Part shown: positions 1 through 64,000 of the stretch, one piece after another
Layout of the letters: every line of letters starts with the position of its first letter
Numbering within the stretch: position 1 is the stretch's first letter
NCBI RefSeq assembly: GCF_013488225.1
Contig: NZ_CP041240.1
Span: 248,001-312,000, forward strand
DNA length: 64,000 nt
Origin: Sinorhizobium mexicanum
GTDB taxonomy: Bacteria > Pseudomonadota > Alphaproteobacteria > Rhizobiales > Rhizobiaceae
Direction: 5' to 3'
Made by a program: the position numbers and the translations under genes
The notes under the pieces: generated by a model
The model's input: the letters and a program-made list of their open reading frames with translations, nothing else
What the model was told of the DNA's origin: nothing
Databases searched by the model: none

Positions 1-120
1 GAGGGCCAAAAGGCCGCCGCCGATTAGTACGAGTGGATGCCGTCTTGCGAGGCGGGCAATACTGGAAAGTCCCAGCGAGGCCGACGGCGTGGTCTCAAAT
101 GTTGCGGAGGGGAGTGTCAT
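1..120 (-). CDS. ABC transporter permease, DppC-like, 5' end only
   Basis: Start of a second peptide-type ABC permease, cut by the left edge of the window. The minus strand reads from an ATG at 118-120: a short polar N-terminus (MTLPSATFE...), a basic stretch (ARLARRHP) and the beginning of a hydrophobic segment (LVLIGGGLLAL). That is the usual N-terminus of DppC/OppC permeases, which follow DppB in such operons. It begins one base after the stop codon of the DppB-like gene (TGATATG), so the two are translationally coupled. Only 40 codons are visible; the identity rests mainly on gene order. Confidence 0.7.
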   Translation of the reverse strand, partial: MTLPSATFETTPSASLGLSSIARLARRHPLVLIGGGLLAL

Positions 121-121
121 A

Positions 122-1063
122 TCAGTACCGGATACGTGGATCGATCAAGGTGTACGCCAGATCGACCGTTAGATTGATAAGGACGTACATACCCGAAGTC
201 AGGATGAGCACGCTCTGAATAACCGGATAGTCGCGGTTGTTTATCGCACTCACCACCAGGCGACCGATACCGGGTAAGTTGAACACCGTTTCCGTGAGTA
301 CGACCCCGCCGATCAGATAGGCGAAGCTTATGCCGATGACGGTCAGGATCGGCACCCCGGCATTCTTCAAGGCATGGTGGAAAAGCATGGCGTAGGACGA
401 AGCACCCTTGGCTGCGGCCGTTCGCATATAGTCTTCCGACAGGACCTCGAGCATGCTCGCCCGCGTGACACGAGCGATGAATGCAATGTAGGCAAGACTT
501 AAAGCGACGGTGGGCAGGATCAGGTGGACGAACCAAGGCCTGAGGCCACCATCGATCGGTACATATCCCTGGACCGGAAGCCAGTGAGTCCTGATGGCGA
601 AGAAGTAGATGAAAAAATAACCGATGACAAAGACCGGAACGGAATAACCCAGTGCCGAAAAGGCCGCGAGGATGCGGTCGATGAGACCGCCAGATCGCCA
701 TGCCGCGAGGATGCCGAAGGAGACCCCAACCGTTACCGAAAGAATCATCGTCAGGATCGACAGAGAGATGGTCGCTTCAAGCCGCTGCGAGATGAGCTTG
801 AGAACCGGTTGTCCGGTCAAGATCGAGACGCCGAAATCGCCCCTAAGCATGTCGCGCACCCAATGGATGAACTGAACCGGCAGAGGTTCGTTCAGGCCCA
901 GCTGCTCACGAATGCCAGCAATTACTTCCGCCGTGGCGGACTTGCCGGCGATGATGGCTGCCGGGTCGCCAGGCGCCAGCCTGAGAAGCAGGAACACGAA
1001 GGCCCCGACCATCGCCATGACGGCGATGGCCGAAACCACTCTGCGTAAGATGTAGGCCGCCAT
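122..1063 (-). CDS. ABC transporter permease, DppB/OppB family
   Basis: Inner-membrane permease of a dipeptide/oligopeptide/nickel-type ABC importer, 313 residues. It starts MAAYILRRVVSAIAVM, the first membrane segment typical of DppB, followed by FLLLRLAPGDPA. It has several further hydrophobic segments and the EAA-type loop region ending in GVVLTETVFNLPGIGRL, a strong family signature. A longer frame exists upstream, but the ATG at 1063 overlaps the stop of the solute-binding gene by one base (TGATG), which supports this start. It pairs with the DppC-like gene at the window edge. The substrate cannot be told from sequence; a peptide or modified amino acid would suit the neighbouring peptidase, amidohydrolase and aminotransferase. 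Confidence 0.92.
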   Translation of the reverse strand: MAAYILRRVVSAIAVMAMVGAFVFLLLRLAPGDPAAIIAGKSATAEVIAGIREQLGLNEPLPVQFIHWVRDMLRGDFGVSILTGQPVLKLISQRLEATISLSILTMILSVTVGVSFGILAAWRSGGLIDRILAAFSALGYSVPVFVIGYFFIYFFAIRTHWLPVQGYVPIDGGLRPWFVHLILPTVALSLAYIAFIARVTRASMLEVLSEDYMRTAAAKGASSYAMLFHHALKNAGVPILTVIGISFAYLIGGVVLTETVFNLPGIGRLVVSAINNRDYPVIQSVLILTSGMYVLINLTVDLAYTLIDPRIRY

Positions 1064-2673
1064 CAGGTTGAAGCCTTTTGCATGTTCCACATCGGGTACA
1101 CAGCCGACGGAACATGAACCAGACCAATCAGAGATTTTCGGCGAGCGATTGGCTCGATATGCTGACCCAACATGACAGTGCCAACAAAGTCCCACGCGAG
1201 GCGTTGCATTGCACGGGCCAGTGCTTGGCGCTCCTCAAGTGTTTCGACCTCTACCCATTTGGCCCGGAGAGCCTCGTATTCATCGTTCTTCGGCCAGCCA
1301 TAATAGTCTACGCCATTTGCAGCGAGCAAAGGCAAACTGATCGGATTGCCAAATTTGGAATTGGTGAAGTCGCTAATAAATACGCTCCAGCCGCCGTCCT
1401 CAATCGGTTCCTTCTTTGCACGGCGTTCTTCAACCCCGGCCCAGTCGCTCGGGGCGAGCTCAGCACTGACTCCAATCTTTCGCAGGGTGTTCGCCAGATA
1501 TTGCGCGGCATTGCTGGCTGGCGGCCAGTCCGTGGCCTGCAAAATGACAACCGTTTCGCCGGCATATCCCGCCTCCTGCAAGAGATGCTTAGCTCTTTCC
1601 GGGTCGCCGCCCTTTTTGTACCATCCCGTGTTTTCGTCGTTGGAATACGGGGTGCTGTTTCCAAATATTGATGTAACAGGGTGTATGTAGTTTGGATCGA
1701 ATCCGGCCGCCAGCATAATTGCTTCCTGATCGATCAGGTGAAGCATCGCCTGACGAGCCTTGACGTTGTTGAACGGCTTCTGCAGGCAGTTCATGCGTAA
1801 GAACATGTCTTGACCCGAAGTGTTTATGATCTCCAATTCAAGGTTGAAATCGCTCTTGATCACAGGGTATAGTACTTGTGATGGTACTTGAACCAAATCG
1901 ACCTCTCCCGCTTGGAGAGCCGCGAAGGCGGTCTGTTGATCGGAAATATATTGCGTGACCACTCTATCGACCTTGACGAACTTTCCGCCGGCGAACGCGT
2001 CTGCTGGTTCCTGGCGGGGTATATATTGTTCATTTCGGTCGTAGGTGAAGCTTACGCCAGGCTTGGCTAGAGCCTGATTGAACTTGAATGGCCCGGATCC
2101 GATATTCGCGGTCACCTGCTCCGTTGGGGGAAGCTTCGCGTCCTTCTCACGCATGATAGCTAGATAATATCCCACGTAGGATGATGCGAGCAAAGGTATG
2201 AGAAGCGGCATCGGTTCGTTGAGCGTGATCGTGAAGGTCTTCTCGTCCTGCTTCGAGATATCTTTGACCTTCGCCATGATCAGTTTTCCACCTACGTCCA
2301 CTTGACCCCAGCGTCGGATCGAGGCCACACAATCCGCCGCAGCGACTGGGCTGCCGTCGTGGAAGGTCAGGCCATCGCGGAGTTGGAATGTGTAGGTCTT
2401 CTTGTCCTCGGAGACGCCCCACTTCCCCACCATTTGCGGTTGCGGAATCCCTTTGGAATCGCTTTCGAAAAGCGTGTCGTAAATCGCTAAAGCATGGTTC
2501 TGTGCGAGAGTTAATGAGACGATCGGATCGAATACTACGAGTTCCCCGTCCGTCACCCAGCGAACTGTCCGAGCGTCATCTGGTGATGTTTGCGCCCGAA
2601 GGATTGTCGGCATTGATAATGCCGTCCCGGCGGCCAACCCTGTCTTGATAATTTCGCGTCTAGTGATTGTCAT
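1063..2673 (-). CDS. ABC transporter substrate-binding protein, SBP family 5
   Basis: Periplasmic solute receptor for the DppBC-like transporter, 536 residues. The N-terminus has a twin-arginine-like signal (TRREIIKTGLAAGTALS, then PTILRAQ as cleavage region), suggesting export by Tat. The body has the family-5 features: VRWVTDGELVVFDPI near the start, the TYTFQLRDGLTFHDGSPV block around residue 95-112, and GSGPFKF near residue 195. It is the first transporter gene in the reading direction, followed with a one-base overlap by the permease, and it lies 50 bp downstream of the M81 peptidase gene, so one transcript is likely. The ligand is unknown. Confidence 0.92.
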   Translation of the reverse strand: MTITRREIIKTGLAAGTALSMPTILRAQTSPDDARTVRWVTDGELVVFDPIVSLTLAQNHALAIYDTLFESDSKGIPQPQMVGKWGVSEDKKTYTFQLRDGLTFHDGSPVAAADCVASIRRWGQVDVGGKLIMAKVKDISKQDEKTFTITLNEPMPLLIPLLASSYVGYYLAIMREKDAKLPPTEQVTANIGSGPFKFNQALAKPGVSFTYDRNEQYIPRQEPADAFAGGKFVKVDRVVTQYISDQQTAFAALQAGEVDLVQVPSQVLYPVIKSDFNLELEIINTSGQDMFLRMNCLQKPFNNVKARQAMLHLIDQEAIMLAAGFDPNYIHPVTSIFGNSTPYSNDENTGWYKKGGDPERAKHLLQEAGYAGETVVILQATDWPPASNAAQYLANTLRKIGVSAELAPSDWAGVEERRAKKEPIEDGGWSVFISDFTNSKFGNPISLPLLAANGVDYYGWPKNDEYEALRAKWVEVETLEERQALARAMQRLAWDFVGTVMLGQHIEPIARRKSLIGLVHVPSAVYPMWNMQKAST

Positions 2674-2723
2674 ATTCCGTTCCTCCTCTTTTTTTGATTT
2701 CTGTTGCTCATTCCAAGCGCTTG

Positions 2724-4247
2724 CTACATTCTTCTGGAAGTGCCTGCAGGATGCTGACGGGCAGTGATTTCGGGACTAGAGATATCGTGTTCGGGCCAGA
2801 AGTGCGCTTTCCGGAACTCGAATTTATGTTTTCTATAGTAGCCAACGCCAGGCGTATTCACGAGCACTGGTGTAGCTAGACCAGCAAAGTTCAAAACAAA
2901 GTGGAAACCTGATTTAACTACTACGAAATCGAGGTTTCCGATAACCACGTTCTGGCTTGTAAAAGCTGCTGGATCAGTGGTGTCCGCCGGCTTTGTGGTT
3001 AGTAGCACTTTGATGCGGTCATCTACCCTGAGGACGGCCGTTGGTCCCATAGCACTGCGGGCGCCGTTGCTGACGGGACCCTCGACGATAAAATTTCCGT
3101 CACTCACGTACTCAACAAACCCGGTGACCAATCGAGGCGTGTAACCCGGTGTGAATCCTGCTCCGATAGACAGCGTAACAGTTGCACCTACACCAGCCTC
3201 TATTGCCCTGGCTGCTGCGACGGGATCGGTGATAGGCACTGCACCGCGCAGTCCCGGATAGCCATCGAGCGCTGCGGAAAGCAAAATGGTGCCGTCTCCC
3301 GGCGCCCCCGCAGCGGTGCGATCTCCCATGTCACCAATCACAAATGGCCGCTTGTCCGGCGAACTCCGGACAAGCTCAAAGACCTGATCAACAGACAGAA
3401 GATCGTCCTTGAAACGCTCGCGTTCCACCCAGAAGCGAGTCGCAAGGTCTACGGCGATGGAAGGTGTGTCGGCGCTGGGGCCATTGCTCAAGATGGTGAC
3501 AACCTGGCCGATTTCGTCATCATCGGTAAAGCGGAACACGTTGTAGATCGAGATATCCTTGATCGACGGATGCAGAGACGCGTACTCGCGTGCTTTTGCA
3601 TGTATTTCCGCCAGCGGCCCAGAGCCGGTTTCACCCGCACCCGGCAGGATCATAGGCACCCGCGCCGAAATCGTGACCGGCCTTAGACGCCCCTCAAGTT
3701 GTTCGATCAGCAGTTCAGCAACTTTCTGGCCACATTCGACAAAGTCCGAATGAGGGTTTTCCTTGCAAGCAATACAAATGTCGGTGTTGTCGAGCATGCG
3801 GGGTGTGATATGGCCATGCAGGTCGAGACCGATGCCGATTGGCACGGTGGGGCCAACGAGTTGGCGAAGCGCTTGAAGAAGATCGCCTTCGGCATCCGGC
3901 GTTTCCGTCGTGCCCATCGCGCCATGAAGGTCCAAACCTATTGCATCAGGCTTGATACGTCGAATGGCATCCAAAAGTTCCTCACGCATACGCAAGTAGA
4001 AACCATGATCGACAAGGCCGCCAGCGCCCCCGCTCGCCGATCTCGCCGAAAAGACTGGTTCAATTGTCACGCCCGCCGTGACAAGCGTTTCGATCAGCCC
4101 TTTCAGCACGTCAGCTGGCGCCCTTAGGATATCCTGACCACGTTCCAACACGAAGAGCTCCTCGTCGGCAAGCCTTGGGTTCAGTCTGTTGGCTTCGTGG
4201 CCGAAGGCGGCAACGAGAATGCGATAAGGCTTGGGGATTTCTGGCAT
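2724..4247 (-). CDS. M81 family metallopeptidase, MlrC-like
   Basis: About 507 residues, with the family start RILVAAFGHEANRLNP and the conserved GLDLHGAMGTTETPDAEGD and GLDLHGHITPRM blocks that carry the likely zinc ligands. The founder MlrC degrades linearised microcystin; most relatives have unknown peptide or lactam substrates. The frame opens further upstream, but I chose the ATG at 4247 because GGGA lies at a good distance before it and the conserved domain begins within ten residues. It sits directly upstream of a peptide-type ABC transporter, so a role in breaking down an imported peptide-like compound is a reasonable inference. Confidence 0.85.
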   Translation of the reverse strand: MPEIPKPYRILVAAFGHEANRLNPRLADEELFVLERGQDILRAPADVLKGLIETLVTAGVTIEPVFSARSASGGAGGLVDHGFYLRMREELLDAIRRIKPDAIGLDLHGAMGTTETPDAEGDLLQALRQLVGPTVPIGIGLDLHGHITPRMLDNTDICIACKENPHSDFVECGQKVAELLIEQLEGRLRPVTISARVPMILPGAGETGSGPLAEIHAKAREYASLHPSIKDISIYNVFRFTDDDEIGQVVTILSNGPSADTPSIAVDLATRFWVERERFKDDLLSVDQVFELVRSSPDKRPFVIGDMGDRTAAGAPGDGTILLSAALDGYPGLRGAVPITDPVAAARAIEAGVGATVTLSIGAGFTPGYTPRLVTGFVEYVSDGNFIVEGPVSNGARSAMGPTAVLRVDDRIKVLLTTKPADTTDPAAFTSQNVVIGNLDFVVVKSGFHFVLNFAGLATPVLVNTPGVGYYRKHKFEFRKAHFWPEHDISSPEITARQHPAGTSRRM

Positions 4248-4304
4248 TCTATCAGTCCCTGCTTTGTAAGGTGTTGGCCCCATCAGACGGTTGGAACGCT
4301 GCAA

Positions 4305-4663
4305 CCCGGGCGTGAATTATTAACACCGTGGGCCGTTGCCCCAAACTACCGGTCAGCGCCGTCAGGCGGGACCTCTTTGGCAGCCTCAAATTTCTGTCTG
4401 CTCGTCGGGTTCGAGGTCTCATAGACATGCTGCGCAAAGGCGCAGTCGCTTGTAGACCGACTTTCTGCGGACTTCTGCATTGTAGACGGCTCGCTATCAC
4501 CAATGGTCCATGTGTCTATGCATCTCATGGAGAACGGACCCGTGAAACTCAGAATAGTTATTTGCGGCAGCGATTGATTATGCAATCGGTAGCCTAAGGT
4601 CTGTACTCAAGCAGTGCTATGAATCTGCGTTGAAACGTGATTCTCTCTCGGCGTGGCTGAGGG
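4305..4663. other. Intergenic stretch, no gene seen
   Basis: Lies between the peptidase gene and the decayed IS5-type element. Short open frames here overlap each other on both strands and show no recognisable protein. It probably contains the left flank of the insertion sequence, but I could not define a terminal inverted repeat because the right end of the element is missing. Confidence 0.4.
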
Positions 4664-4670
4664 GTGAACC

Positions 4671-5352
4671 ATGGCGAACGAGTTCTGGCTAAACGACGAA
4701 CAATGGGCAGCGATCGAGCCTTGTTTGCCGAGGAACCAACCCGGCGCGCGCCGGGTGGACGACCGGCGCGTTCTCAGCGGCATCGTTCATGTGTTGAAAT
4801 CCGGCTGCCGCTGGCGGGATTGCCCGCCGATCTATGGTCCGTACACCACCGTCTACAATCGCTGGAACCGCTGGTCGCGGCGCAAGGTCTGGCGCGAGCT
4901 GTTCGAGGCGCTGCGCTCCCTCTCCCCGGACGACGACTTTTACGCCATCGATTCAACCACGGCCAAGGCACATCGCACGGCGGCCGGTGGAAAAGGGGGC
5001 GGAGACGCAGGCCATCGGGCGGTCCCGCGGGGGGCAGAATCACGAAAATCCATGCGGTCTGCGACAGCCTCGGTAGAACCATCGCGCTCGAAGTGACGCC
5101 GGGCCAGCGCGGCGATGTGCGCGTCGCCATCCCCTTGCTGACTGCGTTACCCCCATCGCATTCCTGTGCGGCCGACACGGCCTACGACGCAGACGGGTTG
5201 CGCAAGTTCCTCCTCGAGCGCGGCACCATCCCGGTTATTCCCAACAACCCCACGCGCAGATGCATCCATCCCTTCGACCGAAGCGCCTACAAAAGGCGAA
5301 ACCTGGTCAATTGCATGTTCTGTAGGCTCAAGGACTGGCGTCGCATCGCCAT
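4671..5352 (+). mobile_element. IS5-family transposase, frameshifted and 3'-truncated
   Basis: Remnant of an IS5-type (DDE) transposase. The N-terminal part (FWLNDEQWAAIEPCLP, then SGCRWRDCPPIYGPY and FYAIDSTTAKAHR) reads from the ATG at 4671. The reading then moves to a second frame near 5003 (QAIGRSRGG) and a third near 5035 (TKIHAVCDSLGRTIALEVTPGQ through AADTAYDADGLRKF), so two single-base lesions break the gene. Homology stops abruptly at RLKDWRRIA (about 5352), where tyrosine-recombinase sequence begins on the other strand; the last part of the transposase and the right terminal repeat are gone. The element cannot move by itself. Confidence 0.85.
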
Positions 5353-5523
5353 CTGTGGACGCCCCGCAAGACGTTGATCGAGCAACCCATGTCGTTCAAC
5401 AATATCCTGGAAGCTATGCAGGACCTGTTGATAGCAGGTGCGGCTTTTGAGATTGCGCAGATCAAGGCTCGCGACATAGCTGCCAATGCGCGTGCGATCG
5501 GAATCGGGCCAACGGGAGATCAT
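5353..5523 (-). pseudogene. Tyrosine recombinase, N-terminal fragment
   Basis: The first ~55 codons of a second tandem recombinase: ATG at 5523, then RTRIGSYVASLDLRNLKSRTC and SFQDIVERHG, resembling the SAM-like N-terminal domain of XerC/integrase proteins. Its start overlaps the stop of the preceding recombinase remnant (ATGA), the arrangement found in the tandem recombinase trios of rhizobial plasmids. The frame runs straight into the truncated IS5 element at about 5352, so the catalytic domain is lost. The call rests on the overlap and on general resemblance; the fragment is short. Confidence 0.55.
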
Positions 5524-5700
5524 GCCAGCACCTCCGTTCCCGACACATCAAGAGCGACCGCCCTCAGATCCTCGGTGGCAAGCTTGAGATAGGGGTCTGT
5601 CGACCCCGTCGAGCGATGTCCTAACAGATCGCCAATTACCTTTTTCGGAACTGCCGCGCGCAGCAACCCGGTCGCACGAGCGTGACGGAAGATGTGAGGC
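5520..5700 (-). pseudogene. Tyrosine recombinase/integrase, C-terminal catalytic fragment
   Basis: The minus strand reads PHIFRHARATGLLRAAVPKK, VIGDLLGHRSTGSTDPY and LKLATEDLRAVAL to a stop at 5520. This contains the HxxR motif, the GH box and the catalytic tyrosine of a phage-type/XerC-like recombinase in the right order and spacing. Everything upstream of HIFRHAR is missing: the reading merges with the FAD oxidoreductase remnant near 5715. It is therefore a 60-codon C-terminal remnant and the scar of a former mobile element. Confidence 0.85.
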
Positions 5701-5719
5701 CCGCACTTCCAACGTCAGC

Positions 5720-6230
5720 GTGTGGGTGATCATCGGATCGATCTCCCACAGGAAGCTTGCTGTCTTGGCCCGGGAGCGCGCAACGAACGGGCGACGAGGT
5801 CGACTGGCGTCTGCAGCTTGAGTTTGTAGACAAATTGCGAAACGGTTGAGAGATGCTTAACTCCGGGTATCGGGCAGCGTCGGCCCGGGAAAATCGGGAC
5901 AAGACAGCCTGCATCTGTGCGATGTCGCCGCCGACCATCATCTAGCGCTTTTCGTCCACGGGCCGGAACGTGCTATCGTCCGCATTGACGGGTCGAAGGC
6001 CATATTTCCTGAGGTCGAGCTCGGTGACTACCTTCGGATGTAGCTGGGATGCAACGTAGGAAAAACGGAAAAGGTGAAGCCGGGAACAATTTCCTCGGAC
6101 CGAGCTGCGCCGCCAACGACCTGGCGACGCTCCAGCACCAGCACCTTCAGGCCGGCTTTCGCCAGGTAGCAGCTGCAAGCAAGGCCATTATTGCCGCCCC
6201 AATCACAATCGCATCATAAGACTTTTGCAT
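5720..6230 (-). pseudogene. FAD-dependent oxidoreductase, broken N-terminal part
   Basis: Starts at ATG 6230 with MQKSYDAIVIGAA, a dinucleotide-binding fold in which the usual GAGHNG is already altered. After a frameshift it reads LKVLVLERRQVVGGAARSEE, then SQLHPKVVTELDLRKYGL to a stop near 5942, and further on RFSRADAARYPE and, in another frame, QFVYKLKLQTPVDLVARSL. These pieces follow the order of phytoene-desaturase-like NAD(P)/FAD oxidoreductases. At least three lesions are present and the C-terminal two thirds are replaced by recombinase sequence. It lies 76 bp after the amidohydrolase stop, in the same direction, so it was probably part of that operon. Confidence 0.75.
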
Positions 6231-6306
6231 TATCGTCGCCCTAATCTGTTTTTCTTGGGAAGCGCGGGTGGGCATCCTGCTCACACGCACTGCTCACGTC
6301 ACATGC

Positions 6307-7689
6307 TCATGCGGCGGAGACCCTAGCAGCCAACAGATCGCGCTGGCGCATGGCTTCGGCAAGGATTTCATCCTGATCCATTGTCGTGAGGCGGCCCTTT
6401 TCCATGACGACCTTGCCATCGATGAGAACTGTATCGACCGGGATCATCGACGAAGACAGCGACAACAGGATGCCCATATCGTCGCGCCAGGAGTAGTGGG
6501 TGATGTCGCGGGCTTCCCGGATGACCACATCGGCGCGCTTGCCCAGGGTCAGGCTGCCCAGCCTGTCACCAAGGCCTGCGTTTCTCGCAGCGTCGATCGT
6601 CTGCATGTAAAATGGATCGGATTCATTCAGTCGGTCTCCAGTTACCATCGACAGATAGAGGCTCATGAGGCCCGAGATCCCGATTGGAAATCTCATGGTC
6701 GTGTCGACACTGAGCGAAACACTGATCCCTTCTCGGTAAAGATACGGAAACCAGCATCTTTCCGGTGGCGTGATCTGATAGGTAAGCGCGTGTTGGGGGC
6801 ACCAGGAAAGGCCGGGCTTCATCGCAAGGATGAGCTCAATGTCCTCTTCGGTAAGGATGTTCATATGCGCGAACGTCGCGAATGGCCCAAGGGCGCCAAG
6901 TCGGTGCATACGGACCGCGGCGGCATCACCGAACTTCCTTCGCTCTTCCGCGACATCGCAGGGCATGAAGGCCTCATGCATCCACAAGAGCGCGTTTGAT
7001 TCGGTGGCCACTCTCACTGCTTCCCGGATTAGATCGTCCGTGGAGCCACCACATCCCTGGAGGCCGACATAGCCGCGTACCAACGCATTCTCATCCTTAT
7101 TGCGGGCAAGTTCATGCTTAAACTGGTCGATAACCCGTCTCGCGTCCGGCGGCGCACGCCGCATCAGCGTCTTGTTCAGCCCGTACCCCTCAGTCATGTC
7201 GGATGACATATCGTCCCATCCCCATGGCGCAGTCACCATTCCCCGCATACCGCACTTGGTTAGCGTTTCGGCAAACGCATCGGTCTCGATGACAGTGCCT
7301 GCCTCGAAGTACAGGGTAAAACCACGTTGTAGCATTGAGCAGGCTGCAGCGGCCGCATAGGCAGCGGTTACTTCGGGGTCAGTTGCTGCCTTCATGCTCG
7401 AGTAGTTCACCTTAGTCGCAGTGCCCGACTGCGGCGAGAAAGGAGCTCCGTGATAAGCCAAGCCCGTGGAATGGATATGGTTTTCAATGAAGCCGGGGTG
7501 GACCAAAGCGCCCTGGGCGTCGATCTTGCGCGTTGCATCGTACGCCGACAGAATTTCTTGCTCGCGACCTATCGCGACCACTACGCCATCAGATATCGCT
7601 ATGGCTCCTGGTCGATAATGCGGCTGACTTCTGTCACCGGTGAAAATATCACCGTTGATGATGAGAGTGTCGACGGTCTTCTTTCGCAT
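6307..7689 (-). CDS. Amidohydrolase family protein
   Basis: Metal-dependent hydrolase, about 460 residues. It begins with a small beta domain (TLIINGDIFTGD), followed by the metal motif region ALVHPGFIENHIHST (HxH), and has later blocks resembling cytosine deaminase/TrzN-type enzymes (LWMHEAF, FAHMNILTEEDIELI, SLSVDTTMRFP, GLGDRLGSLTLGKRADVVI). The frame opens earlier, but ATG 7689 has AAGGA eight bases upstream. Substrate unknown. Same strand as the aminotransferase and MmgE/PrpD genes upstream and the FAD oxidoreductase remnant downstream, suggesting one catabolic operon for a nitrogen-containing compound. Confidence 0.88.
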   Translation of the reverse strand: MRKKTVDTLIINGDIFTGDRSQPHYRPGAIAISDGVVVAIGREQEILSAYDATRKIDAQGALVHPGFIENHIHSTGLAYHGAPFSPQSGTATKVNYSSMKAATDPEVTAAYAAAAACSMLQRGFTLYFEAGTVIETDAFAETLTKCGMRGMVTAPWGWDDMSSDMTEGYGLNKTLMRRAPPDARRVIDQFKHELARNKDENALVRGYVGLQGCGGSTDDLIREAVRVATESNALLWMHEAFMPCDVAEERRKFGDAAAVRMHRLGALGPFATFAHMNILTEEDIELILAMKPGLSWCPQHALTYQITPPERCWFPYLYREGISVSLSVDTTMRFPIGISGLMSLYLSMVTGDRLNESDPFYMQTIDAARNAGLGDRLGSLTLGKRADVVIREARDITHYSWRDDMGILLSLSSSMIPVDTVLIDGKVVMEKGRLTTMDQDEILAEAMRQRDLLAARVSAA

Positions 7690-7891
7690 TGTTTCATCCT
7701 TCTTGTGCATCGTTTCAACCACTGGCGAAAGCCATCCCACCTTCGTGCGGCGCGATACCTTATTGGTAGCTTTAACGGGCGGATGCCCTTGCCCGGCATC
7801 ATGCAGGCGCTGCCTGGCTGCGCTCGAGAGATTGGCTCCTATACACCGGCCAGCATGGATTGCGTCGAGTTAGGATGGATACGCGCCCGCC

Positions 7892-9256
7892 TCATCGGTT
7901 CTCGCTCTCAAAAACCCGGAACGTCTCAGTGAGAAGCTCCATGAAGAGGTCGATTTCCGGTTCGGTTATGATAAGCGGAGGAGCTGCCATGAACCATTCC
8001 CCGAACTTTCCGCTGGCGGTGCGGCGTGCGTAGAGATGCAGCCCGAGTTCGCGGGCGATCTCCGAAACGCGATAGGACGCCTGCTTGGCTGCGGGAAAAA
8101 TCGCCTTGGTTGCCTGGTCCTCGACGATCTCCACCGCATTGAGGAGGCCCATTCCCCGCACGTCGCCGACAGTGGTGCTCCGATCCTTCAGTGCGTGAAG
8201 CTTTCGCTGCAGGAGGACGCCCATCCGCTTGGCATTGCCCATCAGATCTTGGTCGAGCATCTCCTCGAGAACCGCGACACCAATTGCCGATGAGAGGGGG
8301 TTTCCAGCATAGGTGTGGCCGTGCAAGAAACCGCCGGAGCCGGCGACCTTGTCCACGATCCTATTGGGGGCGATCATGGCGCCAAGCGGCGAATAACCGG
8401 CGGCCAAGCCTTTGGCGCAGACGACGAGGTCAGGCAGAGCGTCTGGCCAATGATGGGCGGCGAGGAAGGTGCCGGTTCGGCCGGCGCCACACATGACCTC
8501 ATCGAAGATCAACAGAACGCCATAGCGATCGCAAATCTCCCGAACTTTGGAATAGTAACTGTCCGGCGCAACCAACGCGCCGGTCGCGACACCGCCGACC
8601 GGCTCCATGATGAAGGCGAGCACCGTCTCCTCGCCTTCTGCAAGGATTTGCCGTTCAAGCGACTCCGCGCAGTAGTCGGCATAGGAACTGACGTCAAAGC
8701 CTTCAGGGACGCGATAGCTCAGTGGTGCCGGCACCTTGGGCATTATCTGCATGATCGGGCCGAAGATCTCGTCGCGGTCAGGGTCGCCCGTGACAGCAGC
8801 GGCGCCAAGCGTCGCGCCATGATATCCTGGCATGCGCGCGAGGATTTTCCAGCGCTTCGACTGTCCGCTGGCCACCGCGTATTGACGCGCGAGCTTGATG
8901 GCAGCTTCGACTGCTTCCGAACCGCCGGAAACGGGAAAAGCCTGATCGAAACCAGGGCCCGCGAGGTCCGCGATCATCCTGCATAGCGTATTGGTTGGTT
9001 CACTATAGAACGCGGAATAGCTGATGCGATTGGCCTGGTCGATCATCGCATCGCGGACGCGCTCGTTCCCATGGCCGAGATTGACAACGCACGCGCCGGA
9101 TGAACCCTCGAGATAGCGCTTGCCGTTAGTATCCCAGAAGAAGATACCCTCCCCATGCGACACCTTGAACGTCCCCCCGGCTCCGCGTGAGCCGGCGTAG
9201 AACCTATCGAATGCGTTCTGAGCAGGTTCCGGTCGAACGATACTCTGAGTGGACAT
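7892..9256 (-). CDS. Class III PLP-dependent aminotransferase
   Basis: About 454 residues of the omega-aminotransferase/glutamate-1-semialdehyde aminomutase-like family. Visible blocks are FFWDTNGKRYLEGSSGACVV, FPVSGGSEAVEAAIKLARQY, the cofactor-binding LLIFDEVMCGAGRTG, and the Schiff-base lysine region VVCAKGLAAGYSPLGAM, with HGHTYAGNPLS after it. The longer open frame is not used: ATG 9256 has AGGATGAGG just upstream. It would deaminate a primary amine or amino acid using pyruvate or a keto acid as acceptor. It sits between MmgE/PrpD and amidohydrolase genes on the same strand. The substrate cannot be predicted. Confidence 0.93.
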   Translation of the reverse strand: MSTQSIVRPEPAQNAFDRFYAGSRGAGGTFKVSHGEGIFFWDTNGKRYLEGSSGACVVNLGHGNERVRDAMIDQANRISYSAFYSEPTNTLCRMIADLAGPGFDQAFPVSGGSEAVEAAIKLARQYAVASGQSKRWKILARMPGYHGATLGAAAVTGDPDRDEIFGPIMQIMPKVPAPLSYRVPEGFDVSSYADYCAESLERQILAEGEETVLAFIMEPVGGVATGALVAPDSYYSKVREICDRYGVLLIFDEVMCGAGRTGTFLAAHHWPDALPDLVVCAKGLAAGYSPLGAMIAPNRIVDKVAGSGGFLHGHTYAGNPLSSAIGVAVLEEMLDQDLMGNAKRMGVLLQRKLHALKDRSTTVGDVRGMGLLNAVEIVEDQATKAIFPAAKQASYRVSEIARELGLHLYARRTASGKFGEWFMAAPPLIITEPEIDLFMELLTETFRVFESENR

Positions 9257-9336
9257 TTGCAACCTCATCCTGATTGGTTTGTCGTTGTGAAGAAGGGGGC
9301 GCGGCCTGGTTCGCGACGGTGCCCCCCGCGCGGAGA

Positions 9337-10707
9337 TCACGTCATGGCGCAAGGCTTCAATGCGTTGCGGACGGAGAGGCCCTCCAATTCGAGGAGGGAC
9401 TGTTTCAGACGCGCGGCATTGATAGCGCCGATGACGGGGCTAGCCAGCGTGAGGAATTTCGCTTCCACTTCCGCCTGTCCAAAAGCGGGCCCGCCGGGGG
9501 CGCCGGTTGGAACCTCGGCCTCGGCAGAAAGCGTTTTGCCATTCTGGAGAGTGACGCTGACGCGGGCCGGCAGGAGCCTTTGCGCATAAAATACCTCATC
9601 GGCGCTGGCGAGGGTTGAAAGGCTGATCCGTGCCGCGGTTTGTCTAACACCTTCGTCAGTCAGGTCGTCTTCGCGCAGGCCGGTCGCGGAGGACTTGTCG
9701 TGCAGTTCGAGCGCGAGCGCATAGGGGATATGAAATGCCGCTTCGATGGTGGATTGCGGCCAAGGGCCATCAAAGTCACGAACGAATTCGCTCACGGTTT
9801 CGACATGAATGCCCCTGATGTCGGCATGGCCGAAACGATGTCTTGTCTGCAGCACGCGCAGGCAGTCGATCGCGGTATGGATCCAGCGGCAGACGCCATA
9901 AGGTTTGAAGCCGGTCTCAAGGATGAAGTAGCGTTCCCCCCACCGGTCAAGCATGTTCTGGGGTTCAAAGCGGTCGGAACCGGCCATGGCCCAGAAGCCG
10001 TCGTCGCCGTCGAAGATGGCGCGGTTCCCGTGGAAGCCTTCGCGTACAAGGTCCACCGCCGTGATGGCCCCCTTGTTCGCCCATCCGTAATTGTTCTTCA
10101 AAAAACTTATCGGCCGAGAATAGAATTTTTGCCCAAAGGGAAGCGGAGCATGCATCGGCGTCAGTCCGTAAGCATCGGCGATTTGCCCGGCGCTGAATCG
10201 GTGCAACAGGCTTGTTGCCGTGCATGCGCCGAAAATCTGCCAAGTCGCAAGACCGCTGACCTGGCGGTTGCGGCCTTCGGTAGACCGCATGGCCGTGCCA
10301 AGGCGCAGTGACATTTCATAGCCACCGACAATCGCGGCGATCAGCGCCTTGCCGGAGCTGTTTACCTCTTCGGCAACGGCAAGCGCAGCCGGGATAATGG
10401 AGTTGCCGGGATGCCCGAAAAGGACGTAGGAATCATCCAGGCTAAGCATGCTGGCGCTATGGCCATTGGCGTGAGCGGCATTGGCAGGATGGAAGCATAG
10501 TGACGTGCCGAAAACGGTGCTTGGACCACCCGAATCGATACGCGCGAGATAGGGCGTCATTTGTCTCGCCCCGCGAGTAGTGCTTCCCGCGATCATGCAT
10601 CCGACATGGTCGAGGACGAGAAGCTTCGCCTTGTCGAGTACTGCTACCGGCAGTTCGTCGTATGTGAGGCTGGCGACCGTATTGGCAACGTCTTGTGTCA
10701 GCGACAT
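9337..10707 (-). CDS. MmgE/PrpD family protein
   Basis: About 456 residues of the MmgE/PrpD family, which includes 2-methylcitrate dehydratase and many uncharacterised lyases/isomerases. The N-terminus reads SLTQDVANTVASLTYDELP and LVLDHVGCMIAGSTTRG; the middle carries NAAHANGHSASMLSLDDSY and TPMHAPLPFGQKFYSR. I chose ATG 10707 because the family normally starts about eight residues before the first conserved block; a longer frame to 10785 has no better ribosome site. It is the most upstream gene of the minus-strand catabolic group and so probably lies next to its promoter. A generic dehydratase or isomerase role is the safest description. Confidence 0.88.
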   Translation of the reverse strand: MSLTQDVANTVASLTYDELPVAVLDKAKLLVLDHVGCMIAGSTTRGARQMTPYLARIDSGGPSTVFGTSLCFHPANAAHANGHSASMLSLDDSYVLFGHPGNSIIPAALAVAEEVNSSGKALIAAIVGGYEMSLRLGTAMRSTEGRNRQVSGLATWQIFGACTATSLLHRFSAGQIADAYGLTPMHAPLPFGQKFYSRPISFLKNNYGWANKGAITAVDLVREGFHGNRAIFDGDDGFWAMAGSDRFEPQNMLDRWGERYFILETGFKPYGVCRWIHTAIDCLRVLQTRHRFGHADIRGIHVETVSEFVRDFDGPWPQSTIEAAFHIPYALALELHDKSSATGLREDDLTDEGVRQTAARISLSTLASADEVFYAQRLLPARVSVTLQNGKTLSAEAEVPTGAPGGPAFGQAEVEAKFLTLASPVIGAINAARLKQSLLELEGLSVRNALKPCAMT

Positions 10708-10893
10708 AGTTTCGAACCGCAATGAGGAACCTGCGCTATCACCGAAGCCGCAGACTTTGCTAGCGAGACCGCCGCGAGTACGCAACGGCAGATCATGAGG
10801 TTGGCTTTCATTTCATATCCTCTTCTTTGGATATCCCCACTTTAAGCGATGTTATTTGCCACGCATTTGCGGATAGTTATGATCGTGCTTATT

Positions 10894-10916
10894 TCGTTAT
10901 TCGATTGCGATAACGA
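10894..10916. promoter_or_regulatory. Perfect inverted repeat upstream of the catabolic operon
   Basis: TCGTTAT and its exact complement ATAACGA are separated by nine bases, about 190 bp upstream of the MmgE/PrpD start. Position and symmetry fit a binding site for a dimeric regulator. Which regulator is unknown; the AraC-type gene at 12529 is the nearest candidate. Confidence 0.35.
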
Positions 10917-11019
10917 GAGCGTGCTCCCGCGCGCGCCTGCGTGACTTCGATCGTGCAAGGGGCGGGCACCGCTTCGAGCATCCGTGAGTTTTCGCCGGGC
11001 CGATGTCATGTTGTCTGCA

Positions 11020-11166
11020 TATGCCCGATCCTCGCCGCTTGCGCCGCAAGCAGCACAGCCGAAAAGATGTCTGGCACCTGGACGAGGTCGTCATCACCAT
11101 CGCCGGCAGGAAACACTGGTTGTGGCCCGCCGTCGACCAGGATGGCTATGTGCTCGACGATTGCTG
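11020..11166 (+). mobile_element. IS6-family transposase fragment
   Basis: The plus strand reads RKDVWHLDEVVITIAGRKHW followed by LWPAVDQDGYVLDD, the core of an IS6/IS26-type transposase including the first catalytic Asp in WHLDE. It stops after about 45 codons and the flanking reading is broken. A relic only. Confidence 0.7.
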
Positions 11167-11222
11167 ACGCGGCTGCCGAAGAAGTAAAACGTCGCGCCGA
11201 CGCGCATGATTAGCGACACCCG

Positions 11223-11305
11223 CCGAAGGTCAAGGCGACAGCCGACGCCAAGATCAAGACCGACAACATTGATGCGACGGTGCTGGCGCATCTGCTGCGG
11301 GCCTG
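11223..11305 (+). mobile_element. IS110-family transposase fragment
   Basis: A 27-codon piece reading PKVKATADAKIKTDNID then ATVLAHLLRA. This resembles the conserved KTDxxDA block of IS110-type transposases (DEDD chemistry). Nothing before or after continues the protein. It lies between two IS6 relics, so this is an insertion graveyard. Confidence 0.6.
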
Positions 11306-11359
11306 CTGTGGTCAGCTGACATCAGCGGTCGCAGGTCTCAACGCCTGTATATGCAGACA

Positions 11360-11575
11360 ACGTGACATCGCCCCTCTTGGTCCTGACTGTCATCAATGAC
11401 GACGCGGTTCGGGCCGGCTATGACGGTTTCAGCGCTCTATCGAAGAAGCACGTCGCTGCTCTGCGCGTGTCGCCGACTCTGTAGATCGGCAATAGAATTA
11501 TTTCCACTGGCCACGATGTTTGAGATAGGTTTCGTCGACATGCCATCCACCGGCAACGATCATTAACCGGGCAAA
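11360..11575 (-). mobile_element. IS6-family transposase fragment, second relic
   Basis: The minus strand reads IVAGGWHVDETYLKHRGQWK, matching the WHVDETY block of IS6-type transposases, then a stop. Further along, in shifted frames, are RAEQRRASSIER- and NRVVIDDSQ-like pieces that correspond to later conserved regions. Several frameshifts and a stop make it non-functional. Its sequence differs from the plus-strand relic just upstream, so at least two IS6-type insertions occurred. Confidence 0.55.
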
Positions 11576-11579
11576 TCGG

Positions 11580-12477
11580 CGCGCACCGGAACACAACCGT
11601 CCGAAATTAGTGGAGACGCACCACGCCACCGCGCCGGTCGTCAAAGCGGTTGCAACAGATCGTTCAAGTAAGTTTATAGAATCTTTGCGACCGCGGATCG
11701 CGCCAGGCCTGGCGGGTTTCCCTTGGTTCGGTTGCGTTTTGACCGGCCGTGCGGCTAGTCAGCTAGATCTCTCCTTCTTCGCAGGACGGATTTGCCCTGC
11801 GGTTCTTGAACCATTCTCAAATCCGTGACTCTGATGCCGTTCCTCTTTTTTGGCTTCGGTCACATAATGGCGTTCGGCTCCCAACTCCCCATTCTCTCGT
11901 ATGAGCGCAGCAGCAGAGCTGCCACCTGTCGCATAGAACGAGTCCCCGACGCTCGTAATCCCAGCAATGTCATAGGTCGCACGTAGCCGAGAATATTGCT
12001 CAAGGGGAACGTGTAGTAGAGCCAGACTTGCCGGCCAATAGATGGGTCACACGTTAGGCTAACTCGTCGGCATTGCGGCACAGTCTGACACCTCTGCTGC
12101 CGCTGCCTACCGCTGGCAACCGAAGGTGGCATGAAAGAGGTCGCGCCCACGGGAAGAATGGACCGTTAAAATGTGGATGGCGCTCGAGGGACCTCGGTTG
12201 TTCGTTATCAACTTAACTCGCGTTCAGGGATTTGCGGCATAGACCGATGTATCCCGCCCTCCGTCGATGCGAGGCGGGCTGATCGATGCCGAGATTGATA
12301 ATGTCGGCCGATTCCTCTCCGCCAAGAAGCTCCGCCCATGCGTCCGGCATCAATGATGGCGCCGGCGCGCTGCTGATGAGCGAAGCGGAGGCCGCAAGGC
12401 GTGGCAACACCCCGCTGGCGGGCTCGCCCTCCTTGGCGCTCACTCCGATTTGACACCAAGCCAAAATCGGTTAATTT
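11580..12477. other. Non-coding or decayed region
   Basis: Nearly 900 bp between IS relics and the AraC-type gene. The open frames are short, overlap on both strands and resemble nothing I know. I see no promoter, RNA gene or array structure apart from the tandem repeat at 12483-12508. Confidence 0.4.
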
Positions 12478-12482
12478 TTGTT

Positions 12483-12508
12483 ACAAAACAGTTACACAAA
12501 ACAGTTAC
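12483..12508 (+). repeat. Tandem 13-bp repeat before the AraC-type gene
   Basis: Two perfect head-to-tail copies of ACAAAACAGTTAC, ending 20 bp before the start codon of the AraC-family gene. Direct repeats of this length are typical half-sites for AraC-type regulators, so self-regulation is possible. Not proven by sequence. Confidence 0.4.
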
Positions 12509-12528
12509 ACTTGGGGGAGCGGGAGCGT

Positions 12529-13500
12529 ATGAATGCCCTTGAGCAGATCGCTTGGGCGAAGGAATTCGAGGAGGTCCTTGCCCCGCCGGAAATGGCTGGA
12601 TTCGGGCGCCGCTGGATACCGCCTTCCAGGTATGCGGCGGGTCATGAAGACTGTTTCCAGATAGAGCCCAGCTTTCTGCTGACGACCAAGCACTTCAGGA
12701 TGCGCGAAGAATGCCTCGAGACCCATCGGGGCACCGACCGCTTGGTGTTCCTCTATCATTTGGACGGACGCCGTACCATCTCCCCATCAAGGGGCGAAGC
12801 ACTTAAGCTACAGAAGCCCACCTTCGTCGCCTACTTCCATCCCAAAGGCGTCGACGCGATAAGTCAATGGGCCGAAAGCCAGTCGGAGACGGCGCTGGCT
12901 CTCGGCTTCGACCCGCAAGATCCGCCACGTGTTGTGGCCGAATTCTCTGATCAGCTAACGGTCCTGCAGGACTTGATGCACGATTCTGCCGGCCGATTTA
13001 CCTGGATCGAGCTTCCGATCTGTTCGGAAATGGAGAAGGTCGCAAGATCAGTCATATTTCGCAGCATCGGTCAGCATTTTGTGCATCATTATGTCTCCGC
13101 AAAGGCCAAAGAGTTACTTTGCATCACTTTAGACAAGCTACTTTCACCGCGGTTTGTAAAAGCTGACACCGCCCTGGGTATGGACGAGCGGATGGAACGC
13201 CTTAAAAACACATTTGACGTAGAATTAAAGAGCAAACTGCCGATCTGTAAGCTCGCAGAAGAATTCAATATCTCAAGCCGGAGCGTCAACAAGGCGTTCG
13301 CGGATCGATACGGCATCAACGCCTCCGATTACCGGGCTATGGTCCGCTTATCAAAGGCTGTCGATCTCCTCGTCAACACCACGATGCCACTGAAGATGAT
13401 CGCCTACGAAGTCGGCTACGACCATGCTTCCAACTTCTGCCTGGCGTTCAAGAAGCACTACGGCTACACGCCCAAGGAAATTAGAAGAAGCGGTCTATAG
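12529..13500 (+). CDS. AraC-family transcriptional regulator
   Basis: About 323 residues. The N-terminal ~200 residues are a presumed ligand-sensing domain that I do not recognise further. The C-terminal ~90 residues contain two helix-turn-helix motifs of AraC/XylS type: LPICKLAEEFNISSRSVNKAF and LKMIAYEVGYDHASNFCLAF, ending HYGYTPKEIRR. ATG 12529 is preceded by GGGGGAGCGGGAGC, a much better site than the upstream TTG that opens the frame. It reads away from the catabolic cluster on the minus strand and is its most obvious regulator candidate. The tandem 13-mer immediately upstream may be its own operator. Confidence 0.85.
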   Translation: MNALEQIAWAKEFEEVLAPPEMAGFGRRWIPPSRYAAGHEDCFQIEPSFLLTTKHFRMREECLETHRGTDRLVFLYHLDGRRTISPSRGEALKLQKPTFVAYFHPKGVDAISQWAESQSETALALGFDPQDPPRVVAEFSDQLTVLQDLMHDSAGRFTWIELPICSEMEKVARSVIFRSIGQHFVHHYVSAKAKELLCITLDKLLSPRFVKADTALGMDERMERLKNTFDVELKSKLPICKLAEEFNISSRSVNKAFADRYGINASDYRAMVRLSKAVDLLVNTTMPLKMIAYEVGYDHASNFCLAFKKHYGYTPKEIRRSGL

Positions 13501-13617
13501 ATCATTGGCATTGGTCGTCTCGTCTTGAACTCCCCCCATTGCGGTGTTTGCCGCTTTGAGAGGCGCTGGTAAGTTCCGGTCGTAAGTCTGCAGTTCGAAG
13601 TCGGCCCGCAGCGGCGG

Positions 13618-13866
13618 CTAGATGAAGTCGTGCAGGAGTTCCTCATTTGCGAGGGCCTCCTTGGGGATCAAGTCAAGGGGCCGGACCACATCGGTTAACT
13701 TATCATCGACGTATCTATACATGGGCGGATCACCCGCCGACTCATGAGTAGACACGACAACATCGAAGGGAGAGGGCTGACCGCCTTCTCCGTGAGCGTC
13801 CGGCGAGGGCATTTTTTGCTCGAGGCGCAGGTGGTTAGCTCGCCCTCGGCCAAGGAAAGTATCCAC
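13618..13866 (-). CDS. Hypothetical small protein, uncertain
   Basis: An 82-codon frame starting MDTFLGRGRANH and ending with an acidic tail (EALANEELLHDFI). It lies just downstream of the response-regulator-like gene in the same direction. I recognise no domain and see no strong ribosome site. A second overlapping frame covers much of the same DNA, so it may not be a gene. Confidence 0.25.
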   Translation of the reverse strand: MDTFLGRGRANHLRLEQKMPSPDAHGEGGQPSPFDVVVSTHESAGDPPMYRYVDDKLTDVVRPLDLIPKEALANEELLHDFI

Positions 13867-13923
13867 GCACAGACAAAACCCCTGGCCATCCCACCATAGA
13901 ATGGCACCACACCAGTTCGCTAT

Positions 13924-14628
13924 TTAGCCGTCCGGTATATCGAGCGAGTAGCCGGCGGACCTGACGGTACGAATGACGCTGCCGGGGGAGGCGGTCTTCA
14001 GCGCTTTTCTGATCCGGCTGATATGGACGTCGACGGTGCGTGCACCGATATGGATATTGTTCGGCCAGGCCGCGTCGATCAGTTCGTCTCGGCTGAAGAC
14101 CTTGCCGGGAGCCTCAAGCAAATGCCGCAGCAGATTGAACTCGATCGGTCCGAGATGGATGTCGTGGCCGTTACCGCGAACTCGGTGGGCATCGAGCTTC
14201 ATCTCAAGGCTGCCGCAGCAAAGCCAGTTGCCGTTTTCGATCCCGTTTGAACCAGGCTTCGGCAGCGCCAGCTTCGTCCGTAGACAGTCAATGAGCTTGG
14301 CCGGCGCGATCGGCCGCACAAAGCTCTCGTCAATGCCTGCCTTCAAGAGATCGAGATGTTGGTTCTCGGCGCCGGGCGCGATCAGGGCAATAACGGGCAG
14401 CCCGCCTGTCCGGGGCTCCCCCTTAAGCCGGGCGCAGAGTGTGGCCCCTGACGCGCTTGCCGGCCCGCAGTCCAGCACCACCGCCTGGAGCTCCCTTTCA
14501 TCGGCCAATGCAAGTGCTTCCTCCATGCTATCAGCCGGCTCACATGCGAAGCCGTCCACCCCCAGAATGTGGCTGAGGAACAGATAGAACTCCACGTCTT
14601 GCGAACAGATCAGGACAAGTGGCTTCAT
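13924..14628 (-). CDS. Response-regulator-like protein with degenerate receiver and OmpR-type DNA-binding domain
   Basis: 234 residues from ATG 14628. The N-terminal half has the fold pattern of a receiver domain (PLVLICSQDVEFYLFLSHIL, LQAVVLDCGPASASG), but the acidic pair at the start is CSQD rather than DD and the usual Lys-Pro after strand 5 is Arg-Pro (FVRPI). Phosphorylation control is therefore doubtful. The C-terminal half is a winged helix of OmpR/PhoB type: LLRHLLEAPGKVFSRDELI, then GARTVDVHISRIRKAL and RTVRSAGYSL. From memory it resembles y4xI of pNGR234a. The frame continues upstream to an ATG at 14709 with AAGGGG before it; those 27 extra codons begin MSGLEDM, like the CCE_0567 start in the other nif copy, so a fusion product is possible. 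Confidence 0.85.
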   Translation of the reverse strand: MKPLVLICSQDVEFYLFLSHILGVDGFACEPADSMEEALALADERELQAVVLDCGPASASGATLCARLKGEPRTGGLPVIALIAPGAENQHLDLLKAGIDESFVRPIAPAKLIDCLRTKLALPKPGSNGIENGNWLCCGSLEMKLDAHRVRGNGHDIHLGPIEFNLLRHLLEAPGKVFSRDELIDAAWPNNIHIGARTVDVHISRIRKALKTASPGSVIRTVRSAGYSLDIPDG

Positions 14629-14736
14629 CAGCGCTACCCCGAGAACCAAATCGGCCTCGACCGCCTCGGTTGAGTGGGCTGGCCATCGCATGTCCTCAAG
14701 GCCTGACATGATCCCCTTGTTCGAAAATCGGTCCCA

Positions 14737-15225
14737 TCACGCCCGCGCCACGTCTGGATAGGCTTCAATCGCCGCTACCGCATCATCAACCAGTTTCGCA
14801 CCCACCTTTGCGAGTTTGCCAATTGTGTCGAAACCGAACCGATGGACGTCGCGAAGAGTCTTCGACAGAACGACCAACCGCCCCGTCGTCAGAACCACGC
14901 GGCCGAAGCCCTCATGGCTCATCATCATGGTAGACGATACCACCAGGCCGGAGCGCTGCTCGATCACAAGTGCCACGCAGGTATAGAAAATCTGCAACCG
15001 CCACAGCACGTCCGGGTCGGGATCGCCGATGATCGGGATCTCACGGCGCTGCTCCTTCGTGATGATGAAGTCGGCCAGGAGGTCTGCGTCGGATTTGTCT
15101 TCCCACATTCCATAGGTGTCCTGAGCGCGGATCTGCCGCATGAGGCACTTGAGGAAAGGCGTGGCAGGGGCTGTCTCGTCCGCGTCGACAGCAGGACCAT
15201 CCGCAGTAGCTTTCGGTCTTTTCAT
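14737..15225 (-). CDS. NifX-associated nitrogen fixation protein, DUF269 (copy 1)
   Basis: 162 residues, nearly the same as the second copy at 21060-21551. DUF269 proteins are found almost only next to nifX in diazotrophs and are thought to assist FeMo-cofactor handling, but the biochemical role is unknown. Recognisable blocks are [36 protein letters not shown] and [18 protein letters not shown]. Here it is the last nif gene of the partial second nif operon (nifN-nifX-DUF269), 16 bp after nifX. In this copy the next gene is the response-regulator-like protein rather than the CCE_0567 metalloprotein. Confidence 0.92.
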
Positions 15226-15241
15226 CGTTCAGTCCTCATCC

Positions 15242-15718
15242 TCAAAGGTTTCTTTCGGTGGCGCCTGCCTCCGCTAGCGCCTTGCGCAACCACGGCGGTG
15301 GAGCAGTCCTGAGCATCGTCCGGATTCGCGACAGCACGTCCTCAATGGATTGAGGCTGCGGTACTTTGATCGGATGGATTTTCGCCGAAACAACCTTGGC
15401 TACCGAAGGACCACCGATCGCCAGACAAAATAGCAGGTGACAGCCCTTCAACGCCTCCACTTTCGGAGTAATTCGGTCATCGCCCTCAGTCCGGTGCTTC
15501 CCGCTCTCATCGGAAACATCTTCAAAGGCGACGGCTTCCACGAAATTCCAGTCATCGGACGTCACGTCATAGACAACGAAGCGCTGGGCCGACCCGAAGT
15601 GGGCATCGAGGCTTTTCATGTCTTGCGTGGCGATCGCGACGCGCAAGGCACCAGCTTGCCGTTGCGGTATCAGTGGGTACCGGTCAGCGGCGAGCGAAAG
15701 GCGACGAACGGAAGTCAT
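15242..15718 (-). CDS. nifX: Nitrogen fixation protein NifX (copy 1)
   Basis: About 158 residues. NifX binds the FeMo-cofactor precursor NifB-co/VK-cluster during nitrogenase cofactor synthesis. The dinitrogenase-iron-molybdenum cofactor-binding domain is clear: LRVAIATQDMKSLDAHFGSA, then FVVYDVTSDDW and KGCHLLFCLAIGGPSVAKV. I chose ATG 15718, ten bases after the nifN stop; the longer frame overlaps nifN. Compared with copy 2 (21555-22049) there are scattered substitutions in the N-terminal leader and the last residues, and this copy lacks the FEDED tail. Part of the operon read from the captured nifH promoter at 17357-17372. Confidence 0.93.
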   Translation of the reverse strand: MTSVRRLSLAADRYPLIPQRQAGALRVAIATQDMKSLDAHFGSAQRFVVYDVTSDDWNFVEAVAFEDVSDESGKHRTEGDDRITPKVEALKGCHLLFCLAIGGPSVAKVVSAKIHPIKVPQPQSIEDVLSRIRTMLRTAPPPWLRKALAEAGATERNL

Positions 15719-15728
15719 CTGGCGTTTC

Positions 15729-17069
15729 TCATTTACGGAATGGATCGAGTGACTCGGGCCTTGGCGCGTGCTGGTTGGGCTGGAAGATGTTGGCAACATC
15801 GAAGATCAGGTCGCGCGTCCCCTGATAGAGGATCGTGAGCTTATGCTGGCTGCCGAGTCGGTCGAAGATCGGGAAACCGATGCGCATGAGCGGAATACCG
15901 AGGCGCTCGGCCGCCTGGCGTCCGTGCGAATGGGTGACGAGGAGATCAGCGCCCGCGGCAAGACCTTCGAGATCGCCAAGATCGCCGACCTGGACCTGTT
16001 CGGCCGGCACCTTCTTGAGAATTTTCGAGGTGCCGGTCGTGGTGACAGCCGCCGAGATTTCGGCGCCCATCCCGGTGAAGAAAGTCGCGAACTGGTAAAG
16101 CTGGTCCGGCTCGGCGGCGATGGCAATCTTTTTGCCGCCAAAATGAAGGTGTCCGTCGAGCAAGGCGTCCTGAAGCTGTGCGCGGCGACGGCGGATTATC
16201 GCTGGCGCTGGCGCACGGGAGATTGAAGAAAGCAGCGAGACGAAACGGTCTGTGTCCTTCAATCCTGTAAGGGAATGAAACAAGGCATAAGGCACTCCGG
16301 TCAGTCTTTGCAGCACCTCCGCCGGAGGGCGCATATGCTCGCCGATCGCGATGCATTGCACCGCCGTGCCAAGCTCCTGGATGTCCTTAACGCTGGTGCC
16401 GCCATAGGTGGTCGGCACCCAACGGTCGTCTGGCACCGTACCATCGAGCGAGCCGGAGAGGTCGGGCAGAATCACTGGCTTGAGGCCGAAGCTTTCCACC
16501 GTCTCGCGCAAAAGCGCGATGTCAGCGACCGTGAGGTTCCAGCCCGGCAGGATCGCAATCTTCTTCGACTGCCGAACCCGCTCACCACGCAGTGTAAGTC
16601 TTTGGATCAGGGCGGTGACCGCCCGGGCCCAACCCTCCTCAATCGCACCATGGAAATCCGGCGTGTTGGCCAGAACAATCTCCGTACCTGCGAGTTCTTT
16701 AGCGTGCATCATCTTGATGTTCGCGAGATCCCTTGCGAAATCCTCTCCACGGGTTTCCGCTAGCGCCGTCGTGCAGACCCCGATCAGTTTCGGGTTCGTG
16801 CGGGTCTTTAGATTGAGGATCGCTTCCTCCAGATGGTCCATGCCACCGAGGATCGTCGCCACCTCGTCCATCGCCGTGGTCTGCAAGGGAACGGCTTCCT
16901 TAAAGTGCCGCACGAGAAGTACCAGAGCAAAGCTGGTGCAGCCTTGGCTGCCGTGGAATAGCGGGATTGCACCATCGATCCCAAGGAAGGCGAGCGCGGC
17001 ACCCAGCGGCTGCGAGGACTTTAGCGGATTGACCGCCGACGATTTGGTTTGGGGGAGGATGCCGCTCAT
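15729..17069 (-). CDS. nifN: Nitrogenase cofactor assembly protein NifN (copy 1)
   Basis: 446 residues. NifN forms the NifEN scaffold on which the FeMo-cofactor precursor matures. Typical features: NPLKSSQPLGAALAFLGIDG near the start, LFHGSQGCTSFALVL with the cluster cysteine, ETRGEDFARDL, and AILPGWNLTVADI. It is about 90% identical by eye to copy 2 but ends ...DPFRK, without the 15-residue tail of copy 2. Its ATG overlaps the stop of the nifH'-nifE' chimeric frame (ATGA). No complete nifE lies in front, so its partner must be the NifE encoded at 23397-24974. Confidence 0.94.
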   Translation of the reverse strand: MSGILPQTKSSAVNPLKSSQPLGAALAFLGIDGAIPLFHGSQGCTSFALVLLVRHFKEAVPLQTTAMDEVATILGGMDHLEEAILNLKTRTNPKLIGVCTTALAETRGEDFARDLANIKMMHAKELAGTEIVLANTPDFHGAIEEGWARAVTALIQRLTLRGERVRQSKKIAILPGWNLTVADIALLRETVESFGLKPVILPDLSGSLDGTVPDDRWVPTTYGGTSVKDIQELGTAVQCIAIGEHMRPPAEVLQRLTGVPYALFHSLTGLKDTDRFVSLLSSISRAPAPAIIRRRRAQLQDALLDGHLHFGGKKIAIAAEPDQLYQFATFFTGMGAEISAAVTTTGTSKILKKVPAEQVQVGDLGDLEGLAAGADLLVTHSHGRQAAERLGIPLMRIGFPIFDRLGSQHKLTILYQGTRDLIFDVANIFQPNQHAPRPESLDPFRK

Positions 17070-17284
17070 CGGCTTTCCTCAACGCTCGCCAAAGCCGTCG
17101 GCTGTTGTGCGGATACTTTTTTTGACGGCGTGGACGGTCTCGGTTCCGCTCTGCGTACTTGGCAGTTCCTCCTCGACCGTAGGTTGGTAAATCCCACGGT
17201 GCGGGCTCCCGCACCTGGTGCCAGATTATGGGTTGTGTGAATGGCAAGGTCGATCTGGCGTACGAGTTGACGCAAATCTGACAT
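17066..17284 (-). pseudogene. nifH 5' end joined to nifE 3' end (internal deletion scar)
   Basis: A 72-codon frame that begins with the exact nifH start (MSDLRQ, same leader and ribosome site as the nifH at 29132) and continues directly with the nifE tail ([10 protein letters not shown]..., compare nifE residues about 460 onward). The middle is frameshifted relative to nifE (GARTVGFTNLRSRRN), and it returns to a nifE-like end (VSAQ...VEESR). It shows that nifH, nifD, nifK and most of nifE were deleted between two points, leaving the nifH promoter and start in front of nifN. It probably works only as a translated leader: its stop overlaps the nifN start. Confidence 0.85.
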
Positions 17285-17356
17285 GTTGCCTTCCTTCCTT
17301 CATTCCACCGATCGCGCAATGTCGGTCGGCCGCTCGCGCCGCCTCGCATTGAAGGT

Positions 17357-17372
17357 TTCAAAACTCGTGCCA
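17357..17372 (-). promoter_or_regulatory. Sigma54 -24/-12 promoter of the nifN-nifX copy
   Basis: Minus strand TGGCAC-GAGTT-TTGAA, identical in core to the promoter of the complete nifH operon (29203-29218). It lies 73 bp upstream of the nifH-derived start codon. The NifA site sits 79 bp further upstream. Confidence 0.85.
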
Positions 17373-17450
17373 ATCTGGTTGAGCGAGTCCAAGGAGAGGA
17401 CTTTTGATTTCTTTCAGCTATTTGGTGTGGGGATCGGCTAAACAAGCCTG

Positions 17451-17466
17451 TGTCGCTGACCGGACA
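17451..17466 (-). promoter_or_regulatory. NifA upstream activator site
   Basis: TGT-N10-ACA (TGTCGCTGACCGGACA), the exact NifA-binding consensus, at the usual distance from the -24 element. It corresponds to the site at 29310-29325 before the intact nifH. Confidence 0.85.
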
Positions 17467-17865
17467 AAGCGGACAGCAAGGTGTCGGATGGCACTATTTG
17501 CGACGGATATACCTTCCGTTCGCCGGAGACGCACAACGCTTGACATCCACTCTCGCCGTAAACGGCTGCTCTGGCCGGGAAACCGTCTAGACTAGTGTAA
17601 TCGAAATACCGCATGGGCGACTGCAGAACTGCGATGCCCGAGCGTGCACGGAGCGAGGCGGAGCTCCCGCTTGGCTTCAGGACTGACGCGAGAAGGGACC
17701 ACTGGCTACGAACACGTCCCTTGGCTTCATCACCGCTATCGTGCTATGTCGGAATCTTCGTGGAACATCGGTCAACGCGAACGCGGTTGGGAGCGTGAAT
17801 TCCGCTTCCTCGCGGCGAAATCCTGTCCGCCGTCCGGGGGACGCCGCGCAACAGACTGTCTGGCT

Positions 17866-17881
17866 TGTAAAGACCGCGACA
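17866..17881 (+). promoter_or_regulatory. NifA upstream activator site, orphan promoter
   Basis: TGT-AAAGACCGCG-ACA, a perfect TGT-N10-ACA, 85 bp before a -24/-12 element reading in the plus direction (17967-17982). The spacing is right for NifA activation. The palindromic core also allows it to be read from the other strand. Confidence 0.65.
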
Positions 17882-17966
17882 CGCTGGTGGCCAGACTTCC
17901 CGCTATGCTCTCATTTAAATACTTGAATCATATGTAGAAAAATTTTATTAGGCCCTTGCTGGTGGA

Positions 17967-17982
17967 TGGCACGATTTTTGAG
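17967..17982 (+). promoter_or_regulatory. Sigma54 promoter pointing right, no clear target gene
   Basis: TGGCAC-GATTT-TTGAG on the plus strand, with a perfect NifA site upstream. The next convincing gene in this direction is many kilobases away; acdS, the nearest gene, is on the opposite strand and would be read antisense from its 3' end. It could serve a small RNA, a lost gene or a small ORF such as 18253-18486. Confidence 0.6.
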
Positions 17983-18864
17983 GATTCCTCATTGCCGAGC
18001 ATTGTCGTCCCTAAGGTTAGGTTCCGTTAGACGCCACGTGCTCGGCATAGTTCCCGACTCTTAGCTGCTGCAGCAGCAGGTGGAGTACACTATCACGTCC
18101 TATTCATTTCTGGCGTGCGGTCACTGTGCGACCTGGGACGGTTTGCCCGATTCGAAGTGGGTGCTTGAGCCGAACGCCAGATCATCCCGAAGCATGGATA
18201 GAGGAAAGCGGCGGAAGCAGGCTCCTCCTGAGTAACCGGTAAGGTTGGTGCCATGCAGTCCAGGGTATCAGGCAGTGTCACCATCACCGGTGCGCGGTAC
18301 TGGGCGCAAATCACTGCGTTACCTGCGAGCGAACGTTCGGTTAATCGACGAGCAGCAAATTTATCCTCGACGAACCTCGGGCAGCAGACCGCTGGGTCGG
18401 CCATGAAGCGTTGGTTCTTTGGTGTCGGCCTGGCCGAGTTCTGCATGCCGAGTATGTACCCTGTGTCAAGCGAAGCGAAGATTTGACCACTATTCACAGC
18501 CTAGCACTCGTCGGGTGCCAGCCTCGCAAGTCTCCCTAATTGGAGGTCTAGAGACGCCGGGGCTCACCGCGGCAACAGACGGATACCTTCTAATGATGGC
18601 CACCGCCAACTCGGATTGCCATCGCTTGGTTAGGGGTAGAATGGCGAGCCGGCACTCAGCCGATCATCAACATGATTGTCGGTGCTTTCTCGCCCTTACC
18701 AACCACTTCGCACGCGAGCTGGTTCTGCGATCCGAATTCATGGCGGGGTGGCGCGGCGACAAGATCAACAGGGCATCCGCCGCTTCATGCGCGGCGAAAA
18801 CGATCTGTCGGCCGTCACAGCAGCAGCTTGTCGCTCTCGCGAATCATCTGAATGCTGTCGCGCA
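17983..18864. other. Region without a recognised gene
   Basis: About 880 bp between the orphan sigma54 promoter and the end of acdS. The longest frames are 134 codons on the minus strand (18093-18497) and 155 on the plus strand (18419-18886). Neither shows a domain, signal peptide or good ribosome site that I recognise. It may hold a decayed gene or a non-coding transcript. Confidence 0.35.
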
Positions 18865-19878
18865 TCAGCCATTGCGAAACGTGTAGCCGTAGCCGTTGAT
18901 GGCCGGGGCGCCGCCGAGATGCGCATAGAGGACCCTCGAGCCCTCCGGAAAGAAGCCTTTCTGAATGAGATCAATCATACCTTGCATCGATTTGCCCTCG
19001 TAGACGGGATCAGTAATTATGCCCTCGAGCCGCGCACACAGGCGGATGGCGTCACTCGTTTCTGCGGACGGGATCCCGTAACAAGGGTGCGCGTACTGCT
19101 TCAACAATTCCACGTCATCGTCGACGATTGCCGTGCCGAGGTTGACAAGCTCTGCGGTATGCCGCGCAATTTGTAGCACCTGCGCCTTGGTTCCGACGGG
19201 GGTAGCCGAGGCATCGATACCGATCACGTTGCGCTGTCGCCCGTCCTTGGCGAAACCGACCACCATGCCGGCTTGCGTCGAGCCCGTCACCGTGCAAACC
19301 ACGACATAGTCGAAGGCAAATCCAAGCAGCTTCTCCTGCGCGCGTACTTCCTCGGCGAACCCGACGTACCCGAGACCACCATATTTGTGAACTGAGGCCC
19401 CAGCCGGAATCGCGTACGGCCTGCCGTCCCTTGACCTGACCTCATCGAGTGCTTGTTCCCAACTGCGGCGGATGCCAATGTCAAAGCCCTCATCGACCAG
19501 ACATACCTCTGCTCCCAAGACCCGGCTCAAGAGAATGTTGCCGACGCGGTCGTAGACGGCATCCTCATGTGGTACCCAGCTTTCCTGTACCAGCACACAT
19601 TTCATGCCTATCTTAGCCGCAACCGCAGCGACCATCCGTGTGTGGTTGGACTGCACGCCACCGATGGAGACAAGCGTGTCGGCCTTCGACGCGATCGCGT
19701 CGGGGACGATGTACTCGAGCTTGCGGAGCTTGTTTCCGCCGAACGCGAGGCCCGAGTTGCAGTCCTCGCGTTTGGCGTAGATTTCTACCTTTCCGCCCAA
19801 ATGCTTGCCGAGGCGGTCGAGCTTCTCGATGGGCGTAGGCCCAAAGGTAAGCGGGTAGCGTTCGAACTTTTCCAGCAT
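18865..19878 (-). CDS. acdS: 1-aminocyclopropane-1-carboxylate deaminase
   Basis: 337 residues, full length. It cleaves ACC, the plant ethylene precursor, to alpha-ketobutyrate and ammonia, lowering ethylene in the legume root and nodule. The PLP lysine is in [11 protein letters not shown] (K50), the nucleophile region is GGVQSNHTR (S77), and the residues that separate true ACC deaminases from D-cysteine desulfhydrases are present: Glu in PVYEGK (E294) and Leu in YAHLGG (L321), matching the known E295/L322. acdS in nif regions is known from Mesorhizobium, where NifA controls it. Here I found no convincing sigma54 site directly upstream. It lies between the two nif copies, on the same strand. 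Confidence 0.95.
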
Positions 19879-20233
19879 GTTCTCTCCAGTGGCATGTGAT
19901 AGTGCTGAAGCTCGCTATGCGAACGCACTCAAAGAGGCGTTTTAGATCCACTGCGCTCTCCATGTCTCAGATGGGCTCGTCGGTATTTCCAGCAACGCCG
20001 TAGCGACCGTACGCCGGAGTGCCAGCAACGCCTACGTAACGGGAAAGCCGCATCTTCCGCGGGAGAAACGACTTAAGTCCGGTCGCCTGTGGCCATCCTA
20101 GACACGGCATTCGTTCAATGACGATGTTCATGGCTCGTCCAAATGGCGCGAATCTGAGGACTGTTTGTCATCGTCCGCCGAAGCGAGCGGCGACGTGTCA
20201 CGCGGTTGAGGCAAGGTGGGGACATCGGAGGAT
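19879..20233. other. Upstream region of acdS, no gene
   Basis: About 355 bp between the acdS start and the end of the ExoX-like gene. It should contain the acdS promoter. A TGGCAC on the minus strand (20019-20024) lacks a usable -12 element, so I do not call it a sigma54 promoter. No ORF of note. Confidence 0.4.
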
Positions 20234-20491
20234 TCATTCATCACCCTCATGATACTCTTGCGACTGATAGCGAACTTTCTGGCAATGCACAGCCCTTTGC
20301 GCACCTCTCTGAGCGCAGCTAGACCGCCAGACCAAAAAGAGCACGCTTCCGAAATAAGCGACCTGGAGAAGCAGCCAACTGACGAACGTTGTGACCACTA
20401 CTTTGCGGATGGAAAGCGAGAGGAAGTAGACCGCTAGAGCGTTGTTGCACAGGACCAGCAGCAGGACGCGACAGAAGACTCTGAAGTGCAC
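20234..20491 (-). CDS. ExoX-like small membrane protein
   Basis: 85 residues with two closely spaced hydrophobic segments (VFCRVLLLVLCNNALAVYFL and VVTTFVSWLLLQVAYFGSVL) followed by FLVWRSS. This layout, including the LLQVxYF core, is that of ExoX/Psi-type exopolysaccharide production repressors, inner-membrane proteins that damp polysaccharide synthesis. From memory it resembles y4xQ of pNGR234a, which sits at the end of the same nif block. It follows fdxB by 27 bp on the same strand, so it is probably read with the nif operon and might reduce polysaccharide output in bacteroids; that last step is inference. Confidence 0.7.
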   Translation of the reverse strand: MHFRVFCRVLLLVLCNNALAVYFLSLSIRKVVVTTFVSWLLLQVAYFGSVLFLVWRSSCAQRGAQRAVHCQKVRYQSQEYHEGDE

Positions 20492-20518
20492 AGCCGTTCT
20501 CCTGGTTTGTCCATCGGA

Positions 20519-20836
20519 TCATGCTACGACCTTGTCAGCCGCAACATGGGTCTGGCAGTTCTTCGGGCACACGCGGGCGCAGGCTCCGCAGCCGATGCAG
20601 CGTCCGGCTTGGTCAACGACCATGATCATGCGGTTCAGCTCACCATCGAAGTCGTCCTCCTCGTCGTCGCAGATACCGAGGATTTCACCCGCATCATCGA
20701 CGCCGTAAAGGTGCATGACCTCGCGCGAGCAGACCTTGAAGCACCGGCCGCAGCCGATGCAGGTGGCGCCATTGATCGCGGTCAGATATTCCGGCATCCA
20801 GTTTGTGCCGTCGCGGGTAACGAAAGGGTTCGTCAT
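20519..20836 (-). CDS. fdxB: Ferredoxin III, nif-specific
   Basis: 105 residues with two [4Fe-4S] motifs: CIGCGRCFKVC around residues 26-36 with a following Cys, and CIGCGACARVCPKNC around residues 80-94. An acidic linker (CDDEEDDFDGE) separates them, as in FdxB of other diazotrophs. It is thought to supply electrons for nitrogenase or cofactor assembly. The start overlaps the stop of the CCE_0567 gene by four bases (ATGA), so the two are translationally coupled. Confidence 0.92.
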   Translation of the reverse strand: MTNPFVTRDGTNWMPEYLTAINGATCIGCGRCFKVCSREVMHLYGVDDAGEILGICDDEEDDFDGELNRMIMVVDQAGRCIGCGACARVCPKNCQTHVAADKVVA

Positions 20837-21036
20837 GATGAGTTCTCCAACGCGCTGAGCTCTCTCTTCGCAGCGTCCAACTCGGCAAAGGCGTCGAATG
20901 TTTTCTCGGCAACCACTTTGATCTCGGTCCAGTTGACTGGTAGGTCCTCGGCGAGGTCGTGCAATTCCATCTTGGCAGTTCCCGCTCGCGACTGCAGTTT
21001 GCGGACTTTCTTCTTAAGTTCCTCAAGGTCTGACAT
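20833..21036 (-). CDS. CCE_0567 family metalloprotein (DUF683)
   Basis: 67 residues, almost entirely alpha-helical by composition: LEELKKKVRKLQSRAGTAKM and AFAELDAAKRELSALE, with LAEDLPVNW between. This small family is found beside nifX/DUF269 in many diazotrophs; cyanobacterial members bind metal, but the function is not settled. I chose ATG 21036, which has GGAGG upstream, rather than the nine-codon-longer frame. Only a short start-like remnant remains in the copy-1 region, at 14709. Confidence 0.85.
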   Translation of the reverse strand: MSDLEELKKKVRKLQSRAGTAKMELHDLAEDLPVNWTEIKVVAEKTFDAFAELDAAKRELSALENSS

Positions 21037-21059
21037 GATCTCCTCCCTCGAAACCCCTC

Positions 21060-21551
21060 TCATTGCGCCCGCGCCACGTCGGGATAGGTTTCGATGGCTG
21101 CGACCGCATCATCGACCAGTTTCGCACCTGCCTCCGCGAGTTTGCCAAGTGTGTCGAAGCCAAACCGGTGGACGTCACGAAGGGTCTTCGACAGGACAAC
21201 CAACCGCCCGGTCGTGAGGAGTACCCGGCCGAAGCCCTCATGGCTCATCATCATGGTCGACGATACCACCAGGCCGGAGCGCTGCTCGATCACAAGCCCC
21301 ACGCAGGTGTAGAAAATCTGCAGCCTCCACAGCACGTCCGGGTCGGGATCGCCAATGATCGGGATCTCACGTCGCTGCTTCTTGGTGACGATGAAGTCGG
21401 CCAACAGCTCAGCATCCGCCTTACCTTCCCACGATCCGTAGGAATCCTGCGCACGGATCAGCCGCATGAGGCACTTGAGGAAAGGCGTGGCAAGGGCCGT
21501 CTCGTCCTCGTGCACAGTAGGACCATCCGCAGTAGCTTTCGGTCTTTTCAT
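21060..21551 (-). CDS. NifX-associated nitrogen fixation protein, DUF269 (copy 2)
   Basis: 163 residues, close duplicate of 14737-15225. It has the same blocks: [36 protein letters not shown] and [18 protein letters not shown]. It begins three bases after the nifX stop and is followed 23 bp later by CCE_0567. This is the standard order nifX-DUF269-CCE_0567-fdxB, so this copy is in its original context. Confidence 0.93.
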
Positions 21552-21554
21552 CGT

Positions 21555-22049
21555 TCAGTCCTCATCCTCAAAGGATTTCTTTTCGGTCGCGCCTGCCTCC
21601 GCTAGCACCTTGCGCAACCAAGGCGGAGGAGCAGTCCTGAGCATCGTCCGGGTTCGCGACAGCACGTTTTCAATGGATTGAGGCTGCGGCACTTTGATCG
21701 GATGGATTTTCGCTGAAATAACCTTGGCTGCCGAAGGACCGCCGATCGCCAGACAAAATAGCAGGTGACAACCCTTCAACGCCTCCACTTTCGGAGTAAT
21801 TCGGTCATCGCCCTCGGTTCGGTGCTTGCCGCTTTCGTCGGAAACATCTTCAAAGGCGACGGCTTCCACGAAATTCCAGTCATCGGACGTGACGTCATAG
21901 ACAGCGAAACGCTTGGCCGACCCGAAATGCGCGTTGAGGCTCTTCATATCTTGCGTGGCGATCGCCACGCGCAACGAACCGGTTTTCACTTTCGGCCCCG
22001 GTGGGTGAACCTCGTCAGTGACGAGCGAGAGTCGGCGGGCGGCTGTCAT
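21555..22049 (-). CDS. nifX: Nitrogen fixation protein NifX (copy 2)
   Basis: 164 residues. Same cofactor-binding domain as copy 1 (LRVAIATQDMKSLNAHFGSA, AVYDVTSDDW, GCHLLFCLAIGGPSAAKV), with a charged C-terminal tail (KKSFEDED) that copy 1 has lost. Start chosen at ATG 22049, which overlaps the end of nifN by 35 bases because nifN is longer in this copy. It handles the FeMo-cofactor precursor between NifB and NifEN. Confidence 0.93.
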   Translation of the reverse strand: MTAARRLSLVTDEVHPPGPKVKTGSLRVAIATQDMKSLNAHFGSAKRFAVYDVTSDDWNFVEAVAFEDVSDESGKHRTEGDDRITPKVEALKGCHLLFCLAIGGPSAAKVISAKIHPIKVPQPQSIENVLSRTRTMLRTAPPPWLRKVLAEAGATEKKSFEDED

Positions 22050-23400
22050 CTGGCATTTCCCGGTTACGCAATGGATCGAGTGATTGAGGCGTTGGAGCGT
22101 GCTGGTTGGCCTGGAAGATGTTTGAGACATCGAAGATCAGGTCGCGCGTCCCCTGATAGAGGATCGTGAGCTTGTGCTGACTGCCGAGGCGGTCGAAGAT
22201 CGGGAAGCCCACGCGCATTTGCGGAATGCCAAGGCGCTCAGCCGCCTGGCGTCCGTGCGAATGGGTGACGAGAAGATCAGCGCCCGCGGCAAGACCCTCA
22301 AGATCGCCAAGATCACCGACCTGGACCTGTTCGGCCGGCACTTTCTCGAGAATTTTCGAGGTGCCGGTCGTGGTGACGGCCGCCGCGATTTCGGCGCCCA
22401 TGCCGGTGAAGAAGGTCGCGAGCTGGTAGAGTTGGTCCGGCTCGGCGGCGATGGCAATTTTCTTTCCGCCGAAATGGAAATGACCGTCGAGCAGCGCGTC
22501 CTGTAGCTGTGCGCGGCGACGGCGGACTCTCGCTGGCACCGGCCCACCGGAAATCCAGCCAAGCAGCGAGACGAAACGGTCTGTGTTCGTCAAACCTGTA
22601 AGCGACTGAAACACCGCATAAGGCACTCCGGTCAGGCTCTGCAGCACCTCCGCCGGACGATGCATATGCTCGCCGATTGCGATGCACTGCGCCGCCGTGC
22701 CAAGCTCCTGGATGTCCTTGACGGTGGTGCCGCCATACGTGGTCGGCACCCAACGATCATCAGGGACCGTTCCGTCGAGCGAACCGGAGAGATCGGGCAG
22801 AATGACTGGCTTGAGGCCGAAGCTTTCCACCGTCTCGCGCAAATGTTCGATGTCAGCGACCGTGAGGTTCCAGCCTGGCAAGATCGCAACCTTCTTCGGC
22901 TGCCGCGCCTTCTCACCGCGCAACGTAATCCTTTGGATCATCGCGGTGACGGCCTTGGCCCAGCCCTCCTCAATCGCGCCGTCGAAATCCGGCGTGTTCG
23001 CCAGCACAATCTCGGTACCTGCGAGTTCTTTGGCGCGCATCATCTTGATGTTCGCGAGATCCCTTGCGAAATCCTCTCCACGGGTTTCCACCAGTGCCGT
23101 GGTACAGACCCCGATCAGTCTCGGGTTCGTGCGGCTCTTCAGATTGAGGATCGCTTCCTCCAGATGGTCCATGCCCCCGAGGATCGTCGCCACCTCGTCC
23201 ATCGCCGTTGTCTGCAAGGGGACGGCTTCCTTGAAGTGTCTGACGCAAAGTACCAGCGCAAAGCTGGCGCAGCCCTGGCTGCCGTGGAACAGCGGTACCG
23301 CACCATCGACCCCAAGGAAGGCGAGCGCAGCGCCCAGCGGCTGCGAGGACTTTAGCGGATTGACCGCCGCCCATTTGGTTTGGGGAAAAATGCGGGTCAT
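22015..23400 (-). CDS. nifN: Nitrogenase cofactor assembly protein NifN (copy 2)
   Basis: 461 residues, beta-like subunit of the NifEN scaffold. It has NPLKSSQPLGAALAFLGVDG, LFHGSQGCASFALVL, VETRGEDFARDLANIKMM and ILPGWNLTVADIEHLRETVE. It has a 15-residue C-terminal extension (after DPLRN) not present in copy 1; the extension runs through the nifX start region. ATG overlaps the nifE stop by four bases (ATGA). This copy has a complete nifE partner directly upstream. Confidence 0.96.
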   Translation of the reverse strand: MTRIFPQTKWAAVNPLKSSQPLGAALAFLGVDGAVPLFHGSQGCASFALVLCVRHFKEAVPLQTTAMDEVATILGGMDHLEEAILNLKSRTNPRLIGVCTTALVETRGEDFARDLANIKMMRAKELAGTEIVLANTPDFDGAIEEGWAKAVTAMIQRITLRGEKARQPKKVAILPGWNLTVADIEHLRETVESFGLKPVILPDLSGSLDGTVPDDRWVPTTYGGTTVKDIQELGTAAQCIAIGEHMHRPAEVLQSLTGVPYAVFQSLTGLTNTDRFVSLLGWISGGPVPARVRRRRAQLQDALLDGHFHFGGKKIAIAAEPDQLYQLATFFTGMGAEIAAAVTTTGTSKILEKVPAEQVQVGDLGDLEGLAAGADLLVTHSHGRQAAERLGIPQMRVGFPIFDRLGSQHKLTILYQGTRDLIFDVSNIFQANQHAPTPQSLDPLRNREMPDDSRPPTLARH

Positions 23401-24974
23401 CGGCTTTCCTCAATGTTCGTCGAAGTCGTCGGCAGTTGTGCGGACACGCTTTTGAAGGGATGAACGGTCTCGATCTCATGTGTGCTTGACAACTCGTCCT
23501 CCACGGCAGGTCGGTATTCCCACGGTGCCGGCTCACGCACCTGGCGCCAGATCGGGTTGTGAATGGCAAGGTCGATCTGGCGTACGAGTTCCACCATGCC
23601 GTCATAGCCGGCATAGGGATGGTGACGCTCCTGGTTGATATCCAGCCAGGGCGTCTTGGCCTTCAGCGCGATGAATTGCGTTCGCCCGCCAGACAGCATG
23701 ATGTCGACCTTGTCTTCAGAGAGCATCGCATAAAGATCGCGGGGCGCCATCGACTCGAACATATGGTTCTCGTCCTTCAGGATCTGCTTAATGCGTTCCT
23801 TGTCTTCGGCCGTCGATTTCTTGACGGAGGTGCCGACGATCTCGATGCCGATCTCCGTCAGTGCATGGACGACCGACCAGGACTTCACCCCGCCGGTGTT
23901 AAGCAGCACGCGCTTGCCTTCAAGCCTCGGCCGGTATGCTTCGAGCTTCTTCCACGCAATCGCCGCCTCCTCTGCGATCAGTGTCTCCGTGCGCTCGAGG
24001 AACTCCGGATCCGCACCCTTCTTCACGAGCAGCTTGGCCATCTGTCTGAGTGCATCCGAGGTGTCGCTGATGCCGTAGAAGGAGCCCTCAAAAAACGCGA
24101 TGTCCCAGCGCTCCTCCATCTTGCGGGCGAGATTTATGAGCGCGGTCGAGCACACCATCATGGCCGCCCGTGCACGGTGCGCCGAGGCGATATCGAGGTA
24201 GCGGGCGTCGCCCGGAATGCAGGCACGCACCCGAATGCCGAGCCGGTCAAGGAGCGGCTTCACCAGCCAAAACTCTCCGGAAAGGTTGAATTCACCAATT
24301 ATATTGATGTCGTAAGGACCGATATCGTCGGGCTCAACCGTGCCAATGACATGATCGAGCAGTGCCTCGCCGGCGAGTTTGTTGCCGAGGTTCTTGGAGC
24401 CGACGAAGCCCGGTGCATTGACCGGCACCACCGGCAAGCCGAACTTTTCCGCCGCACGCTTGCAGACCGCGTCGATGTCGTCCCCGATCAGCGCCGTCAC
24501 GCAGGTCGAATAGACGAAGATCGCCGGCGGCTTATACGTTTCCTTGATCTCGCGAATCGCTTTGAAAAGCTTCCGCTCCCCCTGCCCCATCACCACGTCG
24601 AGTTCGGTGAGGTCGGTGGTGAAGCTTGTGCGCCACAGCGTTGGCCCCGACGAAGCCGCGCCGCGGTTGTCCCAGGAATTGCCCTCGCAGGCGATCGGTG
24701 CATGGATGAGATGCGCAACATCGGTGATCGGCTGCAGCACGATCTTTGCCCCGTCGAAAGCGCAGCCGCCGGCGGCCGCCCCGGGGGTCAGCGGCTTCGA
24801 ACAGCCCTTCTGGCGCGCCTTGGCATCCTTGCCGAGATTCTTCTCGCAGGCGGGCTCGTTGAAGACATCCTGGATTTTGGCAGTGAGCGGGGGCATCGCG
24901 CCGGACTCCAAGGCCACCTTAAGATGGCTGGCTTTTTTCGAAGGCCAACCGTCGTTCTTAGCGAGTGAGGTCAT
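23397..24974 (-). CDS. nifE: Nitrogenase cofactor assembly protein NifE
   Basis: About 525 residues, alpha-like subunit of NifEN. It has [64 protein letters not shown] and [17 protein letters not shown]. Compared with typical NifE it carries about 30 extra residues before the IQDVFNEP block. I prefer ATG 24974 to the in-frame GTG at 24992; both overlap the nifK stop. The last ~65 residues ([12 protein letters not shown] to NIEESR) are the part also found fused behind the nifH start at 17066-17284. Confidence 0.95.
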
Positions 24975-26499
24975 ACGAATAGTCCGTCTCACCTACCTTG
25001 ATCGTTTCGCGATCGAGCTTGTCGAAGATCTTGTCGAGGATCGTCGTTAAGACGCGCAAGCCCCCTTGGTAGCCCATGAGAGGGAAGCGATGGTGATGGT
25101 GTCGGTCAAAGATCGGAAACATCAGCCGGATCAGCGGCGTGCCTGTGTCGCGCTCCAGGTACTTGCCATAGGAGTTGCCGATCAGCAGGTCTACCGGCTC
25201 GGTGAAGAGCAGCGAGCGCATGGCCCAGAGGTCCTTGCCCGCCCAGACCTGGCCATCCTTGCCGAAGGACGAGGATTGAAGCAGTTCCTTCATCTCGGCT
25301 TCCCAGGCCGGTGTGCCATTGGTGGCGAGGCAGTGGGTCGGCTCGCCGCCGGTCTCCATCACGAACCGGGCCATCGCGTAGACGAAGTCAGGATCGCCGT
25401 AGATTGCGTATTTCTTGCCGTGCAGCCAGGCCTGGCTATCCGCCATAGCGTCGACAAGTCGGCCGCGCTCCATACCGATTGCCACTGGGATGTCCTTGCC
25501 GGAAATCTCCGAAACCTCCATCAGGAATTCGTCGGTCGCCTGGACACCAAGAGGATAATGGAACGAGGCCGTCGTCTGCCCGACCTCGTTGCAATATTCC
25601 AGCGTCTTGCGGGTGTTGTAATGCTGCAGCGACAGTGTCGCTTCGGCATTGAGTGCCGCCTTCACGTCCTCGATCTTCGTGCCGCCGTCATACATGCGAT
25701 ACACGCCGTCCGACGGCGTGTCGAACTGGTCGGAGGCATCCTGGATGAAGGTGTAGGACACACCCATCAGGTCGAGCAGGCGCTTCAATTCGCGGTTGTT
25801 GCCAACGCAGAAGCCGTCGAATCCGGGAATGATGTTGATCGTTCCACCGGATTCCTTGCGCTCCTGGCCCTTCCAGAAGTGCTCCAGAACGCCTTTGACC
25901 ATGGCGTCATAGCCATCCACATGGCTGCCGACGAACGCTGGCGTGTGAGCGAAAGGAACATCGAAGTCGGCCGGGACTGAACCTTCGTTCTTGGCGTTCT
26001 CGATGAAGCCGTGCAGGTCGTCGCCGATGACCTCTGCCATACAAGTGGTCGAGACGGCAATCATCTTCGGGTCGTAGAGGCTATAGGTGTTGGCGAGTCC
26101 GTCGACCATGTTCTTCAGGCCGCCGAACACCGCCGCGTCCTCAGTCATCGAGGACGAAACCGCTGATGAGGGCTCCTTGAAGTGTCGCGACAGATGCGAA
26201 CGGTAATAGGCAACGCAGCCCTGGCTGCCATGGACAAAGGACATGGTCCGCTCGAAGCCCGCGGCCGCGAAGACGGCGCCGAGCGGCTGGCAGGCCTTGG
26301 CCGGGTTCACGACAAGGGCTTCGCGGGCCAGGTTCTTTTCGCGGTACTCCCATGTCTTGGTGTACTCGCGTTGATCGGTAACGATCTGCTCCGGATGCGG
26401 ACATTCGAAATTCAACTTCTTCTCGGCGAGCATCTTCCTGTATTCCGGCTCGCGGAACAGGGGAGCATGGTCGAGGACTTTTTCGGCCGACTGCGGCAT
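24958..26499 (-). CDS. nifK: Nitrogenase molybdenum-iron protein beta chain
   Basis: 513 residues. The three P-cluster cysteines are C70 ([10 protein letters not shown]), C95 (GSQGCVAYY) and C153 ([12 protein letters not shown]), the same numbers as in the Azotobacter enzyme. The family blocks [20 protein letters not shown] and [12 protein letters not shown] are present. The C-terminus is complete. It forms the alpha2beta2 dinitrogenase with NifD, and its stop overlaps the nifE start region. It follows nifD after a 124-bp spacer with hairpins. Confidence 0.98.
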
Positions 26500-26623
26500 G
26501 GGTGGTCACCTCTTTTCATCTGGCGCGCCAGACGGCGGCACACGACATCGAGACGTTTCAGGTTTCCCGCGGATCAGGGATCGCGGGCCTTCATCGGCCC
26601 CCTGCTCCTGGGAAGCCAGATTT
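26500..26623 (-). promoter_or_regulatory. nifD-nifK spacer with hairpins
   Basis: The spacer contains the 14-bp palindrome TCTGGCGCGCCAGA (26519-26532) and a stem GGGCC/GGCCC around TTCATC (26585-26600). In the mRNA these would form stable structures between nifD and nifK. A role in mRNA stability or translation balance is inferred. Confidence 0.45.
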
Positions 26624-28126
26624 CTATTCGGCCGCGACCGCCATCGGCGGCCCGGCCCTTTTCTTCCAGGGGGCGTCGTAGAGGTCCCAGACCGGGTTGT
26701 TGATGGCCAGATCCATGTCGCGGGCGAAGATGGCGAAGCCGTCATAGCCGTGATACGGACCGGAATAATCCCAGGAGTGCATCTGACGGAACGGTATGCC
26801 CATCTTTTGCACCGGATACTTCTCCTTGATGCCGGAGCCTACGAGGTCAGGTCGGATCCCCTCGATGAACTTTTCCAGCTCGTAACCGGTCACGTCGTCA
26901 TAGATCAGCGTGCCATTCTTCACGTAATGGCCGGTGCGCTGATAGTCATCGTTGTGAGCGAACTCGTATCCGGTGCCAACTATCACCATGCCGAGGTCCT
27001 CATAGGCCGTGATGACGTGACGAGGGCGTAGGCCGCCGACATAGAGCATCACCGTCTTGCCTTCGAGGCGCGGCCAATACTTGTCCACGACCGCATCGAC
27101 CAGAGGGCGGTACTTGGCGATGACCGCCTCGGTCTTGTCCTCGATTGTGGGCCCGAAATGCTTGGCTATTTGGCGCAGAGAGGCTTCGATCTGGGACGGA
27201 CCAAAGAAGTTGTATTCCATCCAGGGGATACCGTACTTCTCCTCCATGTGCCGGCAAATGTAGTTCATCGACCGGTAGCAGTGGATGAGATTGAGCTTGG
27301 CCTTCGGCGCGCGCTCTACCTCAGCAAGCGTCGCGTCCCCCGACCAGTTGCCGACCACGCGCAAGCCCACCTCCTCCAAGAGGATGCGCGTAGCCCACGC
27401 GTCGCCGCCGATATTGTAGTCGCCGACGACGTTGATATCGAAACGGCCGGCCTCGAAATCTTCTTCCTTCTTGTCGAAGACCCAGTCGCGGATCGAGTCG
27501 TTGGCAATGTGGTGACCAAGCGATTGCGAGACGCCGCGGAAGCCTTCGCAGCGCACCGGCACGATCGTCTTTTCGTGCTCCTTGGCCTTTTTGCGCGACA
27601 CCGCCTCGATGTCGTCGCCAATCAGACCGATGGGGCATTCGGACTGCACGGTAATCCCTTTGTTCAGGGGAAACATCTCCTCGATCTCGTCGATGACCTT
27701 CTCCAGCTTCTTGTCGCCGCCGAAAACGATGTCCTTCTCCTGAAAGTCGGACGTGAACTGCAGGGTCACGAAGCTGTCAATGCCCGTCGTACCGACGTAA
27801 TAATTCCGGCGCTGCGACCAGGAATATTGACCGCAACCGACTGGCCCATGTGAGATGTGGACCATGTCCTTGACCGGACCCCACACCACACCTTTGGAGC
27901 CGGCATAGGCGCAGCCGCGGATCGTCATCACGCCCGGAATGGACTTGATGTTCGACTTGACGCTGCATTCGGAGAGGACCTCGCCCTCCTCCTCGGCCTC
28001 CTGCCCATTCGTTGCGACGCTGAGGTGCTTCTTGCGGCGCTTCGCCGCCTTGTCCGGATACTGCGACAGCACTTGCTTGATAAGCTCCTCATGGAGAGCG
28101 CCGTCATTCTCGTAGTCGAGGCTCAT
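26624..28126 (-). CDS. nifD: Nitrogenase molybdenum-iron protein alpha chain
   Basis: 500 residues. P-cluster ligands are C72 (TIRGCAYAG), C98 ([10 protein letters not shown]) and C164 ([12 protein letters not shown]). FeMo-cofactor ligands are C283 ([10 protein letters not shown]) and H450 ([10 protein letters not shown]). All essential residues are intact, so this is the active catalytic subunit. It has an N-terminal extension rich in Lys and Glu (residues 25-55) usual in rhizobial NifD. It lies 112 bp after nifH, with two strong hairpins between. Confidence 0.98.
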
Positions 28127-28155
28127 GGGGCCTGTTCCCTTTCAAGGTTCGGAGA

Positions 28156-28214
28156 CGCCTCGCGGACGAGGCGCGTTCTTGGAAAGGGCGCGCCAGCTTA
28201 AGGCCGGCGCGCCC
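28156..28214 (-). promoter_or_regulatory. Two hairpins between nifH and nifD
   Basis: CGCCTCG/CGAGGCG around a four-base loop (28156-28173), and GGGCGCGCC/GGCGCGCCC around an 11-base loop (28186-28214). There is no U-run, so full termination is unlikely. Such structures between nifH and nifD may protect the nifH mRNA and yield the excess of NifH over NifDK; that is inference from other operons. Confidence 0.55.
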
Positions 28215-28238
28215 CCTGCTGGCGGCGGGGGAGGGCGC

Positions 28239-29234
<996 letters not shown>

Positions 29235-29309
29235 TCAAGGAAAGGTCTTTTGCTTGTTTTTCAGCTATTTAGGCCCAGACACAACGAACAATTCCGCGCA
29301 ACAATCCTG

Positions 29310-29325
29310 TGTCGCGGTTTCGACA
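29310..29325 (-). promoter_or_regulatory. NifA upstream activator site of nifH
   Basis: TGT-N10-ACA (plus strand TGTCGCGGTTTCGACA), 92 bp upstream of the -24 element. Exact match to the NifA consensus. Confidence 0.9.
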
Positions 29326-30063
29326 AAAGCCGACAGAGCTGTCAGCGCAATGGTGAGACCGCCGCATGTTGAGCTTGCCGGAAGACGATAGCTTGGCGCC
29401 GTCCCACAGCAAGATCTACGAGCTTCGAGATGGAAACTGGCGTGGGCTGACCTGAATTGTCGTTGTGACATCAAACGCGTCGCAAAATATTCTGCCGAAG
29501 TTGAGCGGCGGCACATAAGGGAGCTTGCAGTAAGTCATCAAGCGAAGATGAATGGGTCCGCACAGATTGTCGCGTCCACTGAAACATCATACGGAGCAGA
29601 TTGATTGGATTAATCCAATGAACCGCCGCCGCGCGCGTCCGCGATCAACGGCTCAACAACGCGCGCTTGTCCTCCAAGAATCATCCCTTCTCGCCCAAAT
29701 CTATATTAGCCGAAGATAGGGTTTTCTCCACACTCTCTGGGCGCAACGCTGACCTCCAAGATCGGTCCCATCTGAGTTCCGGATTTCCGTACATGGAGGC
29801 AGACTGGCAGTTCACGCGGTACCTGTTCCCGCATCGCCAGTGTTCACGTTCCCATTGTTGTTCAGTCCTCCGAACAACTGGACCGCTTTCGTCGTGATCC
29901 TACGGTTTCGCAGAGCAGGTTCGCGGCGTGGAGTTCACTCGCACCGGCATTCAGGCACCAGGGGCGAAGAGATCAAAAGAACAGTTCACCATACCGCCCG
30001 GCATTTGGTTCATTCCTCCGTTTAGGGCAGCGAACGGCATCGCCCCGTTCTGATTTTTCGTAG
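29326..30063. other. Region upstream of nifH, no gene recognised
   Basis: About 740 bp between the NifA site and the end of the flavin reductase gene. Short frames show nothing familiar. It contains a perfect 16-bp palindrome, ATTGGATTAATCCAAT (29604-29619), a possible binding site for an unknown dimeric regulator. Confidence 0.4.
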
Positions 30064-30612
30064 CTACCCGCCAAGGGCATAGTACTGCCCATCGCGGTAG
30101 ACTAATGAACCACGATTGCCGAAGCGAATACCGACGACGCGGCCCAGAACGATCGCGTGGCTGTGCCTTTCGATGACCTCCTCGACTTCGCAGTCGATGG
30201 CCGCCGCCGCATCCTCGAGGACCGGTGCTCCGCTCACGAGGCGGGTCCAATCTGCGCCGAGGTACCGTTCCGCCCCCTTCAGCCCGCCGCGGCCGGCGAA
30301 CTGGTTGGCAAGTGTTTCGTGGTCGGGTCCCGCCACGTTGACGCAGAAATGGCCGTATCGCTCGACGACAGGCAAAGTTGAGGCTGAACGGTTAAGGGTG
30401 ACGATCATGCGCGGCGGATCGATCGAAAGGGCGGTCGCCGACGTGACCGTCGCTCCACTCCGAGTCTCGCCCTCCCCTGCCGTTATGATGCTCACACCGC
30501 CGCCAAGGGCGCGCAAAGCGCGTTTCAGCCCCTCGGCATCGACGTGATGGTTGGCGAGATCGCCCGTGGCCTCCTTTACGTCGAAGGCGCGCAAGGAAGA
30601 TTGTTCGGACAT
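30064..30612 (-). CDS. Flavin reductase family protein (FMN-binding split barrel)
   Basis: 182 residues. NAD(P)H:flavin reductase-like domain with GGVSIITAGEGETRSGATVTS, RMIVTLNRSAST and HFCVNVAGPDHETLANQFAG, ending GNRGSLVYRDGQYYALG. Such proteins usually supply reduced flavin to two-component monooxygenases. The flavin-dependent monooxygenase at 51297-52400 is about 21 kb away, so a partnership is only a guess. It lies 9 bp downstream of a 63-codon ORF on the same strand. Confidence 0.88.
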   Translation of the reverse strand: MSEQSSLRAFDVKEATGDLANHHVDAEGLKRALRALGGGVSIITAGEGETRSGATVTSATALSIDPPRMIVTLNRSASTLPVVERYGHFCVNVAGPDHETLANQFAGRGGLKGAERYLGADWTRLVSGAPVLEDAAAAIDCEVEEVIERHSHAIVLGRVVGIRFGNRGSLVYRDGQYYALGG

Positions 30613-30621
30613 CTCAGTCCC

Positions 30622-30813
30622 TCAGCCGAAGTCTGCCGTCGTAACGACGCCGCTGTCCGACTTGTAAACGAAGGTGTCTGCACCACCGGTCTCACCGACA
30701 GTATGATTGCTGCTATCGATGTAATAGCGGCCGTCCCACTCTAGGACCTTTTCAACATCCGTAGGCGGCATCGCTTCCTTGCCATCGGGTCCGAGGTACG
30801 TTGAATCTCTCAT
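30622..30813 (-). CDS. Hypothetical small protein upstream of the flavin reductase
   Basis: 63 residues, acidic and hydrophilic, with no membrane segment or signal peptide. A strong GAGGAG lies at the proper distance before the ATG at 30813, and the stop is 9 bp before the flavin reductase start, so the two form an operon. Repeated short motifs with Tyr and Asp (WDGRYYIDSSN, ADTFVYKSDSG) suggest a small beta-rich fold. I recognise no family. Confidence 0.6.
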   Translation of the reverse strand: MRDSTYLGPDGKEAMPPTDVEKVLEWDGRYYIDSSNHTVGETGGADTFVYKSDSGVVTTADFG

Positions 30814-30974
30814 CGAGAGTCTCCTCTTAATTTACCCCGCCCCAAAGCCCCTCTAGCACCGTAAGGCCCTAGCCAAAAATCCATATTTTGCATCGAACCC
30901 ATTGATCCTATGAATAAGAAGGCGGCCGAAACTCTTCGCGAGCCGCTGGTAATGTCCACGGTGCATCGAGAATC

Positions 30975-31187
30975 GGAATGAGGAGAACTGCTGAACCGGC
31001 TGGAGCGAATGCTCAAGAGGCATTTCTTCCAACCATTGAGATTGGGTCTGGTCCAATCGCCATAGACACGCTTGACGCTAGCCCTGCCGTAGCTGGCGAT
31101 TTCAGCGAGCAAGCCGGCAATGATCTTCGGCGAGGCGTTGTCGCCTTCGATCAGGAGCGCGAGCGTCGAAACGGTGTCGTTTGCCAT
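30975..31187 (-). pseudogene. NYN-domain (PIN-like RNase) protein, N-terminal remnant
   Basis: From ATG 31187 it reads TLALLIEGDNASPKIIAGLL then YGRASVKRVYGDWTRPNLNGW, the first half of a NYN domain including the first catalytic Asp (EGDNAS). After KKCLL the frame shifts: the continuation (EHSLQPVQQFSS) is in another frame, and the rest of the ~250-residue protein is gone. It is therefore a broken gene. Confidence 0.75.
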
Positions 31188-31246
31188 AGCAGGTTTTCTC
31201 ACGCGACTGCGAAAGCTGCAACGTCGAGTATGAAGCTCAGCGTCAT

Positions 31247-34200
31247 CTATTCGGCCGCGACGACCTCGAGCCTCGTCGCTCCGACGTCATCGAGATCGTG
31301 GAGCCGGACGCCGGGGCAGACCTTCCGCGCAATGTCTGTGAGGTGCCGGTGATGCGTCAGGTAGATGACCTGTCCATGTCGTGCCATCTCCGCAAATAGC
31401 CTGAAGGCTTCCTCCGCCCGGAAGTCGTCGAACGTTTCCATGATGTCGTCGGCGATGAACGGCACCGATACCCGGTTTTCGACGAATTCATGATATCCAG
31501 CAACACGGAGGGCCAGATACAATTGGAAGCGAGCGCCCTTGGACAGTTCGTCTGCAGCTTTCGAACCACCTGCCGCGGTCACCGCGATAAGGACATCTCC
31601 ATCCTTGCCAGGCTGGGCGGCGACTCCTTGATAGGCGCCGCGGCTTATCGTCCTGAAGGCCGACGATGCCCGAGCCATCATGCCGCTGCGATGACGATCC
31701 CTGTAGAGCCGGAGACCGTGTTCGGCGGCCGCGACGCCTGCGCGTAACTCAATGTATCGGCGGGCGCCGTCCTCTATTTCCAGAAGTGTCGTTCGCCGCT
31801 GCTCCTCGATCTCCGCCACCTTCGAGTCTCCACCGATGGCGTCCAGAGCGTCCTGCGCCCTGGAACGATCTCTGAACACCTCACTGCACCTGAGGTCCTG
31901 GTCCTCCAGAACCGGCGTTAGCCGAGCAAGCTCCTCCTCGAGTTCCGTTTTGTCCGCGGCGCCGATCAATTCCTCGACGCCTGCGATGTCGCTCGCGCCG
32001 CTGCTTTCGACCAGTTCCTGCTCCAGCTCAAAGATCGCTCGCGATAGCTCCCGACGCCTGCCTGAGAGGTCGGTACGGGCCTCGACCTCGTCCAGGGTCT
32101 CCACTCCGAAGAACTCGATCATCTCGCGCGCCCGCGCTTCCAGGAGCTCCTGCTCCAGCCTCAGATCATGCTCTTCCCGCCGGATCGTATCGAGATCGCG
32201 CTCCAGCTTTTCGAGGCGCTCCTGGTTGAGCACCGCTTGTCGGACCTTCTCGACTATCGTCTGGGCGAGCTCGCTCGGTGAACCGTCCGCAGGGATGGAG
32301 AGCCTGTTGCAGAGTTCGAGCACCCTCGCCTCGAACTGCGCCTTGTCCTTCTCCATCTTCTGGATGCGGTCGATCAGTCCGTCCTTCGCCTCCATGGCTG
32401 ATGCAAGCTTCTCGAGCGTCGACAGGATCTCCGTGACCGATCCGACGCCGGGAAGGTAATCCAGTTCTCCAAGCCAGCATCCTTCGCAGGTGGTCTTCCA
32501 GTGCTGCGCCCATTCTGCCGCTGCGCGCTCCGCGATGTCGAGCGCCTCCCGGCGCTCCAGGACTTCCTTCCTGAGACGCTCCATCTGCATCGCACGGGCC
32601 CGAGCGCGGTTGAACGCTGCCAATGCTTCGTCCGCCGCGGATGCCAGCCCTGCCAGATCGGCATCCGTATGGAAGCGCACCGCGACACCCTTCAACGCCT
32701 CTGTCAACGAACGCTTCGCTTGAGTTACGCGATCCCGGACGTCAGCCACATCATGCTCGACGGCAATCAGATCGTCGCGTGCCTTGAGGGCCGCATCTTT
32801 CTTGCGGAGCCATTCTTCCAGTTCCTGTGGATCCGGCGCGAGCCGAAGGTCGGGAGATAGGTCCCTCACCTTTTCCGCGACCTCCGATCGGACTTTTTCG
32901 AGTTCCGCCTCCGCCCGCCCATGGGAGTCAAGAGCCGTTTGGATATCCGATCCCACTGTCGCGCGGCGCAGCAGAAGCTGGTTCAGCTTGCCCAGCTCCG
33001 CAAAATGCAGCAGACGTTGGGAGAGCACACGATCGTCGGCCCGCATCGCCGCCTCGAACAGGTCCGCCGAGGCGGCGTCCATCGACTGAAGATGTTCAGT
33101 CCACGCCCTGTCACGGGAGATGCGACTTGCCGTCGCGGTAGCCTCGTCGATCTCGCCGGCCTGCCTGCGCAGCGCCTCAATCTCGGCGTCCAACCGCCGT
33201 GCCTCGGGTTCGAGCCGCTCAAGGTCCGTACGCGCGGACCGCAAGTCCTCTTCGTAGCCCTTGAACAGCTTCTTCCAGTTTTCGAGTGTCGCGGCCGAAG
33301 GGCACGCCATCGTGCCGAGTTCGGCAACGGCGCCGTGCCAAGGAAGAAGACGGGTCATCGCTTCAGATAGCGCGCCGGACGCGGCGTCGCGCCGCCGTGA
33401 AAGCGACCGAAACACGAGCTCCTCTTCCGACCGGGGCTGCGCCTTCAAGGTCGCGGCAAGCAGTTCGAACGCCTTGGTCCTTTCCGCCGACTGGATCGCA
33501 TCCACCTCTTCAAACCCGACGCCTTCCTCTGCCAGGGCGCGCTCCGCCTTCGCGAGTTCGTCCGCGGCCCCGGCCGTCCGAGCGTCCACGCCGGACTTCG
33601 AGCCGATCAGCGCCCTCAGTGTTCCGACGGTCGCGGCGTCGAGAACAAGCCGGCTCGGCGACGCCTCGCCCGGTCGTCCTAGAAGAAGGAGACTGCCTTC
33701 GATCGAAAGCTCGGCCGCGCGCGTCGAAAGCTTCGGTATGTCCTTCTCGGCCGTGAGATATCTGGCCTTGAGTTCTGAAAATTCGTCCATGCCGGCGGCA
33801 AGCTTGAGAGCGACGGGATCGGCTTCGAGGGCCGCCGTCTCCTCTTCCAGCAAAGCCGACGAACGGGAAAGGTCGTCCAGCTTGATGCGGTATTCGATCT
33901 CCTTGCTCTTTAGCTGAGGCAGTTCCTGCCGCCAGGATTCCGGCGGCTCCGGGACCACCTCGAGGTTGGCAAGCTTCAGCCGCAGCCCCGACAGCCGCCC
34001 CATAGGCGGGATGGTCTGCAGGATGCGCCTGATTTCGTCGATCCGTTTCTGGGTTTGCGCCCTTTCCGCGATGGCGCTGTCGTACAGCCGGCTCAACCGG
34101 TCACGCTCGGCAACAAGACGCTGGAAGTCGCTCGCCTGCAGATCGATTGCCTCGCGCTGCTGCTTGAGATCCTGCAACCTTGCCTTCAGTTCGCCCAGGG

Positions 34201-34747
34201 CGCCGCTGCGCGCACGGTACCTGTAGAAGGCGTCGCTTTCGCCGCGAATCGCGAGGAGCTGGCGACTAAGGTCCGACAGACCTGCGCTTGCGGAGAAAAG
34301 TAGCTCGCCAAGATCGCCTTTGCTTGCAAGGATACTTTCGCCCCCTTCCTCAAGCGTCTCGTCGTCAAGCGAGAACATCGTTGTGAAGGCGTTCCGGTCG
34401 ATGCCACCAAGATCGGCCCTTATCACAGCGTCGGACAGAATCTGTTCCACGTCGTTCAGCAGGCTGTTCTGCGGACGCTTGATTCGGACGAATTCTCGAT
34501 CCTGCTCGGCGACACGGATGTTCGCGCCTATCCGCATTGACGGGTAGGGATGCAGGAAGCCGTATCTGCTCGTGGTGCCGATGCCGAAGATCAGGTCCAG
34601 GATGGCGTCGGATGTCGTCGACTTTCCCGCTTCGTTCGGCCCGTAGATGATATGAAGATCGGGCGAGCCGACGGGGGGAGGTCCGAAATCGATCACGCCG
34701 TCCGTGAACTTGCCATAACGCGTCAGGTCAAGGCGGTTGATGCGCAT
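31247..34747 (-). CDS. SMC/Rad50-like AAA ATPase (YhaN/SbcC type)
   Basis: 1166 residues. The N-terminal ATPase half begins INRLDLTRYGKFTDGVIDFG with the P-loop GPNEAGKST at residues 36-44. Long Glu/Arg/Leu-rich coiled coils occupy roughly residues 170-980. The C-terminal half has the signature region LSKGARFQLYLALRV, Walker B FIADDIMETFDD and the H-loop VIYLTHH. The start is the ATG at 34747, which overlaps the nuclease stop by one base (TGATG); the longer frame upstream is an artefact inside the nuclease gene. With its partner it should form an Mre11-Rad50-like complex that processes DNA ends. A role in repair or phage defence cannot be decided from sequence. Confidence 0.92.
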   Translation of the reverse strand: MRINRLDLTRYGKFTDGVIDFGPPPVGSPDLHIIYGPNEAGKSTTSDAILDLIFGIGTTSRYGFLHPYPSMRIGANIRVAEQDREFVRIKRPQNSLLNDVEQILSDAVIRADLGGIDRNAFTTMFSLDDETLEEGGESILASKGDLGELLFSASAGLSDLSRQLLAIRGESDAFYRYRARSGALGELKARLQDLKQQREAIDLQASDFQRLVAERDRLSRLYDSAIAERAQTQKRIDEIRRILQTIPPMGRLSGLRLKLANLEVVPEPPESWRQELPQLKSKEIEYRIKLDDLSRSSALLEEETAALEADPVALKLAAGMDEFSELKARYLTAEKDIPKLSTRAAELSIEGSLLLLGRPGEASPSRLVLDAATVGTLRALIGSKSGVDARTAGAADELAKAERALAEEGVGFEEVDAIQSAERTKAFELLAATLKAQPRSEEELVFRSLSRRRDAASGALSEAMTRLLPWHGAVAELGTMACPSAATLENWKKLFKGYEEDLRSARTDLERLEPEARRLDAEIEALRRQAGEIDEATATASRISRDRAWTEHLQSMDAASADLFEAAMRADDRVLSQRLLHFAELGKLNQLLLRRATVGSDIQTALDSHGRAEAELEKVRSEVAEKVRDLSPDLRLAPDPQELEEWLRKKDAALKARDDLIAVEHDVADVRDRVTQAKRSLTEALKGVAVRFHTDADLAGLASAADEALAAFNRARARAMQMERLRKEVLERREALDIAERAAAEWAQHWKTTCEGCWLGELDYLPGVGSVTEILSTLEKLASAMEAKDGLIDRIQKMEKDKAQFEARVLELCNRLSIPADGSPSELAQTIVEKVRQAVLNQERLEKLERDLDTIRREEHDLRLEQELLEARAREMIEFFGVETLDEVEARTDLSGRRRELSRAIFELEQELVESSGASDIAGVEELIGAADKTELEEELARLTPVLEDQDLRCSEVFRDRSRAQDALDAIGGDSKVAEIEEQRRTTLLEIEDGARRYIELRAGVAAAEHGLRLYRDRHRSGMMARASSAFRTISRGAYQGVAAQPGKDGDVLIAVTAAGGSKAADELSKGARFQLYLALRVAGYHEFVENRVSVPFIADDIMETFDDFRAEEAFRLFAEMARHGQVIYLTHHRHLTDIARKVCPGVRLHDLDDVGATRLEVVAAE

Positions 34748-36012
34748 CAGTCGACCTTCTCCCGGCGAAGACGTGCCATGACTTCGGCGGACCCGTCCCT
34801 GGCAATTTCGGCGAGAATCTCCTCGAACAATACCTCGTCGGAGCCGAACATCTCGCGAAGCTCGGCAGGAAGCTGCGCACGCAGTTCCTCGGCGATTGCT
34901 CTGAGCTCCTGGCGATAGCCTTCCGACCGAGTGACTTCGTCTTCCATGATAGTGGCCAGCTCGCCTGCCGCTCCCGACCGACTGTTGACGCTGCCAGGAG
35001 GCAGACAGACGGTTTGCACCTTGTCGATCCAGACGTTTCCGATGAGCGTCCCGCGGGTCTCCAGCTCGGTGCGGACAAGGTCGAGATCGCGACGCAGCCG
35101 CCAAGCCAGGTCGGTGGATCCGGTTATCTGGACGCGCGCCACCAGGTGTTCAGCCGAAACAGAAGCACGGAGCTGGTGGAGACCGGACGAGACTTCGCCG
35201 ATCATGCTCGTCCAGTCGGCTGCCGCCGACACGTCAACGGCAAGGCGCTCGAATTGCGCTACCGCCGTCGGCCGCTCCTCGACCACGATCGACCGGTCGT
35301 CCCCGATCGTGACCAGCGAGACCGACTTAGGCCCGTCTTCATTGACGTCCCTCCCCTGAGGCATGCCAGGCATAACGATGACCGAGGCGGCGTCTTCGAC
35401 CACCGAACGCTTGTGAATATGACCCAGCGCCCAGTAACGGAAGCCGCTCTGCTGCAGGTCCGCGACACTGCACGGAGCATAAAGGTCATGCCTCTCGGAT
35501 CCGCCGAGGCTCGTATGCATGATGCCGATGTTGATCGCGTCCGGGATAGGAAGCGCGTAGTGGCGAAGGAGGCTTTGCGGGGCGTGCGGCTTGGCGAAGC
35601 TGAGGCCATGGATTGCAATGGGAGAGTGGCCAGCGCCGCGGTCGATCACCACCGCTTCGGCGCTCGGGCCGAACACCTTCACCGTCTCCGGCATCACAAG
35701 CTCCGTCGTGATTTTCGACAGTGCGTCGTGATTGCCTCGGATGATGAACGTTCGAATCCCCGCCTCATGAAGACGCCGGAGCTGCTCGGCGATAAAGCGA
35801 GCCGTCTTCATCGACGTCTGATCGCCATCATAGAGATCGCCGGCGACAACAAGCGCGTCCACCTGCTCTTCGAGGCAAAGATCGACGACGCGGATAAACG
35901 CTCGCCTCGTTGCCAAGCCGATGAGATGGGAGAGTTCCGGATTGCGCAGCGCTAGCGTCTTCAGAGGCGAATCAAGATGAATGTCAGCGGTATGCAGGAA
36001 GCGATAGGCCAA
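34747..36012 (-). CDS. DNA exonuclease, SbcD/Mre11-like (YhaO type)
   Basis: 421 residues, calcineurin-like metallophosphoesterase. All metal motifs are visible: LHTADIHLDSPL (D9, H11), VVAGDLYDGD, IIRGNHDAL, INIGIMHTSLGG and YWALGHIHKRSV. The C-terminal ~170 residues form the capping domain and end in a helical, charged segment. It is translationally coupled to the SMC-like ATPase and forms a two-gene operon with it. No restriction or signalling gene is adjacent, so nothing marks it specifically as a defence island. Confidence 0.93.
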   Translation of the reverse strand: MAYRFLHTADIHLDSPLKTLALRNPELSHLIGLATRRAFIRVVDLCLEEQVDALVVAGDLYDGDQTSMKTARFIAEQLRRLHEAGIRTFIIRGNHDALSKITTELVMPETVKVFGPSAEAVVIDRGAGHSPIAIHGLSFAKPHAPQSLLRHYALPIPDAINIGIMHTSLGGSERHDLYAPCSVADLQQSGFRYWALGHIHKRSVVEDAASVIVMPGMPQGRDVNEDGPKSVSLVTIGDDRSIVVEERPTAVAQFERLAVDVSAAADWTSMIGEVSSGLHQLRASVSAEHLVARVQITGSTDLAWRLRRDLDLVRTELETRGTLIGNVWIDKVQTVCLPPGSVNSRSGAAGELATIMEDEVTRSEGYRQELRAIAEELRAQLPAELREMFGSDEVLFEEILAEIARDGSAEVMARLRREKVD

Positions 36013-36443
36013 TTGGATACCTCAAGCAGTGACTTGCCTTCATATGCCACCGATTGAGTCGAGGCGATAAACGCTTCGCATTTCGTGCTGTTCTCCACAC
36101 GTTTATCCAGTCAGTGACTGTATCGCTGAGGGTCTCTTCGATTTTCGGCACACCTCATCCAAGGTGAGGCTGGTGATTTGTCGCCCCTGTTTCAACGAGC
36201 TCCTGGCCCTCTGCCAATAGATTCCACCGCCCGCCTAAGCGATCAAGAAGCACGCAGTCGTTGACGCGAACATTTCCCCGGAAACTCCCGGATCGGTAAA
36301 TTCTAAGGCCTTGCAGCGTTGGAATCCCGATCCAACTTCGTCGTATGCCGAATGCCGAGGCGAAACGGCAGCGAATAACTGGTGGTGAAACCGGCCATCA
36401 TGAAAGCGCACCGGCCTTCTCGACAGCGAGCATGTCTGTTCCG
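36013..36443. other. Intergenic, no gene recognised
   Basis: About 430 bp between the nuclease start and the end of the chimeric cytochrome gene. Small frames on both strands show no known motif. It would hold the promoter of the ATPase-nuclease pair; no sigma54 signature is present. Confidence 0.35.
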
Positions 36444-37985
36444 TCACAAGGCAAGCAGGTAGGCAACCAGCGCATCCTTTTCTCTCTGCGTAAGCTTTGT
36501 TCCCAGAACCAGATTGAAGAACTCGACCGTGTCGGCGAGTGTCAACAGCCGCCCATCGTGCAAATAGGGCGGCGAGTCCTTGATACCGCGCAGTGTGAAG
36601 GTCTTGATCGGACCGTCCGGTAACATCACGAGATCGTTGGCGCTCTGGCCTGTTCTATAGAAGCGCTCGAGCTTGAGGTCGTGCATGTTGTTGTCCACGA
36701 AGGCAGTCTCCGGGACGTGGCAAACGGCGCAGCCACCCTTGCCCATGAACACCTGTTCGCCCTCCAGTTCCTGTTCGCTCGCCCCGCTTGGATCGAGGCG
36801 TCCGAACACGTCGAGCTTGGGCGCGGGCGGGAAGTCGATCATGTTCTGCATCTGCGCCATCATTGAAACCTGGCTTGCACGATCGAGTAGGTTCACGCCC
36901 TTTCTAGCGGCGCTCACATGGTCGCCGTTGAAGTAGGCGGTGCGCTGCTCGAACTCAGTAAAGTCTTCGATCGACCGCAGCGACCGTTTCGAACCATGAA
37001 TCTGCTGATTGAACAGCCCGCGCAGGCTGGTCGTGTCGAGACGGAACCGCTGCGTCTGTGGCCGGACGTCGGGGGTCAGGTGGAAGGCGGCATTGGTATG
37101 GAAGTTCGAATGGCAGTCCAGGCAGGCGACGCCCAGGCTCTCCTCGGCAGCTTTGCGGTCCTCGGTTTCGTTGAACTCTTCTTGCGGAAACGGAGTTAGC
37201 AGAAGTCGAAGCCCTTCCATCTGCACCGGCGTGATGATGCCGCTCATGATCTCATTGAAGTTCCGGATCGTCAGAAGCTCGCCGCGCGAAACGTCACCGA
37301 GTTCCGGATGCGAGGTTAGAAAGATTGGCGGCGGAAACTCCGGCGTCAGGTGATCGGGGAGGTCGAAGTCGACATCGAAACGCCTAAGATCCCTGCCTTC
37401 CTGGCGGCCTATTTCATTAATCTGCACCTCCGGAAAGACCTGACCGCCAGTTGCGTGCTTTACATGCGGCAGCGGCATAAAGCCTGCCGGCAGTAGTCCC
37501 TGCTCTCTGATCTCGTCAGGGCTCTTCTCGGCCAAAGCGCCCCAGGTCACGCCCTTCGGAAGTTTGACGCGAACGCCGGCTTGAACCGCCTTCCGACGAC
37601 CGGACATCATCAAACCTTGCATGGGGCGGTCAGAAAGGTCATATCGCCCCTCAAGCAGGCGCCTCTGACGCTCCATGACGCGCGGCTTCGCACGTTCGTC
37701 GAATTCCTTCACTTCGGAAAAGGGACGGTTCGGAAAGGTTAGATAGATCAGATCAGCGGGCAGCGGATCAGACACGGTCGGAAAAGCGTGCGCGGAGACT
37801 GCGAATGCGATCGCCACACCGATCAGGATAAGCGACCTAAGCCGGGGCGTGTGGGCCTTTAGGTCGCAGCCCGCGATCATAATCTTCTGACCGAGATCGG
37901 CAAGAGTATAGGGCGTCTTTACCAAGGCGGTGAATGTTCGGATGCCTCTCTTCCAATAGAATGCGATCTGACGCAGACCTGACAT
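36444..37985 (-). CDS. NifH-fragment fused to a di-haem cytochrome c peroxidase/MauG-like protein
   Basis: 513 residues in one frame. Residues 1-48 are a decayed NifH start (SGLRQIAFYWKRGI... LADLGQKIMIAGCDLKA) in which the P-loop is destroyed. Residues 49-67 are a hydrophobic signal-peptide-like segment ending in AHA, followed by a periplasmic-type protein with two haem motifs, CLDCH (288-292) and CAVCH (419-423), as in bacterial cytochrome c peroxidases and MauG. The end ...FTLRGIKDSPPYLHDGR is also typical. No ATG lies at the signal-peptide start, so translation from the nifH start or from an internal GTG is likely. It is placed under a nifH-type sigma54 promoter (38065-38080). Confidence 0.85.
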   Translation of the reverse strand: MSGLRQIAFYWKRGIRTFTALVKTPYTLADLGQKIMIAGCDLKAHTPRLRSLILIGVAIAFAVSAHAFPTVSDPLPADLIYLTFPNRPFSEVKEFDERAKPRVMERQRRLLEGRYDLSDRPMQGLMMSGRRKAVQAGVRVKLPKGVTWGALAEKSPDEIREQGLLPAGFMPLPHVKHATGGQVFPEVQINEIGRQEGRDLRRFDVDFDLPDHLTPEFPPPIFLTSHPELGDVSRGELLTIRNFNEIMSGIITPVQMEGLRLLLTPFPQEEFNETEDRKAAEESLGVACLDCHSNFHTNAAFHLTPDVRPQTQRFRLDTTSLRGLFNQQIHGSKRSLRSIEDFTEFEQRTAYFNGDHVSAARKGVNLLDRASQVSMMAQMQNMIDFPPAPKLDVFGRLDPSGASEQELEGEQVFMGKGGCAVCHVPETAFVDNNMHDLKLERFYRTGQSANDLVMLPDGPIKTFTLRGIKDSPPYLHDGRLLTLADTVEFFNLVLGTKLTQREKDALVAYLLAL

Positions 37986-38064
37986 GTTGCTTTCGCCTTC
38001 GTTCTCCGATCGCGTTTTCACCACGATGCAGGACGGCAGCTTCTGCCGCCGCTGATGCGTGACG

Positions 38065-38080
38065 TTCAAAATTTGTGCCA
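38065..38080 (-). promoter_or_regulatory. Third nifH-type sigma54 promoter
   Basis: Minus strand TGGCAC-AAATT-TTGAA, 80 bp before the nifH-derived start of the chimeric cytochrome gene. The leader between promoter and start is a diverged copy of the nifH leader. Confidence 0.8.
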
Positions 38081-38157
38081 AGCAGGAAAGTGGTTAGAGA
38101 TTATTGTTCTGCACTTAGTCAGCGCTTGATAGCTGGACGCTGGGCGAACATCGGCGT

Positions 38158-38173
38158 GTCACGTACCCCGCAA
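38158..38173 (-). promoter_or_regulatory. Degenerate NifA site of the cytochrome chimera
   Basis: TGT-CACGTACCCC-GCA, one mismatch from TGT-N10-ACA and at the same place relative to the promoter as in the two other copies. NifA binding may be weaker. Confidence 0.45.
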
Positions 38174-38405
38174 ACCGGACTGTCATTCGAGGGTTGCAGT
38201 CTGCATTGCTTTTGTAGCCAGTGCCGAAACGGATGGCACGACGCACCTACCCCTGCCTGCCGAGTTGCTTGCTCTGGATATTCATCCCGCGCACGACAGA
38301 CGCAATTGTTGCACCGTGGTGCCTGACAGTTCCCCAATACCATCCCTAACCCCGAGCGAGCTCTCACAGCAGCGACTTTGGTTCTTCGGGGCAGCGTGGC
38401 GGCGG

Positions 38406-39635
38406 CTAGCTGTCTTTCACAACACGGCCCCCTTTGATGATTGTGCGGATGCGCGTGATGTCAGAGAGGATCGACAGGTCCTTCAGTGGATCGCCGTCGA
38501 CCACGACCACGTCCGCGAAAGCGCCTGGTGCGATGATGCCCACCCTGCCCTCCATTTGAAGGACCCGGGCGGCATCCAGGGTGGCGGCGCGGATCACTTC
38601 GTGTGCCGGCAGAACTCGGCCGCGCAGCTCAAATTCTTGCGCCTGGTGCTCGTGCATCCCGCCGAGCAGGTCCGAGCCGTATCCCATTGTTACTCCAGCC
38701 TCCCGCAAGGTCTCCAATGCAGTGAGGCCCGCAGACAGGACGAAACCGATCTTTTCGAGCGAAGCCGCCGGTATCCCATGCTCGGCGCCCTCGCGCGCCA
38801 GCACCGCGTACGTGATGTTAGTAGGAACCACAACTGCGCCCGCCTTGCGTACCCGCTTGGCGGTCGCCGGGGTAATCAGGTTGCCGTGCTCGATCGACCG
38901 CACCCCGGCTTCTAGCGCCCGGGAAATCGCTTCGTCGGTATAGAGATGAGCGGCCACATAAGTGTGCTGATGCGCCGCTTCCTGCACCGCCGCCTGCAAT
39001 TCGGGAAGGCTGAAGGCGAGCGCATCTATAGGGTCGGTGGGCGAGGACACACCGCCGCTGGCCATGACCTTGATGAAGCGCGCGCCGGCCTTCAGCTCCT
39101 CTCTGGCCGCCCGTCGCACGTCCGCTTCGCCGTCGCAAATGCGACCAAGCGCTCCCAGCTGGTCAGGATAGTAATCTACAGGGCGCCGATCATGCCGGTC
39201 CCGATAATCAGTGTGGCCGCCCGTCGGAGACAGCGCCTTTCCGCAAATGACGAGGCGCGGACCCTCGATAAGCCCGCGTTCGACAGCGTCCACCAGCGCT
39301 TGATCAGCGCCGCCCAGGTCGCGGACAGTCGTAAAGCCACGGCTCAGCATCCCGCGCATGGTATTCGCAGCATAGAGCGCGGCGAGCGTGTTGGGCAGTT
39401 CGGCGTTGGCAGCGAGGTTTCCTTCCGCGGCGACGACATGCACATGGCAATCGATCAGCCCTGGCAAGACGATGCGCCTCTTCGCGTCGAAAATATGGGC
39501 GCCCGCCGGTGCCTTCACCCGCTCTCCGACTTCGGCAACGAATCCATCCGCTAGCAGAACATCTACCGGATCCGCGGGACGGTCCGCGGTGCCATCCACG
39601 ATGGCAGCGTTACGAATAACAATCGTCGGAATCAC
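38406..39635 (-). CDS. Amidohydrolase (imidazolonepropionase/prolidase-like)
   Basis: About 409 residues. Metal motif LPGLIDCHVHVVAAEGN (HxH), AKVxxxGG-like ARFIKVMASGGVSS with the bridging lysine, VAAHLYTDEAI, RSIEHGN and YGSDLLGGMHEHQ. This is the COG1228-type set found in prolidases and imidazolonepropionase relatives that act on dipeptides, lactams or organophosphates. The start is uncertain: the domain begins at a GTG at 39635 with AAGGAG three to four bases before it; an ATG at 39734 is also possible. It lies downstream of a perfect NifA site (39984-39999) and may be a symbiosis-expressed gene. Confidence 0.85.
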   Translation of the reverse strand: MIPTIVIRNAAIVDGTADRPADPVDVLLADGFVAEVGERVKAPAGAHIFDAKRRIVLPGLIDCHVHVVAAEGNLAANAELPNTLAALYAANTMRGMLSRGFTTVRDLGGADQALVDAVERGLIEGPRLVICGKALSPTGGHTDYRDRHDRRPVDYYPDQLGALGRICDGEADVRRAAREELKAGARFIKVMASGGVSSPTDPIDALAFSLPELQAAVQEAAHQHTYVAAHLYTDEAISRALEAGVRSIEHGNLITPATAKRVRKAGAVVVPTNITYAVLAREGAEHGIPAASLEKIGFVLSAGLTALETLREAGVTMGYGSDLLGGMHEHQAQEFELRGRVLPAHEVIRAATLDAARVLQMEGRVGIIAPGAFADVVVVDGDPLKDLSILSDITRIRTIIKGGRVVKDS

Positions 39636-39895
39636 ACGCTCCTTTGGTTTGACGCAGGATGGATCGAGCACTTCAGGAACGCCCCTGTAATATCCTGGTG
39701 TTCGAACCATCGCCGCCACGGTCAATGACGCCACGTTGGCGACTATGTCTATTGCGTTGCCGGCTACTCGTACCCCGCTCGCGCGAGACCCTCCAGTTGT
39801 CGAGAAACATGATATCGGCTCCCCTGACAGGCGATTTGCAGTTTCAGCCTCCGCACCACGTTGAAAGCATCGACGTTTTCTCGCCGAAGACAGGA

Positions 39896-39911
39896 ATCAT
39901 CAGTCGTGCCA
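39896..39911 (-). promoter_or_regulatory. Possible sigma54 promoter before the amidohydrolase
   Basis: Minus strand TGGCAC-GACTG-ATGAT. The -24 part is perfect; the -12 part is poor, with GA instead of GC as in the nifH promoters here. A perfect NifA site lies 73 bp upstream. Possibly a diverged fourth nifH-type promoter. Confidence 0.45.
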
Positions 39912-39983
39912 ACTGCGCAGAGCCTCTTTTTCGAGTTTTGTTGCAAGGTCTTGGTGCATTAGCACGCTGGCCGAACGCCACCG

Positions 39984-39999
39984 TGTCGCGAACTGGACA
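39984..39999 (-). promoter_or_regulatory. NifA upstream activator site
   Basis: TGT-CGCGAACTGG-ACA, an exact TGT-N10-ACA. The flanking bases (GTGTCGC...GGACAAAC.CGACAGC) match those around the NifA site at 17451-17466, which suggests common origin. Confidence 0.7.
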
Positions 40000-40091
40000 A
40001 ACCCGACAGCGCCGCGTCCCGCTCGATCGTCCCGTAGCGACTGCCGGCGTTTTGGGCGGGACTTTCAATCACTGCGTCGGCATCTCAAGGC

Positions 40092-40286
40092 TTGTCATCG
40101 GCGGGCGCGAGCGACCTACCGAAACGCAAGGATGAAGAGCCTTCCTACACTACCAACGTGATCGACCTGATTTCGGCCCTGAAGAAGAGTCTCGAGAGGA
40201 AGACGTGGAGCGGCAAGAGTTCACAGGCGCGGCGATACGGCCATTCACGCACAATTCCGCGAAATAAATGCATGCCATACCACTAG
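40092..40286 (+). pseudogene. Possible C-terminal remnant of a Ku DNA-end-binding protein
   Basis: A short frame with NVIDLISALKKSLERK preceded by a Lys/Glu-rich segment, similar to the last residues of bacterial Ku. The Ku core upstream is absent and the region before it is the NifA site. The match covers only ~15 residues, so this is a weak call. Confidence 0.3.
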
Positions 40287-40416
40287 CGCGAAAGGTCGAC
40301 CAAATTTGCTTTTTTAATAGCCAAGCGTCTCATCGGGGCGCAGCATGGTGCAAATGACAAGGGCGCCGCCGGCTGAGAGATACTCGCGCTTTCGCCCCAA
40401 CCAAGGAGGTCGCGCA

Positions 40417-40623
40417 ATGTATCCTTCCCGCGAATTTCACTCCGATTTTTTCCGGCCCAGGGAAATCGAATTGCTTCAGTGCATTTTCAATGCCGCGTTG
40501 GAAGCGAACGAGATCAAGTGCAACAGTCCGGAAGCCGAAGCGCTCGCAAAGAGGCTCTTCACGCTCTACCAAGGGGGCGTGAGGGACGCAGCGGAGCTGA
40601 GCGACCGTTTGAAAGCAGCGTGA
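40417..40623 (+). CDS. Small conserved hypothetical protein
   Basis: 68 residues, mostly helical, starting MYPSREFHSDFFRPREIELL and ending with a Leu/Ala-rich helix (LAKRLFTLYQGG...LSDRLKAA). AAGGAGGT lies six bases before the ATG, an ideal ribosome site. No cysteine or signal peptide. It resembles small proteins of unknown function common in Rhizobiales. It begins a run of small genes that look more chromosomal than symbiotic. Confidence 0.7.
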   Translation: MYPSREFHSDFFRPREIELLQCIFNAALEANEIKCNSPEAEALAKRLFTLYQGGVRDAAELSDRLKAA

Positions 40624-40669
40624 ACGAGACACCAGAGCGAGAGAACGCCTGCCAGCGCCCACTGCCGTA

Positions 40670-41023
40670 CTAGCCGCCGTAAGGCTCACGGACGTACTGG
40701 ACCTCGAATGCGGCCGTCAGCCCCGCCAGGACTTCCTGCGCGATGGCGTCCGTTGCGCCCGCCTTATCTTCGGCCTTGACGAATTGGGTGATTGTGCTCA
40801 GCGGGACGCGCCAGATAGCGTCAGCGATCTCGCGGGTCACCGCGTCCAAGGTCGCCTTGTCCGAACCTCGCCAGAAAACGTAATCGTGTCCGATGCGCAG
40901 GCAAAGATGAATAGCCACCGCCGCCGTGGCGCGCGCACGATCTGACAGCAGCATGCCCCGCAGCTCGCCGTCGATCTCCAGCAGAGGCGTCTTGATTGTC
41001 GCGGAACTCAGGTTTCGCTTCAT
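40670..41023 (-). CDS. Conserved hypothetical protein
   Basis: 117 residues with an acidic/hydrophobic pattern (ARATAAVAIHLCLRIGHDYVFW, TREIADAIWRVP, EVLAGLTAAFEVQYV). No membrane segment, signal or known motif. Convergent with the preceding small gene. The codon pattern is typical of the region and the frame is clean, but the function is unknown. Confidence 0.55.
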   Translation of the reverse strand: MKRNLSSATIKTPLLEIDGELRGMLLSDRARATAAVAIHLCLRIGHDYVFWRGSDKATLDAVTREIADAIWRVPLSTITQFVKAEDKAGATDAIAQEVLAGLTAAFEVQYVREPYGG

Positions 41024-41159
41024 GCGGCCATTAACGCACGGATCGAGAAAACCGTCGCATCGGCTATTGGGATGATCGCCCGGCGGCCGATACTCGCACT
41101 TTTGCGAGTAGCCATACTTTTTCTCCCCGCCTACCCTCGCCGTGGAAGGGAGATCTGGT

Positions 41160-41375
41160 ATGGACTATATCGCAGAGATCAAGGGAATGACGGACGAGGA
41201 GCTCCGGGCGACCTGCATGTTGGCAGTAGCCCATTGCGTGACGGACGAGATGCTGGACGACTCCATGCCGCCCTACTGGATTGAGATCCTGAAGGAAATC
41301 TATGAGCGCGGCTGGGCGGGTGACAATCGGGAGATCATTGCCGAGAAACTGGCAGAGGCACCTACCACCTGCTAG
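41160..41375 (+). CDS. Small hypothetical protein
   Basis: 71 residues, MDYIAEIKGMTDEELRATCM and PPYWIEILKEIYERGWAGDN. AAGGGAG lies upstream of the ATG at 41160. Acidic, helical, no recognised domain. Its end overlaps the end of the convergent membrane-protein gene by 14 bases. Confidence 0.6.
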   Translation: MDYIAEIKGMTDEELRATCMLAVAHCVTDEMLDDSMPPYWIEILKEIYERGWAGDNREIIAEKLAEAPTTC

Positions 41376-41649
41376 CGTCGCGCTGACGCTCCTCGACCGC
41401 CCGGCGCATTGCGTCCTCGCGGCCACATTCGTATTTCTCCATGTAGTAGCGGATCATGGACTGCCGGCGCGCTTCATCCATGATGGAGTAAACGTTCCTG
41501 AATTGCCGCTCGGCTGCTGATTTTTTCTTGGACCGCCGAACGGGGCCAATGAGCCTAGACAGGGCAAAGTAAGCCAGCAGTCCAACAAAACTTCCAACCA
41601 ACAGGGCGAGAACCGTTTCATAATTGAGGAAATCCCCAGGGCTGATCAT
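41362..41649 (-). CDS. Small membrane protein, unknown function
   Basis: 95 residues from ATG 41649. One membrane span near the N-terminus (YETVLALLVGSFVGLLAYFA), then a basic cluster (RRSKKKSAAERQ) and a charged helical tail (DEARRQSMIRYYMEKYECG). The start overlaps the stop of the upstream ORF (ATGA), so the pair is co-translated. No family recognised. Confidence 0.6.
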   Translation of the reverse strand: MISPGDFLNYETVLALLVGSFVGLLAYFALSRLIGPVRRSKKKSAAERQFRNVYSIMDEARRQSMIRYYMEKYECGREDAMRRAVEERQRDASRW

Positions 41650-41969
41650 CTGTACGCCTTCCGCCAGCCCGCGGCCCACGCCTCTTCCTCAGAGCAGAAC
41701 CAGCGCTCCCCGTATTCCGGTCTTATTCGGGTCTCGGAGTAGTACTTCTGTCCAGGCACATGAAAAATACGCTCGCCTGAATCGATGCTGATATTGCCTT
41801 TGATGTCGCAGGGGGTTCCAATGCTGCCCAGACTGTCCCACTTGGCAATGAAGTCAGGTGCGGTGATGCCGCCGGCAGCACCTACCGCGACGGCCGCGAT
41901 TACTAGCCCAGGCGCCGTTCGGAACACCGAGGGCTGCTGTGGCTTCCGACCTCTTTGGCGATAACTCAT
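41646..41969 (-). CDS. Membrane-anchored protein with ExoI/thermonuclease-tail-like C-terminus
   Basis: 107 residues. A hydrophobic anchor (GLVIAAVAVGAAGGI) is followed by a short extracytoplasmic domain CDIKGNISIDSGERIFHVPG, then YYSETRI and ERWFCSEEEAWAAGWRKA. This Cys-containing module is found at the C-terminus of rhizobial secreted thermonuclease/ExoI-like proteins. Here it stands alone. Its two cysteines may form a disulfide. Function unknown; operon with the small membrane protein that follows. Confidence 0.65.
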   Translation of the reverse strand: MSYRQRGRKPQQPSVFRTAPGLVIAAVAVGAAGGITAPDFIAKWDSLGSIGTPCDIKGNISIDSGERIFHVPGQKYYSETRIRPEYGERWFCSEEEAWAAGWRKAYR

Positions 41970-42194
41970 GCCCCAACTCCGGCAACTTCGCGCGCAGATG
42001 GTAATTCAGGGCACAAATTAGCAAAAGCTGCACAAATGGGTTAGTCGCCGCCAATGTGATCCTGCGGCAGCCATGCGGCATTGACTCCCCCTCATAAGGA
42101 GAACATAATAGGAACATTCATCGGCGCTGCGGCGCGCCAATCCGAAACCTGAAGGGGACCAACAACCGCTGCCTGCGGGCAGAGAAGGTGCGCC

Positions 42195-42644
42195 ATGCGA
42201 ACGTTCGAAGACGAGGTCCGAAACATGATTGCGGTCGATCTGACCGTCCTGTCACCCGATCGAAGACGCGCCATCGCCGGCCTCGATCAATATCGCCGCA
42301 CCGTCGAGATCCACGGCGTGCAGGACGTTGCCGCCAAAATCGCTGAATCCTTCTGCTCCTTTGCCGTCTTCGATGGCGAGCAGGTGCTGCGCTACCCTGC
42401 GATTGCCCCTTTCATCACACAGACGCTGTATGCGATCCCGATCGAACTGCGACGCGCGGCATGCGACCGGGACCGGGTGAAGGCAGATCGGGCGCGCGTC
42501 AGCATGGCACAGATGATCTCGTCTGCATTGTTGCAGCGGTATCGCTTCGAACAACTGAAATGCGGCGTGGCGCCGTCGAGCACCGATTGGGACGGAGCCT
42601 TCGAAGAGCAGTTCGGTAGCGGCCGGAAGGCGGCTGAAGGTTGA
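42195..42644 (+). CDS. Conserved hypothetical protein
   Basis: 149 residues, starting [20 protein letters not shown]; helical and charged, with no signal or membrane segment. AGAAGG precedes the ATG. It reads in the same direction as the three genes that follow (58-codon Zn-type protein, YedK, thermonuclease), with gaps of 24-45 bp, suggesting an operon. Function not recognised. Confidence 0.6.
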
Positions 42645-42668
42645 AGCCGGCTTTTCAGCCAGGGAGCA

Positions 42669-42845
42669 ATGAACATGAGCGATGAGGCAAGCGCTGCGAC
42701 CAAGCCACGCCAGGATACGGCGCTCTACGTTCATTATTGCGAGTATCCCGGCTGCGCGAAATGGGGCGGCTTCGGGTTCGCTGCCGGCAAGGACGAGCCG
42801 CGATGGTTCTGCTTCGAGCATCGGCCAGAGTGGAAAGGATGTTGA
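42669..42845 (+). CDS. Small cysteine-rich (zinc-binding-like) protein
   Basis: 58 residues. The frame MNMSDEASAATKP is followed by YCEYPGCAKWGGFGF, then RWFCFEHRPEWKGC to the TGA at 42845. The C-x4-C and C-x2-H pairs could bind one zinc ion. GGGAG lies four bases before the ATG. It sits 24 bp after the preceding gene and 45 bp before the YedK-like gene, which supports it as a real gene of the same operon. Function unknown. Confidence 0.65.
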   Translation: MNMSDEASAATKPRQDTALYVHYCEYPGCAKWGGFGFAAGKDEPRWFCFEHRPEWKGC

Positions 42846-42890
42846 CGCCGGCAGCGGCCCCGATACCTTTGCCGCGATGGAGGAAAGCTG

Positions 42891-43604
42891 ATGTGCGGAC
42901 GCATCTACATCAAGAGCACGCTTGGAGACCTGCTGCGCAATTTCTCTTTCGCCGCGACTGAGCGCGTCGAAGGGCTTGCGAACCAGTTTCCGCGTTACAA
43001 CGGCGCTCCGTCGCTCTATTACCCGATCATCATCCGCGACATGGTCCGAGAGCCAGACGTTTTCGGCCCCACCTTCGTCAGCGCGCGATGGGGGTTGATT
43101 CCGAGCTGGATCAAGGAGCAGAAGCCCGGCCGGCCGCCGCCAGTAAACGCGCGGTGCGAGGGCATCGCGAACAACGGCATGTTCAAGAAGGCCTACGCCA
43201 GCCGGCGTTGCTTGGTGCCGATCGACGGCTTCTTCGAATGGAAGGACATCTACGGCACGGGCAAGAACAAGCAGCCCTATGCCATCGCCATGCAGTCAGG
43301 CGGGCCATTCGCGCTCGCCGGCATCTGGGAGACCTGGCGGAATCCTGAGACCGACGAGGATATCCGCACCTTCTGTGTTATCACCTGCCCACCGAACGAT
43401 ATGATGGCAGCAATCCACGACCGCATGCCAGTCGTCCTGCATCCGGAGGATTACGAACGCTGGCTGTCGATCGAGCCGGATCCGTTCGACCTGATGAAGC
43501 CATTCCCGGCCGACCTGATGACGATGTGGCCGATTGACAAGAAGGTCGGCTCTCCGAGGAACGACACTGCAGATATCCTCGATCCCACAGAACCCGCCCA
43601 ATGA
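42891..43604 (+). CDS. SOS response-associated peptidase (YedK/HMCES)
   Basis: 237 residues. Members form a covalent link to abasic sites in single-stranded DNA through Cys2 and so shield them. Essential residues are visible: Met-Cys-Gly-Arg start (C2), PVNARCEG (Asn), DGFFEWK (Glu) and IHDRMPVVL (His). Length fits the family. Its stop overlaps the thermonuclease start (ATGA). Confidence 0.94.
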   Translation: MCGRIYIKSTLGDLLRNFSFAATERVEGLANQFPRYNGAPSLYYPIIIRDMVREPDVFGPTFVSARWGLIPSWIKEQKPGRPPPVNARCEGIANNGMFKKAYASRRCLVPIDGFFEWKDIYGTGKNKQPYAIAMQSGGPFALAGIWETWRNPETDEDIRTFCVITCPPNDMMAAIHDRMPVVLHPEDYERWLSIEPDPFDLMKPFPADLMTMWPIDKKVGSPRNDTADILDPTEPAQ

Positions 43605-44107
43605 AGCTTTCACATTTGTTACTCGTCGCGATCGCGCTCGGCGCCGCCCTGCCCGCCCGTTCTGCCGGTCCAATAACGGGCCGCGCCACTGTCATTGATG
43701 GAGATACGATCGAAATCAGAGGCGAGCGTATTCGCCTGAGCGGCGTCGACGCGCCGGAGAGCTGGCAGAAATGCGAGGATGGAGACGGCGGCATCTATCG
43801 CTGCGGCAAGGAGGCGGCGTTCGCACTCGATCGCTACCTCACCAGCTCCCCCCCTACCCGATGCGAGTTTGTCGAGCGTGATCGATATCAGCGGTTCGTG
43901 GGCGTGTGCTTTCGCAACGACGGTCGCGAGGTCAATCGCTGGCTTGTCGAGAGCGGCAATGCTGTGGATTGGGAGAGATACAGCAAAGGCGCGTACACCG
44001 GCGCCCAAGAGGTCGCGCGGTCACGAGGCGCCGGCATCTGGCGCGGCAAGTTCCAGTTGCCTTGCCAGGCGCGTGCGGAGCGTGCCAATCATGAGCCCTC
44101 TTGCTGA
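43601..44107 (+). CDS. Thermonuclease family protein (secreted, SNase-like)
   Basis: 168 residues with a signal peptide (KLSHLLLVAIALGAALPARSAG). The staphylococcal-nuclease fold shows ATVIDGDTIEIRGERIRLSG, VDAPE, and the later RDRYQRFVGVCF and WLVESGNAVDW blocks with catalytic Asp, Arg and Glu. Likely periplasmic or extracellular. Coupled to YedK. Several extra Cys residues suggest disulfides. Confidence 0.9.
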   Translation: MKLSHLLLVAIALGAALPARSAGPITGRATVIDGDTIEIRGERIRLSGVDAPESWQKCEDGDGGIYRCGKEAAFALDRYLTSSPPTRCEFVERDRYQRFVGVCFRNDGREVNRWLVESGNAVDWERYSKGAYTGAQEVARSRGAGIWRGKFQLPCQARAERANHEPSC

Positions 44108-44118
44108 CCGAGGAAGCG

Positions 44119-44350
44119 ATGCCCGCCGACGAAACCCTTATAGACGACAAGACCGTAGATCAGGAAATCGGCGCCAAATACGTGCAGCACGCGAGGTGCT
44201 GGGCATGACTCAGTAGTTGCTGGCGAACGACGTGTGTTCCGGCAGATCCAGGAGTACGAGAATGGCAAAAACCGTGTCTCCGCGGCAATCCCGGTCCGGA
44301 TCTGTCAGGCGATGCAGATCAGCCCGATGGGATCATCGGTGTGTGCTTCC
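44119..44350 (+). pseudogene. XRE-family regulator, broken
   Basis: From ATG 44119: PADETLIDDKTVDQEIGAK, then a frameshift; IRAAREVLGMTQ lies in a second frame, and FRQIQEYENGKNRVSA then VRICQAMQISPMG in a third. Together they form a typical Cro/CI helix-turn-helix domain with at least two lesions and a stop. It follows the thermonuclease by 11 bp, so it probably belonged to that operon. Confidence 0.75.
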
Positions 44351-44701
44351 CTCACGAAGGACCGACCGACGATCGAATTGGGTGTAGGAAAAATTGCGAC
44401 GGCGGAGAGAAAGTTGGCCGGCGTCCAGCGGGCCTTGCGAGACGAGTGGGTGAACGCTGGGTCGCCTGGGCATGGCGGCTGCTTTCGCGGGCCTCTAGCC
44501 CGCCGAGAACATAAGAAAAGCTTCCCAATCCCCGCAAGCGGCGGAAGATGCCTCCAATCTGCCGTGCATGACTTTGCAACCTCTCGGTACCATGATAGTA
44601 GCGACGCACGGGGTAATCGGGGTTACTATTCTCCCAGTCCGTCACCGCTTTGACGACGCTCCATCTTCAATCGACTGCCGTCAGAATGAGACAGGATGAC
44701 A

Positions 44702-45454
44702 ATGGAAAGACGTAATTTTCTCAAAGGCATGGCGCTGCTTGCGGCATGCCCGCTCTGCGTGAAGCCGGCCTTTGCCGCCGAGGGCACCCACTGGGGCTAT
44801 GAAGGCGACGCGGGGCCTGCTCGCTGGGGTTCCTTGAGCAAGGAGAACAGCGCCTGCGCGATGGGTTCACAGCAATCGCCGCTCGACATCACAGGCAGCA
44901 TCGAGGCCGAACTTCCGGCTCTGGCAATCGACTGGAAAACGGGTGGTTCGATCGTCAACAACGGCCACACGATCCAAGTCAACACCGCGCCTGGCGGCCT
45001 GCTGCGCCGTGGCGACAGGGCCTACGAATTGCTGCAGTATCATTTCCACGCGCCGAGCGAACACTTGGTCAATGGCAGAAATTTCGCCATGGAGGTGCAC
45101 TTTGTACACCGACATCGCGAATCGGAGGCGCTCGGTGTGCTGGGCGTGTTCCTGGTTCCTGGCGCCGCTAATCCGGCGTTCACCGCGTTGGCTGCGGCAT
45201 TCCCCAAGCAAGCGGGACAAAAAAACCCGGTTGGCGGTGTCGATCCATCCGGCTTGCTGCCCCCTTCGCTCAAATACTGGTCCTACGAAGGGTCCCTGAC
45301 TACGCCGCCGTGCAGTGAGATTGTCGATTGGATGATCGCGATGGATCCGGTTGAGGTCGATGCGGCGGATATAAAGAAGTTCACCGCGCTTTACTCGACA
45401 AATGCGCGGACAGCAGTTCCAAGGAATCGGCGCTACATTCTTCGCTCCGGCTAA
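44702..45454 (+). CDS. Alpha-carbonic anhydrase, exported
   Basis: 250 residues. Tat-type signal (ERRNFLKGMALLAA ... AFAAEG), then the alpha-class fold: HWGYEGDAGPARWG, QQSPLDI, zinc ligands in YHFHAPSEH and MEVHFVHRH, and SLTTPPCSE near the C-terminus. A periplasmic alpha-carbonic anhydrase is known from the Mesorhizobium loti symbiosis region, where it may help acid/CO2 balance in bacteroids. I use the second ATG (44702), which has AGG at better spacing. No convincing sigma54 promoter upstream. Confidence 0.93.
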   Translation: MERRNFLKGMALLAACPLCVKPAFAAEGTHWGYEGDAGPARWGSLSKENSACAMGSQQSPLDITGSIEAELPALAIDWKTGGSIVNNGHTIQVNTAPGGLLRRGDRAYELLQYHFHAPSEHLVNGRNFAMEVHFVHRHRESEALGVLGVFLVPGAANPAFTALAAAFPKQAGQKNPVGGVDPSGLLPPSLKYWSYEGSLTTPPCSEIVDWMIAMDPVEVDAADIKKFTALYSTNARTAVPRNRRYILRSG

Positions 45455-45848
45455 CTGGCCCCTGAGGGCGAGTCAGTAAATTGAGGCGCCACAACGATGG
45501 CATGCGCTGTGATGTGACCGCCTGTCGCGAGCGGGGCGTCATGCCAACGAACTCGCAAAGTCGCCAGCTACGCAGGAGGAATGATTTCGAACGTTCTTGT
45601 ATCTTCATGGATTCCGGACGCCCACGCACTATTCTTGTCCTCCTCCCCTTCAGCGCTCCAACTCATTCAGCGCCGAATTCACGGGCGGTGATCGTCTCGC
45701 CGCCGGGATCCCCATCTGCCCGTAGTATCCTAGCGTGATCAAGCGCCGCTGCAGAGAGTGCCCGGTTTTGTCCATGGTTCACCTGGTTTGTCTAGGACGG
45801 AATTCTGTGAGATAAAGGAGCTGTTTTCCGCCCGCCCACACTCACTGG
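45455..45848. other. Intergenic, no gene recognised
   Basis: About 390 bp between the carbonic anhydrase and the hicAB promoter. Small frames on both strands have no recognisable content. No clear IS remnant. Confidence 0.35.
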
Positions 45849-45901
45849 TTGACAGAGAGTTTAGATTTCCTCTACAGAACTGTAGACTTCCACAGAACTG
45901 T
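45849..45901 (+). promoter_or_regulatory. hicAB promoter with two palindromic operators
   Basis: TTGACA at 45849-45854 is a perfect -35; a -10-like TCTACA lies 16 bp on. Overlapping the -10 is the perfect palindrome TCTACAGAACTGTAGA (45871-45886), followed by a second, shorter palindrome ACAGAACTGT (45892-45901), 20 bp centre to centre. These are good candidates for binding by the HicB antitoxin and self-repression. Confidence 0.65.
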
Positions 45902-45916
45902 TAAAGAGCCTATCTT

Positions 45917-46105
45917 ATGAATGCGGCCGAGCTCAAAAAACTTCTCACCAAACACGGCTGCAAGTTTGAAACCCATCGTGGGGGTAGCGGCCATCAGACT
46001 GTTCGTCGCGGGAACCGTAAGACAGTTTTCCCCGTTCATGGGAGTAGCAAGGAACTGGGAAAAGGTCTCGTGGCGAAGATTCTGAAAGACCTAGGAATTA
46101 AGTAA
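45917..46105 (+). CDS. hicA: HicA toxin (mRNA interferase)
   Basis: 62 residues of the dsRBD-like HicA family: NAAELKKLLTKHGCKFETHR, then the catalytic His in GGSGHQTV, and PVHGSSKELGKGLVAKILKD. Toxin first, antitoxin second is the common order. It cleaves mRNA when free of HicB. The stop is one base before the hicB ATG. Confidence 0.92.
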   Translation: MNAAELKKLLTKHGCKFETHRGGSGHQTVRRGNRKTVFPVHGSSKELGKGLVAKILKDLGIK

Positions 46106-46106
46106 C

Positions 46107-46565
46107 ATGTCCCGTTTTTACGAACTCACACTCTCAATGGACGAGGCTGAGGATGGCACCATCTCGTGGATGGTAACCGCTCCGGCGTTTCCTGAAGTCA
46201 CCACTTTTGGCGATACACAACCGAACGCTTGCCTGGAGGGGCTCAAAGCGATCGAAGAGGCTATCGCTGCGCGCATTGTGGACGGAGAAGAAATCCCACT
46301 GCCCTTGTCGGAAACCAAGGGTGTCGGCCGATATGTGGAAGTACCTGTCCTCACATTTCTTAAGTGCGGGCTCTACGTGATCTGCAAAGCCAAGGACGTT
46401 TCGCGCGCCGAATTGGCGCGTCGTCTCGGTTGGCATCGTGAACAGGTGGATCGCCTTTTCCGCCTTGATCACAAATCTCAGATGGATCAGATCGAAGCTG
46501 CTTATAAAGCCCTCGACGTGCCGCTCGACGTCAAGGTCGACTTTGATTTTCCAGCAGCGGCGTAG
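46107..46565 (+). CDS. hicB: HicB antitoxin
   Basis: 152 residues. The N-terminal HicB domain (TAPAFPEVTTFGDTQPNACL then GLKAIEEAIAARI) neutralises HicA, and the C-terminal helix-turn-helix (SRAELARRLGWHREQVDRLF) binds DNA. It should repress the operon through the palindromes at 45871-45901. A strong terminator follows. Confidence 0.92.
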   Translation: MSRFYELTLSMDEAEDGTISWMVTAPAFPEVTTFGDTQPNACLEGLKAIEEAIAARIVDGEEIPLPLSETKGVGRYVEVPVLTFLKCGLYVICKAKDVSRAELARRLGWHREQVDRLFRLDHKSQMDQIEAAYKALDVPLDVKVDFDFPAAA

Positions 46566-46591
46566 CGGCTGCTGAAGGTATCGACGATTTC

Positions 46592-46620
46592 AAAAGCCCG
46601 GGGCGAAACTCCGGGCTTTT
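46592..46620 (+). terminator. Rho-independent terminator after hicAB
   Basis: AAAAGCCCGG and CCGGGCTTTT form a perfect 10-bp stem around a nine-base loop and end in TTTT. It lies 27 bp after the hicB stop. The A-run makes it possibly bidirectional. Confidence 0.85.
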
Positions 46621-46761
46621 CGCTTTTCAGTAGATACTGCGAGCCTTGTTCAGTTGAAGGTCTACGACGGATAACCAGCAGGACCGCCACGCCGGGAGGC
46701 AGCCATTTGTTAACCAAAATTGCTCATGGTCGGCGTCCCGGACCAAGAAACTTCGGAGCGC

Positions 46762-46878
46762 ATGATGAGCTACGATTGGACTGGCGTGCGAACACGCCGA
46801 ACAAGAATGCTGAGGATCGTTGGATTGATCCTGATGACGATGGCCGTAGTTGCCGTCTTAGGGGCCGTTTCGCTCTAG
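46762..46878 (+). CDS. Very small membrane protein
   Basis: 38 residues: MMSYDWTGVRTRRTRMLRIVG then a single hydrophobic segment (LILMTMAVVAVLGAVSL) to the stop. GGAG lies five bases before the ATG. Basic head plus one span gives a small inner-membrane protein. I recognise no named family. Confidence 0.45.
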   Translation: MMSYDWTGVRTRRTRMLRIVGLILMTMAVVAVLGAVSL

Positions 46879-46973
46879 AAATCGTTGGCCGGTCACTTGA
46901 ACGCTGGGTTTCGTTCGCCGCCGCGCCGGATTAGGCATGTCACGCCAACGGGTCTCGACCCTCTCAGGCATCT

Positions 46974-47249
46974 TTGCTTCTGTCACAGACAAATGAATGC
47001 GAACTGGCGGTCCCACAACGGGGGAAATTCTTGGAAGACGCAGACGCTGACTTCGAAATCGCGTGCTCGAAATGCGGCCTCAGAGCTAAACGCAGCATTT
47101 TCCAGTTAAAGTACGCCGAGACTTTCAAATGCGACGCATGCGGATCGACGCGAGCATTGGATAAGGAAAATCTCAAAGAGCTCATGCGCGAGGCGGATGC
47201 GAAGACCCGCCGGCTCTGGATCGACGGCAAACCGCCATGGCCTGGCTAG
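46974..47249 (+). CDS. Zinc-ribbon-like small protein
   Basis: Up to 91 residues. A four-cysteine ribbon, CSKCGLRAKRSIFQLKYAE... then CDACGS, is followed by a charged helix (LKELMREADAKTRRLW). No ATG opens the frame; the first usable start is the TTG at 46974, and a TTG at 47029 (GGGGGAA upstream) is as likely. Function unknown. Confidence 0.5.
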   Translation: MLLSQTNECELAVPQRGKFLEDADADFEIACSKCGLRAKRSIFQLKYAETFKCDACGSTRALDKENLKELMREADAKTRRLWIDGKPPWPG

Positions 47250-47684
47250 GTCACAAGCGGCACAAGAGAGCTCCAGGTTTGTCGCGGCGCTCCACATGGC
47301 GTCGATCTGTTCATCAGCCAGGCCCAGAGCCGCGCCGACCGACGAAATCAGGGTGTGCATCCGATGGAAGTTCGAGGCGCCGACGGCACTCACGTTGGCC
47401 GGACCGCTCACACCCTGACCCCTCGGGTTCGGGACGATCAACGCCACTGCCCGAGGCATTCCGGGCTGCTCGCTTGTCTCAAGAGTCGGCGGCGCTCCGC
47501 ATAGTAACCCGAAATCAGCAGGTCTGGCAGCTTCGCCATCACTTATCGTGCAAACGGGTGAGGCTCATCGGTCCCCCCGAGAATCGCTGAAGCGTCAACA
47601 ACCTCAGTATTCCCGGACAGGACCGAACGTGTATCTTATTGAAAGCTCCCGGCTAGTCGAGGCAGAATGCCGCTTCAGGCTTTC
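47250..47684. other. Intergenic, no certain gene
   Basis: About 430 bp between the zinc-ribbon gene and groEL. A minus-strand frame (47106-47459) has a plausible helix (MHTLISSVGAALGLADEQID) but overlaps the zinc-ribbon gene, has no recognisable domain, and I do not call it. No terminator hairpin seen for groEL. Confidence 0.35.
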
Positions 47685-49316
<1,632 letters not shown>

Positions 49317-49352
49317 TCACTCCTTCGCTGAACTTTGGTCGGTCGCACGCTC

Positions 49353-49667
49353 TCAAGCGACTTTCTTATCGGCGCCCAAATCTTCGATGACCCCGAGCAC
49401 GTCGGCTTCCTTCAGGATGAGCAGGTCCTCGCCATCGACCTTGATCTCCGTGCCTGACCATTTTCCGAAGAGCACGCGATCTCCTACCTTGACGTCGAGC
49501 ACCACGAGTTGACCCTGCTCGTTGCGAGCGCCCGGACCGACGGCGATCACTTCGCCTTCCTGCGGTTTTTCCTTGGCCGTATCCGGGATGATGATGCCGG
49601 CTTTGGTTTTCTCTTCGGACGTGACGCGGCGGATAAGAATGCGATCGTGGAGCGGTTGGAACTTCAT
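49353..49667 (-). CDS. groS: Co-chaperonin GroES
   Basis: 104 residues. [20 protein letters not shown], then the mobile loop [17 protein letters not shown] and [14 protein letters not shown]. The ATG at 49667 has GGAGGAAGG before it; the longer frame upstream is promoter leader. First gene of groESL. Confidence 0.98.
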
Positions 49668-49805
49668 GCCTTCCTCCTGGATAAACGGATCGATGAATGC
49701 CCTATGCCGGACCAATGGACTCCGTACGGGCAGCCCGTCCCGGCAACTGGCAGTAGTTGATCTGGTTGTGTCGAAAATCGAATTCAAGAGGAGGCGACCA
49801 ACTTT

Positions 49806-49832
49806 TTAGCACTCTTCGGTGGAGAGTGCTAA
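49806..49832 (-). promoter_or_regulatory. CIRCE element (HrcA operator) of groESL
   Basis: TTAGCACTC-N9-GAGTGCTAA, a perfect CIRCE, 139 bp upstream of the groES start. Binding of HrcA keeps the operon down until heat or protein stress. So this groESL is under heat-shock control, not obviously NifA control. Confidence 0.95.
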
Positions 49833-50093
49833 AAAGTGCATTCCGCAAGCGCCGAGTGAGGGATGGCGCACGCGGACGACGACAGGCCCGCACGTTGGAC
49901 CCGCGTCTGATTCTATCGCGACAACAGCTTAACCGAAGCGCGCTGGCCGCACGCTTCCGCAAGAGTATCCTCCGGCCTGCGCCGAGGATGCAATGTCGAG
50001 GGATTTCAAAAAGGGGAGAGCAATACCATCTTCATGGAAGGGCGCCGATGACGAAGCGCACTTTTTGCGAGCAGCGCCTCATCCGCGCGAGAG

Positions 50094-51053
50094 CTATTGA
50101 ACGACGAGATCAAGTCCAGGAGCCTCCAGGAGTTCCGGGGCACGCGGCAAACCCATGCGGGACGCCTCCTGGAATAGCATCTCGCGCATCCACTGGCTTG
50201 CCGGATCGCTATCGTGAAGGGCCGGCCACTGAACGGCCTCGGTGAGCGGGGGAAGTGGCAGCGGAAGTTCGACGATCCGCAGCGGCATTGTCTTTGCGAA
50301 ATGCTGCGCCAGCCGCAAGGGCACGGTCCCTATACGCTCGGTCCCCACCAGCATGGGCGGAATCATGCTGAAACCCTGTACGACAACCTCGACACGTCTC
50401 TTGAGACCGTGCTCGCGCAAATACCACCCTTCGATGGTGGGTCTCCGCATATTCCCGAATTTGACTGCAACATGCCCCATCGACATGTATCTCTCGAATG
50501 TAAGTGGCTCTGACAGTTGCTCGTTCGTCCGGCAGCCGACGCACACGAATTTATCCTCAAACAGTGCTGTGTGAGGATGCGTCGACATGAACACGTCCGG
50601 CATAATCAGAAAATCGATGTCGCCGCGCCGGAGAAGCTCCTCGAAGTCGTCGGCGAGTGGCAGACAATCAAAGCTGACTCCGGGAGCTTCTTGCGCCGCA
50701 CGCTCCACGATCTTTTCAAAGAACACGAGGGTGACGTAATCGGAAAGGATGATCCTGAAGCAACGATCCGACTGGGCCGGGTTAAACGGTTGCCGGGAAA
50801 CAATGGAGAGCTGGATGTGCAGCAGAGCCTCGCGCACCGCGGAGGCGAGTCCTTCAGCACGCGGTGTTGGAATAAATTCGCGGCCAGCCATTGTAAATAG
50901 CTCATCGCGGAAATAGGTGCGTAACCGGGCGACGGCCGCGCTCATCGCTGGCTGGCTCAGGTTGATGCTGCGTGCCGCCGCCGTGAGGTTCCGCTCGGCC
51001 ATCAGAGCGTCGAGCGCGACGAGCAGATTTAGATCAAGACCCTTGAATCGCAT
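50094..51053 (-). CDS. nodD: Nodulation regulator NodD (LysR family)
   Basis: 319 residues. Flavonoid-responsive activator of nod-box promoters. The start [20 protein letters not shown] with [18 protein letters not shown] (helix-turn-helix) is the NodD hallmark, and the ligand domain reads through [19 protein letters not shown] and [20 protein letters not shown] 51053 is the conserved start; 13 further upstream codons are not used. It has C-terminal residues beyond the ~308 of most NodDs. A nod-box-like sequence begins 10 bp upstream, on the other strand. Confidence 0.93.
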
Positions 51054-51062
51054 ATCTTCATC

Positions 51063-51110
51063 TATCCATAGCGTGGATGTATGCCATTCCAAACCACCAG
51101 TATTCTTAAT
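51063..51110 (+). promoter_or_regulatory. Nod box beside nodD, pointing away from it
   Basis: The first half ATCCATAGCGTGGATG (51064-51079) is a full match to the nod-box consensus, followed by ATTCCAAACCA at the position of the consensus ATCnAAACAAT. The 3' third is diverged. In other rhizobia this divergent arrangement serves nodABC; here the next gene in that direction is absent, as the monooxygenase gene is convergent. Confidence 0.65.
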
Positions 51111-51296
51111 TAGTAATACAATTGGTTCGAAATCAAGGCGGACGCCGGCAGACTTTCGTAGGGGTCAGCCGACGCGGTCGGATGACTGTTTTGTATCGCG
51201 GTTCGCTTCCGGTCCAGCCTTGCAGCGGATCCCGACAAGCCGCCCATGTCCAAAGGGCACACAGCACGGTCTGAGAGACGTTGCTTGAACCTGCGC

Positions 51297-52400
51297 CTAC
51301 GCCGGCCGTATCGCTACCTCACGTCGAGCATGGCCGGATAGAGCCTCGGCCGGGCCGTTGCGCGTGACCGAGTTGACCGCGGGGATGATCTTGTCTCCCC
51401 AAAGCTCGATTTGCCGGAGCATCGTCTTCTGGTCGAAATCGCCCAACTGGGTCTGAATGGCGATCTGAGACGGTTTCAACACACTAATTTCTTCCAGCAG
51501 CCGGTCGATCACCCGATTCACACTGCCGATCGGCAGGTTATCGCGCATACTCTCGAACGACAGGTCCTGTTGCGTCGGGGTTTCCTCAAGCAGATAGCCG
51601 TCCCGGCTCTGCTGGCGGCGCTGATGCAACGCTTCAGACAGCCGTCGCTGGAAGCGGGCGTTGTCGAGATAGCTGTTGATCTCCGCCTCGTGGTCGCTGG
51701 CAAAGCAGCAGCGTAGCAGCGATATCTTGGCATTCGTGACATTCTTGCTCTCGGAAGCCGCTGCGTTCTCGATGCTTTTGCGCAGCGCACCTAAAGCATC
51801 CAAGCCGTCGTGAAATGCTGTGACGAACAAATTGTGGCCCTCGCGATAAGCCCTTCTCATCCTGCGCTCCGACCCGGCCGCGATCCAGATCGGCGGGGTC
51901 GGCTTTTGGATGGTGCGCACTGAAATCGCGGTGGGAGGTATTGTCTCATACTGGCCGTCATGCTCGAAGATCTCCTGGTTGAGCCCCTTGAGGAGGATGT
52001 CGAGGTATTCCGAAAAGACGGCCGGCGCCTCGTCGACATCGACGCCGAAGCGCTCGAACTCGAACTTCTGGTATCCAGAGCCGACGCCGAGCTCAAGGCG
52101 ACCATTTGAGACGATATCGGTGAAGCCGACCTCGGAAAGCAGGCGCTGCGGTTGATAGAGCGGCAGTACGCAGACGGCGGTGCCCAGGCGAATTGTAGTC
52201 GTCAGGCCGGCACAATGCGCAACCATCATCAAGGGCGACGGCACCAGACTGTAGTTGTTGAAATGGTGCTCGGCGAACCACGCGGTGTTGAAGCCAGCCT
52301 GCTCGGAAAGCACCGCCTGTTCGATTGAGTTGCGGATGACTGTGTCGGACGATTGATGATAGCCGCGCTGGGCGGCAAGGATAAATGTCGCGAATTCCAT
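51297..52400 (-). CDS. Flavin-dependent LLM-class monooxygenase
   Basis: 367 residues of the bacterial luciferase-like family. EFATFILAAQRGYHQ at the start, FNTAWFAEHHFNNYSLVP with the conserved His pair, IRLGTAVCVLPLYQPQRLLS, RLELGVGSGYQ and PPIWIAAGSERRM. ATG 52400 has GAAGGA upstream. Needs reduced flavin from a partner reductase. Last gene of the P450 operon. From memory it corresponds to y4vJ of pNGR234a. Confidence 0.92.
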   Translation of the reverse strand: MEFATFILAAQRGYHQSSDTVIRNSIEQAVLSEQAGFNTAWFAEHHFNNYSLVPSPLMMVAHCAGLTTTIRLGTAVCVLPLYQPQRLLSEVGFTDIVSNGRLELGVGSGYQKFEFERFGVDVDEAPAVFSEYLDILLKGLNQEIFEHDGQYETIPPTAISVRTIQKPTPPIWIAAGSERRMRRAYREGHNLFVTAFHDGLDALGALRKSIENAAASESKNVTNAKISLLRCCFASDHEAEINSYLDNARFQRRLSEALHQRRQQSRDGYLLEETPTQQDLSFESMRDNLPIGSVNRVIDRLLEEISVLKPSQIAIQTQLGDFDQKTMLRQIELWGDKIIPAVNSVTRNGPAEALSGHARREVAIRPA

Positions 52401-52573
52401 GGCAATTCCTTCGGGTTGCGGAGAGGTTGTCCATCGGGCTGCTCGAGAGGTTCGCGAATGTCGTGGCCGCAATGGGCGATGTTTGCGGCCAACGGTTTTT
52501 CGGCAATTCGCCTGCCATTCGCGGTCGCGAGTTCCCTATGCCTGGGATTGTTTCGACGGGCCGCCGCAGCCGC

Positions 52574-54190
52574 CTAGGGCATAATCGGCAACCACTGGGC
52601 GGCCTTCGTTGGCTGTTCCTGATCACGGTCGCCCGCAAATCCGGCGTCGCCAAGACAAGTGCCGCCGTTCACGCAAAGGGTCGAACCGTTGACGTATGAG
52701 GCGTCAGGCGAAGCCAGGAAGAATGTTGCGTCAGCCATTTCTTCCGGCTTTCCTATCCCGGCCACTGGAATACTCGGCCGAAACCCTTTCGGCGCGATGC
52801 TGCCGACGTTTGCGGACTGGGCGACGGCCGGCGTGCTGGTGTGGCCCGACATGACGGCGGCTGTTCGAATGCCAACGGGCCCGAGTTCGGCCGCCATGCA
52901 CCTCGTCAGGATTTCGATCCCCGCTTGGGATGCTTCATAGGCGTGGCGCGGCGCGAAGGGCAGAAAGGTGTGGGTCGTGCCGACATTCAGGATCACGCCG
53001 CCGGCGCGCATCGTCTTGATCGCTTCACGCGCGCAGATGAAGGCGCCGGTGAGATTGACATCCAGGACGCGTTTGATCTCATCTGTTGTTTGTTGGAGGC
53101 CTGGGACAAAACTGTCGACCACAACAGTAGCGTTGACGAGGACGTCTAGCCTGGCGAAGCGCACTCGCAGCTCCTCGAACAGCGCCACCACGTCACTCTC
53201 GACGGCAACGTCCACGGATTTCGCCATATGCTTGCCACCGAGAGAGCCGGCGAGCTTTGCCGCTGCGGCACCATCTTTATCAACAATGACGACAGTATCG
53301 CCGTTTGCGGCAAAACGGCGAGCGACGGCCGCGCCTATACCGTTCGCCCCGCCTGTCACAAGCACGACTCGCGCACCGACGTGTCCGGCCGGGCCGAAGA
53401 GTTCGGCTCTTGGCGTCCCATCCGCCGACAGGTTCGCATTACCCGGCTGGTTGAAGGACGTCCAACCACCGTCAACGGTCAGCACCGAACCGTTGATGTA
53501 ATCCGCGTCCCGGCTAGCCAGAAACCGCACCGTCCGGGCGATCTCGTCGGCATGCGCCATCCGCCCCATCGGCACGCGTCGGCGAACAGCGGCGAGATCC
53601 GCCGCGCCGGCGCGTTCCAGTTGCTCGACCATCGGCGTGTGCACATAGCCCGGCGCTACCGCCGCCACGCGGATGCCGCGCGGCGCCAACTCGCACGCCA
53701 AAGATTTCGTGATCGAGATCAGGCCCGCTTTGGAGGCGGCGTAGGCGTTGCGTTTGGGATTGCCTACCACGCCCGCCAGCGAGGCCACGTTGACGATGAC
53801 AGCGCCAGGCTCCAACCGCCGTGCCGCTTCCCGCGCCATGACGTAAGGCCCGATCAGGTTTACTGCCAAGACGCGTCGGAAAGCGTCGACATTGGTGTCG
53901 ACGGTCGCATCCATGCTAGGCCCGACAGCCGCGTTATTGACGACCACGTCGATGCGCGCGAACTGTGTTTCGACCCGGTTATAAAGCGCAACAATATCCT
54001 CCTCTCGCGAGACATCGAACTCAAGTCCGAGATGCGGGAGGCCGAGACCGCGGGCAAATTCAAGGATGCCGCTGCCCGGGAGGTCTACGGCGACGACAGT
54101 GCCTCCGTCCGCGGCAAAAGCATTGACCAGGGCACGGCCGATTCCACCTGCAGCGCCTGTAATGATGACGACGCGCTCTGCTTGCTTCAT
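52574..54190 (-). CDS. Double short-chain dehydrogenase (two SDR domains in one protein)
   Basis: 538 residues made of two complete SDR folds. Domain 1 (1-250): ITGAAGGIGRAL cofactor loop, NNAAVG, catalytic NVASLAG and YAASKAG, so active-looking. Domain 2 (about 275-520): VTGGANGIGAAV and RLDVLVNATVV, but the catalytic serine region is NVGTTHT and the YxxxK motif is YEASQ, so the essential lysine is missing. Domain 2 may be a structural partner or a binding half. From memory it resembles y4vI. It lies between the NTF2-like and monooxygenase genes. Confidence 0.92.
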   Translation of the reverse strand: MKQAERVVIITGAAGGIGRALVNAFAADGGTVVAVDLPGSGILEFARGLGLPHLGLEFDVSREEDIVALYNRVETQFARIDVVVNNAAVGPSMDATVDTNVDAFRRVLAVNLIGPYVMAREAARRLEPGAVIVNVASLAGVVGNPKRNAYAASKAGLISITKSLACELAPRGIRVAAVAPGYVHTPMVEQLERAGAADLAAVRRRVPMGRMAHADEIARTVRFLASRDADYINGSVLTVDGGWTSFNQPGNANLSADGTPRAELFGPAGHVGARVVLVTGGANGIGAAVARRFAANGDTVVIVDKDGAAAAKLAGSLGGKHMAKSVDVAVESDVVALFEELRVRFARLDVLVNATVVVDSFVPGLQQTTDEIKRVLDVNLTGAFICAREAIKTMRAGGVILNVGTTHTFLPFAPRHAYEASQAGIEILTRCMAAELGPVGIRTAAVMSGHTSTPAVAQSANVGSIAPKGFRPSIPVAGIGKPEEMADATFFLASPDASYVNGSTLCVNGGTCLGDAGFAGDRDQEQPTKAAQWLPIMP

Positions 54191-54320
54191 GAGATACGTT
54201 CTCCTGACCAGCGTTGGCGATTTCAGGGTAAGGACCGCGTCGCGGTACAGCAGCCCGTGGTGGTGACGACCAGCTCCGCCCCGGTTCGACGCAGCGCGTT
54301 CCAGCCCAGCAGCGATTGCC

Positions 54321-54866
54321 TCACTTTCTCGCTCTTGGAGGGGTGCGGTGTTTCCTAAGCGCGTAGACCGGATCGTCCGGATGCGATACTCCGATCGGCC
54401 GGCGGAGACCGAACCGCTCTATCTCCGAGGCCGTCTGCGGGCTCTGCTCCTCGAGCCAATCGTAGACGACCGTGCGTTCGGCAATTCGCCACTCCCCTTC
54501 CCTCTTTTGAAACAGGTCACAGTATCGACCGCAAAGCAGAACCTGCCGGATCGTCCTGCCGCCGTCCGGTCCGCGTTGGAGCGCGGTGAAGTAGCTCTCG
54601 ACGGCGGCCTCTCCCGGGCCGATGAACTCGATCAGAACGTTCGTGATCTGATGGATGTTGCGCGGTTCGGTTTTAAAGACACCGAGCGCGAACTCAATGA
54701 AGCCTTCGGCCGAGCCGGCATAGGCCCCGTGGTTGTCATAGGCATCCGGCCAGTAGGAGCTGCGCAGCGCCGCCTCATCCGCGCGGTCTATCCCCCGGCA
54801 GTATCGATAGAGGCAGTCGCGGATCGCCTCCCGGTCAAGTAATTCGACGATTTTTTTGTGGTCCAT
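54321..54866 (-). CDS. SnoaL/NTF2-like fold protein
   Basis: 181 residues. A nuclear-transport-factor-2-like domain: [20 protein letters not shown] with the conserved helix 1, [20 protein letters not shown], and [19 protein letters not shown]. This fold covers small dehydratases, isomerases, cyclases and ring-hydroxylating dioxygenase beta subunits. No catalytic partner of dioxygenase type is present, so an isomerase/dehydratase or binding role in the P450 pathway is inferred. Confidence 0.85.
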
Positions 54867-54903
54867 GGCTTGGTAGCAGGTTCTGAGATTGAAGTGGCGC
54901 TTT

Positions 54904-54921
54904 TGCGTATCCGTATACGCA
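54904..54921. repeat. Short perfect inverted repeat
   Basis: TGCGTAT and ATACGCA around CCGT, in the 220-bp gap between the ferredoxin and NTF2-like genes. Could be an internal mRNA hairpin of the operon or a binding site. Confidence 0.35.
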
Positions 54922-55086
54922 GCAACGATTTCGGACTAAGGCAGCCGCACTGCAGCCAAAAACGGCCTGCCGCTGCGCACCGATGTGAAACACCTCAGTG
55001 CCGAAGGCGTTGACACTGTTGGGTGGTTTCACGCACGCGGTGTCTGGATAGAGGCCATGTGCCGTCCTGCGCCGGCGAAACTCTAT

Positions 55087-55338
55087 TTAGGTGTTAAACC
55101 CTCCACAGGCTTGATTGAACAAAAACCGATCAAGCAACGCATCGAATGCACGATCGATTTCAAGCGCACGTTCGGGGCAGGATCGAGCGCCTCGTGTCGC
55201 GAGTAGTTCGTCCCGCTCCGCGACCTCGATGTCACCGGGTAGGATGTAGCCCTCGTCATCCAATTTGAAGACGTCCGGCGCATGCGCCCAGCAGCGAGCA
55301 TGCCCTTGGCATTTGTCATTGTGGACGATGATGCGCAT
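55087..55338 (-). CDS. Small ferredoxin, P450 partner type
   Basis: 83 residues. IIVHNDKCQGHARCWAHAPD resembles the CxxHxxC of [3Fe-4S] ferredoxins that serve bacterial P450s, followed by DDEGYILPGDIEV and the last cysteine in ARSCPERALEI. It starts 36 bp after the P450 stop, in the same direction, so it is probably the direct electron donor. No ferredoxin reductase gene is seen nearby. Confidence 0.88.
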   Translation of the reverse strand: MRIIVHNDKCQGHARCWAHAPDVFKLDDEGYILPGDIEVAERDELLATRGARSCPERALEIDRAFDALLDRFLFNQACGGFNT

Positions 55339-55373
55339 GCGGTACCTCCATGTCTTTGCTCCCTCGCCTATAT

Positions 55374-56612
55374 TCAGGACCAGTCCAGAATCAGATTTTC
55401 GATTCCGAACACATGGCCGCCATAGGTGATGGGGGCCGTGTCTTCCTTGATACGGAAGTCAGGGATGCGGGACAGCCACTCCTCCAGACCGATGACGATC
55501 TCCCGCCGGGCGAGGTGCGAGCCAAGACAACGATGGGGACCATAGGCGAAGGCGGTGTGGCGGTTGTCTTCCCGTGCCAAATCGATCGTGTTCGGGTTCT
55601 CGAATTCTGCCGGATCGCGATTGGCGATCATCGTGGCACAGGAAATGTAGTCCCCCTTGCGGATCGGCGCGCCTTCGAAGTCGATGTCTTTCTTTGCCAC
55701 GCGGATCATTTGCACGGTGGAATAGGCGCGCAGCAATTCTTCGGCCGCGAGCCCAATTCGATCCGGTTCTCTCCGCAGCAATTGCTGGTCTTTCGGATTA
55801 CGAGCGAGGTAGGCCAAGTCAAATCCTATTGCCGTTGCGACCGTGTCGAGGCCGGCGACGAACACAAGTACGCCAATGCCACGGACTTCCTCATCGGTCA
55901 GCGATCGACCATCGACCTTAGCCTCCACGATGAAGGTCATGAAATCGTCGGTCGGTTCCTTGCGGCGCACGGCCGCAAGGTCATCGATGAACGCCACAAT
56001 CGTCCGGGCGGCTGCCGTTCGCTTGACGCCCTCGCCGTGGAGCAGATCCTTCCCCCAGCCGACGAATGTGTCGAGCCGTTCATCCGGTAGGCCAAGAAAG
56101 CGAAGGAAAATATTGACCGCAAAGGGAAAAGCGAAATCCGTCATAACGTCGCAGCTTGTGCTCGCCGCGGAGATCCCGTCGATCAACACGATCGCGCGCT
56201 CACGGATGGCCGGTTCCAGAACCATCACCCGCTTGGGCGACAACAGCGGATTGAGCAGCGAACGAAAGATACCATGGGCTGGTGGGTCGAGTTCCAGCGG
56301 TATCATCGGCCAGTTTTCGCCGAGCGCGGAGGCGAAGATGCTGCGATGGCTGGAAAATGTTGCGGTGTCGTGCAGTACCCTGCGCTGGTCCTTGGCACGC
56401 GTAATGACCCAGGTACCCCGGCCGTCGCGAGTGTTGTTGGGAGAATAAAAGATGGACGGCGCGTCATGGGCGCAGGCGACAGCTGCGTGAGGATCCCCGT
56501 CTGGCGTGGGCCCCATGCCGGGCGACGTGAACAAACTGAAATCCCTTACCATTTCCGGCGGGACATGATCTGGAATCGGCTTGCTCACGACTTGGTTTCC
56601 CCTCAAGGTCAT
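55374..56612 (-). CDS. Cytochrome P450
   Basis: 412 residues. I-helix oxygen-binding region LVFVAGLDTVATAIG, ExxR in AEELLRAYSTVQ with R, and the haem loop FAYGPHRCLGSHLA with cysteine C362. First gene of the operon P450-ferredoxin-NTF2-SDR-monooxygenase. From memory, like y4vG of pNGR234a. It is preceded by a sigma54 promoter and a NifA site at 56886-56992, so expression in bacteroids is expected. Substrate unknown; a plant terpenoid or other lipid is possible. Confidence 0.93.
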   Translation of the reverse strand: MTLRGNQVVSKPIPDHVPPEMVRDFSLFTSPGMGPTPDGDPHAAVACAHDAPSIFYSPNNTRDGRGTWVITRAKDQRRVLHDTATFSSHRSIFASALGENWPMIPLELDPPAHGIFRSLLNPLLSPKRVMVLEPAIRERAIVLIDGISAASTSCDVMTDFAFPFAVNIFLRFLGLPDERLDTFVGWGKDLLHGEGVKRTAAARTIVAFIDDLAAVRRKEPTDDFMTFIVEAKVDGRSLTDEEVRGIGVLVFVAGLDTVATAIGFDLAYLARNPKDQQLLRREPDRIGLAAEELLRAYSTVQMIRVAKKDIDFEGAPIRKGDYISCATMIANRDPAEFENPNTIDLAREDNRHTAFAYGPHRCLGSHLARREIVIGLEEWLSRIPDFRIKEDTAPITYGGHVFGIENLILDWS

Positions 56613-56885
56613 GCACTTATGCGCTCGATTGAAATCACCCGGCGATCCTCGATGTTAATTACTGGTGCGGCCCGTCACAGGCGCCTCGAGATTCCGCTGC
56701 ACGATGCGCCGACCCACGCACCAGCGCGGATGAGATCGTCGCTAATTTGAGCAGCACAGTATCCTGGTCGGGCCCCTGGTCCATGAAGGACCGCCATCAG
56801 CTTACGCGCGTTGAAAGTCAGATGCTGATCAATCACCCGTTAGCTCCTTGAGGCACTGCAGACATCCGCCCTGCAAAATTATCGA

Positions 56886-56901
56886 AGCAAGTTGCGTGCC
56901 G
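56886..56901 (-). promoter_or_regulatory. Sigma54 promoter of the P450 operon
   Basis: Minus strand CGGCAC-GCAAC-TTGCT: the GG-N10-GC spacing is exact and only the first base departs from TGGCAC-N5-TTGCW. About 270 bp upstream of the P450 start, leaving a long leader. Confidence 0.75.
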
Positions 56902-56976
56902 TTGACCCGGAACCACTTGTCCACACCGGCGCCTATGTCTCTTCGGCAACTGTTTTGGTCCGGTTTGCGACATACT

Positions 56977-56992
56977 TGTTCTGCTTCGGACA
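56977..56992 (-). promoter_or_regulatory. NifA upstream activator site of the P450 operon
   Basis: TGT-TCTGCTTCGG-ACA, an exact TGT-N10-ACA, 76 bp upstream of the -24 element. Together with the promoter it is a full NifA-dependent control region. Confidence 0.75.
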
Positions 56993-57219
56993 CACGGAGG
57001 CTGGCGGATCGACACGCGCCGGGGAACGCATGCAAACGCCGCGATCCAATCCAAACTCAAACACTCGCCTAAACGTGAGCCGGTGTAAGCCGGATGAAAT
57101 GCCCTGCCATCAAACACTTGAGCACTATCTGGATGACTACCTCCACGCGGGAGGCTTCAGATCAAGTTCAGATCACTGGTCATGTAGGTTCCAATTTGCG
57201 GCGAAGCGCACGTGGATGC

Positions 57220-57268
57220 ATCCGCTATGTCGATGTGTGCTATCCAAACAATCAATTACTCCAATTGC
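57220..57268 (+). promoter_or_regulatory. Nod box before the NodO-like gene
   Basis: ATCCGCTATGTCGATG followed after six bases by ATCCAAACAATCAATT and CTCCAATTG. It matches the conserved nod-box positions (ATCC.., GATG, ATCnAAACAATCnATT, CCAAT). It lies about 60 bp upstream of the RTX gene start, in the same direction, so NodD should activate this gene. Confidence 0.85.
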
Positions 57269-57330
57269 CCGATACGGCATATGAATGAGTCCAGTGGCGT
57301 CGTGGGGCTGTTTCATAAAGAGGACTCGCG

Positions 57331-58149
57331 ATGGAAAAGACAATTCAGGGCGGCCAGGGCAGCAACAGTCTCTTTGGCAGCAATGGTGATGATGTGATAG
57401 TCGATCCCACGGGAAATGACTGGATCGACGGTCGCGCCGGCAGCGACTCCATCTCGGCCGGCGAGGGCAATGACCGAGTCTTCGGTGGCGTGGGCAATGA
57501 CCACGTCTTTGGCGACGAGGGCAACGACTACCTCTACGGCGACCTTGGCCGCGGCAACCCGCGCATCCCTGCTCCGGCCATCCTCGGCGCGGACAACGAC
57601 AAGCTCTACGGCGGCCCCGGCGACGACGCCCTCTTCGCGGGCGACGGCAGGGACTCTTTGACCGGAGGTGCCGGCCACGACACCTTTGTGTTCCAGTTCC
57701 ACAACCCGCTTCCCGGGTTTGATCAAAACTACGGGCCGAACGCGGAGGACCACACCACCATTGTGGATTTTGACCCAGCGCAAGATACTTTCGCCTTCGA
57801 TGCGGTAGGCCTTGGCAGCGATGGTCTTGAAGCTAATTTCGTTAATCACGCCGGGCCTGGCAATCAGGTGGATACCTTCTACAGCGGCCCCGCCAATGGC
57901 GCGAACGGCGAGCACGTCGTAGTGATCACTGATCACAGTTTCGCCGACGGCTCGGCCGCAGCCAGGGATATCTCCGGCGAGGCTGCAGGCGATATCATTG
58001 CCTATTTCGATAATAGGACCATGACGGCGGATCTGGGTTATGTTACCTCCGAAAACCACGTGGAGGACTTCGCGCACCTGGGCAACGTGCAAAGTTTGCT
58101 CCACCTGGCCGGCCTGGGCCTGACCGCGTCGGATTTCATGTTCTGTTGA
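57331..58149 (+). CDS. nodO: NodO-like secreted calcium-binding (RTX) protein
   Basis: 272 residues. Residues 8-120 are glycine/aspartate nonapeptide repeats (GGQGSNSLFG, GNDWIDGRAG, GNDRVFGGVG, GNDYLYGDL, GGPGDDALFA, GGAGHDTFVF). The rest is a C-terminal domain with no repeats, ending in a hydrophobic secretion-like tail. There is no N-terminal signal, as expected for type I secretion. NodO of R. leguminosarum is a similar-sized RTX protein made under NodD and helps nodulation by forming membrane pores. The nod box at 57220 supports this identity. No type I exporter gene is nearby. Confidence 0.82.
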   Translation: MEKTIQGGQGSNSLFGSNGDDVIVDPTGNDWIDGRAGSDSISAGEGNDRVFGGVGNDHVFGDEGNDYLYGDLGRGNPRIPAPAILGADNDKLYGGPGDDALFAGDGRDSLTGGAGHDTFVFQFHNPLPGFDQNYGPNAEDHTTIVDFDPAQDTFAFDAVGLGSDGLEANFVNHAGPGNQVDTFYSGPANGANGEHVVVITDHSFADGSAAARDISGEAAGDIIAYFDNRTMTADLGYVTSENHVEDFAHLGNVQSLLHLAGLGLTASDFMFC

Positions 58150-58311
58150 TCCAGAAAACCCATGCGGAATTGCGCCGCGCCCCCCAAGCGCAGCGCTTTC
58201 CCTTTCCGCTCCCTTGACCGTGGGCCATCCAGGAGCAGGCGCACTGTTGTTCAGTTGATCAAGCTCTGCACATTGCGTCGGCTGCAGACCCAACCCTAAT
58301 CGAGCCTATGA

Positions 58312-58518
58312 TCACATTCGGAGAAAATCATAACTCCACCATCTGGCGAGCAGATGCCGCAGCGTGTGCACGCTGATCCGCTTGGTCAATGCGGTCGCCT
58401 CGGTCGCCGAACGGCAGGCGGCATGGATTATCTGCACATCGATTAGCTTATCGCCCCGTCCGGGAACTTGCCAGTCCTTGAGGCGTTCCAAGCGCCAAGG
58501 TTCACCCCAAAATACCAT
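58312..58518 (-). pseudogene. Integrase/tyrosine recombinase remnant
   Basis: The minus strand reads WQVPGRGDKLIDVQIIHAAC, then a Lys-Arg-Ile-Ser-Val-His-Thr-Leu-Arg-His block (ALTKRISVHTLRH), the classic VHTLRH box of phage-type/IS-associated integrases. The box is followed by LLARW rather than SFATH, and the Tyr-containing end is missing. A fragment only. Confidence 0.65.
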
Positions 58519-58812
58519 CGCCGCCGTAACCGCCGGGCTCTCCCAAACCGCAGTCGATCAATTCGGAAATCCTTCGTCGAGGCACGTTTTTTGCTCCTCG
58601 GTTAGGGCCGCGGTGGAGAAAGACGCGCCGGCAGATGCAAGCGCTGATAGGCATGGAGTTCAACTATGATATCGCCTTCACCTCGGGCGGGACTGAAAGT
58701 CATGAAGCAGTAATACTTTCGGCAGTTGAGGTGATGTCTGAACGCACAGAGGATTGTGCTTTCCGCGGTCGAGCATCCGGCAGTGGTCACGCGCTGCACG
58801 CATCAAGGAAGT
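58505..58812 (+). pseudogene. Cysteine desulfurase nifS, N-terminal remnant
   Basis: Frame pieces spell VDQFGNPSSRHVF and SSVRAAVEK, then in a shifted frame RRQMQALIGMEFNYDIAF and TSGGTESHEAVILSAVEVM, then RIVLSAVEHPAVVTR. These are the first third of a NifS/IscS desulfurase (NPSS-H-G, FTSGGTES, SAVEHPAV). At least two frameshifts; the PLP lysine and active-site cysteine are missing. It runs into the TauE gene start. Confidence 0.8.
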
Positions 58813-58823
58813 GACCCGAGAAA

Positions 58824-59576
58824 GTGGGCAAGCCGTTGGATACTGAAGTGATCGGGCTCGCGGCAGCCTTCCTTGTCATCGCATTGGTATATGCGGCAGT
58901 CGGGCAGGCTGGAGCGTCGGGCTATATCGCCGCAATGGCACTTGTCGGTTTCGCCCCGGCGGCCATGAAGACTACAGCCCTTGCCCTGAACCTCTTGGTC
59001 GCCGCGATCGGCACGTTCCATTTCATGAAGTCTGGACGCTTATCGTGGCGGAATATCTATCCTTTTGTCATTTTGGGATTCCCTTTCTCCCTGGTCGGCG
59101 GAGCCGTTCATCTTCAGAAAGAACTTTACTATCCGATTGTGGGTGTGATCCTCGTGCTCTCTGCGGCCCAAATGGTCCGGTCTGCACTTCGCAAAGGTGC
59201 AACTGTCGCCTCACCAAGCGTGCCGCCCTTCTGGCCTGCTTTAGCGACAGGAGCTATTATCGGTTTCTTCGCGGGGACAACCGGTACGGGCGGCGGCGTG
59301 TTCCTTGCCCCATTAATGCTGGTTATGAATTGGGGAAGCGCGCATCAAACAGCGGCTACAACAGCAGCTTATAATCTGATCAACTCTGCCGCCGCCTTGA
59401 TAGGCGCCTATGCCTATTGGAATGCCCTGCCAACATCGTTGCCATTTTGGTTATTTTCCGTAGCGGTGGGCGGATCGATCGGCGCATTCGTTGGAAGCCG
59501 ATATCTGGCAGATCGTTGGTTGCGCGCGATCCTCGCTGCTCTTTTGCTGATGTCGGGCCTCAAGCTGCTTTGGTAG
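58824..59576 (+). CDS. TauE/SafE family sulfite-type exporter
   Basis: 250 residues, at least seven hydrophobic segments. GLAAAFLVIALVYAAVGQAG at the start, GTTGTGGGVFLAPLMLV (the family glycine motif), and a matching ending LRAILAALLLMSGLKLLW. It starts at a GTG just after the nifS remnant, so its original upstream region was probably removed. It exports sulfite, sulfoacetate or a small organic acid in the family; which one is not evident. Confidence 0.88.
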   Translation: MGKPLDTEVIGLAAAFLVIALVYAAVGQAGASGYIAAMALVGFAPAAMKTTALALNLLVAAIGTFHFMKSGRLSWRNIYPFVILGFPFSLVGGAVHLQKELYYPIVGVILVLSAAQMVRSALRKGATVASPSVPPFWPALATGAIIGFFAGTTGTGGGVFLAPLMLVMNWGSAHQTAATTAAYNLINSAAALIGAYAYWNALPTSLPFWLFSVAVGGSIGAFVGSRYLADRWLRAILAALLLMSGLKLLW

Positions 59577-59962
59577 CGAGGCGTGAGCCTGCGCAAAGCC
59601 AGCTGGATTATGCCGAATGCCGCATCAAAAAAGCTAGCATTACAGCGACTGAACTCGGCCGAGCGGCAAAGGCTTACGACACAATGGGTGTTGGACTAAC
59701 CCGCTCCGCCACGGGCGGAGCGGGAAGGAGGGCATGTATTCAGCAGGAGCCCCAACTTGCTCCAATCGGACAGCGGAGCTCGCCCGATTGACGGAGATCC
59801 TGAAGCGGAACGCATAAGGATGCGCTCCTACCGAATCCCCAGTGGACGATTGGGCATACCTTGGATGTTGCAGCTATGTGCCCGGTGAACTTAATTGGAA
59901 GGGATGAGTTCCTCCTGGTGTAGGCCTGGACCTGCTTTCCCTCCTTGGAACGAGGGATTAAC
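59577..59962. other. Intergenic, with one strong hairpin
   Basis: Nothing recognised as a gene. It contains CCCGCTCCGCC-ACG-GGCGGAGCGGG (59700-59724), a perfect 11-bp stem with a 3-base loop. Without a T-run it is not a typical terminator, but it lies 124 bp after TauE and may stop or protect that transcript. Confidence 0.5.
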
Positions 59963-59998
59963 TCACAAGCTTCTCGCTACAAGGGGGAAGCTTGTGAG
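59962..59998. repeat. Perfect 12-bp inverted repeat over the end of the GntR gene
   Basis: CTCACAAGCTTC and GAAGCTTGTGAG with a 13-base spacer. It overlaps the last 11 codons and the stop of the regulator gene. In mRNA it would form a strong hairpin. Confidence 0.5.
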
Positions 59999-60682
59999 CC
60001 AGCGTGTGTTCATATCCTGCACGACACGCGGCAGAGCACCTCGTTCTAAGTCGAGGTGGCTCATTAATGCGGATTCCACCACGCCCGGTGCGCTGCCGAG
60101 TTGGAGCATCGCGTCCGTTAGTGTTGCGATGCTTCTCCCGAAAGAAGGTGAAAGCTCAGATGCGGCTATTTCCATGCGTACGGAGTGAGTGCAAAAACAG
60201 AACTTGTCGATGATTTTGCACATCTCGCAATTCGATGCTGTCTGGGCGATTTCGGTGAAAATCGCTTCCGCTCCAAGTGCGAGTTTGGCCGGCGTCGATT
60301 CATTAGGCGGGGCGCAATGGCAGGTAGCCTGAGGCCGTACGCGCGCTAAAGCGAAGGTAAGAATTTCGCGTGCCACGGCATATGAGTCCAACAGAGCCCA
60401 CTCGATAAGGGGCCTCGTGAAGTAGCCCTTTTGGGGAAGGGATATGATCTTTCCTTCAGCTGCAAGTCGGATAAGTGCTTCGCGGAGGGGAGTTCGGCCA
60501 ATCTTGAGTTTCAACGCCAGGTCCCTGTCGCTGAGATGCTGTCCCGGCACCAAGGCGTGGCTGCAGAGCAATTGAACTACTGCATCGTAGGCTGCGTCGG
60601 CCTTTCCACGCGCCGCCGGTTCGGTGGGAAATTTTGATAGGTCTATTCCATGACACTGGGCGGCCTTTTCACAGAACCACAT
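59963..60682 (-). CDS. GntR-family transcriptional regulator
   Basis: 239 residues. Winged helix at residues ~30-95: AAYDAVVQLLCSHALVPGQH, then LSDRDLALKLKIGRTPLREA, then KIISLPQKGYF, as in FadR/GntR proteins. The C-terminal half is a helical ligand domain that differs from ordinary FCD by several Cys residues (CEMCKIIDKFCFC). I chose ATG 60682, preceded by AAGGAGAG at eight bases; the 16-codon-longer start has no site. It is divergent from the PEP mutase operon and is its likely regulator. Confidence 0.85.
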   Translation of the reverse strand: MWFCEKAAQCHGIDLSKFPTEPAARGKADAAYDAVVQLLCSHALVPGQHLSDRDLALKLKIGRTPLREALIRLAAEGKIISLPQKGYFTRPLIEWALLDSYAVAREILTFALARVRPQATCHCAPPNESTPAKLALGAEAIFTEIAQTASNCEMCKIIDKFCFCTHSVRMEIAASELSPSFGRSIATLTDAMLQLGSAPGVVESALMSHLDLERGALPRVVQDMNTRWLTSFPLVARSL

Positions 60683-60830
60683 CTCTGCGCTCTCCTTTGT
60701 CGACGTTTTTGAACGATATCCAAACGGCATGCCAGAAAGTTCGTTCTGTCACACGCCCCATATATTTGGCGACAACAATTAATAGATGTTTTGTGATTCT
60801 GTTTATGACATCGTCATATTGCAACAATAA

Positions 60831-60876
60831 TTGTCACAAATAATGCATTGTCAATGCGATATATTTTTAAATATAT
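60831..60876. promoter_or_regulatory. AT-rich control region with three symmetric sites
   Basis: Within the 349-bp divergent gap lie TTGTCACAA (60831-60839), GCATTG-T-CAATGC (60845-60857) and ATATATTT-TT-AAATATAT (60859-60876). The first fits the short symmetric sites of FadR/GntR regulators. The DNA here is much richer in A/T than the surroundings, fitting promoters for both genes. Confidence 0.45.
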
Positions 60877-61031
60877 TGATGTGATATTATTACGTATCTT
60901 GCGACGATCCTAGCTGCAAATTCACCGGGGTGGAATTCAGCGCGAGGATATTCTCCGAAATATACCTGATTAGACTATTGCTTTTGACAAAAAATGCATT
61001 CAGCCTTGGCTTTTATGAAGGAGGGATGACA

Positions 61032-61940
61032 ATGAATCGGGCAGTTTTTATACCCGGGCCGATCGGCGCTGTTGAGGACCCGACGACGATCCTTCGTGCG
61101 CTTATTTTCTCTAGCGATCTGTCTTTCCTCATGGAGGCCCATGACGGGCTTTCGGCAGCGATAGCCACGCAGGCCGGCTTCAAGGGGCTTTGGGCCTCCG
61201 GACTTTCGATCTCCTCAGCGCTCGGCTATCGAGACGCAAACGAGGCGAGTTGGACTGAAGTCGTGGACGTGGTGGAGCGCATGGCCGACGCTAGCGGACT
61301 ACCGATCCTCGTCGATGGCGAGTCTGGGTTTGGCAATTTCAACAACGCCCGGCTACTGGCGATGAAGCTCTTGCAGCATGGCGGCGCCGGCGTCTGCCTG
61401 GAAGACAAGGCCTTTCCGAAGAGAAACAGTTTCGTGGGAGACCACCACCCGCTGGTCGATATCGATGAGTTTTCCGGGCGCCTCAAAGCAATCAAGGACA
61501 CGACGGGGGACGACCTCTTGCTGGTCGCTCGCATCGAAGCGTTGATCGCCGGTTACAGTCTGGACGAGGCGCTACGCCGCGCAGACGCCTACGCTGACGC
61601 TGGCGCCGACGCGATCCTGATCCATTCACGTAAGAGCGATGCGGACGAGATTCTGGCTTTCGCGAAAGAGTGGCAGACGCTTCCGATCGTGATTGTGCCG
61701 ACGAAATACTACCGCACGCCGGTCTCGGCTTATCGAGATGCCGGCATCTCGACGGTGATCTGGGCCAACCACGCGATGCGGGCTGCAGTCGCCGGGATGC
61801 GCGCGGTGTGCGCTCGCATAGCCGCCGAGGAGAGCATTGCCGGAGTTGAGCCGGAAGTAGCCACGCTCGACGAGGTCTTCCGCCTCTTGGGTTACGATGA
61901 ATTGGCAGCGGCCGAAGATCGCTATCTGCCGAAGCACTAA
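61032..61940 (+). CDS. Phosphoenolpyruvate mutase (phosphonate synthesis)
   Basis: 302 residues. Rearranges PEP to phosphonopyruvate, the entry step to C-P bond compounds. The catalytic motif is present: CLEDKAFPKRNSF (EDK-x-FPK-x-NS). FLMEAHDGLSAAI and ILVDGESGFGN with the metal Asp also match. A phosphonopyruvate hydrolase would be an alternative in the same superfamily, but the EDKxxPKxNS pattern favours the mutase. I chose ATG 61032 with GGAGGG upstream; the long upstream frame is AT-rich leader. Confidence 0.87.
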   Translation: MNRAVFIPGPIGAVEDPTTILRALIFSSDLSFLMEAHDGLSAAIATQAGFKGLWASGLSISSALGYRDANEASWTEVVDVVERMADASGLPILVDGESGFGNFNNARLLAMKLLQHGGAGVCLEDKAFPKRNSFVGDHHPLVDIDEFSGRLKAIKDTTGDDLLLVARIEALIAGYSLDEALRRADAYADAGADAILIHSRKSDADEILAFAKEWQTLPIVIVPTKYYRTPVSAYRDAGISTVIWANHAMRAAVAGMRAVCARIAAEESIAGVEPEVATLDEVFRLLGYDELAAAEDRYLPKH

Positions 61941-62000
61941 TCACGGAGCACGCCGCTGAGAGACCCGCGGCGACTCCGATATCAATTCGAGGAAGCGCTC

Positions 62001-63191
62001 ATGCTTGCGGAGCGGACAGCCTTGTTCAAATCGTCAGGGACGGCTGCGGCGCGCGCTGCGGCTAAGGCGGCAGCCGAGTCGGGGAAAGAGATTATCGATT
62101 TGACTGCCGGCGAGATCTGGAGCGATCTTGCCCCGACGATCCGGGTCGGTGCGATCGATGCGATCCGCAGGGGCATCAACCGTTACACCGACACCATCGG
62201 AATGATAGAGCTTCGCGAGGCGCTCGCCCAAAAGGTCTCCGGCCATACCGGCCAAGTCTGGCACGCCGATGAGGTCGCCGTAACGTGTGGCGCCAAACAG
62301 GCGCTGTTCAACGCTGCCATGGTGCTGCTCAATCCTGGTGACGAGGTCATCATTCCTGCGCCGTACTGGACGACTTTTCCGGCCCAGGTACTGATCGCTG
62401 GCGCAAATCCCGTCCATGTGGAGACGCGCGCCAATGGCTATGTACCGAGGGTCGAGGATATCGCGGCCGCAATCACCGACCGAACCCGCGCCATGGTTGT
62501 CAACACCCCGAATAATCCGACCGGCGCCGTGTATGGTACCGAAACGTTGGTTGGCATCGGGAAGCTTGCGATCGAACGCGACCTATGGATCATTTTCGAT
62601 GAATGCTATGGCGATTTCATTCACGTTGACGATGCCCATTGTCCGATCGTCTCGATCCTTCCGGAAGCTCGCTCGCGCACCCTGATTGTCAACTCCTTTA
62701 GCAAGTCGCTGGCACTGACGGGCTGGAGGATCGGTTATCTCGCCGGACCAAAAGAGGTGATCAGCGCGGTGAAGGCCCTGCAATCACATACAACCTCGAA
62801 CCCGAACCTGATCGCGCAGCACGCAGCGCTCGCACACCTTCTAAACAGCGATGGCAGCTATGAGAGGCACCTGCGGTCGCACCTCGCGGGAGCCCGGCAG
62901 ACGGGTCTCAGCGCGCTTTCGACCCTGACGCGGATTCCCGTGCCGAAGGCGACTGGAGGCTTCTATTTCTACCTCGACGTTTCCGGTCTGCTGCGCCTGA
63001 GATTCGGCAATGATGAGCCCATGACGGCCGACGATATCGTGCACGTTCTATTGACGAGAGCGGGGGTGGCCGCGGTTTCGGGCACGACATTCGGTGACCC
63101 GGCTGGCCTTCGCCTCTCCTACGGAGTACCGCCCGAAAAACTGGCCATCGGCCTTACCCGGCTCGTCGAGGTCCTGAACGCCTGGGAATGA
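62001..63191 (+). CDS. Class I/II PLP aminotransferase
   Basis: 396 residues of the aspartate-aminotransferase fold. AVTCGAKQALFNAAMVLLNP, VNTPNNPTGAVY, LWIIFDECYGDFIH and the PLP lysine K235 in NSFSKSLALTGWRIGY. Sixty bp after PEP mutase, in the same direction. No phosphonopyruvate decarboxylase is visible between, so it may act on phosphonopyruvate itself and give phosphonoalanine, or the decarboxylase may lie beyond the edge and this enzyme makes 2-aminoethylphosphonate. Confidence 0.92.
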   Translation: MLAERTALFKSSGTAAARAAAKAAAESGKEIIDLTAGEIWSDLAPTIRVGAIDAIRRGINRYTDTIGMIELREALAQKVSGHTGQVWHADEVAVTCGAKQALFNAAMVLLNPGDEVIIPAPYWTTFPAQVLIAGANPVHVETRANGYVPRVEDIAAAITDRTRAMVVNTPNNPTGAVYGTETLVGIGKLAIERDLWIIFDECYGDFIHVDDAHCPIVSILPEARSRTLIVNSFSKSLALTGWRIGYLAGPKEVISAVKALQSHTTSNPNLIAQHAALAHLLNSDGSYERHLRSHLAGARQTGLSALSTLTRIPVPKATGGFYFYLDVSGLLRLRFGNDEPMTADDIVHVLLTRAGVAAVSGTTFGDPAGLRLSYGVPPEKLAIGLTRLVEVLNAWE

Positions 63192-63231
63192 CAAGATCAT
63201 GCTACGGCGCAGGCGGAAGAGAGAAGTACAG

Positions 63232-64000
63232 ATGACGAATGCTCCCAAGACGGCCGTCATACTCGCCGCAGGTTGCGGATCTCGCCTGCGGCCATTGACC
63301 GACCTGCGGCCGAAGCCGCTCGTCGAAGTCAACGGTACCCCCATCCTCCACAACGCGCTACGCAACCTTGAAGCTGTCGGCATCAAGGACGTCACCATCG
63401 TCGTTGGCTACCGCAAGGATGCTATCCAGTATTCCTGCGGCCACCACTTCGGTAATCTCGAAATCAACTATGTCGAGTCTCCGGTCTTCTACAAGACAGG
63501 CAGCGCATACTCCCTCTGGTTGGCGCGCCATGCCCTGCTGTGCGGCGACATCTACCTCCTGGAGGGGGACGTCTTTTTCGAGCTGGATGCACTTCGCCAT
63601 CTTGAAATGCGGGAGGCAGAAAATGTCGCCGCGGTCGCACCCTTCGACCCGTCGATGGAAGGCTCTGCTGTTGTCCTGACAGAAAACGGCTACATCGCCG
63701 AAGTTCGGATGAAGCAGGCAGCCGCCAACCTGATTGACGGGTCGCCGCGGCTCTTTAAAACGATGAATCTGATCCGCTTTTCCGGCACTGATCTCCGCGA
63801 GACGATCGTCCCGCATCTCGACAATCTCATCTGCTGTGGCGCCGTAAAGTCTTATACCGAAGAGTTGCTCTCCGACCTGGTGCAGAAAAAGGACTTGCGG
63901 ATCGCCGCGGCCAGATGTGACGACGTAAGGTGGTATGAGATCGATAACGAGGATGATCTGCGCATCGCGGAAGCGCTGTTCCTGACTGCCCGCAATATCG
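63232..64000 (+). CDS. Nucleotidyltransferase (sugar/phosphonate cytidylyltransferase-like), cut by window edge
   Basis: 256 codons visible, running off the right end. NTP-transferase fold: AVILAAGCGSRLRPLTDLRP with KPLVEVNGTPILHN (G-x-G-S-R-L-R-P...PKP), VTIVVGYRKD, and DIYLLEGDVFFE. It resembles LicC-like cytidylyltransferases. In phosphonate clusters such enzymes (for example PntC) activate aminoethylphosphonate with CTP for transfer to lipids or glycans. ATG 63232 follows the aminotransferase stop by 40 bp. Since there is no stop in the window, the full length is unknown. Confidence 0.85.
   Translation, partial: MTNAPKTAVILAAGCGSRLRPLTDLRPKPLVEVNGTPILHNALRNLEAVGIKDVTIVVGYRKDAIQYSCGHHFGNLEINYVESPVFYKTGSAYSLWLARHALLCGDIYLLEGDVFFELDALRHLEMREAENVAAVAPFDPSMEGSAVVLTENGYIAEVRMKQAAANLIDGSPRLFKTMNLIRFSGTDLRETIVPHLDNLICCGAVKSYTEELLSDLVQKKDLRIAAARCDDVRWYEIDNEDDLRIAEALFLTARNI

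Follow-up and report, generated by a model that had tools for sequence, protein, structure and literature searches.

A second nifN-nifX-DUF269 set behind a captured nifH promoter in Sinorhizobium mexicanum, probably a two-copy stage of recurrent nifN relocation

NifE and NifN are partners in a single scaffold complex, which raises the question why one of the two subunits should be given a strong promoter of its own, a question that also bears on nitrogenase engineering. Such an arrangement was found in the window, by which we mean the whole 64,000-nucleotide stretch of Sinorhizobium mexicanum DNA that was analysed. According to the initial annotation, the start of nifH is here joined directly to the 3' end of nifE, followed by complete nifN, nifX and DUF269 genes (copy 2).

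The main operon nifHDKENX-DUF269-CCE_0567-fdxB (20519..29132, minus strand) is complete, contains an intact nifN (22015-23400) and served as the reference copy. Between it and copy 2 lie acdS (19878-18865, minus-strand reading) and a 1.43 kb spacer (17431..18864, no strand assigned) that separates acdS from the captured promoter. Copy 2 is likewise on the minus strand and starts with the first six nifH codons (MSDLRQ, 17267..17284, placed by the alignments below), which open a fused nifH'-'nifE leader frame of 72 codons (17066..17284) whose TGA overlaps the nifN ATG. An intact nifN of 446 aa (15729..17069), nifX (158 aa, 15242..15718) and the NifX-associated DUF269 gene (162 aa, 14737..15225; PF03270) follow, with a PhoB-type response regulator gene (13924..14709, minus strand) downstream. 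nifN and nifX are doubled without nifE, as annotated, DUF269 is duplicated as well, and the frames of copy 2 are intact.

When 14737-17466 was compared with the main operon, the annotated junction was recovered by two alignments: 17423-17263 aligned with 29270-29111 (nifH promoter, leader and first codons; 88.3% over 162 columns) and 17268-14693 with 23590-21020 (nifE 3' end to just past DUF269; 87.6% over 2,582 columns). They meet in a two-base overlap, the AA of nifH codon 6, and 17066-17284 matches both nifH and nifE. With the main operon as yardstick about 5.5 kb are absent at the junction; 203 bases of the nifE 3' end are retained, the nifH start codon lies 215 bases upstream of the nifN start, and copy 2 shares 88% DNA identity with the main copy. 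The nifH start region, used as a query against the whole genome, matched four places, all on contig C3, namely the main nifH, copy 2 (88%) and two weaker ones (77% and 73%). An assembly artefact was ruled out, because the junction recurs without a single base difference in an independent, complete plasmid of S. terangae. The nifH-start/nifE-3'-end junction upstream of nifN-nifX-DUF269 is real and not a product of chance.

The S. terangae CB3126 plasmid pCB3126_2 shares with the window not only this junction, but also the spacer and the order nifN-nifX-DUF269; behind its copy 2, however, the place of the response regulator is taken by CCE_0567-fdxB and a second acdS. Because the junctions are identical and the spacers to acdS are 92% identical, common inheritance of the arrangement by the two plasmids is very likely, and the event is not private to the window strain. 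Among 33 genomes of the genus, the window genome included, 30 matched some part of the copy-2 query, and promoter through DUF269 was found in one piece in two, the window genome and a genome whose coordinates equal those of pCB3126_2. The junction segment was covered to at least 80% in one place in one of 82 matching plasmid records, that of S. terangae, in a set that may omit records of the window's own genome. In a family-wide sample of 394 genomes, among which S. numidicum and its kin are not listed, NifN matches at E <1e-120 occurred in 25, three of which (the window genome, S. terangae and G022) had two. Neither the junction nor a comparable second nifN was found in the titles and abstract openings of openly licensed PMC articles, a limited library.

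The origin of copy 2 was analysed with a nifN tree of 26 rows. Copy 2 of the window and of S. terangae formed one clade with the nifN of S. chiapasense and Sinorhizobium sp. 6-70 (support 100), and the main nifN genes of the window and S. terangae were placed outside it. In four AU tests, for three of which the groups were chosen after the tree had been seen, pairing of copy 2 with copy 1 of the window was rejected (p=5.6e-8), as were a single clade of the four window and S. terangae copies (p=5.7e-6) and a single clade of all promoter-led nifN (p=0.0006). The captured pair alone as a clade gave p=0.005; the main nifN of S. chiapasense falls within the group of captured copies, a position not expected under one simple history. 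A recent duplicate of the local operon is ruled out by these results. Of the annotated scenario, the deletion of nifHDK and most of nifE with capture of the promoter stands, but its source was not a duplicate of this operon.

Informative sites were counted for the main operon (window and S. terangae main copies against S. chiapasense and 6-70, versus the two other pairings). The counts were 49/5/7 in nifN, 22/13/11 in nifE, 12/10/4 in nifK, 4/5/5 in nifD, 2/5/5 in nifH, 3/5/4 in nifX and 7/4/4 in DUF269; the lineage split is therefore strong around nifN only. For copy 2 of the window and S. terangae against both main copies, the counts were 9/0/0 in the promoter, 48/6/9 in nifN and 17/0/4 in DUF269. 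In nifX the sister status of the two copies was unsupported (3/2/4), so that parts of copy 2 may have been exchanged. Altogether, the site patterns indicate that recombination among plasmid lineages has occurred, and by phylogeny the nifN of copy 2 belongs to the S. chiapasense lineage, copy 2 being either a paralogue of long standing or an import.

Upstream of copy 2, a pattern scan detected a sigma54-type -24/-12 element, TTGGCACGAGTTTTGAA (17357..17373, minus strand), with the same letters as that of the main nifH, and a putative NifA upstream activator site of the form TGT-N10-ACA, TGTCCGGTCAGCGACA (17451..17466, minus strand). The corresponding sites of the main nifH promoter (29203..29325, minus strand) lie at 29219-29203 and 29325-29310. 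Three -24/-12 matches were present on both strands of the 64 kb, and only those of the main nifH and copy 2 had a TGT-N10-ACA at most 250 bp upstream; in copy 2 it precedes an element reading TGGCACG-N4-TTG. Promoter and NifA site have been retained before copy 2 in the window as well as in S. terangae. The copy-2 promoter has an A at -12, and a published study reports this base in the nifH promoter of both M. loti and R. etli, describes it as unusual in M. loti (9 of 186 promoters) and regards the M. loti promoter as possibly served by RpoN2 alone (PMC3538637). The nifH promoter of the S. medicae-type genome G013 has a C at this position. Two rpoN genes are present in the window genome, one of them on the same contig as copy 2.

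Re-use of the nifH promoter has parallels among rhizobia, where reiterated nifH promoters (P1/P2/P3 of S. meliloti, the nifH copies of R. etli) and first nifH codons stand before other symbiosis genes; in the window, by contrast, the acquirer is the distal part of a nif operon, through an internal deletion. Closer still is a stand-alone, NifA-dependent nifN (fixF), reportedly described in S. meliloti/S. medicae by Aguilar et al. in 1987. The promoter takeover before nifN is known in kind from S. meliloti, and the window holds a further variant. In S. meliloti and S. medicae, nifN lies apart from nifHDKE, behind a nifH-start remnant and debris; in the related USDA 6670 copy, nifE can still be made out in this debris. 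Shared with copy 2 of the window are the position outside the main operon, the nifH/nifE debris before nifN, the open nifH-start leader, the NifA site and the nifH-type -24/-12 element; the latter (with A at -12) and an upstream TGT-N10-ACA were present in all eight S. meliloti/medicae-type loci read, namely L111 of G013 and those of seven out of 63 plasmid records. The differences are these: the junctions are other ones, nifX and DUF269 are absent behind nifN in the mapped stretch (L111), the nifN belongs to another clade, as rejection of a single clade implies (p-AU 0.0006), and it is the sole nifN found, whereas the main nifN of the window is intact. A six-frame protein search of the pSymA records of 2011, M270 and BL225C and of the whole G013 genome turned up a single NifN match in each case, that of the promoter-led gene; a second hit, with 30% identity, is assigned to NifK from its location and score.

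S. numidicum and S. garamanticum likewise retain the promoter and start of nifH, have lost nifHDKE and carry an intact nifN, and in S. numidicum DUF269 follows. They differ from the window in a 653-nt leader of nifH and nifE pieces, a GTG start, the loss of most of nifX, and a decayed main nifN, which in S. numidicum is shortened with GSQGC changed to GSQEC and in S. garamanticum is split between frames and reads GSQAC. No exact TGT-N10-ACA was found upstream of their promoter-led nifN in the stretches scanned. USDA 6670 shows the reverse, an intact main nifN and a broken promoter-led one, whose -24 element reads TTGACACG. Both nifN copies are intact in the window and S. terangae, and only one nifN is present in S. 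chiapasense and in Sinorhizobium sp. 6-70. One common origin for all promoter-led nifN was rejected by the AU test (p=0.0006), though gene exchange could mimic this result; nifN would accordingly have captured a nifH promoter at least twice, unless exchange has blurred the tree.

The initial annotation had also seen a sign of selection on translation in the open leader frame and in its ATGA overlap with nifN. Frame and overlap are present as described, but identical bases, GCCGATGA, occur at the nifE-nifN boundary of the main operon, and since the overlap was inherited from there, it is by itself no sign of such selection and was discarded as one. In the window, insertions shift the middle of the leader and its end returns to the nifE frame, giving 72 codons; in S. 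terangae the fusion is in the nifE frame throughout (69 codons) and, this being the native frame, provides no independent test of openness. Indels have been accepted (215 nt in the window versus 206 nt in S. terangae). The chance of an open window leader was 0.14 by Markov shuffles of the single sequence, which ignore shared descent; simulations gave 0.26 when insertion sizes were assumed and 0.08 when they were drawn at random. Taken alone, the open 72-codon frame is weak evidence for selection on translation.

This reading gains weight from the wider comparison, in which all 13 promoter-led sequences read (window, S. terangae, S. medicae, six S. meliloti-type, S. numidicum, S. garamanticum, M270 and USDA 6670) had a nifH-start frame that stays open as far as the nifN start; they represent three or four separate arrangements rather than 13 independent cases. 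In the S. meliloti/medicae type the frame runs for 110 codons to a TGATG at nifN (seven sequences found by pattern); it is likewise open in the diverged S. meliloti M270, the only leader indel in the alignment being one of 9 bases. The leaders of S. numidicum and S. garamanticum comprise 217 codons. Markov shuffles without correction for kinship gave chances per sequence of about 0.03-0.05 for the 110-codon type and 0.013-0.016 for the 217-codon type. USDA 6670 was unhelpful as a negative control: its nifN2 frame is broken after 174 codons and yet the leader before it has stayed open, so that in this strain an open leader does not go together with function.

Before nifN an open leader is the rule, but it is not found in every nifH-promoter-led remnant. 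Among remnants lacking nifN, that of Sinorhizobium sp. 6-70 (L118) has a 35-codon nifH-type leader ending at the DUF269 start; the leader of L115 closes after five codons, in L108 a pattern search found no open leader frame, and L122 stays open for about 140 codons, its end not coinciding with a gene start. L115 and L108 keep only nifX pieces and DUF269, and nifH-promoter-led remnants as a group are in various stages of decay. A common layout among the loci is nifHDKENX-DUF269-response regulator followed by a second block, DUF269-CCE_0567-fdxB-acdS. A nifH fragment of about 95 bp precedes the second DUF269 in 13 of 70 loci (L038-L107), and a PhoB-type regulator follows the main DUF269 in S. 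chiapasense, Sinorhizobium sp. 6-70 and many Mesorhizobium loci. Given the second block and the nifH fragments, it is plausible that nif loci generally change through deletions between duplicated units.

The proteins encoded by copy 2 match their families well above the cut-offs: NifN2 scored 648.4 bits against TIGR01285 (cut-off 326.8) in a whole-model match over residues 4-430, NifX2 180.9 bits against TIGR02663 (cut-off 112) and the DUF269 protein 213.9 bits against TIGR02935 (cut-off 132.05). GSQGCTSF of NifN2 aligned with GSQGCTAF of chain B of the solved NifEN structure (PDB 3pdi); the GSQGC motif, whose cysteine presumably has a role in NifN, is kept. Between the window and S. terangae, dN/dS of copy 2 was 0.149 for nifN (dS 0.25), 0.253 for nifX (dS 0.45) and 0.113 for DUF269 (dS 0.27), compared with 0.123, 0.310 and 0.141 for the main copies, and internal stops were absent from all three genes in both species. 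These values indicate that copy 2 is under purifying selection. At 252 sites invariant in 17 other NifN, NifN2 had 6 changes in the window and 8 in S. terangae, compared with 1-5 changes in each of six control NifN (at 253-257 sites invariant in the other sixteen), so the constraint on NifN2 is ordinary, perhaps slightly relaxed.

Could copy 2 nevertheless be just one among many nif-operon duplicates decaying on rhizobial plasmids, perhaps still transcribed, without effect on fitness and intact merely through recency or gene exchange? The varied decay of the promoter-led remnants, the broken promoter-led nifN of USDA 6670, the slight relaxation of NifN2 and the presence of a single nifN in S. 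chiapasense and Sinorhizobium sp. 6-70 all fit this reading. It is nonetheless rather unlikely, given a dN/dS of 0.15 at a dS of 0.25 for the fused nifN and three genes free of stops in both species. Copy-2 and main nifN are moreover distinct (48/6/9), and conversion by the local main nifN is therefore not the cause of the intactness.

A specialised role, in which NifN2 (A-type) and NifX2 make up a different NifEN complex, or a set of carriers, suited to a particular host or metal supply, might be read from the 89% identity of NifN1 and NifN2 (445 residues) and from the retention of both in two species. This is improbable, as no residue common to both NifN2 was absent from all of the 17 other NifN, that is, no shared signature emerged, and the A-type is the sole NifN of S. 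chiapasense. Even less credit is due to the idea that the promoter was captured chiefly for the downstream genes (DUF269, response regulator) with nifN as a passenger: the L118 leader that ends at DUF269, the L115 and L108 remnants and the regulator behind copy 2 of the window point that way, yet the S. terangae copy has no regulator behind it, the S. meliloti unit drives nifN without nifX or DUF269, and nifN copy 2 is itself intact and constrained.

We consider copy 2 to be, probably, a NifA/sigma54-driven, translation-coupled mini-operon that represents a two-copy stage of recurrent nifN relocation. Starting from its established junction and nifN lineage, the source would be a second nif operon on the symbiotic plasmid, an old duplicate or import of the S. 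chiapasense nifN lineage, from which a deletion at the AA microhomology presumably removed everything from nifH codon 6 to the nifE 3' end. In bacteroids, NifA and sigma54 would transcribe nifN2-nifX2-DUF269 as a separate mini-operon, as the intact sites suggest. Judging from the open frame and the overlap, ribosomes would enter at the ribosome-binding site of nifH, translate the leader frame, terminate at the TGA over the nifN ATG and re-initiate on nifN. The three genes otherwise stand fifth to seventh in a long operon. The likely effect would be extra NifN, NifX and DUF269 protein for NifEN scaffold assembly and cofactor traffic, and the doubling of nifN without nifE may change the NifN:NifE dosage.

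Copy 2 most likely works like the S. meliloti nifN unit, but its nifN is of a different lineage, it has kept nifX and DUF269, and the main nifN beside it is intact. The window and S. terangae would represent the state with two intact nifN, and S. numidicum/S. garamanticum and S. meliloti/S. medicae arrangements of separate derivation, where no sound nifN other than the promoter-led one was found. A broader proposal, which we put forward tentatively and hold somewhat less probable than its opposite, is that on rhizobial plasmids deletions repeatedly shift nifN and its neighbours to the nifH promoter and start, that selection keeps the debris as a translated leader passing ribosomes on to nifN, and that the window and S. 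terangae mark the two-copy stage of a route whose end point is the stand-alone nifN found in S. meliloti and S. numidicum. As both arrangements are intact in one natural strain, dosage, promoter and leader coupling can be tested in a single background, and the locus hints at how the separate nifN of the model species S. meliloti may have arisen.

A gene on the minus strand at 36444-37985, whose product carries two CxxCH motifs, resembles nifH at its 5' end: the likeness covers the promoter at 38081 (TTGGCACAAATTTTGAA), the leader and the first ~45 codons, after which a putative signal peptide follows. When the window was scanned with the pattern, no NifA site was found at this promoter. A Pfam search of the product at 1e-3 returned a match to NifH alone, which remained below the cut-off (23.8 vs 25 bits). 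The same nifH-like arrangement is found in S. chiapasense (L006, 4978-6519), where the gene is annotated as cytochrome B6. Judged from sequence, the gene appears to be a second capture of the nifH start besides copy 2, the short nifH promoter-nifNX-DUF269 unit, here as a protein extension.

Elsewhere, a nifH fragment of ~95 bp (nifH positions ~203-299) was detected 5' of a second DUF269-CCE_0567-fdxB block in 13 of the 70 loci; examples include L038, L041 and L047, among others, at about 16.8 kb. A further nifH-promoter-like stretch (73%) was located at G000:C3:341411-341533 (L139) in the window's own genome, with an rpoN domain match ~0.7 kb away on the same contig.

Behind copy 2 of S. terangae CB3126 (L005, 18911-21919) lie a second fdxB and a second acdS, and between them an exoX-like gene interrupted by an IS481 transposase.

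The operon tails were compared in the window at 13924-14709 and 20833-21063. A response regulator gene is located 3' of the main DUF269 gene in many Mesorhizobium loci as well as in S. chiapasense and Sinorhizobium sp. 6-70. In the window the response regulator (13924-14709) comes after copy 2 and CCE_0567-fdxB directly behind the main DUF269: the tails of main operon and copy 2 have been swapped.
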